From: an uncultured Synechococcales cyanobacterium
GTDB taxonomy: Bacteria > Cyanobacteriota > Cyanobacteriia > CAIUCS01
Length of the DNA: 42,224 nt
Assembly: GCA_903897715.1 (NCBI GenBank)
Contig: CAIUCS010000118.1
Location: forward strand, 1 to 42,224
Reading direction: 5' to 3'
The notes under the pieces were generated by a model. The model saw only the letters and a program-made list of their open reading frames with translations, searched no databases and had not been told where the DNA came from. The translations under genes were made by a program, and so were the position numbers. This document shows positions 1 to 42,224 of the stretch, piece by piece. Numbering within the stretch: the first letter of the stretch is position 1; the number at the start of each line of letters is the position of its first letter.

Positions 1-422
1 ACCTAGATTTACTGATTGATGATAACCGATGCAACGGTTAATTTACGATTCCTGAATAGGATGATTCCCAAAATGAAGGAATTGTAATCATGAAAAAGGA
101 TGTGCACCAAAAGTCTATATGCTCAGATATGGTCTTACTGAACTACTAGATTTCTAGGTTGGGCGATCGCTGGTTTATTGGGAGGAGAGGGGCGATCGGG
201 TGCATCCCAATTTTATAGCCCTCACCCTAAATCCCTCTCCCAGAGCGGGAGAGGGACTTTGAATTCTATTCCCTTTCTCTCTTTTTAGGAGAAGGGGTTA
301 GGGGATGATGGCAAACTTATAATTGAGATACTCTGGGGGTGATCACCCTTTGAACATTGAATCTATCTGATGCAATTGCAATAGGCGGATCGTTGTTAAG
401 GTCGTCGATTATTGCATAATAA
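1..422. other. Gene-free left end of the window
   Basis: No reading frame here is convincing on either strand. The stretch contains one HIP1 octamer near 163-170 and the first copy of the MITE-like repeat family A (198-337, listed separately). The sequence just before the transposase fragment at 423 may be further decayed insertion-sequence DNA, because the fragment is preceded directly by an in-frame stop (420-422), but no similarity could be recognised by eye. Confidence 0.5.
198..337. repeat. MITE-like repeat, family A, copy 1
   Basis: The repeat starts with GGGTGCATCCCAATTTT and ends near a related inverted sequence (AATTGAGATACTC). Inside are the shared blocks CCTCACCCTAAATCCCTCTC and GAAGGGGTTAGGGGATG, which occur in the same order at 6208-6306 and 19156-19294 and, inverted, at 4181-4287. 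The centre can fold into a short hairpin (CTCTCCC/GGGAGAG). The flanks GGCGATC (191-197) and GGTGATC (338-344) could be a 7-bp target duplication with one change. It encodes nothing, so it would have to be mobilised by a transposase elsewhere. Confidence 0.6.
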
Positions 423-671
423 CCCCAGTCTTGGCGTAGTCATTGGGCGAACATTATCCCCTTCTTTGCTTTCCCGCCTGAGATTCGCAGGGTGATTTAT
501 ACCACTAATGCCATTGAGTCAATGAATAGCAGTTTGCGGAAGGTGATTACATCTCAGTAGATTTTTCCCTCTGATGAGGCTGCTTTTAAGGTGGTCTATT
601 TGGCGATGGGGAATATATCCCAGCAATGGACAATGCCGATTAAGGATGGGAAACCTGCTCTCAGTCGCTTT
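423..671 (+). pseudogene. IS256-family transposase, C-terminal remnant with in-frame stop
   Basis: Translating from 423 in one frame gives residues typical of the C-terminal part of IS256/mutator-type transposases: [18 protein letters not shown], then SLRKVI, then FPSDEAAFKVVYLAM and ISQQWTMPI. The frame is broken by a TAG at 558-560 between the RKVI and FPSDEA blocks and is preceded by a TAA at 420-422. Only roughly the last 80 codons of a protein that is usually about 400 residues remain, and no start or terminal inverted repeats were found. This is dead insertion-sequence DNA. The identification rests on the TTNAIES motif block and is firm; the exact ends are approximate. Confidence 0.85.
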
Positions 672-788
672 CATCCTCTTCGAGGATGGTCTCCACCTCT
701 AGCTTCTATACTTTACACAAAATGCTTGACAGTCTCAGTTAGGGGTAGGTGGCGATATTACTGGTTCACAAATTGTTATTCCTACACC

Positions 789-3700
789 TCATAACAACGG
801 GAAGTGCTGTAGATAATCTTGGAGGGCAGTTACGTCTAAAGAATGGGACTGCATTGTGCGAATTGCAGCCGCAGTAGCCTTGGCACCTGCAATAGTGGTA
901 ATAATGGGAATACCATAGGATAGTGCAGTTCGACGAATACCCCGTTCATCCGCCTGGGCTAATTGACCTTGGGGAGAATTGATTACCAATTGAATTTGAT
1001 GATTTTTAATCCAATCCACAATATGGGGTCGTCCCTCATGAACCTTCAGAACTAAATCCACATTCACTCCATGGTCTTGTAAGAAATGCCGGGTGCCGGC
1101 AGTAGCAACTACTCGAAAGCCCAAGACAATAAATTCACTAGCAACGGAAACAACAGCCTCCTTATCCCGATCATTGACAGAGATAAAGACGGTTCCGGTC
1201 AATGGTAATCGTTGCCCTGCCGCCAGTTCAGCTTTTGCAAAAGCCTTACCAAAGTCACTATCAATCCCCATCACTTCCCCGGTTGACCGCATTTCAGGAC
1301 CTAAAAGAGTGTCACTGCCTGGAAATTTAGCAAACGGAAGTACAGCTTCTTTTACGGAAATATGACTGGGAATCTTCTCGGTGGTGTAATTTAATTCGGC
1401 TAAGGTTTTACCAGACATAATGCGAGAAGCAACCTTTGCTAAAGGAATGCCAATGGATTTAGAAACAAAGGGAACAGTGCGGGATGCCCTGGGGTTAGCT
1501 TCTAGGATAAATACCTGATCTCCTTGTATGGCAAATTGAATATTCATTAAACCAATGACATGGAGTGCTTTGGCTAACTTTACCGTCCATTCACGAACAG
1601 TAGTTAGAGCGACTTCCGATAGGGAGGTGTGGGGGATAGAACAAGCGGAGTCCCCCGAATGAATGCCTGCTTGTTCAATGTGTTCCATAATTCCGCCAAT
1701 CACCACTTGACCAGTTTTATCAGCGATGGCATCCACATCAACCTCTACTGCATTCTCTAAAAATTTATCAATGAGAATGGGATGTTCCGGTTCAACTTGG
1801 AGGGCATAACTCATATACCGTTCCAAATTAGCATCAGTATAAACAATTTCCATTGCTCGACCACCCAATACATAACTGGGGCGTACCACCACAGGATACC
1901 CAATTTCTCGAACTACATGGAGGGCAGCCTCATAACTACGGGCAGTGCCATTGGGGGGTTGACGTATTTCCAATTGCCTTAAAATCTGTTCAAAACGCTG
2001 CCGGTCTTCAGCAATATCAATGGAATCAGGAGTGGTACCCCATATTTGACTGCTAACCCGATTTGCATTCAGATACTCTGTAGTACCACCTTGAAGCGGC
2101 AGATTATCCAGGTATTGTTGCAAAGGAATTGCTAACTTCAAGGGAGTCTGCCCACCAAATTGAATAATGATGCCCTCGGGTTGTTCCACTTCCACAATAT
2201 TTAGAACATCTTCCTTGGTTAAGGGCTCAAAATAAAGGCGATCGCTGGTGTCATAGTCGGTGGAGACTGTTTCAGGGTTAGAGTTAACCATAATAGTCTC
2301 AAACCCATCTGCCTGTAATGCAAAGGAAGCATGACAGCAGCAATAGTCAAATTCAATACCTTGTCCAATACGATTGGGTCCACCTCCCAAAATCATCACC
2401 TTCCGTCGAGTTGACAAAACCACCTCTGATTCTGGTAAAACGACGGTAGAAGCAGCTAACTCCTCCACCATCTCTGTACCCCGTTCATAGGTAGAGTAGT
2501 AGTAAGGGGTCAAGGCAGCAAATTCAGCAGCACAGGTATCTACGGTTTTATAGACAGGCAATATATTTAAGGATTTACGATAGGTACGGACTTGGTCTTC
2601 GTTGGTTTTAGTTCCATAGGCAATCTGACGGTCACTAAACCCTTGTTGCTTGATGGATAACATTTGGTCGGCACTAATATCATATAATTTAGTCCGTTTT
2701 AATAATTTTTCAGTTTCCAGAAGGAGTTGCATTTTATCGAGAAACCAAGGATCGATACCAGTCATTTCGTAAATATGGTCTGGAGTCATTCCCATTAGCA
2801 AGGCTTGACGGACAGTAAAAATCCGTTCTGGGTTTGGGGTGCGTAAACCAGCTCGGATTTGTTCTAGGCTAGGTAATTTTTCTGGTTTGTCACAACCCCA
2901 ACCAGCCCGACCTGTTTCCAGCGATCGCAGTGCTTTTTGGAAAGATTCTTGGAAACTACGACCAATTGCCATTACCTCTCCCACTGATTTCATTTGAGTA
3001 GTTAGAATCGGCTGAGTACCAGGGAATTTTTCAAAAGCAAAGCGAGGGATTTTGGTAACCACATAGTCAATAGCTGGTTCAAAACTGGCAGGGGTCTTCT
3101 TGGTTATATCGTTGGGGATTTCATCCAAGGTGTAACCAACTGCCAACTTAGCGGCGAATTTAGCAATTGGGAATCCAGTAGCCTTAGATGCTAAGGCGGA
3201 TGAACGGGACACTCGGGGATTCATTTCAATCACAATGACATCCCCATTTTCAGGATTAATGGCAAATTGAATATTAGAACCCCCTGTTTCCACCCCAATT
3301 TCTCGAATGATTTTAATTGCAGCATCCCGCAACCGTTGATATTCTTTATCTGTTAAGGTTTGAGCCGGGGCAACGGTAATGGAGTCACCAGTGTGAATCC
3401 CCATGGGATCAATATTTTCAATGGAGCAAATGATAACAACATTATCTGCCAGATCCCGCATCACCTCCAGTTCGTATTCTTTCCAGCCGATGAGAGATTG
3501 ATCAATTAAAATCTGAGAGACGGGGCTGGCATCAATGCCCCCTTGAGCCATTTCTTCAAATTCTTCTTGATTATAGGCAATACCACCACCAGTCCCTCCC
3601 ATGGTGAAGGCGGGACGGATAATTAATGGGTAGGTTCCAATTTGTTGGGCAATGATACGGGCTTGTTCCAAGGTCTCTGCGGTTCCGGCAGGACACATTT

Positions 3701-4124
3701 TTATCCCGATTTTCTCCATGGACTCTTTGAATAGTTGCCGGTCTTCCGCTTTTTTAATGGCTGGTAACTTAGCACCAATCAACTCTACCCCGTACTGATG
3801 GAGGATGCCGTTTTCTGCTAATGCTACCGCTAAATTGAGGGCAGTTTGTCCTCCCATGGTAGGTAAAAGGGCATCAGGACGTTCTTTTTCAATAACTTTT
3901 GCCACTAACTCCCAAGTCAGAGGTTCAATATAGGTTCGGTTCGCCATTTCTGGATCAGTCATGATGGTAGCGGGATTGGAATTAACCAAAACCACCTCAA
4001 AGCCTTCTTCTCTCAGTGCTTTACAGGCTTGGGTGCCAGAGTAATCAAACTCGCAGGCTTGACCAATTACAATAGGACCAGACCCTAATAACAGGATTTT
4101 ATGGATATCAGTACGACGTGGCAT
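789..4124 (-). CDS. carB: Carbamoyl-phosphate synthase large subunit
   Basis: CarB makes carbamoyl phosphate from bicarbonate, ATP and ammonia delivered by the small subunit CarA, feeding pyrimidine and arginine synthesis in the cytoplasm. The 1111-residue protein has the expected duplicated plan: an N-terminal ATP-grasp half opening with [17 protein letters not shown], an oligomerisation region, a second half opening with [16 protein letters not shown], and a C-terminal MGS-like allosteric domain (from about residue 960, [12 protein letters not shown]). I chose the ATG at 4124 ([14 protein letters not shown]) rather than the longer frame from 4187, because the extra 21 residues run into a MITE-like repeat and do not resemble CarB. 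carA is not in the window. It is transcribed away from the next gene and has no operon partner here. Confidence 0.97.
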
Positions 4125-4180
4125 AGAATGGTTAGTCCAACGGAGAGAATGGGAGATGGGATAAACGAAAGACCAGCAAG

Positions 4181-4287
4181 AGAACATCCCAGTTTTGTGA
4201 ATTTGCCTTCATCCCCCAACCCCTTCGCCCATTTTGGATGAAGGGGAGCCGGATTTAGGGTGAGGGTCGGGAAGGTGAGATGTCCCC
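4181..4287 (-). repeat. MITE-like repeat, family A, copy 4 (inverted, divergent)
   Basis: On the minus strand this shows the same order of blocks as the other family A copies: CCTCACCCTAAATCC, then GGCGAAGGGGTTGGGGGATG. Its ends retain degenerate terminal sequence (ACATCCCAGTTTTG on the plus strand at 4184-4197 and GAGATGTCCC near 4278-4286). No target duplication is visible. It is the most diverged copy. It sits directly upstream of carB, so it could affect the carB leader or promoter. The rest of the 4125-4575 spacer shows no gene. Confidence 0.5.
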
Positions 4288-4575
4288 CACGGGCAATCTT
4301 TGGATCAACAAAAGGATCAACACAATTGCTTACTTGATGACTATAGAGGAATGGGTACCCTCTTTCCTGACAGGAGTGCAAACCTATTGCAAATTTAGAA
4401 TAACATTAGTACCCTATCTTTAATTTGCCACGAAACTCATCTGGATGATTGAAATTTTAACCAGATGTATAAATCTTTCCTAGGTGTAGACAGTCAGTCA
4501 AATCAGTGCTTAAAATAACTAAGTTGAATATCTGCCATTCAAGACCAACCTAAAATAATTAATAACGATAAATCC

Positions 4576-6135
4576 TTGATTTCCCATCTCAGTTTTAAAC
4601 AAAAAATTCAAGATTACTTTCACCAAATTGCCCCAAATTTAGACCGGTGGAGCGGACGCAACCGTTATTATTATCAAGATATTGAACGCTTCCATCGGTT
4701 TATCATTCCTGTGGGTAGTCAAGTCCTACAAATTGGTTGTGGAACCGGTAACTTGTTAGCAGCGTTACAACCCTCCTTCGGGGTAGGGATTGATTTTGCC
4801 CCCGCAGTCATTGAAATTGCCCGTCAGAAGTACTCACCCCGTCTCCATTTTGTTTGTCTTGATGCCGAGGTGTTGACTCCAGGTCTCCTGTTTAGTGAAC
4901 TGGATAAGACTTGTGATAGGGGGTTAGAATCTGCTGTCAATAACCATCACAGCAACTTAGACCCTGATTTAATTCCGGCGGCACAACCCCCGAGTCAGGC
5001 AAAGGGGGGGGATGATACAAGTTTTGACTTCATTATCCTTTCAGGGGTTCTTGGTTATCTCAGCGATATCCAATCCGTTTTAACTCGACTACAACCCTTC
5101 TGTCATCCCCGTACCCGTATCGTATTAACGTTTCACAACTTCCTCTGGGAACCCCTGTTAACGGCTGCAGAATGGATTGGGCAACGCCGTCCCCAACCCC
5201 CACAAAATTGGTTGTCGAAAATGGATGTGGTAAACCTGGTTTCTATTACCGGGTATAGTGTGATCAAAACCGGGGCACGATTCTTAATGCCAAAGCCCAT
5301 CCCCCTGCTATCTGGGATATGTAATCGATACTTGTGTGCCATTACCCCATTTAGCCATCTATCGTTGACGAATTATGTTATTGCCCGTTTAGTTAGTCCC
5401 ATTCCCCATATCCAACCCACATGTTCTGTCATCATCCCTGCCCGCAATGAAATGGGGAACATTGCTGGTGCCTTGTCACGATTACCCCAATTAGGTCGCC
5501 AGACAGAGGTAATCTTTGTAGAAGGACATTCTCGGGATCAGACTTGGGACGAAATTCAACGGGTGGCAGAGGAATACCATGGCTTATTCACTGTGAAGGC
5601 ATTACAACAAAATGGGAAGGGTAAAGGAGATGCAGTTCGGATGGGCTTTGCTGCTGCCACTGGGGATGTATTGATGATTTTAGACGCAGACTTAACGGTA
5701 CGACCAGAAGATTTATCCCTTTTTATGGAAGTCATCAGTAGAGGCACCGGAGAATTTATCAATGGTACCCGTCTGGTGTATCCTTGCTCCGGAGAGGCTA
5801 TGCCCTGGGTGAATGCCTTAGCCAATAAATTTTTCAGCCTGGTATTTTCGTTTTTATTGGATCAACCCATCAAAGATACCCTTTGTGGAACAAAGGTTCT
5901 GTGGCGCCGTGATTATCTCCGGATTGCCGAAGGACGTTATTACTTTGGCGACTTCGATCCCTTTGGCGACTTTGATTTATTATTTGGAGCAGCAAAATTA
6001 AACTTGCACATTGTTGATGTACCCGTTCGTTATCAACCTCGGTTTTATGGTTCTTCTAACATTAACCATGTACGGGAAGGGTTACAACTGTTACGAATGT
6101 GTCTATACGCTTCTCAGAAAATCAAATTTTGGTAG
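4576..6135 (+). CDS. Fused SAM-dependent methyltransferase / family 2 glycosyltransferase
   Basis: The 519-residue protein joins two enzymes. Residues 1-250 are a class I methyltransferase with motif I VLQIGCGTGN (50-59) and a motif II-like GIDFAP. Residues 280-519 are a GT-A glycosyltransferase of family 2, resembling polyprenyl-phosphate sugar transferases, opening with CSVIIPARNE (283-292) and carrying the metal-binding DAD at 370-372 (LDADLTVRPEDL). The likely role is transfer of a sugar to a lipid carrier or glycan together with methylation of a related intermediate, but the substrate is unknown. Between methyltransferase strands, residues 110-149 form a polar, low-complexity insert that looks foreign to the fold. 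The start is a TTG at 4576 with no good ribosome binding site, so it is uncertain. No transmembrane segment is obvious. Confidence 0.88.
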   Translation: MISHLSFKQKIQDYFHQIAPNLDRWSGRNRYYYQDIERFHRFIIPVGSQVLQIGCGTGNLLAALQPSFGVGIDFAPAVIEIARQKYSPRLHFVCLDAEVLTPGLLFSELDKTCDRGLESAVNNHHSNLDPDLIPAAQPPSQAKGGDDTSFDFIILSGVLGYLSDIQSVLTRLQPFCHPRTRIVLTFHNFLWEPLLTAAEWIGQRRPQPPQNWLSKMDVVNLVSITGYSVIKTGARFLMPKPIPLLSGICNRYLCAITPFSHLSLTNYVIARLVSPIPHIQPTCSVIIPARNEMGNIAGALSRLPQLGRQTEVIFVEGHSRDQTWDEIQRVAEEYHGLFTVKALQQNGKGKGDAVRMGFAAATGDVLMILDADLTVRPEDLSLFMEVISRGTGEFINGTRLVYPCSGEAMPWVNALANKFFSLVFSFLLDQPIKDTLCGTKVLWRRDYLRIAEGRYYFGDFDPFGDFDLLFGAAKLNLHIVDVPVRYQPRFYGSSNINHVREGLQLLRMCLYASQKIKFW

Positions 6136-8048
<1,913 letters not shown>

Positions 8049-8065
8049 TTGACAATTGCCACTTG

Positions 8066-8947
8066 TTATGGGTACTGGGTTTTTAGTAAGGACGCAATGG
8101 GTCGTTCAGGATAGGAACACCAGTCACTCCAACTTCCCGGGTAGAGTTTCCCTTGGAACAAACCAGCTACCTCCAGTGATAATAAATTCACACACGCAGT
8201 AACTCCGGAACCACAATAAACAATAATAGCAGTTTTGTTTTGAAGGGGTTGCCACCGCTTTTGATGGAATGAAATGGGTTGAATGAATCCATTGGGAGTG
8301 GTGATGTCTGTCCAAGGTAGGTTCATGGCTCCAGGGATGTGTCCGGCAATGGGGTCTATGGGTTCCCGCTCTCCCCGATAGCGGTCTTTTTCCCTTGAAT
8401 CCACCAATGCTACAGTGGTGAGGGTTTGATGCTGGGCAACCACCTCAATATCAACCACTTGATGGGATTGGAGGCGGGGGAGAAACTGTCCTTCCTGTAG
8501 GGGTGGGCTAGTGGTGGAAATTGGATAACCGGCTTCTCGCCAGGCAGAAAATCCTCCATCTAGAACCACAACCCGGTCATGACCCAGGTAGCGCATCAAC
8601 CACCATAGACGGGAGGCAAATGCAAATCGGGAATCATCGTAGACCACCACCCAGGTTTGAGACCCATCCACTCCCAATTGCCTCAATGTATTTGTTAATT
8701 GATTGACATCCGGTAGGGGATGTCGTCCTCCATGGTGTTCAACGGGACCAGATAAATCCTGACTGAGGTCTAAATGGTAGGCACCCGGTATATGCCCATT
8801 GGTATAGAGGCGTTTCCCTTGATTGGGGTCTATGAGGGAGAAACGGCAATCAATGACCACTACAGATTTTGAAGGAGTTGTGGGGGCGATGGCAGCAGCT
8901 AACCATGTAACCGATACAATTGGTGAACAAGGGATGGAAAAAGACAT
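8066..8947 (-). CDS. Sulfurtransferase, tandem rhodanese, 3-mercaptopyruvate type
   Basis: The 293-residue protein has two rhodanese domains (about 12-145 and 165-285). The first is inactive in form, and the second carries the catalytic loop CGSGVT with Cys245. The CGSGVT form of the loop is the one usual for 3-mercaptopyruvate sulfurtransferases, while thiosulfate enzymes usually have CRxGVT. The reaction is therefore probably sulfur transfer from 3-mercaptopyruvate to cyanide, thiols or an acceptor protein. It is cytoplasmic, with no signal peptide. The ATG at 8947 is the first good start. It is divergent from trmD with 63 bp between the start codons. Confidence 0.92.
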   Translation of the reverse strand: MSFSIPCSPIVSVTWLAAAIAPTTPSKSVVVIDCRFSLIDPNQGKRLYTNGHIPGAYHLDLSQDLSGPVEHHGGRHPLPDVNQLTNTLRQLGVDGSQTWVVVYDDSRFAFASRLWWLMRYLGHDRVVVLDGGFSAWREAGYPISTTSPPLQEGQFLPRLQSHQVVDIEVVAQHQTLTTVALVDSREKDRYRGEREPIDPIAGHIPGAMNLPWTDITTPNGFIQPISFHQKRWQPLQNKTAIIVYCGSGVTACVNLLSLEVAGLFQGKLYPGSWSDWCSYPERPIASLLKTQYP

Positions 8948-9010
8948 GGGTGTTTTCAGGGATATGGCTATAAGATAAATAAAAAAACCAACAACTTAGT
9001 TTACAAAATT

Positions 9011-9742
9011 GTGCGATTTGATCTGATAACGTTATTTCCAGATTTTTTTACATCACCCTTGGGGAGTGGTTTAATGGGCAAGGCGATCGCTCGCCACATT
9101 GCCTCTATTCATTGCACTAATCCCCGGGACTTCACTACAGATAAGCATCATAAGGTGGATGACGAACCCTATGGCGGCGGAGTGGGTATGCTACTGAAGC
9201 CAGAGCCTATCTATCATGCATTATCCAGCATACCCCACTTACCAAGGCGGGAGGTGATTTTAATGACCCCTCAAGGGCAACCACTGGCACAAGCCACCCT
9301 GGAGATATTGGCGAGTCACTATGATCAGCTGGTGATTATTTGTGGTCACTATGAAGGGGTGGATGACCGAGTCTTAGGCTGGGTTGACCGGGAAATTTCT
9401 ATTGGGGATTTTGTTTTGACCTGTGGTGAAATACCTGCCCTAGCATTAATTAATGGGGTCATTCGATTATTGCCGGGTACCGTTGGGAAAGAGGCATCCC
9501 TCAGATCTGAAAGTTTTACATCGGGATTATTGGATTATCCCCAATATACCCGTCCGGCTAAGTTCAATGGAGCAAAAGTGCCAGATGTTTTATTATCGGG
9601 GAACCACAGCCAAATTGCCCGTTGGCGACTGGAACAACAAATTGAACGAACCCGCAGGCGACGACCAGATTTATATGAATTGTGGCAACAACGGCAGATT
9701 GAGGAGGATGAACTATTTTCCACCATCAATGAGGGTAGGTAA
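9011..9742 (+). CDS. trmD: tRNA (guanine-37-N1)-methyltransferase
   Basis: TrmD methylates G37 next to the anticodon in tRNAs that read CNN codons, preventing +1 frameshifts, with S-adenosylmethionine as donor. The 243-residue protein begins MRFDLITLFPDFF and carries the trefoil-knot SPOUT core, including PYGGGVGMLLKPEP, the region VILMTPQGQ and the knot segment ICGHYEGVDDRV with EISIGDFVLTCGE. Translation starts at a GTG (9011). In many bacteria trmD lies between rimM and rplS. Here it stands alone, which is common in cyanobacteria. Confidence 0.97.
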   Translation: MRFDLITLFPDFFTSPLGSGLMGKAIARHIASIHCTNPRDFTTDKHHKVDDEPYGGGVGMLLKPEPIYHALSSIPHLPRREVILMTPQGQPLAQATLEILASHYDQLVIICGHYEGVDDRVLGWVDREISIGDFVLTCGEIPALALINGVIRLLPGTVGKEASLRSESFTSGLLDYPQYTRPAKFNGAKVPDVLLSGNHSQIARWRLEQQIERTRRRRPDLYELWQQRQIEEDELFSTINEGR

Positions 9743-9768
9743 ACGGCATCCACCCTTTTTCAATCTTC

Positions 9769-10023
9769 CTAGCCTGCATTATTCATGAGGCTTGCCAGTA
9801 GGCAGTGACTTGCCCCCGATGAGTCAACACCAACAAATAAGTGATCCTTCGGCTCATTCGCCTGGCGCACTAACAGTAGACCGATATCTGAACTCAATTC
9901 TAAAGAGGGTTTCACATCATTAGATCGATGGGAGCCAAGAAGCCAAATTTGTTCAGCCTGTGGCTTCAAATGGGTCAAGCTGAATCTAAAAGTTTGGTCA
10001 GTTGGTTGCCTGAATTGTGGCAC
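9769..10023 (-). CDS. Possible small protein of unknown function
   Basis: This open frame of 84 codons runs from a GTG at 10023 to a TAG at 9769-9771, converging on trmD. The frame stays open upstream for another 16 codons to a TGA at 10072-10074, with no ATG. The product is soluble, with no membrane segment, Cys cluster or motif that I recognise. No good ribosome binding site precedes the GTG. It might be a real lineage-specific gene, the tail of a decayed gene, or chance. Its composition looks more protein-like than the shadow frames around it, which is the only reason it is listed. Confidence 0.28.
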   Translation of the reverse strand: MPQFRQPTDQTFRFSLTHLKPQAEQIWLLGSHRSNDVKPSLELSSDIGLLLVRQANEPKDHLFVGVDSSGASHCLLASLMNNAG

Positions 10024-10225
10024 TGAACACCACCAAGATGAGAATCCAGCGAAAAATATTGAATTAAGTCGTCATAGGGCATTGGGAGACTCTAAACGGA
10101 CGCAGAGACAGAGTAACTACCTCGATAGCGTCAGTCAGTGAAGGGTCAATAATCATCGTGGCTTCAGACCGGTGAGTAGGTCAAAAAAAGGGGTTCTTAA
10201 TGTCACTGTAAAGTCATTTTTAGAA

Positions 10226-10269
10226 AATATAAAATAGCCAATATTAAATATAAAAATAGCCAATATTAA
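10226..10269. repeat. Tandem 22-bp AT-rich direct repeat
   Basis: Two adjacent near-identical units contain the core TAGCCAATATTAA; the first spans 10226-10247 and the second 10247-10269. They differ by one extra A. The pair lies 36 bp upstream of the ATG of the peptidoglycan-binding protein gene, so it may be an operator or part of the promoter, but this is inference. The remaining spacer (10024-10225) shows no gene. Confidence 0.6.
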
Positions 10270-10304
10270 TATTAAGATTTTTGGTTTAATTGCATCTACC
10301 TTTT

Positions 10305-11576
10305 ATGAATTCATTTCCATCCTGGGTTTTCCCGAATCATCCCTTGATTCAACGTCAATCCATTCAACCCAATGACCCAACCAACGATTTGGTAGAGCCA
10401 TGGTCAGATTCATGGCCCCATCCCCCCCTTTACCAGCAGCAAGACCCTGGTAATGAATCGGTTCCTGTTCCATCTGAATTGAGTCAGCTAGGGGATTGGT
10501 TTAAGGAAGTCCTATCCTTCTATCAGTGGTCGCAATTTCCAGGGTTGGACTATGTTTTTTTAGCACTGTTGAGTTTGACAACAGTCTTGTCATCCTTTAC
10601 AGAGCCTGTGACAGCTACTCTTCGCCCTGGCGATCGCGGTGAAGACGTGTTTACATTGCAGTCAAGTTTACAAAAAGCGGGTTATAACCCAGGACCCATC
10701 GATGGGGTGTATGGCAAACAAACTCAACAGGCAGTTCGTCAATTTCAACGGGATCGCAAGTTGCTCTCCGACGGTATTGCCGGCAACCAAACCCTGGGTA
10801 AATTAAAAAGTGGTTCTACTTCCATGGTCGGGGGTCCCAGTATTACAAAAGAAGTAGATGTGATGGAACTTCAACAATTATTGACAAACCAGGGATTTTT
10901 TACTGCCCAGATCAATGGTATTTATGGACCACGGACTCACAATGCTGTCAGAAAAGCTCAACAATCCTTTGGGCTTCTGGTGGATGGAATTGCTGGACCA
11001 CGAACCATGGCAGCACTGAGAAGATCCCAATCATTGACACCTAAAAAAAATCCGAATCCCATCCCGCAAAATTCACTTGGAACAACAAGCACTATTAATG
11101 TATTTGAGTTGCAAGACCTATTGGCTGAGCAGGGTTTTTTCAACGGACCTAAAAATGGAATTTACGGTCCATTGACCCGTAAAGCAGTTAGGGATGCCCA
11201 AGCAGCCCATGGATTGGTGGTGGATGGAATTGCTGGACCACGAACCATGGCAGCTTTACGCAATCAAGTCTCCGCTACCTCCCAGGGTAATCCAAGGACG
11301 AATCCCACCCCCCCAAGTTTACTCACTGTACCGGAACCACCGCCAGAAAATCTGGCTGACACATTGGCGGCTGCAAACACAGAAAATAATAGTCCTGATG
11401 TTTTATATCTACAACAGTTACTACATCGGAATGGATTTTATCAAGGTTCTATAGATGGTATTTTTGGTCAACGCACCCGTAATGCTGTCTCCAAGGCTCA
11501 AAGAACCTTAGGGTTGGTAGTAGATGGAATCCCCGGACCTAAAACGTTGCAAGCATTAAAGAAAAATGTAAATTAA
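10305..11576 (+). CDS. Membrane-anchored protein with four peptidoglycan-binding repeats
   Basis: The protein is 423 residues. The first 75 are polar and Pro/Gln-rich, followed by one hydrophobic segment at about 82-98 (VFLALLSLTTVLSSF), then four PG_binding_1 domains. Each has the pattern LQxxLxxxGFxxxxxDGxYGxxTxxAVxxxQ, then DGIAGPxTxxAL. The repeats begin near residues 106, 183, 263 and 355 and are joined by Pro/Asn/Ser-rich linkers. The arrangement suggests a single-pass protein with its repeats in the periplasm on the wall. No hydrolase domain is visible, so it is a binder or anchor rather than an enzyme. The ATG at 10305 was preferred to a TTG at 10290. Two repeats share an identical 37-bp DNA stretch. 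Its stop overlaps the stop of the next gene. Confidence 0.85.
   Translation: MNSFPSWVFPNHPLIQRQSIQPNDPTNDLVEPWSDSWPHPPLYQQQDPGNESVPVPSELSQLGDWFKEVLSFYQWSQFPGLDYVFLALLSLTTVLSSFTEPVTATLRPGDRGEDVFTLQSSLQKAGYNPGPIDGVYGKQTQQAVRQFQRDRKLLSDGIAGNQTLGKLKSGSTSMVGGPSITKEVDVMELQQLLTNQGFFTAQINGIYGPRTHNAVRKAQQSFGLLVDGIAGPRTMAALRRSQSLTPKKNPNPIPQNSLGTTSTINVFELQDLLAEQGFFNGPKNGIYGPLTRKAVRDAQAAHGLVVDGIAGPRTMAALRNQVSATSQGNPRTNPTPPSLLTVPEPPPENLADTLAAANTENNSPDVLYLQQLLHRNGFYQGSIDGIFGQRTRNAVSKAQRTLGLVVDGIPGPKTLQALKKNVN
10978..11014 (+). repeat. 37-bp perfect direct repeat inside a coding sequence, copy 1
   Basis: It is identical to 11218-11254, exactly 240 bp (80 codons) downstream, and encodes the VDGIAGPRTMAA segment ending domains 2 and 3 of the peptidoglycan-binding protein. 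The flanking DNA of the two domains is diverged. Confidence 0.85.
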
Positions 11577-12319
11577 AAAGCCGTCCAATGATCGCCCTGG
11601 TTAGTTTCGACTTTCGTTAATGCCTCCCGTAATCCTACCCAATCCATCTCATGAACTGGGCATTGTTTAACCATACATCCGTCCTGTAAATAAATAGCTT
11701 GGGTGGCAAATTCTTCAGCCAATTCCAATTGATGACTGGCCATGATGATGGTTAGGGAGCGTTCATTTATTAAATCTCGAAGTAAGTTGAAAATCGTATT
11801 ACTGCGACCATAATCTAACGATGACGTGGGTTCATCTAACAGTAACACCTGGGGTTGAATGGTAAGAGCACGGGCAATAGCTACCATTTGTCGTTGACCC
11901 ACAGATAGCTCTGTTTCTCGACGCTTCCACCATTCTCTAGAGAGTTGAAGACGTTCTTGCCAAAAGCGTATCGATTTTTGAATTTTATTGGCAGAGTAGC
12001 CCCTTAGTTGTAAAGGGTAAGCTAACGCCTCTTCAACGGTCATCCCTAATAATTTGGATTCTTGCAAGACCAATGTAACCTGCTGACGTAATTCTCCAAT
12101 TGGAATAGTTTGAATATCCCGTTGATTGTAATAAATATGACCTTTAGATGGGTCTTGGAGACGATTTAGTAACCGTAAAACTGACGTTTTACCACAACCC
12201 GAAGCTCCTACCAGGACTAACCATTCACCTTTGGCTACCTCAAATGATAGATCCCGTAGCCGGTATTCTTTGCTAAAAGAACCTATTAAACTCACCTGTT
12301 CCAGCTTTATAGATGCCAT
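11573..12319 (-). CDS. ABC transporter ATP-binding protein, stand-alone
   Basis: This 248-residue nucleotide-binding domain is complete: Walker A GASGCGKT (38-45), Q-loop at LVLQESK, signature LSVGQ (138-142), Walker B VLLLDEP (158-164) and switch His in MASHQ. It belongs broadly with the short ATPases of FetA/YbbL and amino-acid or phosphate type importers; the substrate cannot be told. No permease or binding-protein gene is adjacent, so its partner must lie elsewhere. The stop codon overlaps that of the convergent peptidoglycan-binding gene (11573-11576). The ATG at 12319 is a natural start with the strand beginning MASIKLEQVSL. Confidence 0.88.
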   Translation of the reverse strand: MASIKLEQVSLIGSFSKEYRLRDLSFEVAKGEWLVLVGASGCGKTSVLRLLNRLQDPSKGHIYYNQRDIQTIPIGELRQQVTLVLQESKLLGMTVEEALAYPLQLRGYSANKIQKSIRFWQERLQLSREWWKRRETELSVGQRQMVAIARALTIQPQVLLLDEPTSSLDYGRSNTIFNLLRDLINERSLTIIMASHQLELAEEFATQAIYLQDGCMVKQCPVHEMDWVGLREALTKVETNQGDHWTAF

Positions 12320-12370
12320 GAAAATAGAAAATGATAAACAAAGTACGGAATTGAAAGGAAGATAGGGTAG

Positions 12371-12443
12371 CCGTTCCCACCTCCCCCGGTAGAGAGGCTT
12401 ACGGGCTACGCCCGCTGATTCCTTCCCTAGGGGGAGTGAACGG
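12371..12443. repeat. Long imperfect inverted repeat with nested hairpin
   Basis: The outer arms are CCGTTCCCACCTCCCCC (12371-12387) and GGGGGAGTGAACGG (12430-12443), which pair with small bulges. Nested inside is CGGGC-TAC-GCCCG (12402-12414). The element lies about 50 bp upstream of the ABC ATPase start and downstream of the DUF2227 gene on the same strand. It may be a terminator or attenuator, or a palindromic mobile repeat of the kind left by IS200/IS605-type elements in cyanobacteria. There is no U-rich run typical of an intrinsic terminator. Confidence 0.55.
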
Positions 12444-12465
12444 TTACAGGATAAGGATTTAGTTG

Positions 12466-13026
12466 TTAACGTTTGCGATTTCTAGGATGTTTAGATTTTT
12501 TGGATAGGATTGCACAAATCCCCCTTTCCTTGATTCGCTTGTAGTGGGTCACACTAAAGTCAGCTAAACTATGACTCATGGCTCCTAGTTCTAATCCGAT
12601 GATCAAGAATAAGCCGGTTTTCCCATGTTGACGAATGAAAGAACGGATAATAAAATCAAGTTTATCCCACGTTAAAGAACCTAAAAGAAGGTCGTTGGTG
12701 ATGGCCACCCCTACAATTCCCATCAGTCCCATCCAAAATGTTAAGTAAAGAATTCGTAGGGTAGTACCAATAATGGGGGCATGGGACAGGGGAGACCGGT
12801 GACGAATGCTGGCACGGTAAGGTAACCATATCCACCGTAACCATCCCCATCGTTTATAGGGATGGGAATGAATATCTAAGTCTGGACTTAGCATAAACCC
12901 CCCTAATAAATAGCCAACGGTTAACACCAGGGTAAACCAAGGACTGCGGGTACGATCAAGGGCTATTAATAGGATTAAGGGGAATGTCCAAAATGTAATA
13001 CGGTCATGGGTACGTCCAGCGGGCAT
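12466..13026 (-). CDS. DUF2227 putative metal-binding membrane protein
   Basis: The 186-residue protein is of a type common in cyanobacteria. It shows the sequence order MPAGRTHDRIT, SPDLDIHSHPYKRWG and YRASIRHRSPLSHAP, with His/Asp residues placed as in DUF2227 and in YdjM-like membrane-bound metal-dependent hydrolases. Three or four hydrophobic segments (about 12-27, 35-50, 90-113 and 140-155) indicate an integral membrane protein. The function is unproven; metal binding is inferred from the conserved His and Asp residues. The C-terminus is strongly basic. The start ATG at 13026 is only 16 bp from a small plus-strand frame that starts in the opposite direction. Confidence 0.82.
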   Translation of the reverse strand: MPAGRTHDRITFWTFPLILLIALDRTRSPWFTLVLTVGYLLGGFMLSPDLDIHSHPYKRWGWLRWIWLPYRASIRHRSPLSHAPIIGTTLRILYLTFWMGLMGIVGVAITNDLLLGSLTWDKLDFIIRSFIRQHGKTGLFLIIGLELGAMSHSLADFSVTHYKRIKERGICAILSKKSKHPRNRKR

Positions 13027-13042
13027 AGGAGGCTTTCAATCT

Positions 13043-13291
13043 ATGATTCTAACCAACTATAGTACCCCGTGTATTCAACGTGTATTACAGTGGAAGACCC
13101 CATACTCTCTGGAAGTGGTGAGCCATGGTAACAATGGAGGTCATCACTGGTTTAACCCTGGTTGCCAATGCACCAATGTTTCTCAATTCAAACTAACCAT
13201 TGATAAGATTTGTAATCTGGCTACTGGTTGTTTAGCAAAAGGATTTCCTCCCTCCAAGTACAAAAACCATTGGATACTATACAGTTCATAA
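13043..13291 (+). CDS. Possible small protein ahead of the flippase gene
   Basis: This 82-codon frame starts at an ATG at 13043 that has an AGGAGG sequence 10 bp upstream (13027-13032) and ends 6 bp before the flippase ATG, a spacing that would suit translational coupling. The product is soluble, with four Cys and several His residues (HGNNGGHHWFNPGCQC at about 28-43), but matches no family that I know. The well-placed Shine-Dalgarno sequence is the argument for it. Its odd composition is the argument against. Confidence 0.33.
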   Translation: MILTNYSTPCIQRVLQWKTPYSLEVVSHGNNGGHHWFNPGCQCTNVSQFKLTIDKICNLATGCLAKGFPPSKYKNHWILYSS

Positions 13292-13297
13292 AAATAC

Positions 13298-14788
13298 ATG
13301 ATTTTATCAATTAGTTCTTTTGTAGTAAATAGCTTCTGGGTTGGAACTGGCGCTCTTGTTACACGATTTTCTAGTTTTTTAGTTCTCCCTTTTTTAGCTA
13401 GACTCCTTGGTCCTAGAGAGTTAGGTTTATATAATTTGATACAAGCCACCATCCAAGCTGCAGATGGTTTAGCAAATGTAGGGGCAGATGTATCGATTCA
13501 TCGAAATGGAGCCCAATATGGAGTGTCTAAGCCCGAAGCTTTAGGAAGATTATTTGGGGTTGGTGCCTGTTTAATTATAAGTTCGGGTTTGATTATTTCA
13601 ACCCTATTGTGGATAACAAAAAGGCAAATTGCAACTCAATGGTTAGGTGACTCTAGAGTTGAATTATGGTTAACTTGGGCAAGTATCATTGTTTTTACAC
13701 AGATCGCTGGAAATCCTGCCTGGTTATATATGCTGGCTCTAAAAGCTTTCCGTGAATTTGCCATCAGACAATCTGTAATAGCCATTAGCAGTATCATCCT
13801 TTCATGTACGTTAACTTTATTTTTTGGGTTGTCAGGTGCAATTATTAGTTTACTGGTGATTGCTTTAATTAATCTAATTATTGGTTGGTACTTAGCTTTA
13901 TTAATTCTCAGGAAACATAATATTTTCTTGAGAATTAATAACTTTCTCCATGAGTCTCTAACCATATTTAAATTAGGACTCCCATTTTATTTTTCCAATG
14001 CATTCAATTATTTTATAAGTCTTCCGTTATTGGGCTATGTTGGACAGACAAGTGGGTTTGATCAATTAGGGTATTTACGAGTAGCTCAATCCCTGTCGCA
14101 ATTTATTACTTTTTTGCCTACTGTAATAGCGCCTGTAATTATTTCTGAACTGTCAATTAACCTGGTTGAAGACCCTATCATATATAGGAGAAACAAATCA
14201 TTTCACTTAAGAACTTTATGGTTTATAATATTACTAGTTACACTATTAATATCCATTAGTTTAGAGCATTTAATTCCGTTGTTATTTGGATTGAAATACT
14301 CAAATGCAATTCCTTTATCCCGACTAACTATTTGGATTGCGGCGGTTACCTCCTTATATGGTATATTTAACCAATATTTAGTCTGTATCGGTAATACTAT
14401 AATTATTAGTTCAATTCAAATCTTTGGTGCTATCATCAATTTAGTTTTGGCAATAGTATTGATTCCCAACTTAGGATCAATGGGCTTTCTTATTGCTCAA
14501 TTCTTAAGTGTTGTGATTATTGCATTTTTATACTTAAAACCGAGTTTAGATGATATAAAACATGATAACAACAAAATTCTTTATTTAAGTTTACTCACCA
14601 TGGCATTCATGCTGTGCACATTTGGAATTCCTTTTATATTTAAGGATAGGTGGATCAATACTATAATTTTTTCGTTTATTTTTATTTTCGCAAGTATTAA
14701 TAGCTATCAATTTCTGTTTTTAGAGGATGAACGATCTTATATTTACTTGAAATTCAACCAGTATTTTAAACTTTCCCAATTACCCTAA
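13298..14788 (+). CDS. Polysaccharide flippase (Wzx/RfbX type, MATE-like superfamily)
   Basis: This 496-residue protein is almost entirely hydrophobic, with about 12 to 14 membrane segments. It starts MILSISSFVVNSFWVGTGALVTRFSSFLVLPFLARLLGP, the usual opening of O-antigen and capsule flippases (helix 1 followed by an LLGPxxxGxYNL loop). Such proteins move undecaprenyl-linked oligosaccharides across the inner membrane. No glycosyltransferase or polymerase cluster surrounds it, so it is an orphan here. Its DNA is markedly richer in A+T than its neighbours, which is common for flippases and would also fit horizontal transfer. Confidence in the family is high; the exported substrate is unknown. 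Confidence 0.87.
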   Translation: MILSISSFVVNSFWVGTGALVTRFSSFLVLPFLARLLGPRELGLYNLIQATIQAADGLANVGADVSIHRNGAQYGVSKPEALGRLFGVGACLIISSGLIISTLLWITKRQIATQWLGDSRVELWLTWASIIVFTQIAGNPAWLYMLALKAFREFAIRQSVIAISSIILSCTLTLFFGLSGAIISLLVIALINLIIGWYLALLILRKHNIFLRINNFLHESLTIFKLGLPFYFSNAFNYFISLPLLGYVGQTSGFDQLGYLRVAQSLSQFITFLPTVIAPVIISELSINLVEDPIIYRRNKSFHLRTLWFIILLVTLLISISLEHLIPLLFGLKYSNAIPLSRLTIWIAAVTSLYGIFNQYLVCIGNTIIISSIQIFGAIINLVLAIVLIPNLGSMGFLIAQFLSVVIIAFLYLKPSLDDIKHDNNKILYLSLLTMAFMLCTFGIPFIFKDRWINTIIFSFIFIFASINSYQFLFLEDERSYIYLKFNQYFKLSQLP

Positions 14789-14834
14789 GCGAATTTCTTA
14801 TTAATTACTTTCCAGGGTATTATCAAACATGATT

Positions 14835-15007
14835 ATCTATCAGATGGTTGACTGACAAAAGTTGTACGCCCTCCCCCCCAACCCCTCTCCCAGGGGGCGA
14901 GGGGAGCCCATCCACCCCTCCGGTTCCCTCTCCCATCGGGAGAGGGCTAGGGTGAGGGCTTTCGGGGTTTTGGCTGAGACGTTTTGTCAGTCAATCAGAT
15001 CTATCAG
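14835..15007. mobile_element. MITE, family B, copy 1, with 9-bp target duplication
   Basis: The element spans 14844-14998 (155 bp). The left end reads ATGGTTGACTGACAAAA and the right end, inverted, CTGATTGACTGACAAAA. It is bounded by the perfect direct repeat ATCTATCAG (14835-14843 and 14999-15007). The interior is GC-rich, contains inverted blocks (CCCTCTCCCATCGGGAGAGGG) and has no coding capacity. A nearly identical copy lies at 41246-41399 with a different 9-bp duplication, which shows that both moved by transposition. A 9-bp duplication and ends beginning CTG are compatible with an IS4-like transposase acting in trans; that assignment is inference. The rest of this 14789-15171 spacer holds no gene. 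Confidence 0.9.
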
Positions 15008-15171
15008 TTTAATTTTATGATTATTGCCAAATGTTGACATTAAATTTTAGAGCCTATATGCGTTGTTACACCCTAGGTTATGGTTGGATTTCATATCCGT
15101 AAAACTTTTTACGAAAGCCATTGAGTCTTTTTCTTCAACCAAAGTCAACTAAACTGAATTAGAACAACTTC

Positions 15172-15870
15172 ATGATTTTACCAACCGTTATTTTACCGGG
15201 TTATTTTGCTAGTTGGAGGGACTATACTCCCCTATTCCAATTGCTACAACAACAGGGTATACCAACTGCCATTGTTCCATTGGTGAAACGAGACTGGTTG
15301 CCTACAGTGGGTGGACGTTCCATGGTGCCCATCTTGCGCCTATTACACCAAACTGTGGAGCAAATCCTGAGAAAAGAGGGTGGGGGGCAGGTGAATTTAA
15401 TTGGTCATTCCGCCGGGGGATGGATTGGACGGATTTATCTAGGGGAACAACCCTATTGTATCCACGGCGATGTGGACAAACACGCTAACTTATGGGGGCA
15501 CCATTCCCGGATTGCCACCCTCGTCACCTTGGGCACTCCCCATAGTAGTGGTGAACGGTGGACCCGTAAAAACTTAGATTTCGTGAACCAAAACTATCCT
15601 GGTGCTTTTTATCCTGATGTGAGTTATGTGTGTGTGGCAGGGAAAGCAGTCTACGGGGAGAGACGATTACAAAATTGGTTCACCTACAGTAGTTATCAAC
15701 TCACTTGTGGTCATGGTCAATGCTGGGGAGATGGGATTACCCCCATTGTTGCCGCTCATCTGACGGGTGCCCATAACCTCACTATAGAAGGAGCAATGCA
15801 TTCTCCATCGGCATCTTTATGGTATGGTTCGCCTCAGTTATTCCCCCGTTGGGGGGCTTATCTGCGGTAA
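15172..15870 (+). CDS. Alpha/beta hydrolase (lipase/esterase-like)
   Basis: The 232-residue protein opens with MILPTVILPGYFAS, the strand-and-oxyanion start of many lipases, and has the nucleophile elbow GHSAGG with Ser80. The probable catalytic His lies near the C-terminus in the EGAMHSPS segment; the acid residue is most likely the Asp in GDGITPIVAAH. The shape is that of PGAP1/LCAT-like cyanobacterial esterases. There is no signal peptide, so a cytoplasmic or membrane-edge site is likely, and the natural ester is unknown. It lies 165 bp downstream of a MITE insertion, so its promoter may sit between the two. The ATG at 15172 is well placed. Confidence 0.86.
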   Translation: MILPTVILPGYFASWRDYTPLFQLLQQQGIPTAIVPLVKRDWLPTVGGRSMVPILRLLHQTVEQILRKEGGGQVNLIGHSAGGWIGRIYLGEQPYCIHGDVDKHANLWGHHSRIATLVTLGTPHSSGERWTRKNLDFVNQNYPGAFYPDVSYVCVAGKAVYGERRLQNWFTYSSYQLTCGHGQCWGDGITPIVAAHLTGAHNLTIEGAMHSPSASLWYGSPQLFPRWGAYLR

Positions 15871-16090
15871 ACTAGGGCGATGCAACCCAAAATTTCTGCT
15901 CGATTTGGAGAATCCCTGTCCCTTTGTCCCAGGCAATCGTTAATTGGATGAAAAACAGAATAAAATGAAGATTCATTCAAGATTCCTGGTGTTTTTTTTT
16001 AACCATACATAATTATTAGAGTCATCTACAGAGTAGGACTTCTAGGAATCAAAGTTCATCAACTGCCAAGGAAGGGATGGGTTCAAACTG

Positions 16091-18133
16091 GTGCAAAAAG
16101 GAACACTCGTTGAATTTAAGGTTCATAATGACCGTCGTTTAGGAATAGTTGAACGACCTGAAGGGAAAAAACTGTGGATAATCTTGGATGAACGATCTCA
16201 ATCCCACACGTTACACCCAAGAGACATCACCTATGAAGGTAGTGACCATTCCTATAGGGTCTCTGACATTCCTTCCTTTCGACAGCAGGTGAATGCTTAT
16301 CTTGATCCTTCAGCTTTAGAAGTGGCATGGGAGTTATGTGTAGAAGAAGGAGAGAGTACCGATCCACAAGGATTAGCTGAAGTTTTATTTTCGTCCCAAA
16401 CTGATATTTGTTGTTATGCAGCCCACTGTCTATTGGTGGAAGATCGAGTTTTCTTTAAGCAACGGGGCGATCGCTACGAACCCCGAACCCAATTACAGGT
16501 GAATGAACTGAAGCATCAAATGACGGTGGCAGCACAACGACAACAGGAGTGGCAGGAGTTCCTTCACCAGATTCAACAAGTATTGACAGCGAACAGCAAT
16601 CAAGTTGAATCTCCTCATTTGGATGGAGCATGGGTCATTCCCCATCGATCCCGCATCGATTCCCTAGAACGATTAGCAACCTTTGGAAATGAAGCGATCC
16701 ACATTACCTATGCTCAAGAATTATTAACTGCATTGGGACGGGCAGGGACTTCAGAAGGGGCATTTCAGTTACTAGTAGACTTAGGATTGTGGAGTTCCCA
16801 TGAAAATCTCATACTGCGGCGCAGTGCTTGTCCAATTCAGTTTTCTGCGAAGGTTATCGATGTGGTTAACGATCGTTTGCAATTTCCACCGATTGATCTT
16901 GATGTTCAACGGCTTGACCTGACTCACCTGAAAGTCTATACCATTGATGACGCAAGTACCACTGAAATTGATGACGGATTGAGTTGGCAAACGGTTGTGG
17001 ATCGGGATGGTGAATGGCATCATCAAATCTGGGTTCACATTGCTGATCCCACCCGATGGCTGTCCCCTGGGGATGAACTGGATCTGGAAGCTCGTCGTCG
17101 AGCCACTACCCTGTATTTACCCACTGGAATGATATCTATGTTTCCAGTTGAATTAGCCACTGGTCCAATGAGTTTAAAGGAAGGAAAGGTATGCTGTTCC
17201 CTTAGTTTTGCCATCACTTTAGACGAAACTGGATCAGTTGCGGACTATAGTATCCACAGTAGTATGATTAAGCCCACCTACCGTCTTACCTACGAAGATG
17301 TGGATGAAATATTAGAACTGGATATTCAGGCGGAACCGGAACTCCTAGGTATTGCCAAGCAAGCTAAACTACGCCGGCAGTGGCGACAATCCCAGGGGGC
17401 AATTAATATTTCCATGCCGGAATCATCAATTAAGGTCTGCGGAGACGAGGTAAAAATAGATCTATTAGATGACTCCCCCTCCCGTAATTTAGTGGCTGAG
17501 ATGATGATTTTAACTGGAGAAGTTGCATCCCTCTATGGGCAACTCCATAGTTTACCATTGCCCTTTCGCCATCAACCACAACCAGAACTCCCTTCTGATG
17601 AGGAACTATTACAATTACCAGCGGGTCCAGTTCGGGATTGTGCAATTCGACGATGTATGCCCCGTAGCGAAATGAGTGTGACTCCGATGCGTCATGCCAG
17701 TTTGGGTTTAAGTACTTACACCCAGGTTACGTCTCCAATTCGTCGATATACTGATCTATTAGCCCATTTTCAAATTAAGGCTCACTTGCGTGGAGATCCA
17801 TTGCCATTTACGTTAGCAAAAATGCAAGAACTCCTCTTGGGGTTAGGGACTGCGGTGGGAGAGGCAGTACAGGTGGAACGTCAAACAAATCGATACTGGG
17901 GACTGGAATATTTACGTCGCCAACCAGGGGAGGTGTGGAATGCGTTGGTTCTACGCTGGTTGAGAGAACATGAAAAGCTGGCATTGGTTTTGTTGGAAGA
18001 CTTAGGCTTGGAATTACCAGCTAAGTTTGGACGGACTTTACAATTGGGCGATCGCGTCTACCTTAAAGTTGTCCATGTGGATCCTCGGCAAGATGTGATC
18101 CATTTTCAAGAAATTCATGATCTCATTGTTTAG
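16091..18133 (+). CDS. Exoribonuclease of the RNase II/R (RNB) family
   Basis: This enzyme degrades RNA processively from the 3' end. The 680-residue protein has an N-terminal SH3/HTH-like region (1-140), the RNB catalytic core from about 275 to 600, and a C-terminal S1-like barrel (about 610-680). The metal-binding centre TIDDASTTEIDDGLSW supplies Asp286, Asp287, Asp294 and Asp295. The second conserved block TSPIRRYTDLLAHFQ is intact, so activity is expected. It is shorter than RNase R of enterobacteria and lacks its clear cold-shock pair, matching the shorter of the two RNB proteins usual in cyanobacteria. It starts at a GTG (16091). The 15871-16090 spacer shows no gene. Confidence 0.93.
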   Translation: MQKGTLVEFKVHNDRRLGIVERPEGKKLWIILDERSQSHTLHPRDITYEGSDHSYRVSDIPSFRQQVNAYLDPSALEVAWELCVEEGESTDPQGLAEVLFSSQTDICCYAAHCLLVEDRVFFKQRGDRYEPRTQLQVNELKHQMTVAAQRQQEWQEFLHQIQQVLTANSNQVESPHLDGAWVIPHRSRIDSLERLATFGNEAIHITYAQELLTALGRAGTSEGAFQLLVDLGLWSSHENLILRRSACPIQFSAKVIDVVNDRLQFPPIDLDVQRLDLTHLKVYTIDDASTTEIDDGLSWQTVVDRDGEWHHQIWVHIADPTRWLSPGDELDLEARRRATTLYLPTGMISMFPVELATGPMSLKEGKVCCSLSFAITLDETGSVADYSIHSSMIKPTYRLTYEDVDEILELDIQAEPELLGIAKQAKLRRQWRQSQGAINISMPESSIKVCGDEVKIDLLDDSPSRNLVAEMMILTGEVASLYGQLHSLPLPFRHQPQPELPSDEELLQLPAGPVRDCAIRRCMPRSEMSVTPMRHASLGLSTYTQVTSPIRRYTDLLAHFQIKAHLRGDPLPFTLAKMQELLLGLGTAVGEAVQVERQTNRYWGLEYLRRQPGEVWNALVLRWLREHEKLALVLLEDLGLELPAKFGRTLQLGDRVYLKVVHVDPRQDVIHFQEIHDLIV

Positions 18134-18172
18134 CGACTTGAACGGTGGGCATGGGAATTAGTCATTTCAGCT

Positions 18173-19075
18173 TTATGGACGGGCTGGATCTGATTGCCGA
18201 AGGCTATACCAATACATGCTACCCACTCCCAAGAAAATAACCAAATAACCAATTGCTTGAACTAGATAAAGTTGTTGGGTATACCCAAATAATGCTTTCA
18301 GTACTAGCCCTGGAAATTGCCGGTCAGGAAGGACTGCGGATAAGTCCCAGACCTGTCGCCCTAAAATGCAAGAATTGACTGGCTGTTGACACCAGTTCAA
18401 TGGACCGAGGTTCATTTGTCCCATGAGAAAAATACTAGATTCAAACTTCCGTAGAGCAGTGATTACTAACCCTGAAATAATCAATAGCAGGACAAAACCC
18501 ATGAATTGGAAAAATACCTTCAGGTTAATCCTGATTCCACCCTGGAAAATCAGTATGCCAATCATGGATGCCCCCGCTAAACCCGCCACAGCCCCCAACA
18601 CTGGTGACCAACCCTGTTGCATTTGGGACCCAACAAATAAAACAGTTTCCACTCCTTCCCGTAACACAGCTACAAAGATTAAAGTAAAAATTCCCCAACC
18701 GTTCCCACCGTTTAAGCTAGCTTCTACGGATTGGATGACTTCATGTTTCAACGTTTTTGCCTGTTTGGTCATCCACACTAACATCCAACTGAGCAAGGCG
18801 ATGGCTACTAGGGCGACACCTCCCTTAACTGCCTGTTCTGCCACTGGGGCATAGTTCCAGTCAGATAACCCCAGAGATTGCAGGCTTAAAACTAAACATA
18901 GCCCTAGGGCGATACTGACCGTTATTCCAAGGGTAACCCCAATGTAAACAAACCGGTTGAGGGAGGAGGCGTTAGCTTTGGATAAACAAGCCAAAACGAT
19001 GCCAATCACCAAGGCTGCTTCGACTCCTTCCCGGAGGGTTACCAAAAAAACAGGTAAGGCGAAAGTGAAATCCAT
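18173..19075 (-). CDS. FTR1-family iron permease
   Basis: This is a high-affinity iron permease of the FTR1/EfeU type in the plasma membrane. The 300-residue protein has about seven membrane helices and both REGxE iron-binding motifs: REGVE at 15-19 in helix 1 and REGVE at 139-143 in helix 4. Between helices 6 and 7 is an external loop with two Cys residues (NWCQQPVNSCILG). No EfeO/EfeB or multicopper oxidase gene is adjacent, although cyanobacterial FTR1 genes are often alone. The gene converges on the RNB exoribonuclease with 39 bp between. No clear Fur box was picked out upstream of 19075. Confidence 0.93.
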   Translation of the reverse strand: MDFTFALPVFLVTLREGVEAALVIGIVLACLSKANASSLNRFVYIGVTLGITVSIALGLCLVLSLQSLGLSDWNYAPVAEQAVKGGVALVAIALLSWMLVWMTKQAKTLKHEVIQSVEASLNGGNGWGIFTLIFVAVLREGVETVLFVGSQMQQGWSPVLGAVAGLAGASMIGILIFQGGIRINLKVFFQFMGFVLLLIISGLVITALRKFESSIFLMGQMNLGPLNWCQQPVNSCILGRQVWDLSAVLPDRQFPGLVLKALFGYTQQLYLVQAIGYLVIFLGVGSMYWYSLRQSDPARP

Positions 19076-19454
19076 TGGTTTTTATACTATGAGAAAAGGA
19101 TTAAATTAAGACTAAGGTTTTTTATGCCAGCAAGAATACGTCTGGTGTAAGTTTAGGGTGCATCCCAATTGTGCATCCCCATCCTAAATCCCTCTCCCAG
19201 AACAAAAGAGAAACTTTGAATTCGGTTCCCCTTCTCCCTTTTGGGGAAAAGAGGTTAGGGGATGGGACAAACGTGTACCATTGGGATACTTTTCAAGTTT
19301 AAGGCGTTTCATTGGATCAATACCCATTCATGGAGTTGATATGAACTGCTTTAGGAAAGAATTGTTACTGCCCTTGCAAAGCATTGGGCTGTTTACCCCC
19401 AGCACCCCGTTCATGACTGCTTTGAATCCCTCAATGATGACTATCATCCCCAAC
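19076..19454. other. Spacer with a family A repeat and no convincing gene
   Basis: Positions 19156-19294 are MITE-like repeat copy 3. The rest (19302-19454) contains open frames on both strands but none that resembles a known protein or has a start with a ribosome binding site. It could be the remnant of a displaced gene. Confidence 0.4.
19149..19301. mobile_element. MITE-like repeat, family A, copy 3, with 7-bp target duplication
   Basis: The element spans 19156-19294 (139 bp). It begins GGGTGCATCCCAATTG and ends, read inverted, GAAAAGTATCCCAATGG, so the terminal repeats share TATCCCAAT/GCATCCCAAT. It is flanked by the perfect direct repeat AAGTTTA (19149-19155 and 19295-19301). The internal blocks match copies 1 and 2, including AACTTTGAATTC, which it shares closely with copy 1. 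There is no coding capacity. Confidence 0.75.
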
Positions 19455-21284
19455 CTAGTCCTTCAACCACTTGATGGTAATCCAATTTCCGGCAGTATTG
19501 AATGTTCCCGAACCAGCGATCGCCTGACCATTAGTCAATTGAGCTAACCGCTCATTAATGTGGGGTGTCAATGTAATTAAATTTAACCTCTGTTGAGCAG
19601 TGGTTGAACGGGTGGGAAACAAACCGTAGTCTTGAAAATTTTCACGAATAAATGTACCAGAAAAATGAAAATCCGTTTGTTGCGGGGAAGGGGATGATGA
19701 CCCCTTAGAGGATAAATCCGGGTCATATCCATCCTTAGGGTATAAAGTTGGATTCCGTAGAAAGTGCTGTTGGGTAGACAGCCATTGGGGATGGTCAGGG
19801 GTGAGGTTAAATAACGGAATGACGGCGGCTGGAGCGCTGGAATCGGTTAAAAGAGCGTGTTGTAAAATATCAACGGGTAAATCCCGTGGTTGACAGTTTC
19901 TCTCGATGCAAAGGGCTGCCGCCATGCCCGCTGCTTGACCAATAGCCAAAACCAACGGTTGTAATCTGGTCGCGCCATTGGCTATATGGGAAACCGAAAT
20001 ATTTTTTTCACAGACTAAAAACCCATCCACTGTCTGTGGAATCAAGCAGCCGTAGGGGAGGGAAAATGGCGTACCCGTCCATCGCCCCCCCCAGCGTAAT
20101 GATTTAGGACTGAGGGGAAATTCATACCCTGGATAATGGTGGTCATTTGGATAATTGCCAATGGCGATGGCGGTCACCTGCCCGTTGTTATCCGTCGGCA
20201 ATTGAGCCACCTGCCCGTTGGGTATGGGTAAAATATCCAACTCCGTTACTGTACTAATCCCAATCAGACGACGGCTTTCTCGGAAGTAGGGATGGATGCC
20301 AAAGGCAGTGCCTTGGTTGGAGGGCAGTGACTGTTGCATGGGGGAACACACGGGGAATATGCCAGTTGCCAATCCATACCTGGGGTTGAGGCGGGTTTGG
20401 ATGAAATGGGCAAATCCCTCGCTGTGGGCAAAGCACTCCATGAAAAACTCTTGGCGGCTTGAACCATGGACTAACCGGCTCAGGTTCTGACCATAATCGT
20501 TCCCATGGATGGGCCAGTTGATCATGTATCGATGACAGCCCCCTTGACGAGCACCAGATTCCAGCCCTATAAACTGACCGTAGGAGATAAATTGCTCAAC
20601 TCCATAGTGATCCCATGCTCCTTCAAATTGAGCAGGATCATAAAGGGAAGGGGTTGGTATGGCAGGGGCACTCTCCCCTGCACCATAGTCTTGTAAGACC
20701 ACCACCCAAGTGGGAGATTGGACGGGATAAGTAAGAGTTAAAGGGGTTGGGGCGACTGGGGCGGATGGTTCGTTCCACTGAGACTGCCATTCCCAACCCC
20801 ACCGATGGGGGATGTCTCCTAACGTCAATAAATCCCCGAGTTCAGTTCCATCGATAATAATGTGGGCAGTGACCACCCAATCAGCAAACTCAACTCCTGT
20901 AATGCGATCGCCCTTTCTTGTAACCCCAAGGGGAATGTGACCAACAACCCACTGCAAGTTGGGTAGGGATTGTATCCAATCAGCCAAAATTGAGGCTCCC
21001 ACCCGTGGATCATAGGCGAAATTACTAACCCAACCCCAATCCAACCCTTGGGGTTGATGTTGTTCTAAGGCACGGATAAATGCTCCCCATAGACCTGTTT
21101 GCCACGGGAGAAGTTCATTCCCATCAGGTGCTGAGACTCCTGCACTGGTTAACATGCCCCCCAACCATGGAAATTCGCTAACTACCATTGTTTTTGCCCC
21201 CCGTCGGGCAGATTGAAGGGCTGCTGCCGTACCCCCTGTTCCTGCGCCTACCACCAATACATCAACTTGTACAGTTGCCACCAT
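19455..21284 (-). CDS. FAD-dependent oxidoreductase (FAD_oxidored / xanthan-lyase-associated type)
   Basis: The 609-residue flavoprotein opens with VDVLVVGAGTGGTAAALQSARRGAKTMVVSE, a Rossmann dinucleotide fold with GxGxxG at 13-18. This is followed by WLGGMLTSAGVSAPDG, which is typical of the FAD_oxidored family (PF12831-like). A second cofactor-contact region lies near residue 430 (DGFLVCEKNISVSHIANGATRLQP, then LAIGQAAGMAAA). There is no signal peptide. The substrate is unknown; relatives are annotated vaguely as xanthan lyase-like. The start is the ATG at 21284. A 37-bp gap separates it from the upstream secreted-protein gene on the same strand, so the two could be cotranscribed. Confidence 0.88.
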   Translation of the reverse strand: MVATVQVDVLVVGAGTGGTAAALQSARRGAKTMVVSEFPWLGGMLTSAGVSAPDGNELLPWQTGLWGAFIRALEQHQPQGLDWGWVSNFAYDPRVGASILADWIQSLPNLQWVVGHIPLGVTRKGDRITGVEFADWVVTAHIIIDGTELGDLLTLGDIPHRWGWEWQSQWNEPSAPVAPTPLTLTYPVQSPTWVVVLQDYGAGESAPAIPTPSLYDPAQFEGAWDHYGVEQFISYGQFIGLESGARQGGCHRYMINWPIHGNDYGQNLSRLVHGSSRQEFFMECFAHSEGFAHFIQTRLNPRYGLATGIFPVCSPMQQSLPSNQGTAFGIHPYFRESRRLIGISTVTELDILPIPNGQVAQLPTDNNGQVTAIAIGNYPNDHHYPGYEFPLSPKSLRWGGRWTGTPFSLPYGCLIPQTVDGFLVCEKNISVSHIANGATRLQPLVLAIGQAAGMAAALCIERNCQPRDLPVDILQHALLTDSSAPAAVIPLFNLTPDHPQWLSTQQHFLRNPTLYPKDGYDPDLSSKGSSSPSPQQTDFHFSGTFIRENFQDYGLFPTRSTTAQQRLNLITLTPHINERLAQLTNGQAIAGSGTFNTAGNWITIKWLKD

Positions 21285-21321
21285 GGTTTATCTGTTATTA
21301 GGTAAAACTCTAACCCATCCA

Positions 21322-21969
21322 TCATAAAACACCATGGACTAAGCTTGGGATTATGGAATTAGCCCCCTGCCTCGTCCCGGGTGACGGAAATGTTTTGAAA
21401 GAATCCAGAAACTGCGTTCCCAATGATTTCCAATTATCTGTATTTCCCTTAAATGTGATGACCCCTAATACATACATCCTTCGATTCACCAGCAAAATTC
21501 GTGCTTTACCCACCAGTCCTTCGGGGCTCTCAAAATCCAACTCCCGTCCTTGGTAAAGTCCTAATTTGATGTCTTTTTCTTCTTTTAACTTCACTTCAAA
21601 TGATTTTAGAGCCGCAGTCTGGAGTTCATTGAGTAAGTCTTTGGATGATTTCCTCCCATAGTCTTTTTCGGGATAATCTCCATATCCCACCCCATAGAAT
21701 ATCCCATTAGAAGTGACAGAACTAATGCGAAAATCTACCATACCTGCTTGGGTTTCAAAGGATTTAGTATCATCTACTGGGGAGTCTGGCATGGAAATAC
21801 CATACCCACCCATGTCTGACTGAAATGGTTGCCATTGCCCTTGGGCTATCAATGGGGATGGTTGGATATGGGAAGTAGATGGACGATCAGCACGGGCAGG
21901 CAACTTAATGGCTATAAGTAAAGCCAGGATTGGGATTAAATACCTTAACTGGATGAATTTATTTTTCAT
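21322..21969 (-). CDS. Secreted or periplasmic protein of unknown function
   Basis: The 215-residue protein has an N-terminal signal sequence: basic start MKNKFIQLR, hydrophobic core YLIPILALLIAI, and a likely cleavage site after PARA near residue 27. The mature part resembles cyanobacterial exported proteins that share a layout of a short WQPFQSDMGGYGISMP segment, then mixed beta strands and a C-terminal FLDSFKTF helix. Residues 75-195 could form a PsbP-like or LolA-like alpha/beta fold, but this is a guess. There are no catalytic motifs. It is probably cotranscribed with the FAD oxidoreductase downstream. Confidence 0.75.
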   Translation of the reverse strand: MKNKFIQLRYLIPILALLIAIKLPARADRPSTSHIQPSPLIAQGQWQPFQSDMGGYGISMPDSPVDDTKSFETQAGMVDFRISSVTSNGIFYGVGYGDYPEKDYGRKSSKDLLNELQTAALKSFEVKLKEEKDIKLGLYQGRELDFESPEGLVGKARILLVNRRMYVLGVITFKGNTDNWKSLGTQFLDSFKTFPSPGTRQGANSIIPSLVHGVL

Positions 21970-22152
21970 GAATGATTATCACCTCATAACTGGTGCTGCA
22001 ACATAATTGTAGACTAGCAATTGTGGACTAACATCTGGAATTTGTCTTGGAATCCCCAATGAATTTTATATAATCCCAGGAACATTACAAATTCTGTATT
22101 ATTCTAGTATTGACGGTAAGGACTACTTTCCTGTTCCTCTAATCAGTTCCAT

Positions 22153-23235
22153 ATGGAGATCGATAATCTGGATCACTGGCAACATGAACATACCTTCGGG
22201 ACTGATTTTCATGTTCCCGAAAATAAGACTAAACTTGTATTGTTAGTCACTGCCTTTACCATGGTGGCAGAGATTATTGTCGGCTCTTTGTTGGGTTCTA
22301 TGGCTCTTTTAGCTGATGGTTGGCACATGGCTACCCATGTAGCTGCCTTTGGTATCACCGTGTTTGCCTATCAATATGCCCGTCGTCATGCCAGCAACCC
22401 TACCTACACCTTTGGTACGGGTAAGGTTACAGTTTTAGGTGCCTTTACCAGTGCCATTGCCCTAGTGGTGATTGCTGTAATGATGGCATTAGAGTCCCTG
22501 ATCCGTCTTATCAGCCCCTACCTGGATGTCCATTTCCACCACCACATCACCCAGTTCGACGATGCCATTGGAGTGGCAGTATTGGGATTGGGGGTCAATT
22601 TACTCAGCGCAGCCCTCTTAAATCATCATTCTTTGCATGAAGATTCGAATCATCCCCCCAGTCATACCCATTCCGATTCAGAATCTATCATTCCTTTTAT
22701 CTCTAATAAACAATCCTTACAATCTATGGCAAGGGATGTCATCCCATTTCCAAAACCTCACCCCCATCCCCATCGGGACCCTAACTTATATGCAGCATAT
22801 GTTCATGTTTTGGCAGATACCCTAACCTCCATCTTAGCCATTGTTGCCTTATTGGCTGGTAAGTTCTGGGGATGGATATGGTTGGACGCTGCCATGGGAC
22901 TGGTTGGGGCAATGGTCATTAGTAACTGGTCCTATGGGCTAGTGCGGGAATCTGGAATGATCCTCTTAGATGGGACAATTGATCGAACCTTAAAAGCCAC
23001 GGTGGTGGAAGCCATTGAACGGAACGGGGAAGACTTAGTGACTGACATACATATTTGGCACCTGAGCCCCCATAAATTTGCTGCCACGCTGAGTCTATTA
23101 AGTGATGACCCTCAGCCGCCCCACCACTATAAACAACGGTTGAGCCACATCCCATCCCTCGCCTATTTGGTGGTGGAGGTTCATTCATGTGCTGAACTAC
23201 CCGTAGACGGGCTGAGCAGTGAATGCTTTAATTAA
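22153..23235 (+). CDS. Cation diffusion facilitator metal exporter (DmeF-like)
   Basis: This is a proton-driven exporter for divalent metals such as Co, Ni or Zn. The 360-residue protein has six predicted helices. Helix 2 carries Asp55, His58 and His62 (LADGWHMATH) and helix 5 carries His218 and Asp222 (YVHVLADTL), the paired metal-site residues of CDF proteins. The long loop between helices 4 and 5 (about 157-210) is rich in His (HTHSDSE, HPHPHPHRDP), which is typical of DmeF-type exporters. The N-terminus also has several His residues. The start is the ATG at 22153. The gene converges on trmB with a 5-bp gap that includes T-rich sequence. Confidence 0.93.
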   Translation: MEIDNLDHWQHEHTFGTDFHVPENKTKLVLLVTAFTMVAEIIVGSLLGSMALLADGWHMATHVAAFGITVFAYQYARRHASNPTYTFGTGKVTVLGAFTSAIALVVIAVMMALESLIRLISPYLDVHFHHHITQFDDAIGVAVLGLGVNLLSAALLNHHSLHEDSNHPPSHTHSDSESIIPFISNKQSLQSMARDVIPFPKPHPHPHRDPNLYAAYVHVLADTLTSILAIVALLAGKFWGWIWLDAAMGLVGAMVISNWSYGLVRESGMILLDGTIDRTLKATVVEAIERNGEDLVTDIHIWHLSPHKFAATLSLLSDDPQPPHHYKQRLSHIPSLAYLVVEVHSCAELPVDGLSSECFN

Positions 23236-23240
23236 TTTTT

Positions 23241-23894
23241 TTAAATATTTTTTTTAAATAACTGTCGATAAACAAATCCTCCCCGTTCAAGGGTACTCCG
23301 TTCTCGTTCGGTTGCTACGGGTAATGGATTAATTAATATCCACTGTCCGTCATCTCCTTTTTGAGGAAGGGTCTCACCTCCTTCCAGACTAAAAGCAGGG
23401 TGGAATGCAAATTGATCCACCATGTCAATTGCCACCTCCCTCACATCAGACTGAAGAAAAACAACTCCCCCTGGTTTTAAGTACCGTCCCAAGGTATCCA
23501 CCAGTTCTGGTTGAACGACCCGACGTTTTTGGTGGCGTTTTTTAAACCATGGATCAGGAAATTGGATGCTAACAAACGATAAGGAGGATGGCAAACTGGT
23601 TAGTAACCCAACTAGGGACGGATTGACATTACAAAAAAGATAGTGGAGGTTGGTTAATCCCAATTCTGTTCGGTGATGGTTGGCTGCTGCCACTAATGTC
23701 TGCCGAATTTCCACCCCCAAAAAGTTCCAATGATGGTGGAGTTGAGCCATTTCTAATAAAAAACTACCCCGTCCACACCCAATATCTAAGTGGAGGGGGA
23801 ATTGAGGATGATGATAAACCCCCGACCAATCTGGCGGTACCATGGCTGTTTGGTACTGTCTTGACAACGGATTAACATGCTGCCTAACTCTCAC
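23241..23894 (-). CDS. trmB: tRNA (guanine-46-N7)-methyltransferase
   Basis: TrmB methylates G46 in the variable loop of tRNAs using S-adenosylmethionine. The 217-residue protein has the SAM-binding motif LDIGCGRGSF (36-45), the region FLGVEIR, and the family's tRNA/substrate motif FPDPWFKKRHQKRRVVQPELV, plus a C-terminal YRQLFKK. It follows the small Cys-rich protein gene with only 2 bp between stop and start, so the two are probably translated from one transcript. It converges on the metal exporter. Confidence 0.96.
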   Translation of the reverse strand: MRVRQHVNPLSRQYQTAMVPPDWSGVYHHPQFPLHLDIGCGRGSFLLEMAQLHHHWNFLGVEIRQTLVAAANHHRTELGLTNLHYLFCNVNPSLVGLLTSLPSSLSFVSIQFPDPWFKKRHQKRRVVQPELVDTLGRYLKPGGVVFLQSDVREVAIDMVDQFAFHPAFSLEGGETLPQKGDDGQWILINPLPVATERERSTLERGGFVYRQLFKKNI

Positions 23895-23896
23895 AA

Positions 23897-24343
23897 TCAG
23901 CCACAGAAGTTAAATTGATTAACCTGATTATAACGCGCCATGCGAGAGTGCCTGCGGGTAAACTCCCCCACGGATGTATTACCTTCAGGATTAATCACTC
24001 CCGTAGCCCTTTGCCATAGTTCCCGACTGGCTAGTTTTACGTGATAGGTTCCCCCTAACTTGGAGACATGGAACCAATGGACACATTGACATTCAGCGCA
24101 CCAAAATGCCTCCATCCACTGTCCATCTAGGGGAACTACTGTTTGGCTGGACATTAACAGAACTGCATTGATGCGGTTGATGCCCTGTTCCCGTAAATGC
24201 TCCACTTTGTCAGCGTATAACGGAAACTTTTGACTGACACTATCCATATAACAGCCATGATAGGGACAAAAGATAGCCCTTCGTTTTGATCGTCGTCGAT
24301 TCCGTTTTTTCTCAGACTGCAACTTAAAGCACCTCTTATTCAA
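23897..24343 (-). CDS. Small basic protein with Cys pairs, unknown function
   Basis: The protein is up to 148 residues. It has a strongly basic N-terminus (KKRNRRRSKRR at 12-22), then Cys26 and Cys31 (CPYHGC) and Cys82, Cys85 and Cys87 (WCAECQC). The CPYHGC and WCAEC pairs look like two halves of a zinc ribbon, suggesting nucleic-acid binding. It sits 2 bp upstream of trmB, so a link to tRNA or RNA is possible, but that is inference. No ATG is available before residue 33. The frame starts at a TTG (24343) without a clear ribosome binding site, and a second TTG is at residue 8, so the true N-terminus is unsure. Confidence 0.7.
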   Translation of the reverse strand: MNKRCFKLQSEKKRNRRRSKRRAIFCPYHGCYMDSVSQKFPLYADKVEHLREQGINRINAVLLMSSQTVVPLDGQWMEAFWCAECQCVHWFHVSKLGGTYHVKLASRELWQRATGVINPEGNTSVGEFTRRHSRMARYNQVNQFNFCG

Positions 24344-24788
24344 TCAGAATTGTGATTTTGTAGTTGTTTCCATTCCTACGGTAGTCAAGTTAGGGGATAG
24401 AACGATGAGTTCCTCCCTAGGGGATGAGTGGTCATAGGATTTGGAGTTTGGAAAGAAGATTAAAACTCTCCCCACTGATGGTTTTCCCCAATTTTCTAAC
24501 CTGACCCCTTGAAAAACTAGATAAAGTTTACCCTATTTACGAATGATGTTTCGGGTAAGTGGGCAACTTTTTTACTCAAGTATGCCGAATCAAATTCTAA
24601 TGTGCCAGAGTTTAAAGCCCAATTACCCTTTATAGGAATTCTGCTATTTTTAGTCCATTTAGAGCTTTCCCACGGTACAATCAATTGTCTGTATTCCTAA
24701 TATAGTGAACTTCCACAAGGTTAGTATCAACCTCAGTTAAAAATAGACTGGGGCTTTCAAACGATAATTCTAGGTAGGCGAGGGTTAG
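24344..24788. promoter_or_regulatory. 445-bp spacer upstream of pdhB, no gene seen
   Basis: There is no open frame with a plausible start and no tRNA-like fold. It separates two divergent units, so it should hold the pdhB promoter and that of the Cys-rich protein/trmB unit. I could not single out a convincing -10/-35 pair or operator. There is a GGTAGGCGAGGG stretch about 10 bp before the pdhB ATG that may include its ribosome binding site. Confidence 0.4.
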
Positions 24789-25772
24789 ATGGCTGAAACC
24801 TTTTTATTCAATGCGTTGCGTGCCGCTATTGATGAAGAAATGCACCGGGATCCATCAGTATTTGTTCTGGGTGAGGATGTAGGACAGTATGGTGGTTCCT
24901 ATAAAGTAACCAAGGATCTGTATGAAAAATATGGGGACTTGCGGTTGTTAGACACACCCATCGCTGAAAATAGTTTTACTGGCATGGCTGTGGGAGCTGC
25001 AATGACGGGTTTACGTCCCATTATTGAAGGCATGAATATGGGTTTTTTATTGTTGGCCTTTAACCAAATTGCCAATAATGCGGGCATGTTACGGTACACA
25101 TCTGGGGGGAACTTCAAAATTCCCCTGGTAATCCGCGGACCGGGTGGTGTCGGGCGTCAATTAGGAGCAGAACACTCCCAAAGATTAGAGGCTTATTTCC
25201 AGGCTGTACCTGGATTGAAGATTGTTGCCTGTTCAACCCCCTTTAATGCTAAAGGACTGCTGAAATCAGCTATTCGGGATGAAAACCCAGTTTTGTTTTT
25301 TGAACATGTACTACTCTATAACCTAAAGGAAACGTTACCCGAAGAAGAGTACTTATTGCCCTTGGATAAAGCTGAAGTGGTTCGTGAGGGAAATGATGTC
25401 ACCATCCTCACCTACTCTCGAATGCGCCATCATGTTTTACAAGCAGCAAAGACCCTCACCAAGTCTGGATATGATCCAGAAATTATTGATTTGATCTCCC
25501 TTAAACCCTTAGATTTTGAAACCATTGGTGCATCTATCCGCAAGACCCATCGGGTTATCATTGTGGAAGAATGTATGCGCACCGGTGGAATTGGGGCAGA
25601 ACTGATTGCTTCAATTAATGATCGCCTCTTCGATGAACTGGATGCCCCAGTCCTCCGGCTTTCTTCTCAGGATATTCCTACTCCCTATAATGGGGTATTA
25701 GAGAACCTAACCATTGTACAACCGACCCAAATTATTGAGGCAGTGGAGAAAATGCTGACCAACCCCTATTAA
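24789..25772 (+). CDS. pdhB: Pyruvate dehydrogenase E1 component, beta subunit
   Basis: PdhB forms the thiamine-diphosphate dependent E1 with PdhA, decarboxylating pyruvate for acetyl-CoA synthesis. The 327-residue protein is of standard length. It has the beta-subunit opening [30 protein letters not shown], the catalytic-region loop [18 protein letters not shown], and the C-terminal transketolase-like domain ([12 protein letters not shown], then [16 protein letters not shown]). pdhA is not adjacent, in line with scattered pdh genes in cyanobacteria. The ABC ATPase gene follows after 32 bp on the same strand and is probably cotranscribed. Confidence 0.97.
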
Positions 25773-25804
25773 AATAGGTCGCCAGCATCCATTACAAGAA
25801 GGCA

Positions 25805-26815
25805 GTGGTGGATACTGATATTCTGTATTCATTTCCGTTACCCTGTTTTTATGGTTCCATTGTGCTCAAAATTGAGAATTTAAATAAATTCTATGGCGGT
25901 CGTCAAGCCTTACATGGATTGACCCTACATCTTGCTAGTGGCGAAATTTATGGGCTACTAGGACCAAATGGTGCTGGAAAAACAACTACCATTAATATCA
26001 TTTGTAATTTATTGAAACCCGATGGGGGCAGGGTGGAAATTATGGGTCAGCCCGTATCAGATGAGACTAAACATCTGATTGGGATTGCTCCCCAGGAGAA
26101 TTTACTCTATCGTTCCCTGACATGTGCTGAAAATTTAGACTTCTTTGGTAAATTGTATGGGTTGAAGCGACGAGAGCGACAACGGCGGGTAGCAATTTGT
26201 TTGGAGTCCGTTGGGTTGACAGACCGAGCCCATAGCGTTGCCCAGAATCTAAGCGGCGGAATGCAACGACGGTTAAGTATGGCGATCGCCTTAATCCATC
26301 AACCTAAGTTAGTAATTCTGGATGAGCCAACTACTGGTTTAGATATTGAAGCCCGTTATGAAATTTGGCAATTAATCCATCAGTTGCGAAACGAAGGCAC
26401 CACCGTGATGATTACCACCCATATGCTGGAGGAAGCCGAGCGTTTATGCCAGCGTATTGGCATTATTAAACAGGGATATTTGCGGGCTGAAGGAACCTTT
26501 GAAGAGTTACGTCATTTAATTCCTGCCAAGGAAGTGGTGGTAGTTTCCACCCCTGCGGAGTCAGATGCCATTGCCCGTGCTGAAGAACATGGATTTACTG
26601 TGCGTCATTATGGAAATGACTTAGTATTCTGGTTGCCAGAGTTATTGGAACTACGGGAAATTATGGATCGATTTGATGGCATTCCCCTTAATTCTGTCAG
26701 TCGCCAACCCGTTCGACTGGAACATATTTATGTGGAAGTCATCAAAAAATCCGAAGAAAACCATCAGTTCGGGACGTGGGATGGCTTAAAGCAGTTACTT
26801 CGCTTTAAGCCATGA
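25805..26815 (+). CDS. ABC-2 type transporter ATP-binding protein
   Basis: The 336-residue protein has a complete nucleotide-binding domain: Walker A GPNGAGKT (53-60), a Q-loop at IAPQEN, signature LSGGMQRR, Walker B LVILDEP and switch His in ITTHMLEEAE. A C-terminal domain of about 100 residues of the DrrA/CcmA sort follows. It resembles drug, lipid or polysaccharide exporters of the ABC-2 class; no permease gene is adjacent. The start is uncertain. GTG codons at 25805 and 25808 follow AAGAAGG (25796-25802), but the domain itself begins at a GTG at 25862 (VLKIENLNK). It converges on recG with 2 bp between stops. Confidence 0.88.
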   Translation: MVDTDILYSFPLPCFYGSIVLKIENLNKFYGGRQALHGLTLHLASGEIYGLLGPNGAGKTTTINIICNLLKPDGGRVEIMGQPVSDETKHLIGIAPQENLLYRSLTCAENLDFFGKLYGLKRRERQRRVAICLESVGLTDRAHSVAQNLSGGMQRRLSMAIALIHQPKLVILDEPTTGLDIEARYEIWQLIHQLRNEGTTVMITTHMLEEAERLCQRIGIIKQGYLRAEGTFEELRHLIPAKEVVVVSTPAESDAIARAEEHGFTVRHYGNDLVFWLPELLELREIMDRFDGIPLNSVSRQPVRLEHIYVEVIKKSEENHQFGTWDGLKQLLRFKP

Positions 26816-26817
26816 TT

Positions 26818-29355
26818 TCAGGTGAGAATTGCCCCTCCTAACAACCGTTGATAACGATACTCTAATTCTTCTTTCAGTAAGGGGGATGCTTTTAAGGTGG
26901 GGTCTATTTTAATACAGTTTGCTGCCATTTCCCGTGCAGCATCTAATACGGCTTCATCCGTGGCTAAACTGGCTAAGGCAAAGTCCGGCAACCCTGACTG
27001 ACGGGTACCCAGTATCTCCCCAGGTCCTCGTAAGCGCATATCCATTTCTGAAATAAAAAAGCCATCCTGGGATTGGGCAAGTACTTGTAGACGTTGTCGA
27101 GCAGTTTCAGATTTTGAATGGTTCATTAATAAACAATAAGACTGATGGGCACCCCGACCGACTCGACCCCGCAATTGATGGAGTTGAGATAACCCAAACC
27201 GTTCCGCATGTTCAATCATCATCACTGTTGCATTGGGAACATCCACTCCCACTTCAATGACTGTGGTGGACACTAAAATATGGGTATGACCGTCGCGGAA
27301 GTGGGCAATGGCTTCATCCTTCTCTACCCCAGTCATCCGCCCGTGGAGTAACCTAACTTGAAAATGTGGGAAAACTAGTTCCTGCAACCGTTGATGCTCC
27401 ACCACCACTGACTTTAAGTCCACCTTTTCCGACTCATCGATTAAAGGAAGTACCACATATCCTTGACGACCTTGGGCTAACTCCCGACGAAGTAAATCAT
27501 AGGCATCTGTCCGTTGTCTATTCCCCAATAGGGTGGTTTGAATGGGGTGTCTGCCCGGTGGTAATTCATCAATTTGGCTTACGTCTAAATCTCCATGGAG
27601 AGTTAGGGCTAAGGTTCGTGGAATGGGGGTCGCCGTCATGGACAAAACATGGGGGTGAACTCCCTTTTGGTGTAATTTTGCCCGTTGCTCCACACCAAAA
27701 CGATGTTGTTCATCAATCACCACTAAACCCAATTGCTGAAAGGTAACTGCATCCTGGATAAGTGCATGGGTGCCAACCAAGAGGGGTAATTGTCCAGTTT
27801 CTAACTGGTTATAGATTAATTTTCGTTTACTGCTTTTGGTGGAACCTGTCAGTAATTCTACGGGGATGTGTAACTGGTTAAACCAGAGGACTAACTTACG
27901 GTAATGTTGTTCAGCTAATACTTCTGTCGGTGTCATTAAAGCCGTCTGATAGCCACATTGAATGGCAGCCAGTAAGGCAATCACCGCCACCACTGTCTTT
28001 CCTGAACCCACATCTCCTTGAATCAGGCGATTCATGGGGACTGGTTGTTGTAAGTCGTGGTAAATATCATCTAATACCCGTTGTTGAGCATTGGTGAGTT
28101 GAAAAGGTAGGATCCCATAGAACTGATCAATTAGTTTACCCCTTGGCACGAGTACCACACCCACTTGTTTTTGCCGTTGCTGTTCCCGTCGGTTGAGTAA
28201 ACCCAATTGTAAATAGAAAAATTCATCAAACACTAAACGGCGACGGGCGGCATCCAGGCTGGGTTGATCGGGGGGGTAATGAATATGGGTAACTGCCATC
28301 TGTAAATCAATGAGATCTTGGGTTTGGCGGCAGTCTGGGGGAAGTGGATCGATTAGAAATTGAACTGCTGGCAAGGCTGCAACCACAGCCCGCCGAACCG
28401 TATCGCCATCTACCCCATTGGTAAGGGGGTAAACAGGAAGAACCCGCCCTACTTTTAGGGATTGAATGGTACTGTGGGAATGATCCAACACCTCAATTTC
28501 CAAATTATCTAAGGTTAAACCATATTTCCCTGCCTTGACTAATCCTGACGCGGCGATGAAGGAACCCATGGGATACTGTCGTTTTATCATCTCCTGCCAA
28601 CCCCGGTTCCCATAGCGGTTACCAGGATAAAACCGACTGAGTTTAATTGATCCGCTCCGGTCTTCCAAGATGAGTTCCAGAATAGTGAGTTTCTGGTTTC
28701 GGGGGCTATTGAAGCAATTACACCGCTTAACAGTACCCACTAGGGTTACAGTTTCTCCCGGAATTAAATCAGCGATCGCCTTTTGACGAGCATAGTCTAG
28801 GTGATCACGGGGATAGTAAAACAAAACATCTTTGACGGTGTGTAACCCTAATTTCTTCAGTTGCTCCCCTTGTTTAGGACCGATGCCATTGAGTCGGGTA
28901 AGGGGCTGATCCAACTGAGGGGGTAAGTTATCAGCTCCCTTCCGAACTGGAGTAACCCCATTGGTGCGGGGACGGGAAGGAAGGGAAGAGCTGGAAGCTT
29001 TTAGTAAATTTTGATTAGCATTAATGCTGGCTTGGGGTTGTTTTTCAACTTCTTCCCATTGTTTTTGGCTTTGACGAATTAAACGCCGAGTCTCTGCGAT
29101 TAAATGCTGCCGTTGAGCAAAGTTAAGGTTGGTGTAATCTTGGAATTGATGTGCCAGCCTATGCCAACGGGTTTTTGTCTCCATGGGTAAGGACGCTGGA
29201 GGTAAAAGAAGATTGTTATGGAGAAATTGACTGAATCGGTGGGCGTTGCCAATTAAATCATTAAAGCCTTGATCTGCTTCGATGGTCAAGGCTTTTTGCA
29301 ACGGAACCCACCAAAATTGTGGATGGGATGGGGATAGCTGATCCATTGACGACAT
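26818..29355 (-). CDS. recG: ATP-dependent DNA helicase RecG
   Basis: RecG remodels stalled replication forks and branch-migrates Holliday junctions. The 845-residue protein has an N-terminal extension (1-150) absent from the roughly 690-residue enterobacterial enzyme but usual in cyanobacteria. Next comes the wedge/OB region with LTRLNGIGPKQGEQL (152-166), then the helicase core. Walker A is GDVGSGKT (447-454), motif II is DEQH (548-551), motif III is MTATPIPRTL, and motif VI is HQLRGRVGRG. The C-terminal TRAG-like segment is present (LRGPGEILGTRQSGLPDF). It lies 79 bp downstream of ndhE on the same strand and may be read through from the ndh operon. Confidence 0.97.
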   Translation of the reverse strand: MSSMDQLSPSHPQFWWVPLQKALTIEADQGFNDLIGNAHRFSQFLHNNLLLPPASLPMETKTRWHRLAHQFQDYTNLNFAQRQHLIAETRRLIRQSQKQWEEVEKQPQASINANQNLLKASSSSLPSRPRTNGVTPVRKGADNLPPQLDQPLTRLNGIGPKQGEQLKKLGLHTVKDVLFYYPRDHLDYARQKAIADLIPGETVTLVGTVKRCNCFNSPRNQKLTILELILEDRSGSIKLSRFYPGNRYGNRGWQEMIKRQYPMGSFIAASGLVKAGKYGLTLDNLEIEVLDHSHSTIQSLKVGRVLPVYPLTNGVDGDTVRRAVVAALPAVQFLIDPLPPDCRQTQDLIDLQMAVTHIHYPPDQPSLDAARRRLVFDEFFYLQLGLLNRREQQRQKQVGVVLVPRGKLIDQFYGILPFQLTNAQQRVLDDIYHDLQQPVPMNRLIQGDVGSGKTVVAVIALLAAIQCGYQTALMTPTEVLAEQHYRKLVLWFNQLHIPVELLTGSTKSSKRKLIYNQLETGQLPLLVGTHALIQDAVTFQQLGLVVIDEQHRFGVEQRAKLHQKGVHPHVLSMTATPIPRTLALTLHGDLDVSQIDELPPGRHPIQTTLLGNRQRTDAYDLLRRELAQGRQGYVVLPLIDESEKVDLKSVVVEHQRLQELVFPHFQVRLLHGRMTGVEKDEAIAHFRDGHTHILVSTTVIEVGVDVPNATVMMIEHAERFGLSQLHQLRGRVGRGAHQSYCLLMNHSKSETARQRLQVLAQSQDGFFISEMDMRLRGPGEILGTRQSGLPDFALASLATDEAVLDAAREMAANCIKIDPTLKASPLLKEELEYRYQRLLGGAILT

Positions 29356-29434
29356 ATATCCCTCACCTAAATCTATTCACCATCCTAAGGAACATTATGA
29401 TCTTGAAGAGGGTAGCACCAGTTGAGTAAAAAAA

Positions 29435-29740
29435 TTACCACTTAAGTAGATTAAATTGTTCCATATCCACTGTGTCACGGTTCCGATAAATTGAAAGAAT
29501 AATGGCCAGACCTACCGCAGCCTCCGCTGCTGCCACGGTGATAACAAATACTGTGAAAACCTGCCCCTTGATTTCACCCGGGTCAAGGAAATTAGAGAAT
29601 GCCATTAAATTAAGGTTTACAGCATTCAACATTAATTCAATGGACATTAATACCCGCACCGCATTACGACTGGTGATCAGTCCATACACACCAATGCAAA
29701 ATAGAGCAGCCGCTAAAAGTAGGAAGTACTGAAGTTCCAT
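29435..29740 (-). CDS. ndhE: NAD(P)H-quinone oxidoreductase subunit 4L
   Basis: NdhE is a small membrane subunit of the thylakoid NDH-1 complex, in the NuoK position of the proton-pumping arm. The 101-residue protein has three membrane helices and the conserved acidic residues in helices 2 and 3 ([14 protein letters not shown] and [15 protein letters not shown]). It ends an ndhA-I-G-E gene row. The start is the ATG at 29740, 142 bp after the ndhG stop; this spacer shows nothing distinctive. Confidence 0.97.
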
Positions 29741-29882
29741 AACGTTAATACTGGTAAACAGTTAAATAGATTGAATTTTTACCCATGGTGACAACGGAAA
29801 ACATTACAAAAACTAATCTGGTTTTTTCCAGGGTTAGTATTTCTATGAAAAGGAACCCATTGGGATAGAAAATAGAGGTAGA

Positions 29883-30482
29883 TCAGGGATCGCTACCCAC
29901 TGCCACTCCTTCCCGAGGACGTTCGGGCAACATGAGTCCGGCATCCACTCCAGAAGCAGGCTCATTGACGATCAATTCACGACGAGCCAGGATAATGGCT
30001 CCAATTAAGGCAATTAATAATAAAACAGATGCTAATTCAAAGGGTAAAAGAAAATCACTGAATAAATGTTCACCAATTAATAAAGTTGCTTGCTCCCCAG
30101 AAGCAGGAATTGATGCAATCAACCAGGGGGTGGTAAGTACCATCGTGGACAGTAAAGCAAACAATCCAATACATACCAAACCGGTCACTCCTTTTCGGAT
30201 CCATGCTGATGAAATAGGAGCAAAATCTTCCCGTTTATTGACCAACATAATGGCAAATAATATCAATACATTCACTGCTCCAACATAAATTAAAATTTGT
30301 GCTGTGGCAACAAACCCTGCATTTAATAATATGTAAAGCCCAGATATGGATATAAACACTCCACCCAATAAAAATGCTGAGTAGACAATATTATTTGCCA
30401 GAACAACTCCTAACGCTGCCCCAAGCACCATCAGTGAAAGTAGTCCTAATGAAACAACTTGAACCCCTTGTGCTAAATTCAC
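29883..30482 (-). CDS. ndhG: NAD(P)H-quinone oxidoreductase subunit 6
   Basis: NdhG is the NuoJ-like membrane subunit of NDH-1. The 199-residue protein has five predicted helices; the typical segment LNAGFVATAQILIYVGAVNVLILFAIMLV (about 53-82) contains the pi-bulge helix region of this family. The C-terminal tail is hydrophilic (REGVAVGSDP). It starts at the ATG at 30482 and follows ndhI after 113 bp, a spacer that carries a heptanucleotide tandem repeat. Confidence 0.97.
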   Translation of the reverse strand: MNLAQGVQVVSLGLLSLMVLGAALGVVLANNIVYSAFLLGGVFISISGLYILLNAGFVATAQILIYVGAVNVLILFAIMLVNKREDFAPISSAWIRKGVTGLVCIGLFALLSTMVLTTPWLIASIPASGEQATLLIGEHLFSDFLLPFELASVLLLIALIGAIILARRELIVNEPASGVDAGLMLPERPREGVAVGSDP

Positions 30483-30503
30483 CCTTTGTCAATCTCCTCT
30501 TGA

Positions 30504-30531
30504 ATTGATAATTGATAATTGATAATTGATG
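30504..30531. repeat. Heptanucleotide tandem repeat (ATTGATA)n
   Basis: Three perfect ATTGATA units and a fourth, ATTGATG, lie in the ndhI-ndhG spacer. Short tandemly repeated heptamers of this sort are well known in filamentous cyanobacterial genomes. Length variation here would alter the ndhG leader. Confidence 0.85.
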
Positions 30532-30595
30532 ATGGTTTAGTAGGTAGGATTTAGGGTGCCCTAGATTTTGAGAACCATCAACCATGGGAATGGAC

Positions 30596-31150
30596 TTATT
30601 GCCTTGGCAATCCAGATGGGGCACTGGGAAGATCATGGGGTTCGATAATACCTTGAGGTAAATAACCCAGTTCCCGTAACGGAGTGACCATAGGATCATT
30701 CGTAACCTTATAGGGAAGACGACCTAGAGCAACAGTATCATAATTCAATTCATGGCGATCATAGGTAGCCAGTTCATATTCTTCGGTCATGGATAAACAA
30801 TTGGTAGGACAGTATTCTACGCAATTCCCACAAAAAATACAAACTCCGAAGTCAATACTGTAATGTTTTAACTTCTTCTTCTTGCTTGTTTTGTCAAAGT
30901 CCCAATCCACTACTGGAAGATTGATGGGACAAACCCTAACACAGACTTCACAGGCAATACATTTATCAAATTCAAAATGAATCCTTCCCCGAAACCGTTC
31001 AGATGGAATCAATTTTTCATAGGGATAGAGAACGGTAACTGGACGCCTGCGCATGTGGTCGAAGGTGACAGAAAGACCCTGACCAATGTATTTGGCAGCC
31101 TGAACCGTTTCCTTCGTATAGTCACCAACCTGTTTGAGAAACTTCAGCAT
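30596..31150 (-). CDS. ndhI: NAD(P)H-quinone oxidoreductase subunit I, iron-sulfur protein
   Basis: NdhI carries two [4Fe-4S] clusters that pass electrons from ferredoxin towards plastoquinone in NDH-1. The 184-residue protein has the two motifs [12 protein letters not shown] (Cys64, 67, 70 and 74) and [12 protein letters not shown] (Cys104, 107, 110 and 114), all complete. It is a peripheral protein with an amphipathic N-terminal helix. It follows ndhA after 40 bp and belongs to the same operon. The start is the ATG at 31150. Confidence 0.97.
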
Positions 31151-31190
31151 AAATTGGAATCCTGAATTAAAAAAAATAAAGGAATGAGGG

Positions 31191-32309
31191 TTACCCTCCG
31201 AATGCGACTGGAAAAGCCAGCTTTAATCCTGCAGTTAACAATAAGTTCACCAAGGCAATGGGAAGTAAAAATTTCCAGCCTAGATCTAATAATTGGTCAA
31301 TTCGTACCCGTGGGACGGTCCAACGTATTAAAATTGCTAGAAAGACTAAAAAATAAGCCTTCAATAGGGTCATGGTAATTCCTAATGAAGCAGTAATTAA
31401 TTGAACCCAAGGCACATTTGAATCAATGCCCAGCAATTGAAGGATTGGATCGATGGGAATGGGAAAATCCCAGCCGCCTAGGTAAAGAACTGCAACCAAA
31501 AGGGCTGAAAGGACTAAGTTGACATAAGAACCCAGGTAAAATAGGGCAAATTTCATGCCGGCATACTCGGTTTGATAGCCAGCAACTAATTCTTCTTCTG
31601 CTTCTGGTAAATCAAAGGGAAGCCGTTCACATTCAGCAAGGGCGGCAATCCAGAAAATTAAAAAACCCACAGGTTGACGCCAGATATTCCAACCGAATAT
31701 TCCATACCCTGATTGCTGCTCTATGATGTCGATAGTGCTGAGGGAGTTAGACATCATGACCACGGCTAAAACTGCCAGAGCCAAGGGTACTTCGTAACTG
31801 AGGGATTGGGCTGCAGCCCGTAGTCCTCCCAATAAGGAATACTTATTGTTTGATGAATAGCCAGACATCAAAAGCCCGATGGGAGCCACACTTGAAAGGG
31901 CAATCCACAGAAAAACGCCGGTGCCAATATTCGTCAAAACCAAATTTTGTCCAAAGGGCACAATCAAGTAGGATAAAAATACAGGTATTACCACAATCAT
32001 GGGACCTAAGGTGAATAAAACCGGATCCGAGTTCGCTGGAATAATATCTTCTTTCACCAATAATTTGAGCCCATCAGCAACGGGCTGCAGTACCCCCAGC
32101 GGACCAGCATATTCGGGACCAATGCGTTGTTGTGCAGCCGCTGAAATTTTTCGTTCTAACCATACCACTACTAACACTCCAACCGTAGCACCAAGTAACA
32201 AAAGCAGCATGGGTAAAGGTAACCATAGAAGCTTCACCGTACCATAAGGTAAACCAAGCCCTTGGAAAAAATCAATGAAACTGCCTTGTAAATTAATCCC
32301 AGAATTCAT
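31191..32309 (-). CDS. ndhA: NAD(P)H-quinone oxidoreductase subunit 1
   Basis: NdhA is the NuoH-like membrane subunit forming the quinone chamber between the peripheral and membrane arms of NDH-1. The 372-residue protein has eight hydrophobic helices, the conserved loop [34 protein letters not shown] region early on, and the [24 protein letters not shown] block. The ATG at 32309 ([11 protein letters not shown]) was chosen because it matches the known cyanobacterial NdhA N-terminus; an upstream ATG at 32348 would add 13 unsupported residues. It is the first gene of the ndhA-I-G-E operon, whose promoter should lie in 32310-32849. Confidence 0.96.
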
Positions 32310-32849
32310 CTTGTCAGTGCCACTTAATAAATGACGAGATTTTGACATATCTCCTCGTCCAGAAGGGGCGAGGGTCTCTTCACATTTGAAAGCGATGGGC
32401 TAACTAGGCAGCCATCCGCTCCGTGTCTATTTATAATCTCCCAGTGTGTCATGGAGAATATGTTGAATGGGTTCAAATAGTTGACTGTTATAACTAGGTT
32501 GGGTTGAACCACCCCGAACCCAATGGTCTTGATGCACTCTTACTACATCTGTTCCAACGAACTTTAAACCTTTAGTTTTGGATATCTTAGCATAAACCAG
32601 TCCTAGACGAAGGAAGTTTTAGACCCTAATTTTTCGACGATCATCGCCAAAATCATGGATTCCTGGAAATGCGATGGTTATCAGACCAAAATTCGACTTC
32701 AACTAACGGTGACCTCAAGCACCTCTACTGGTTCAATTGGGATTCCAGTAATTGTTAATACTTGTGAGCCATTCACTTTTCTGCACCATGCTGGAATTTT
32801 AAAAGTCAATAGAAATCTGATATAGTGATGAGCTGCTCAATGTTCCTTA
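32310..32849. promoter_or_regulatory. 540-bp divergent spacer between ndhA and an acetyltransferase
   Basis: No gene was accepted here. It should contain the promoters of the ndhA operon and of the acetyltransferase. A 56-codon open frame (32655-32825, plus) is present but lacks a ribosome binding site. No tRNA or riboswitch fold was recognised. Confidence 0.35.
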
Positions 32850-33401
32850 GTGGCAAAACCCTTAATCGTGTCTATGGATAGTTCCCTCACACCAGTAGTG
32901 AATACACCAACACTGAACATTCGAGAATTTCAACCATCCGATTGGTCATGGGTGTGGAGTATTTTAGAGTCGGTATTCCGAGCTGGAGATACTTATTGTT
33001 ATGCCACCCACATTTCTGAAGCGGAAGCCTACCAGGCTTGGATCGAAATACCATTAGATACATTTGTAGCTGAAAATAAAACAGGTGAAATTGTAGGGAG
33101 TTACTTTATTAAAGCTAACCATCCCGGTCAAGGTTCCCATGTTTGCAATTGCGGTTATGTCGTCAGACCTTCCTCTAGGGGAATGGGCATTGGATACCTG
33201 ATGGGGATTCATTCCCAGGAAAAAGCTAGAAACATGGGGTTTCGGGCAATGCAGTTTAATATGGTGGTATCTACCAATGAAGCTGCAGTAGTGCTGTGGA
33301 AAAAACTAGGCTTCCACATTGTGGGTATTTTACCCGGTGCATTTTATCACCCTATATTGGGGGAGGTAGATAGTTATGTGATGTATAAGAGGTTAAGGTA
33401 G
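32850..33401 (+). CDS. GNAT-family N-acetyltransferase
   Basis: The protein is up to 183 residues with a GNAT fold starting near residue 22 (LNIREFQPSDW). The acetyl-CoA pyrophosphate loop is VRPSSRGMGIGYLM (Arg110, Gly111, Gly113 and Gly115), followed by FNMVVSTNEAAVVLWKKLGFHIVG, typical of the C-terminal half of the domain. The acceptor is unknown; the family modifies amines on small molecules or proteins. The start is ambiguous: GTG at 32850, GTG at 32868 or ATG at 32874, none with a strong ribosome binding site. It stands alone and converges on pstB. Confidence 0.88.
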   Translation: MAKPLIVSMDSSLTPVVNTPTLNIREFQPSDWSWVWSILESVFRAGDTYCYATHISEAEAYQAWIEIPLDTFVAENKTGEIVGSYFIKANHPGQGSHVCNCGYVVRPSSRGMGIGYLMGIHSQEKARNMGFRAMQFNMVVSTNEAAVVLWKKLGFHIVGILPGAFYHPILGEVDSYVMYKRLR

Positions 33402-33550
33402 CCTACCAACCCGTTCTGTTATTTCAGTTGTGATTCTAGGTAATGGTAAAAAGGTAAGGTAAGGATTTAAAGAGGGTGGTAGTGGCGATGCCCCTAACCC
33501 CCAACTAAATTCTATCTTCCTTGGTTAAGACTACCGAATTCCAAACTAAT

Positions 33551-33584
33551 AACTGGAAAGGAATCGTTCCACTCCCTTCCAGTT
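33551..33584. terminator. Stem-loop between convergent acetyltransferase and pstB genes
   Basis: AACTGGAA and TTCCAGTT form a perfect 8-bp outer stem that continues inward with GC and GU pairs to about 14 pairs and a 6-nt loop. It lies 50 bp beyond the pstB stop and 150 bp beyond the acetyltransferase stop. A strong U-run is missing on both sides, so it is a candidate terminator or 3'-end stabiliser only. Confidence 0.45.
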
Positions 33585-33633
33585 TACCGTAGCAAAGAAA
33601 TCAAAACCACCCATCGACAAGAGCTTCTGGAAT

Positions 33634-34446
33634 TCAACCGAAACGTCCTTCCACATAATCACGGGTACGAGAATCCGTAGCTGCCCCAAAAATTTGCGGG
33701 GTTAAGTTATACTCAACCAATTGACCAATCCGGCTTTCATCCGTATTAAAAAATGCCGTATAGTCTGACACTCGAGATGCCTGCTGCATATTATGAGTCA
33801 CAATGACAATTGTTACTTCATTGCGTAATGAATGGATCAAATCTTCAATTTTCATGGTGGAAATGGGGTCAAGGGCAGAACAGGGTTCATCCATGAGCAA
33901 CACCTTAGGACGAACTGCCATCGCCCGAGCAATACACAACCGCTGTTGCTGTCCCCCAGATAATCCCAAGGCTGATTTACGTAAATTATCCTTCACTTCA
34001 TCCCATAGGGCAGAACCACGGAGGGCAACTTCAACAGTTTCATCCAATACTGTTTTACTAATGCGACCAAACACCCGCAACCCATAGGCAACATTATCGT
34101 AAATACTCATGGGGAAGGGATTAGGTTTTTGAAATACCATCCCAATCTGACGACGGAGTTGGTTCAGGTTCACATTACTGGCATAGATGTTTTGTCCATA
34201 AAATTCCACTAAACCTTCGATTGTAATATCCCCTTCCAATTCTCCAATGCGGTTAAGTGCCTTAATAAAGGTTGACTTTCCGCAACCAGAGGGACCAATC
34301 AATGCAGTAACCTGATTTTGATACATATCCACTGTAACCCCTTCCAGGGCTTTTTTTGTGCCGTAGTAAAAGGCTAGGTTATGCACCCGTAATGCTGGGG
34401 AAAGGTTGGCGTTATCGGCAACGGTTTGAGTTGATTGACTATCCAT
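33634..34446 (-). CDS. pstB: Phosphate ABC transporter ATP-binding protein
   Basis: PstB powers high-affinity phosphate import with PstA, PstC and PstS. The 270-residue ATPase has Walker [10 protein letters not shown] (51-59), the PstB-type Q-loop [20 protein letters not shown], signature LSGGQQQR, Walker [14 protein letters not shown] and the switch His in [15 protein letters not shown]. The C-terminus ([10 protein letters not shown]) is the normal family ending. It is last in the pstSCAB operon, 121 bp after pstA. No phoU follows. Confidence 0.97.
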
Positions 34447-34567
34447 AATGGTGGTTGTCCTCTATTTAGTAAACAGACATTAAAAATCAACATCCTGAAA
34501 GTACTCTTATTTGACCCTAAAACTTTCTACGACGGACTTAAAATAAAATTGAAGAAAATAGATACAT

Positions 34568-35470
34568 TTACCGGGTCTTTGCCAACACTAAACGGGAAAA
34601 TATGTTGATGCAAAGTACAATAAAGACCAACACTAAGGCTCCCGTCCATGCCATGGCATTTTGTTCAATAAAGGGGGAGCCAGCATAATTATAAATCATT
34701 ACCGAAAGGGAAGGAGTGGGTTGAAAAAACCCATCGGGCCAATTAATTGTAAATAGGGCTGTAAAAATTAAAGGGGCTGTTTCACCAATTGCCCTGGAAA
34801 TTGCTAACAAAGTTCCAGTGGTTATTACGGGTAAGGCAGACGATACCACAATTTTAAATGTGGTCTGAAAGCGGTTTGCCCCCAATGCGGATGATGCCAG
34901 ACGTTGGGCAGTAGGTACTAATTTCAAGGCTTCTAGGGTGGAAAGGGTGATGATGGGAACCATTACAATCGCTAGAGCAAAGCTACCCGCCAAGCCAGAA
35001 AATGTCTTAGTGGTGAATACAATAACCGTGTAAGCAAAAAGACCCACCACAATGGAGGGAACGCCACTTAATACGGTAATAAGGAAGCGAATCCCGCTCC
35101 CAATAGCACTTCCCTGACCAAATTCTGAAAGATAAATAGCAGCAAGTATTCCGATGGGGATGCTCATGAGTGAGGCAAGGAAAACCATCATCAGGGTACC
35201 AATAATACAATTGCCCAGACCATCAGGAATACCTTCCATCCCAGCAGGGGCGGGTAATTGGGTAAGGGTATCTAGGGTTAACTGGGGTAGCCCGTTTTTA
35301 ATCACTTCAAACAGGATGGAAAATAAAGGTAAAATCGCCAGACCACTTAAGACAAACGCCAGACCAGTCATACCCCGACTGAAAAAGGTACGGTTAAAAC
35401 TCAGAGGCTGAAAAATCAAACTCGCATCTGTATCTGATACGGATGGATGGGGAATGGGTGAGGTACTCAT
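34568..35470 (-). CDS. pstA: Phosphate ABC transporter permease PstA
   Basis: This is one of the two membrane subunits of the phosphate importer. The 300-residue protein has six helices and the EAA-type cytoplasmic loop around EALKLVPTAQRLASSALGANRFQTTFKIVVSSALPVITTGTLLAISRAIGETAPLIF, which docks to PstB. The segment GIPDGLGNCIIGTLMMVF is also typical. It follows pstC after 60 bp with the same orientation. The start is the ATG at 35470. Confidence 0.97.
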   Translation of the reverse strand: MSTSPIPHPSVSDTDASLIFQPLSFNRTFFSRGMTGLAFVLSGLAILPLFSILFEVIKNGLPQLTLDTLTQLPAPAGMEGIPDGLGNCIIGTLMMVFLASLMSIPIGILAAIYLSEFGQGSAIGSGIRFLITVLSGVPSIVVGLFAYTVIVFTTKTFSGLAGSFALAIVMVPIITLSTLEALKLVPTAQRLASSALGANRFQTTFKIVVSSALPVITTGTLLAISRAIGETAPLIFTALFTINWPDGFFQPTPSLSVMIYNYAGSPFIEQNAMAWTGALVLVFIVLCINIFSRLVLAKTR

Positions 35471-35530
35471 AAAAAAGGGGATGGGCTAAATTCACAGCAA
35501 AGAATGGGGAGGAATAATTGAAAATACCGA

Positions 35531-36517
35531 TTACTCACGACCCTTTAGGCTAAGGGCTTGAATAATCCACACTGCCGCAATATTAACCACCAAGGTCAGA
35601 ATAAACAGAATAACCCCTAGTAACATGAGGGACTGGAGATGTAACCCTTCGTGGGATTCTGCAAATTCATTAGCCAAAACAGCAGGAATGGTACTGGCGG
35701 AGTCCAATAATGAGGGGGTAATGCGCTTCGTATTCCCGATCACCATCGCCACTGCCATGGTTTCCCCCAATGCCCGACCCAATCCTAAAATTGACGCTCC
35801 GACAATACCGGAGGCAGCAGCGGGTAACATCACTCGAAAAATAGTTTCCCAGCGGGTTGCTCCCAATGCCATGGAAGCACTGCGAAGGGTTACGGGGACG
35901 GAACGTAATACATCCCGGCTGATGGAAGAAATGGTAGGGAGGATCATGACGGTTAATATCAGTCCTGCTACCAATATTCCCGGTCCCGGAGGCTCTGAAC
36001 TGAATAGGGGAAACCAGCCCAAGGTTTGATGTAAAAACTGCTGGACAGGCAAAAAGACGGGGATAAAAACAAAAATTCCCCATAGACCAATAATAACGCT
36101 GGGGATGGCAGCAATAAGTTCCACAATGAACCCTAAGGGGGTTCGCACCCACTGGGGTAGGAAATTTTCACTGGTAATTAAGGCAACGGATATACCAATG
36201 GGAACAGCTAGCAGGAGAGCTATGCCAGAGGTAACCAAGGTGCCAAAAATATAGGGGAGCGCCCCAAATTTCTCAGCGGGTACACTCCAATCTGTACTCC
36301 AAATAAAGGGAATTCCAAAGGTTTGAATGGCAGGCCACGCCTTTTCGGTAATAATTGCAGCCATCCAAAAAATTAAACCAGCCGCAATGACGGCAAAACC
36401 AAGGGTAATGTAGACAAACCCTTCATCCATCAAAAAATTGCCTTTTCGGGAAATGTCCTGTTCAGGGTTAACCCCTGTAGATGGAATTGAACTGGAACTG
36501 GATAAGTCGGCATTCAT
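35531..36517 (-). CDS. pstC: Phosphate ABC transporter permease PstC
   Basis: This is the second membrane subunit of the phosphate importer. The 328-residue protein has a cytoplasmic N-terminal tail of about 25 residues and six helices. Its EAA-type loop (SVPVTLRSASMALGATRWETIFRVMLPAAASGIVGASILGLGRALGETMAV) pairs with that of PstA. It begins 107 bp after pstS, beyond a perfect hairpin (36565-36600) that may set its level relative to PstS. Confidence 0.97.
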   Translation of the reverse strand: MNADLSSSSSIPSTGVNPEQDISRKGNFLMDEGFVYITLGFAVIAAGLIFWMAAIITEKAWPAIQTFGIPFIWSTDWSVPAEKFGALPYIFGTLVTSGIALLLAVPIGISVALITSENFLPQWVRTPLGFIVELIAAIPSVIIGLWGIFVFIPVFLPVQQFLHQTLGWFPLFSSEPPGPGILVAGLILTVMILPTISSISRDVLRSVPVTLRSASMALGATRWETIFRVMLPAAASGIVGASILGLGRALGETMAVAMVIGNTKRITPSLLDSASTIPAVLANEFAESHEGLHLQSLMLLGVILFILTLVVNIAAVWIIQALSLKGRE

Positions 36518-36564
36518 AATACTTTTCTCAGTCAGAAAGAAGATTGGGGGTGATTGGATTCATA

Positions 36565-36600
36565 AAATAATTACCCTATGGTGCCATAGGGTAATTATTT
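36565..36600. terminator. Perfect 17-bp stem hairpin between pstS and pstC
   Basis: The arms 36565-36581 (AAATAATTACCCTATGG) and 36584-36600 are exact inverse complements separated by only two bases. On the minus-strand transcript it is followed by TTATTTTATG-like U-rich sequence, so it could act as a leaky terminator or as a barrier to 3' decay that leaves more pstS than pstCAB message. This fits the need for excess binding protein, but the role is inference. Confidence 0.75.
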
Positions 36601-36624
36601 AATCAACTGACGAGTTGAGTAAGA

Positions 36625-37689
36625 CTAGGGCTTGATTTGATTGACTTCAGATAACACCCTTTGAATCACTGAAGATGGAATGCGGGTAAAGTCAAGGCTC
36701 TCATTAAGGGATTGACCTTCAGTTAGTACATAATTCACCCATCTTTTTACGGCTGCAGATTGGGCAGCGTCAGGATATTGACGGTAAAGAATCATCCAAG
36801 TCACACCAGTGATGGGATACCCTGCATCTGGGTCGCCATCAAAAACTTGGAAACTGGCTGGAAACTTGAAGGTGGAAACGGCTTGGTTGGAAAGTGCCAA
36901 GGAGGGAGCGAGCCACTGTCCCTTGGAGTTTTGAACTTCAGCGATCGCCAATTTATTTTTATCAGCATAGGATTGTTCCACATAGCCAACGGTACCAGCA
37001 GTGCGTCTAACCAATGCGGCAACACCAGCATTTCCAGGTCCTTTGAGGGGGTCAGTAGTCCAATCTGGAGCAGTACTCACACCGATCCGACCCCTGAAGT
37101 AGGCGTTGACAGCACTTAAATGATTCACCCAATGATACGTTGTTCCACTGCCATCCGCACGCACTGCGGTTCTAATTTCAGAGCCAGGTAAATTAATCCC
37201 AGGATTATCCTTGACAATTTTCGGGTCATTCCAGCGGGTGATGCGACCACTAAAAATATCAGGTAAAACTTGTCTGCCCAAACGTAGTTTAGACACCCCG
37301 GGTAAATTATAAATGGGAACAACGGAACCACCAGCAGTGGGAACCAAAAGGATTCCCCGTTGTCCTGCTACCCCTTCTCTCTTTTGGGCATCAGTCATTA
37401 ACGCATCTGTACCACCAAAGCTAACAGTACCAGCGATCACCTGACGAACACCGCCGCCACTCCCGATCGCCTGATAGTTTACTTGTATGTTAGGGTTTTT
37501 AGATTGAAATTCACGGATGTAGCGTTGATACAATAAAGCGGGAAAGGTTGCACCTGCTCCACTTAATGTAACTTTTTGCTGGGCATTCACCACAGTATTC
37601 GCAGTCATCGCCGCAATAGTTCCAGCAGCCAGTGCAGTGGCTGCAAATGCTGCTAAAACACCACGACGGGCAATTTGATTGAAGTACAT
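36625..37689 (-). CDS. pstS: Phosphate-binding protein PstS
   Basis: This is the periplasmic receptor that captures phosphate for PstCAB. The 354-residue precursor has an N-terminal signal (IARRGVLAAFAATALAAG, cleavage probably after VVNA near 36; the RR pair would allow Tat or Sec export). The mature protein begins QQKVTLSGAGATFPALLYQRYI, the phosphate-loop strand typical of PstS, with further contacts at SGGGVRQVIAGTVSFGGTDA and in AVRADGSGTTYHWVNHL. It is the first gene of pstS-C-A-B. A Pho-box-like triple repeat lies about 405 bp upstream. Confidence 0.97.
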   Translation of the reverse strand: MYFNQIARRGVLAAFAATALAAGTIAAMTANTVVNAQQKVTLSGAGATFPALLYQRYIREFQSKNPNIQVNYQAIGSGGGVRQVIAGTVSFGGTDALMTDAQKREGVAGQRGILLVPTAGGSVVPIYNLPGVSKLRLGRQVLPDIFSGRITRWNDPKIVKDNPGINLPGSEIRTAVRADGSGTTYHWVNHLSAVNAYFRGRIGVSTAPDWTTDPLKGPGNAGVAALVRRTAGTVGYVEQSYADKNKLAIAEVQNSKGQWLAPSLALSNQAVSTFKFPASFQVFDGDPDAGYPITGVTWMILYRQYPDAAQSAAVKRWVNYVLTEGQSLNESLDFTRIPSSVIQRVLSEVNQIKP

Positions 37690-38243
37690 ACTTGTTAATC
37701 CTAATTTTACAATTGCATTGATGAACTATTTGTTACTGTTCTGAAAAAAAGAGGTACGAGTCCACAGACAGTCAATCCTAGTTTATTCAGCATGATTTAC
37801 AAACGGATAGAGATAAAAACCCATCACTGCCGATGGAGTAGGGTTCTACCAGTTCACCTCTAGGTTGCACATTGACGGTTAAATCAATGAAAATTCACCA
37901 TTGAACCTAAAAAATAAACCTTTCTAAGGAAACGATGGGGTAATCAACAGTTACATCAGCATTGCCATGGAGACTAGTGCAATGGAAAAATACATAAATC
38001 TCCAGTCAAAGTAGATGCTAAAGTTACATTTTAGACATCCATATTAGATTTTCCGCCTAAGTGGTTAAGCGAAGGAAATCCAAGGATTAATCTATGACTA
38101 ATAATTAGTTAAATTAAAATTAAGACAGGTTTTCCTTCTACCCCAATCCTTGTTTCATGGGGCGTGACATGGTGTGGATATCCATCATTATGGAGCCTGA
38201 AGAGATGGCTAATGGCGGCTTAGGTTGGGCAGATGACGTTGGA
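37690..38243. promoter_or_regulatory. Long pstS upstream region
   Basis: The 554 bp between rimI and pstS, both on the minus strand, contain no acceptable gene. It should include the pst operon promoter and possibly a long leader. The only structured element found is the triple repeat at 38095-38124. Confidence 0.4.
38095..38124 (-). promoter_or_regulatory. Candidate Pho box (three 8-mers at 11-bp period)
   Basis: On the minus strand the units are CTTAATTT, TTTAACTA and ATTAGTCA, separated by exactly 3 bp. Cyanobacterial Pho boxes bound by SphR/PhoB are described as tandem 8-bp repeats of the CTTAACCT kind with 3-bp spacers. The first two units keep the TTAA core; the third is weaker. The distance to the pstS ATG (about 405 bp) is long, and AT-rich DNA can mimic the motif, so the call is tentative. 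Confidence 0.35.
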
Positions 38244-38819
38244 TCAGGGGTCGGGAGCCTTCATCTGTTGCAGCCCGTTCAACCATAAAATGACAGCATC
38301 TTCTCCATTGTCATGGTAATAGCCATTCCGTTGTCCTAGAATTTGAAACCCCAAGCTTTCGTAAAGTGCCAAAGCAGCCAGATTAGACCGTCGAACTTCC
38401 AGGGTAGCCCGTTCTAATCCCCGTTGTTTTCCTGTCAATAACAGGGAGCATAACATCCCATATCCTAACCCCTGTCGGCGATGGTTGGGATGAACACCTA
38501 ATAAAACAATATGGGCTTCCTCTAGAATTGACCAGGAGCACCCAACCGCTAAAACTGGAGGGGATGATGCAGAAAAACATCTAGGACGAATCATCAGTAA
38601 ATCACTACTGTCTCGGTTTAATTCTTCCAAATAGCCGTTTTTCGTCCATAAACCACCAAAACACAGTCGATCTAACTCAACAACCCCAGTTAGGAAATCC
38701 CGACTCAGGGGTTCCAAAATAAGATGGGGTGGGATTAGGGTTTGCAAAGCATCAAGGGAGGGAGTGACCAAAGTTTTTGAATATAATGGGTAATTAGTAT
38801 TAACTTTCCATTGCAACAA
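38244..38819 (-). CDS. rimI: Ribosomal-protein-alanine N-acetyltransferase-like GNAT
   Basis: The protein resembles RimI, which acetylates the N-terminal alanine of ribosomal protein S18. Residues from about 34 onward (LILEPLSRDFLTGVVELDRLCFGGLWT) match the start of cyanobacterial RimI. The acetyl-CoA loop is HPNHRRQGLGYGML, followed by ATLEVRRSNLAALALYESLGFQILGQRNGYY, including the Asn and Tyr expected in the active site. The 191-codon frame begins at a TTG only 11 bp from the divergent lysA start. The true start is probably further in, at one of several TTG or CTG codons, because RimI is usually about 155-170 residues. Confidence 0.85.
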   Translation of the reverse strand: MLQWKVNTNYPLYSKTLVTPSLDALQTLIPPHLILEPLSRDFLTGVVELDRLCFGGLWTKNGYLEELNRDSSDLLMIRPRCFSASSPPVLAVGCSWSILEEAHIVLLGVHPNHRRQGLGYGMLCSLLLTGKQRGLERATLEVRRSNLAALALYESLGFQILGQRNGYYHDNGEDAVILWLNGLQQMKAPDP

Positions 38820-38830
38820 TAGAATTTTCC

Positions 38831-40234
38831 ATGACAGCTATTCAAACCACAAGTTCTCACCAGTCTGGACATCATTTTCTTCCCAAGGAGACCGAAGACG
38901 GTCATACTATTTCACCCAATCAATGGTTACTTCCCCTCACGGCTAAGGTGAACGCCCAAGATCATCTTCAAATAGGGGGGTGTGATGTGGTGGAATTGGT
39001 GGGTCAATTTGGGTCACCTTTGTATATTTTAGACGAGACCACATTGAGGACAACTTGCCGACACTATCGTCATGGATTCCTTCAGCATTATTCCGGGCAA
39101 TCCCAAGTGTTATATGCATCTAAGGCGTGGAATATGTTAGCCGTTTGTGCGATTATCGCCAGCGAAGACTTGGGAATTGATGTGGTTTCTGGCGGGGAAC
39201 TCTACACTGCCTTGGAAGCAGGAATCAAAGGGTCTCTTATTTATTTCCACGGCAATAATAAATCCGTTGATGAACTGGAGCTTGCCATTTCCCATGACTG
39301 TACCATCGTTGTAGACAACTGGAATGAACTACACAATCTAGTTCATTTAAGCCATCATACCCCTTCCCCAATTTCTATCATGTTACGCCTTACACCGGGG
39401 ATTGAGTGCCATACCCATGAATATATTCGCACCGGTCACCTGGATAGTAAATTTGGGTTTGACCCGGATCAATTAGAAGCGGTATTTAATGGTGTTGTCA
39501 AAGAAACCGGTTTGTCTTGCATTGGGTTACATGCCCATATTGGCTCTCAGATTTTTGAATTACAACCCCATCAAGATTTGGGGGGGGTCATTGTTCAGTG
39601 GTACAGTAAAGCGTTAGCAATGGGACTACCTGTTACAGAGCTGAATATTGGCGGTGGTTTAGGGATTCGGTATACCCACCAAGACGATCCCCCCAGTATT
39701 GAAAATTGGGTTAAGGGAGTTGCTCAGGCAATCACAGAGGCATGTCATCAATACTCTGTCCCCCTGCCTAAACTATTGTGTGAACCTGGTCGATCAATTA
39801 TTGGTACTGCGGGGGTCACTGCTTATACCATTGGCAGCCAAAAAGTAATCCCTCAACTACGCACCTATATTACCGTTGACGGGGGGATGTCAGACAATCC
39901 CCGACCTATTACCTACCAATCTGTCTATGGTGCCCTGTTAGCCAACCACATGTCCGCTCCCATGACCCAGACGGTAGCGGTGGCGGGGAAGCATTGTGAA
40001 TCAGGGGACATTTTAATTGCTCAAGCCCTTTTACCGGTCACCCAGTCAGGGGATATATTAGTGATTCCTGCCACTGGGGCGTACAACTATAGTATGTCTT
40101 CCAATTACAATCGCGTCACCCGCCCCGCTGCAGTTTTAGTAGGGAACGGAGATGCAAATTTGATTTTACAACGGGAAACCTATCAGGATTTGATCCGTGG
40201 CGATCGCCTACCAGAACGCTTACGGATTACATAA
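38831..40234 (+). CDS. lysA: Diaminopimelate decarboxylase
   Basis: LysA performs the last step of lysine synthesis, decarboxylating meso-diaminopimelate with pyridoxal phosphate. The 467-residue protein has the PLP lysine in LYASKAWN (Lys98), the phosphate-binding HGNNK and GGGLGIRYT loops, HAHIGSQIF, CEPGRSI and the dimer-donated Cys region in AGKHCESGDIL. The first 45 residues form a non-conserved extension found in cyanobacterial LysA proteins. The start is the ATG at 38831. It lies head to head with rimI with almost no spacer, so the promoters must overlap the coding ends. Confidence 0.96.
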   Translation: MTAIQTTSSHQSGHHFLPKETEDGHTISPNQWLLPLTAKVNAQDHLQIGGCDVVELVGQFGSPLYILDETTLRTTCRHYRHGFLQHYSGQSQVLYASKAWNMLAVCAIIASEDLGIDVVSGGELYTALEAGIKGSLIYFHGNNKSVDELELAISHDCTIVVDNWNELHNLVHLSHHTPSPISIMLRLTPGIECHTHEYIRTGHLDSKFGFDPDQLEAVFNGVVKETGLSCIGLHAHIGSQIFELQPHQDLGGVIVQWYSKALAMGLPVTELNIGGGLGIRYTHQDDPPSIENWVKGVAQAITEACHQYSVPLPKLLCEPGRSIIGTAGVTAYTIGSQKVIPQLRTYITVDGGMSDNPRPITYQSVYGALLANHMSAPMTQTVAVAGKHCESGDILIAQALLPVTQSGDILVIPATGAYNYSMSSNYNRVTRPAAVLVGNGDANLILQRETYQDLIRGDRLPERLRIT

Positions 40235-40252
40235 CCAAGGACTACGCCATGG

Positions 40253-41191
40253 TTAAACCATATTTCCCATTCCATTGATTATCAAATGAGTCATGAAGGG
40301 CAGGAGCAATTCATTCTGGCTATGGACTTTTCCTTCGGTAAAGACGACTAATAAAAAGGGATGCTGACCCTTTCGTTCCACATAGGCTGCATCATGGCGA
40401 ACCTGACTGGTCAACCCTGCCTTAGACCATACTTTGGCATCCGTTGGCAAGCCCCCTCCCAAGAAGCCAGTGACTTGATTGTTGGAGTCACTGGACAAGT
40501 CCTGTGGATCCAAAGACCGTCTTAATAGGGTCATCATCTGGTTACAAGCTTGGGGGGATACCGCCACCCCGCCAATAATGGCATGGAGCAACCGGGCAGT
40601 TGCGTTGGTGGTCAGTTGATTGCGGTTTTCACGGAACTCACCCAAAAACGTTCTTTCCCTCCCATAGGGTCCATCACACCAAGTTTTTTGGTTCACATTG
40701 ATACTTTCCAGCTCAGACCAATGCAATGACTGAAAGTACCGGTTAATGATATTCCGTTGATGCTGCCAGGCTGCAAATGGTCCTGGTGATAAATCAGGTC
40801 CACTGGTGGTACCGGTTAATAAATCCATCACCAATCCGGTAGCATCGTTACTGGAATCCACAATCATATCCCTGACTGCTCGGTTTAGCTCGGGTGTGGA
40901 AGCGATCATATTATTTTGTAACCATTCATAAACCGCCACCAAGTAGAATAATTTTACGATACTGGCTGGGTAGATTGGCTCTACTCCTCGATATTGATAA
41001 CCCCGGATGGGTTGCTGCCAAAAAATATCCGCATTTAATGCTCCTCCCGTATTAACTGGCACTGGTTCATCATATACGAGCCATGTCATGGCAATTTGGT
41101 TGCGGGCAAGTCCTGGAAAAGCGTCCCAAGTTGCTGCTAGAATGCCATCACCCACTGACTCTAGTGCTGAATCTTTATGAAAAAATGTCAT
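40253..41191 (-). CDS. Serine hydrolase related to class A beta-lactamases
   Basis: The 312-residue protein belongs to the beta-lactamase2 / class A-like group of penicillin-recognising enzymes. The nucleophile motif SIVK is at 77-80, an SxN element lies in VDSSNDA (Ser113, Asn115), and the third motif is KAG (257-259) in place of KTG. There is no recognisable signal peptide or lipobox, unusual for a beta-lactam or peptidoglycan enzyme, so it may be cytoplasmic or act on another amide or ester. It ends 18 bp from the lysA stop. No resistance genes are nearby. Confidence 0.85.
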   Translation of the reverse strand: MTFFHKDSALESVGDGILAATWDAFPGLARNQIAMTWLVYDEPVPVNTGGALNADIFWQQPIRGYQYRGVEPIYPASIVKLFYLVAVYEWLQNNMIASTPELNRAVRDMIVDSSNDATGLVMDLLTGTTSGPDLSPGPFAAWQHQRNIINRYFQSLHWSELESINVNQKTWCDGPYGRERTFLGEFRENRNQLTTNATARLLHAIIGGVAVSPQACNQMMTLLRRSLDPQDLSSDSNNQVTGFLGGGLPTDAKVWSKAGLTSQVRHDAAYVERKGQHPFLLVVFTEGKVHSQNELLLPFMTHLIINGMGNMV

Positions 41192-41236
41192 ACTGAAATC
41201 TCAATTAAATGGTCAACTATTGACTTTACCGGTAGT

Positions 41237-41408
41237 GGTTCCCATCTGGTTGACTGACAAAGTTGTACGCCCTCACCCCCAACCCCTCTCCCAGGGGGCG
41301 AGGGGAGCCGATCCACCCCTCCGGTTCCCTCTCCCATGGGGAGAGGGCTAGGGTGAGGGCTTTCGGGGTTTTGGCTGAGAAGTTTTGTCAGTCAATCAGG
41401 GTTCCCAT
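41237..41408. mobile_element. MITE, family B, copy 2, with 9-bp target duplication
   Basis: The element spans 41246-41399 (154 bp) and is bounded by the perfect direct repeat GGTTCCCAT (41237-41245 and 41400-41408). The ends are CTGGTTGACTGACAAAG and, inverted, CTGATTGACTGACAAAA. The interior differs from copy 1 (14844-14998) at only a few positions, and both copies have the same orientation in the window. It lies in the divergent spacer between the serine hydrolase and the TIGR03943 gene, ending 61 bp before the latter's ATG. The rest of the spacer shows nothing else. Confidence 0.9.
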
Positions 41409-41460
41409 TACCCAGATGTGATAGGAATTTTATTGAATTAAATACATTTTAGGGTTACCA

Positions 41461-42216
41461 ATGACTCGTAAACCACGTTCCCGAATTGGAGCTTTTGCCC
41501 CTTGGCTTGATGTCGGAGCCATAGCAGCTTGGGGTTTGTTAATGGTAAATTATTGGCTATCTGGTAAGCTTAATTTATTAATTCACCCCAACTATATCGC
41601 TCTGGTGGTGGCAGGAGGGTTAGGGCTGTTGGCGATCGCCCTATTCAAGGGTTGGATTTTATTCACTGGGAAAACCCCCGGGAATGTTCAACATTTTTCC
41701 ATTTTCCCCCCTGGGTGGAGTAGTCTATTACTCCTAGTCACCGCATTGATTGGATTACAGTTTACTCCTCGTGCATTTGCCAGTGACATTGCTGTCCAAC
41801 GGGGAGTCGCAGACGTAGCGGGTTTAACCCGTATCCAACCCCAAGCCTTTCGGGCAGCCGTTCGTCCTGAAAAGCGCACCCTAATTGAATGGATTCGGAT
41901 GTTAGCGGTCTACCCGGAACCTGATGCATACCAGGGACAAACGGTAAAAGTACAAGGTTTTGTTATCCACCCCCAAACATTACCCCCCAACTATTTAATG
42001 GTTGCCCGTTTTATCATCACCTGTTGTGCAGCGGATGTTTATCCAGTCGGGCTGCCGGTTAAATTAATTAAAAATCGTTCTACCTATCCCCCTGATACTT
42101 GGATAGAAATAGAAGGTGAAATGTTGACTGAAAAAATTGAGGGAAAACGTCAGCTAACCATTCAAGAAAAAAAGATCACCCGGATTGAACAGCCAGCCAA
42201 CCCTTATGATTACTAA
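41461..42216 (+). CDS. TIGR03943-family protein, putative permease subunit
   Basis: The 251-residue protein has an N-terminal membrane part of three hydrophobic segments (about 18-33, 43-68 and 83-103) and a C-terminal soluble domain. The soluble domain carries YQGQTVKVQGFVIHP, then RFIITCCAADVYPVGLPV and TWIEIEGEM, the pattern of the TIGR03943/DUF1980 (YcgQ-like) family. These proteins are usually encoded next to a DUF318/YcgR-like permease, which would be expected just beyond the right edge of the window. The function is unknown; export of a metal or small solute has been suggested from context only. The start is the ATG at 41461. The gene is complete, stopping 8 bp before the window end. 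Confidence 0.88.
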   Translation: MTRKPRSRIGAFAPWLDVGAIAAWGLLMVNYWLSGKLNLLIHPNYIALVVAGGLGLLAIALFKGWILFTGKTPGNVQHFSIFPPGWSSLLLLVTALIGLQFTPRAFASDIAVQRGVADVAGLTRIQPQAFRAAVRPEKRTLIEWIRMLAVYPEPDAYQGQTVKVQGFVIHPQTLPPNYLMVARFIITCCAADVYPVGLPVKLIKNRSTYPPDTWIEIEGEMLTEKIEGKRQLTIQEKKITRIEQPANPYDY

Positions 42217-42224
42217 TTCCCTAG

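Follow-up and report, generated by a model that had tools for sequence, protein, structure and literature searches.

A 155-bp repeat bounded on both sides by the same nine bases raises three questions, namely what kind of element it is, what moved it, and what it carries. The repeat lies in a window of 42,224 nucleotides, the whole stretch of DNA analysed here, which is contig C118 of a cyanobacterial genome assembled as 2.86 Mb in 207 contigs. The first-pass annotation had described it as a MITE with a perfect 9-bp target-site duplication (TSD), together with a near-identical second copy bearing a different duplication of its own. The boundaries proposed for the element are exact, and each copy has its own 9-mer on both sides (Table 1). 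The most probable answer to the three questions, to which we give a probability of roughly 93%, is that the element is a MITE in which ends of about 20 bp, belonging to a 1.3-kb cyanobacterial IS4-type insertion sequence (IS), enclose two BoxC-type motifs. This reading brings together the observed copy number, matching ends, TSDs, an empty site, an IS4-type transposase and a triplex-motif sequence.

Table 1. Parts of the two element copies in the window, and target duplications of complete insertion sequences with the same ends in other cyanobacteria.
Feature	Location	Strand	Details
MITE copy 1	14844..14998	+	155 bp; left half C-rich; 4 differences from family consensus
Copy 1 left 9-bp TSD	14835..14843	.	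ATCTATCAG; same 9-mer at 14999-15007
Copy 1 right 9-bp TSD	14999..15007	.	ATCTATCAG
Copy 1 left TIR	14844..14863	+	ATGGTTGACTGACAAAAGTT; consensus CTGGTTGACTGACAAAAGTT; base 1 mutated
Copy 1 right TIR	14979..14998	-	inward reading CTGATTGACTGACAAAACGT; family consensus ...AACTT
Copy 1 triplex motif 1	14869..14903	-	minus-strand reading CCCTCGCCC-CCT-GGGAGAGGG-GTTGG-GGGGGAGGG
Copy 1 triplex motif 2	14926..14958	+	CCCTCTCCC-ATC-GGGAGAGGG-CTA-GGGTGAGGG
MITE copy 2	41246..41399	+	154 bp; 97% identical to copy 1
Copy 2 left TSD	41237..41245	.	GGTTCCCAT
Copy 2 right TSD	41400..41408	.	GGTTCCCAT
Copy 2 triplex motif 1	41270..41304	-	placed by alignment with copy 1
Copy 2 triplex motif 2	41327..41359	+	
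IS TSD	L149, Nodosilinea nodulosa (PCC 7104)		GCTTGATAC
IS TSD	L151		GCGGCATCC
IS TSD	L152		CTCAACGCC
IS TSD	L153, Moorena bouillonii		GGCCAAGCT

The shared inverted-repeat ends (TIRs) described earlier are real at the level of the family, and the right end of copy 1 is canonical (CTGATTGACTGACAAAA, read inwards). At the left end, copy 1 departs from that description: it begins ATGGTTGACTGACAAAA against the family consensus CTGGTTGACTGACAAAA, with A as base 1 where the family has C. The TIRs are 20 bp long, and 18 of the 20 outer consensus positions are Watson-Crick paired, with one G-T pair in addition.

An element that has moved should recur between different duplications, and a genome-wide search with a table of flanking 9-mers bears out the expectation of many such copies. 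With up to two mismatches allowed, the genome contains 192 matches to the end motif CTGRTTGACTGACAAA and five to a reversed-pattern control, which corresponds to some 90-100 elements. At least 40 near-complete copies with 95-100% identity occur among the BLAST matches listed. Members of the family are 98-161 bp long, with no transposase and no coding capacity. Seventy-two distinct elements were read, and both flanks were available for 71. The flanking 9-mers are identical in 38 of these, one base off in 13, two off in four, and three or more off in 16, so that 55 of 71 match within two mismatches; the chance expectation for identical 9-mers is 4^-9 per pair. Two elements (L047, L095) reach 9/9 or 8/9 once the element start is moved by one base and, with this shift allowed, 14 of the 71 have no recognisable TSD. 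In 86% of cases positions 1 and 9 of the target site are G or C, and the centre is A/T-rich.

Sites without the element have also been preserved. When the copy on C59 (L015) and one TSD are removed, the joined flanks align to a paralogue on C34 at 80% identity over 149 bp, and the alignment is gap-free at the junction. Similarly, the copy on C12 (L039) is nested within another repeat, uninterrupted copies of which span the junction at 84-85%. Among the 63 sites with sufficient flanking sequence, none splits an open frame so as to leave more than about 35 codons on the shorter side, and the surviving insertions are thus intergenic or at gene edges. Copy number, TIRs, TSDs, the empty site and the lack of coding capacity all agree with the first-pass description of a non-coding MITE. 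As a separate observation, the 9-mer GGTAGCCCG occurs crosswise, to the right of the C164 copy (L096, C164:6503) and to the left of the C104 copy (L012, C104:15425), which suggests either recombination between copies or misassembly at the repeat.

The age of the family is a different matter, and here the earlier statement that transposition was recent goes too far. Within the 155-bp class (n=51), copies differ from the consensus at a mean of four positions and from one another by 5%, and divergence from the consensus is 4.0 for copies with a perfect TSD versus 4.5 for those without a TSD; no intact transposase was found. The family is better seen as a past burst, now perhaps without its motor, than as clearly recent activity. 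One copy on C121 (L070:1-913) appears to have been split by an IS3-like element with a visible orfA-like protein. The orphan end that this leaves was considered as part of the partner IS and rejected as a MITE interrupted by the IS3-like element.

The IS4-like partner proposed by the first-pass annotation is supported. One end match in the source genome, at C117:15068, has a non-MITE interior and leads into the first part of an IS4-type element. This copy has the same left end as the MITE, carries an in-frame TGA close to its beginning, and is cut by the contig end. Its protein fragment, used as a query, identified 26 loci in named genomes. Autonomous IS with MITE-type ends and an IS4-type DDE transposase are present at L147, L149 and L151-L153, and in four other cyanobacteria (L149, L151-L153) the IS is complete, about 1.32 kb long, with MITE-like ends of 20-21 bp and 9-bp TSDs. 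The left TIR of copy 1 corresponds to the left end of the complete elements over about 20-21 bp, and, on the right, the consensus TIR and the end of the L151 IS are identical for 20 bp. The transposases (382-408 residues) score above the gathering threshold of PF01609 in three of four proteins, and match NF033591 (IS4_2) at E = 1e-32 to 1e-38 with 112-132 bits, under its curated cut-off of 152. Residues Y252, R255 and E259 of the Y-(2)-R-(3)-E-(6)-K signature are invariant; where the signature has K, these proteins have an invariant Q266.

A full-length IS with matching ends exists in other cyanobacteria; in the source genome only truncated or decayed copies were seen, its matches besides C117 being fragments or distant. 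Loci on C147 and C94 were examined as possible partners and rejected as distant IS4-like fragments (about 29% identity), with no matching ends found at C147 or at those C94 loci. The 207-contig assembly, which may have lost a multi-copy IS, yielded no intact transposase gene.

These findings fit the following route of mobilisation. The IS transposase, acting in trans, would bind both ends of the MITE and excise it. The element would then be inserted with a stagger of 9 bp into targets whose first and ninth bases are G or C. The same stagger, with G or C at target positions 1 and 9, is characteristic of IS10 and IS50. Mobility in the source genome has probably slowed or stopped, because the IS copies found there are all truncated or decayed, though the assembly is fragmented.

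What the element carries was missed by the first-pass annotation. Judged by sequence, its interior is two divergent intrastrand-triplex (BoxC/TM) motifs. The published TM pattern is CCCTCNCCC-N3-6-GGGNGAGGG-N3-GGGNGAGGG (Holder et al. 2015, PMC4666352); motif 2 of copy 1 matches it exactly, whereas motif 1, on the opposite strand, differs in its second loop, where it has 5 nt rather than 3. TM is known from more than 260 genomes and is very abundant in cyanobacteria, and triplex folding of the E. coli motif has been demonstrated by CD, NMR and footprinting (PMC4666352). The E. coli motif was reported never to occur with mobile elements or mobility functions, and the means of its spread was left open (PMC4666352). 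We found no earlier report of triplex motifs together with MITEs in the open-licence literature.

The source genome contains 70 perfect hairpins of the form CCCTCTCCC-loop-GGGAGAGGG. Of the 50 listed, at least 41 belong to the MITE family (tallied by position and loop), five to a second repeat family, and four to neither. The second family has GGGTGCATCCCAATTTT-type left ends, GGGATACTC-like right ends and CCCTCACCC/CCCTCTCCC triplex blocks. It is present in the window at 198-~330, 6208-~6308 and 19156-~19295 (plus strand) and at about 4210-4287 (minus strand), with further genome copies on C27, C28, C60 and C114. Elsewhere in the window, 10858-11554 is taken up by three repeats, each about 157 bp long and peptidoglycan-binding-like, within one predicted protein (10290-11576), two of them with 70% and 63% identity to the first. 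An inverted repeat at 36559-36606 (23 bp, 2-bp loop) adjoins a phosphate-binding-protein-like gene (36625-37689, minus strand), just upstream of its stop-side end, and is possibly a terminator.

Length variation within the MITE family involves the core. The 110-bp class is one near-perfect palindrome, a form associated with hairpins in which one arm has been converted by the other; forms of 135-143 bp have no third strand, and forms of 98-100 bp also exist. Many of these variants keep intact TSDs. Hairpins would be expected to generate variants of these lengths. The triplex core may be regarded as a passenger whose hairpins would make the element internally unstable, and which, by riding in MITEs, would spread around cyanobacterial genomes a motif that otherwise has no vehicle.

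Strong folding and a place outside genes might also be expected of a conserved structured RNA or a cis-regulatory hairpin under selection, with the repeats as a by-product, and the first-pass annotation had itself named a structured RNA as the alternative to consider. The predicted folds of both strands are far more stable than those of shuffled sequences (z about -5.4), and the retained copies lie within or border intergenic space. The inverted repeats alone, however, are sufficient for such folding. No Rfam family reached its gathering score; the sub-threshold matches were mostly to GC-rich animal microRNA families and were taken as chance. In the 155-bp class (51 copies), mutations that affect the strongest stem leave 16 pairs broken and four as G-T, with none compensated, and substitution density is similar in core, linker and spacers, giving no sign of selection on structure within this class. 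Together with the TSDs and the empty site, these results make selection for an RNA or regulatory hairpin scarcely credible. The abundance of GC-rich, intergenic palindromes likewise recalls REP/BIME-like sequences moved by a RAYT or an IS200/IS605-type single-strand transposase, and BoxC was historically counted among the E. coli palindromic repeats (PMC4666352). The clear 9-bp TSDs and the long TIRs matching a DDE-transposase IS make this the least credible origin of all. HUH transposases are not known to leave a target duplication of this kind. It is also highly improbable that the partner belongs to another IS family that merely has ends in common: with no intact IS here, the link depends on foreign IS copies and one truncated copy, but the ends are identical over 20-21 bp on both sides, the TSDs are of equal length, and a remnant with the same left end persists in the source genome.

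A further question is how the triplex motif and the IS4-type ends came together. Of 145 genomes from the class, 80 contain the strict triplex motif (none in the control) and 70 contain the end motif of IS4 type (controls practically zero). IS4-type ends surround triplex cores at L117, L118, L121, L135, L143 and L214, and unrelated cores at L238, L243 and L248. Ends and cores consequently look interchangeable, since a different core can sit inside the same IS4-type ends. At L238, L243, L248 and L280, the IS4-type ends have a GTAGGTTGGGTT...AACCCAAC-type core. Conversely, a triplex core lies between unrelated inverted ends, TAGACCTCTTGC in G019/G035 and TTATAGTCA in G005, and between GGGTGCATCCCAATTTT ends in the source genome. 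Arms were counted only where free of masked bases (TAGACCTCTTGC in L274, L275, L277 and L279; TTATAGTCA in L269). In a crude automated test of one locus per genome, flanking inverted arms exceeded the 95% control at six of 29 motif loci, and it is therefore not claimed that all motifs sit in MITEs. That the BoxC-type motif is dispersed in cyanobacteria chiefly inside several MITE families, unrelated to one another and modularly assembled, is a tentative proposal, somewhat short of even odds. The motif could instead be the mobile unit itself, entering or jumping between MITE families by strand switching or nested insertion, as the same core between unrelated ends (TAGACCTCTTGC, TTATAGTCA, GGGTGCATCCCAATTTT), the unrelated cores within IS4-type ends and the arm-by-arm conversion in the 110-bp class might suggest. 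A bare motif with a boundary or duplication of its own was never seen, though, and the low count of flanked loci in the crude test tells against this as well; we consider it unlikely. If modular assembly into MITEs is correct, MITE capture would explain how the triplex motif came to be distributed among bacterial genomes.

As a MITE the element is ordinary, a new family of the IS4 kind that follows a principle already well understood. Its payload joins two known classes of repeat and provides a concrete vehicle by which the triplex motif could spread, and one that can be tested. The family is also a natural experiment on hairpin-driven instability, with 110-bp palindromes and third-strand deletions in copies that bear TSDs.

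With the cyanobacterial IS4-family IS (PF01609/NF033591, about 1.32 kb), the MITE has 20-21-bp ends and a 9-bp TSD in common, but it lacks a transposase gene and its sequence resembles the IS at the ends only. Like Nezha and other cyanobacterial MITEs (PMC3049150, PMC10969869), it is short and non-coding, with mobilisation by a resident IS proposed; Nezha, compared by description rather than by sequence, is tied to ISNpu3-like elements. The 187-nt MITE of Microcystis aeruginosa PCC 7806 (PMC11448079) also forms a stem-loop and was linked to an IS by its ends and TSD length, but has GGCTCTTCG ends, 8-nt duplications and an ISL3-family partner. The TM/BoxC/PIT element (PMC4666352) has the form CCCTCNCCC-loop-GGGNGAGGG-loop-GGGNGAGGG, which motif 2 reproduces; unlike the E. 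coli TM, the motif is present here as two divergent copies that form the core of a mobile element.
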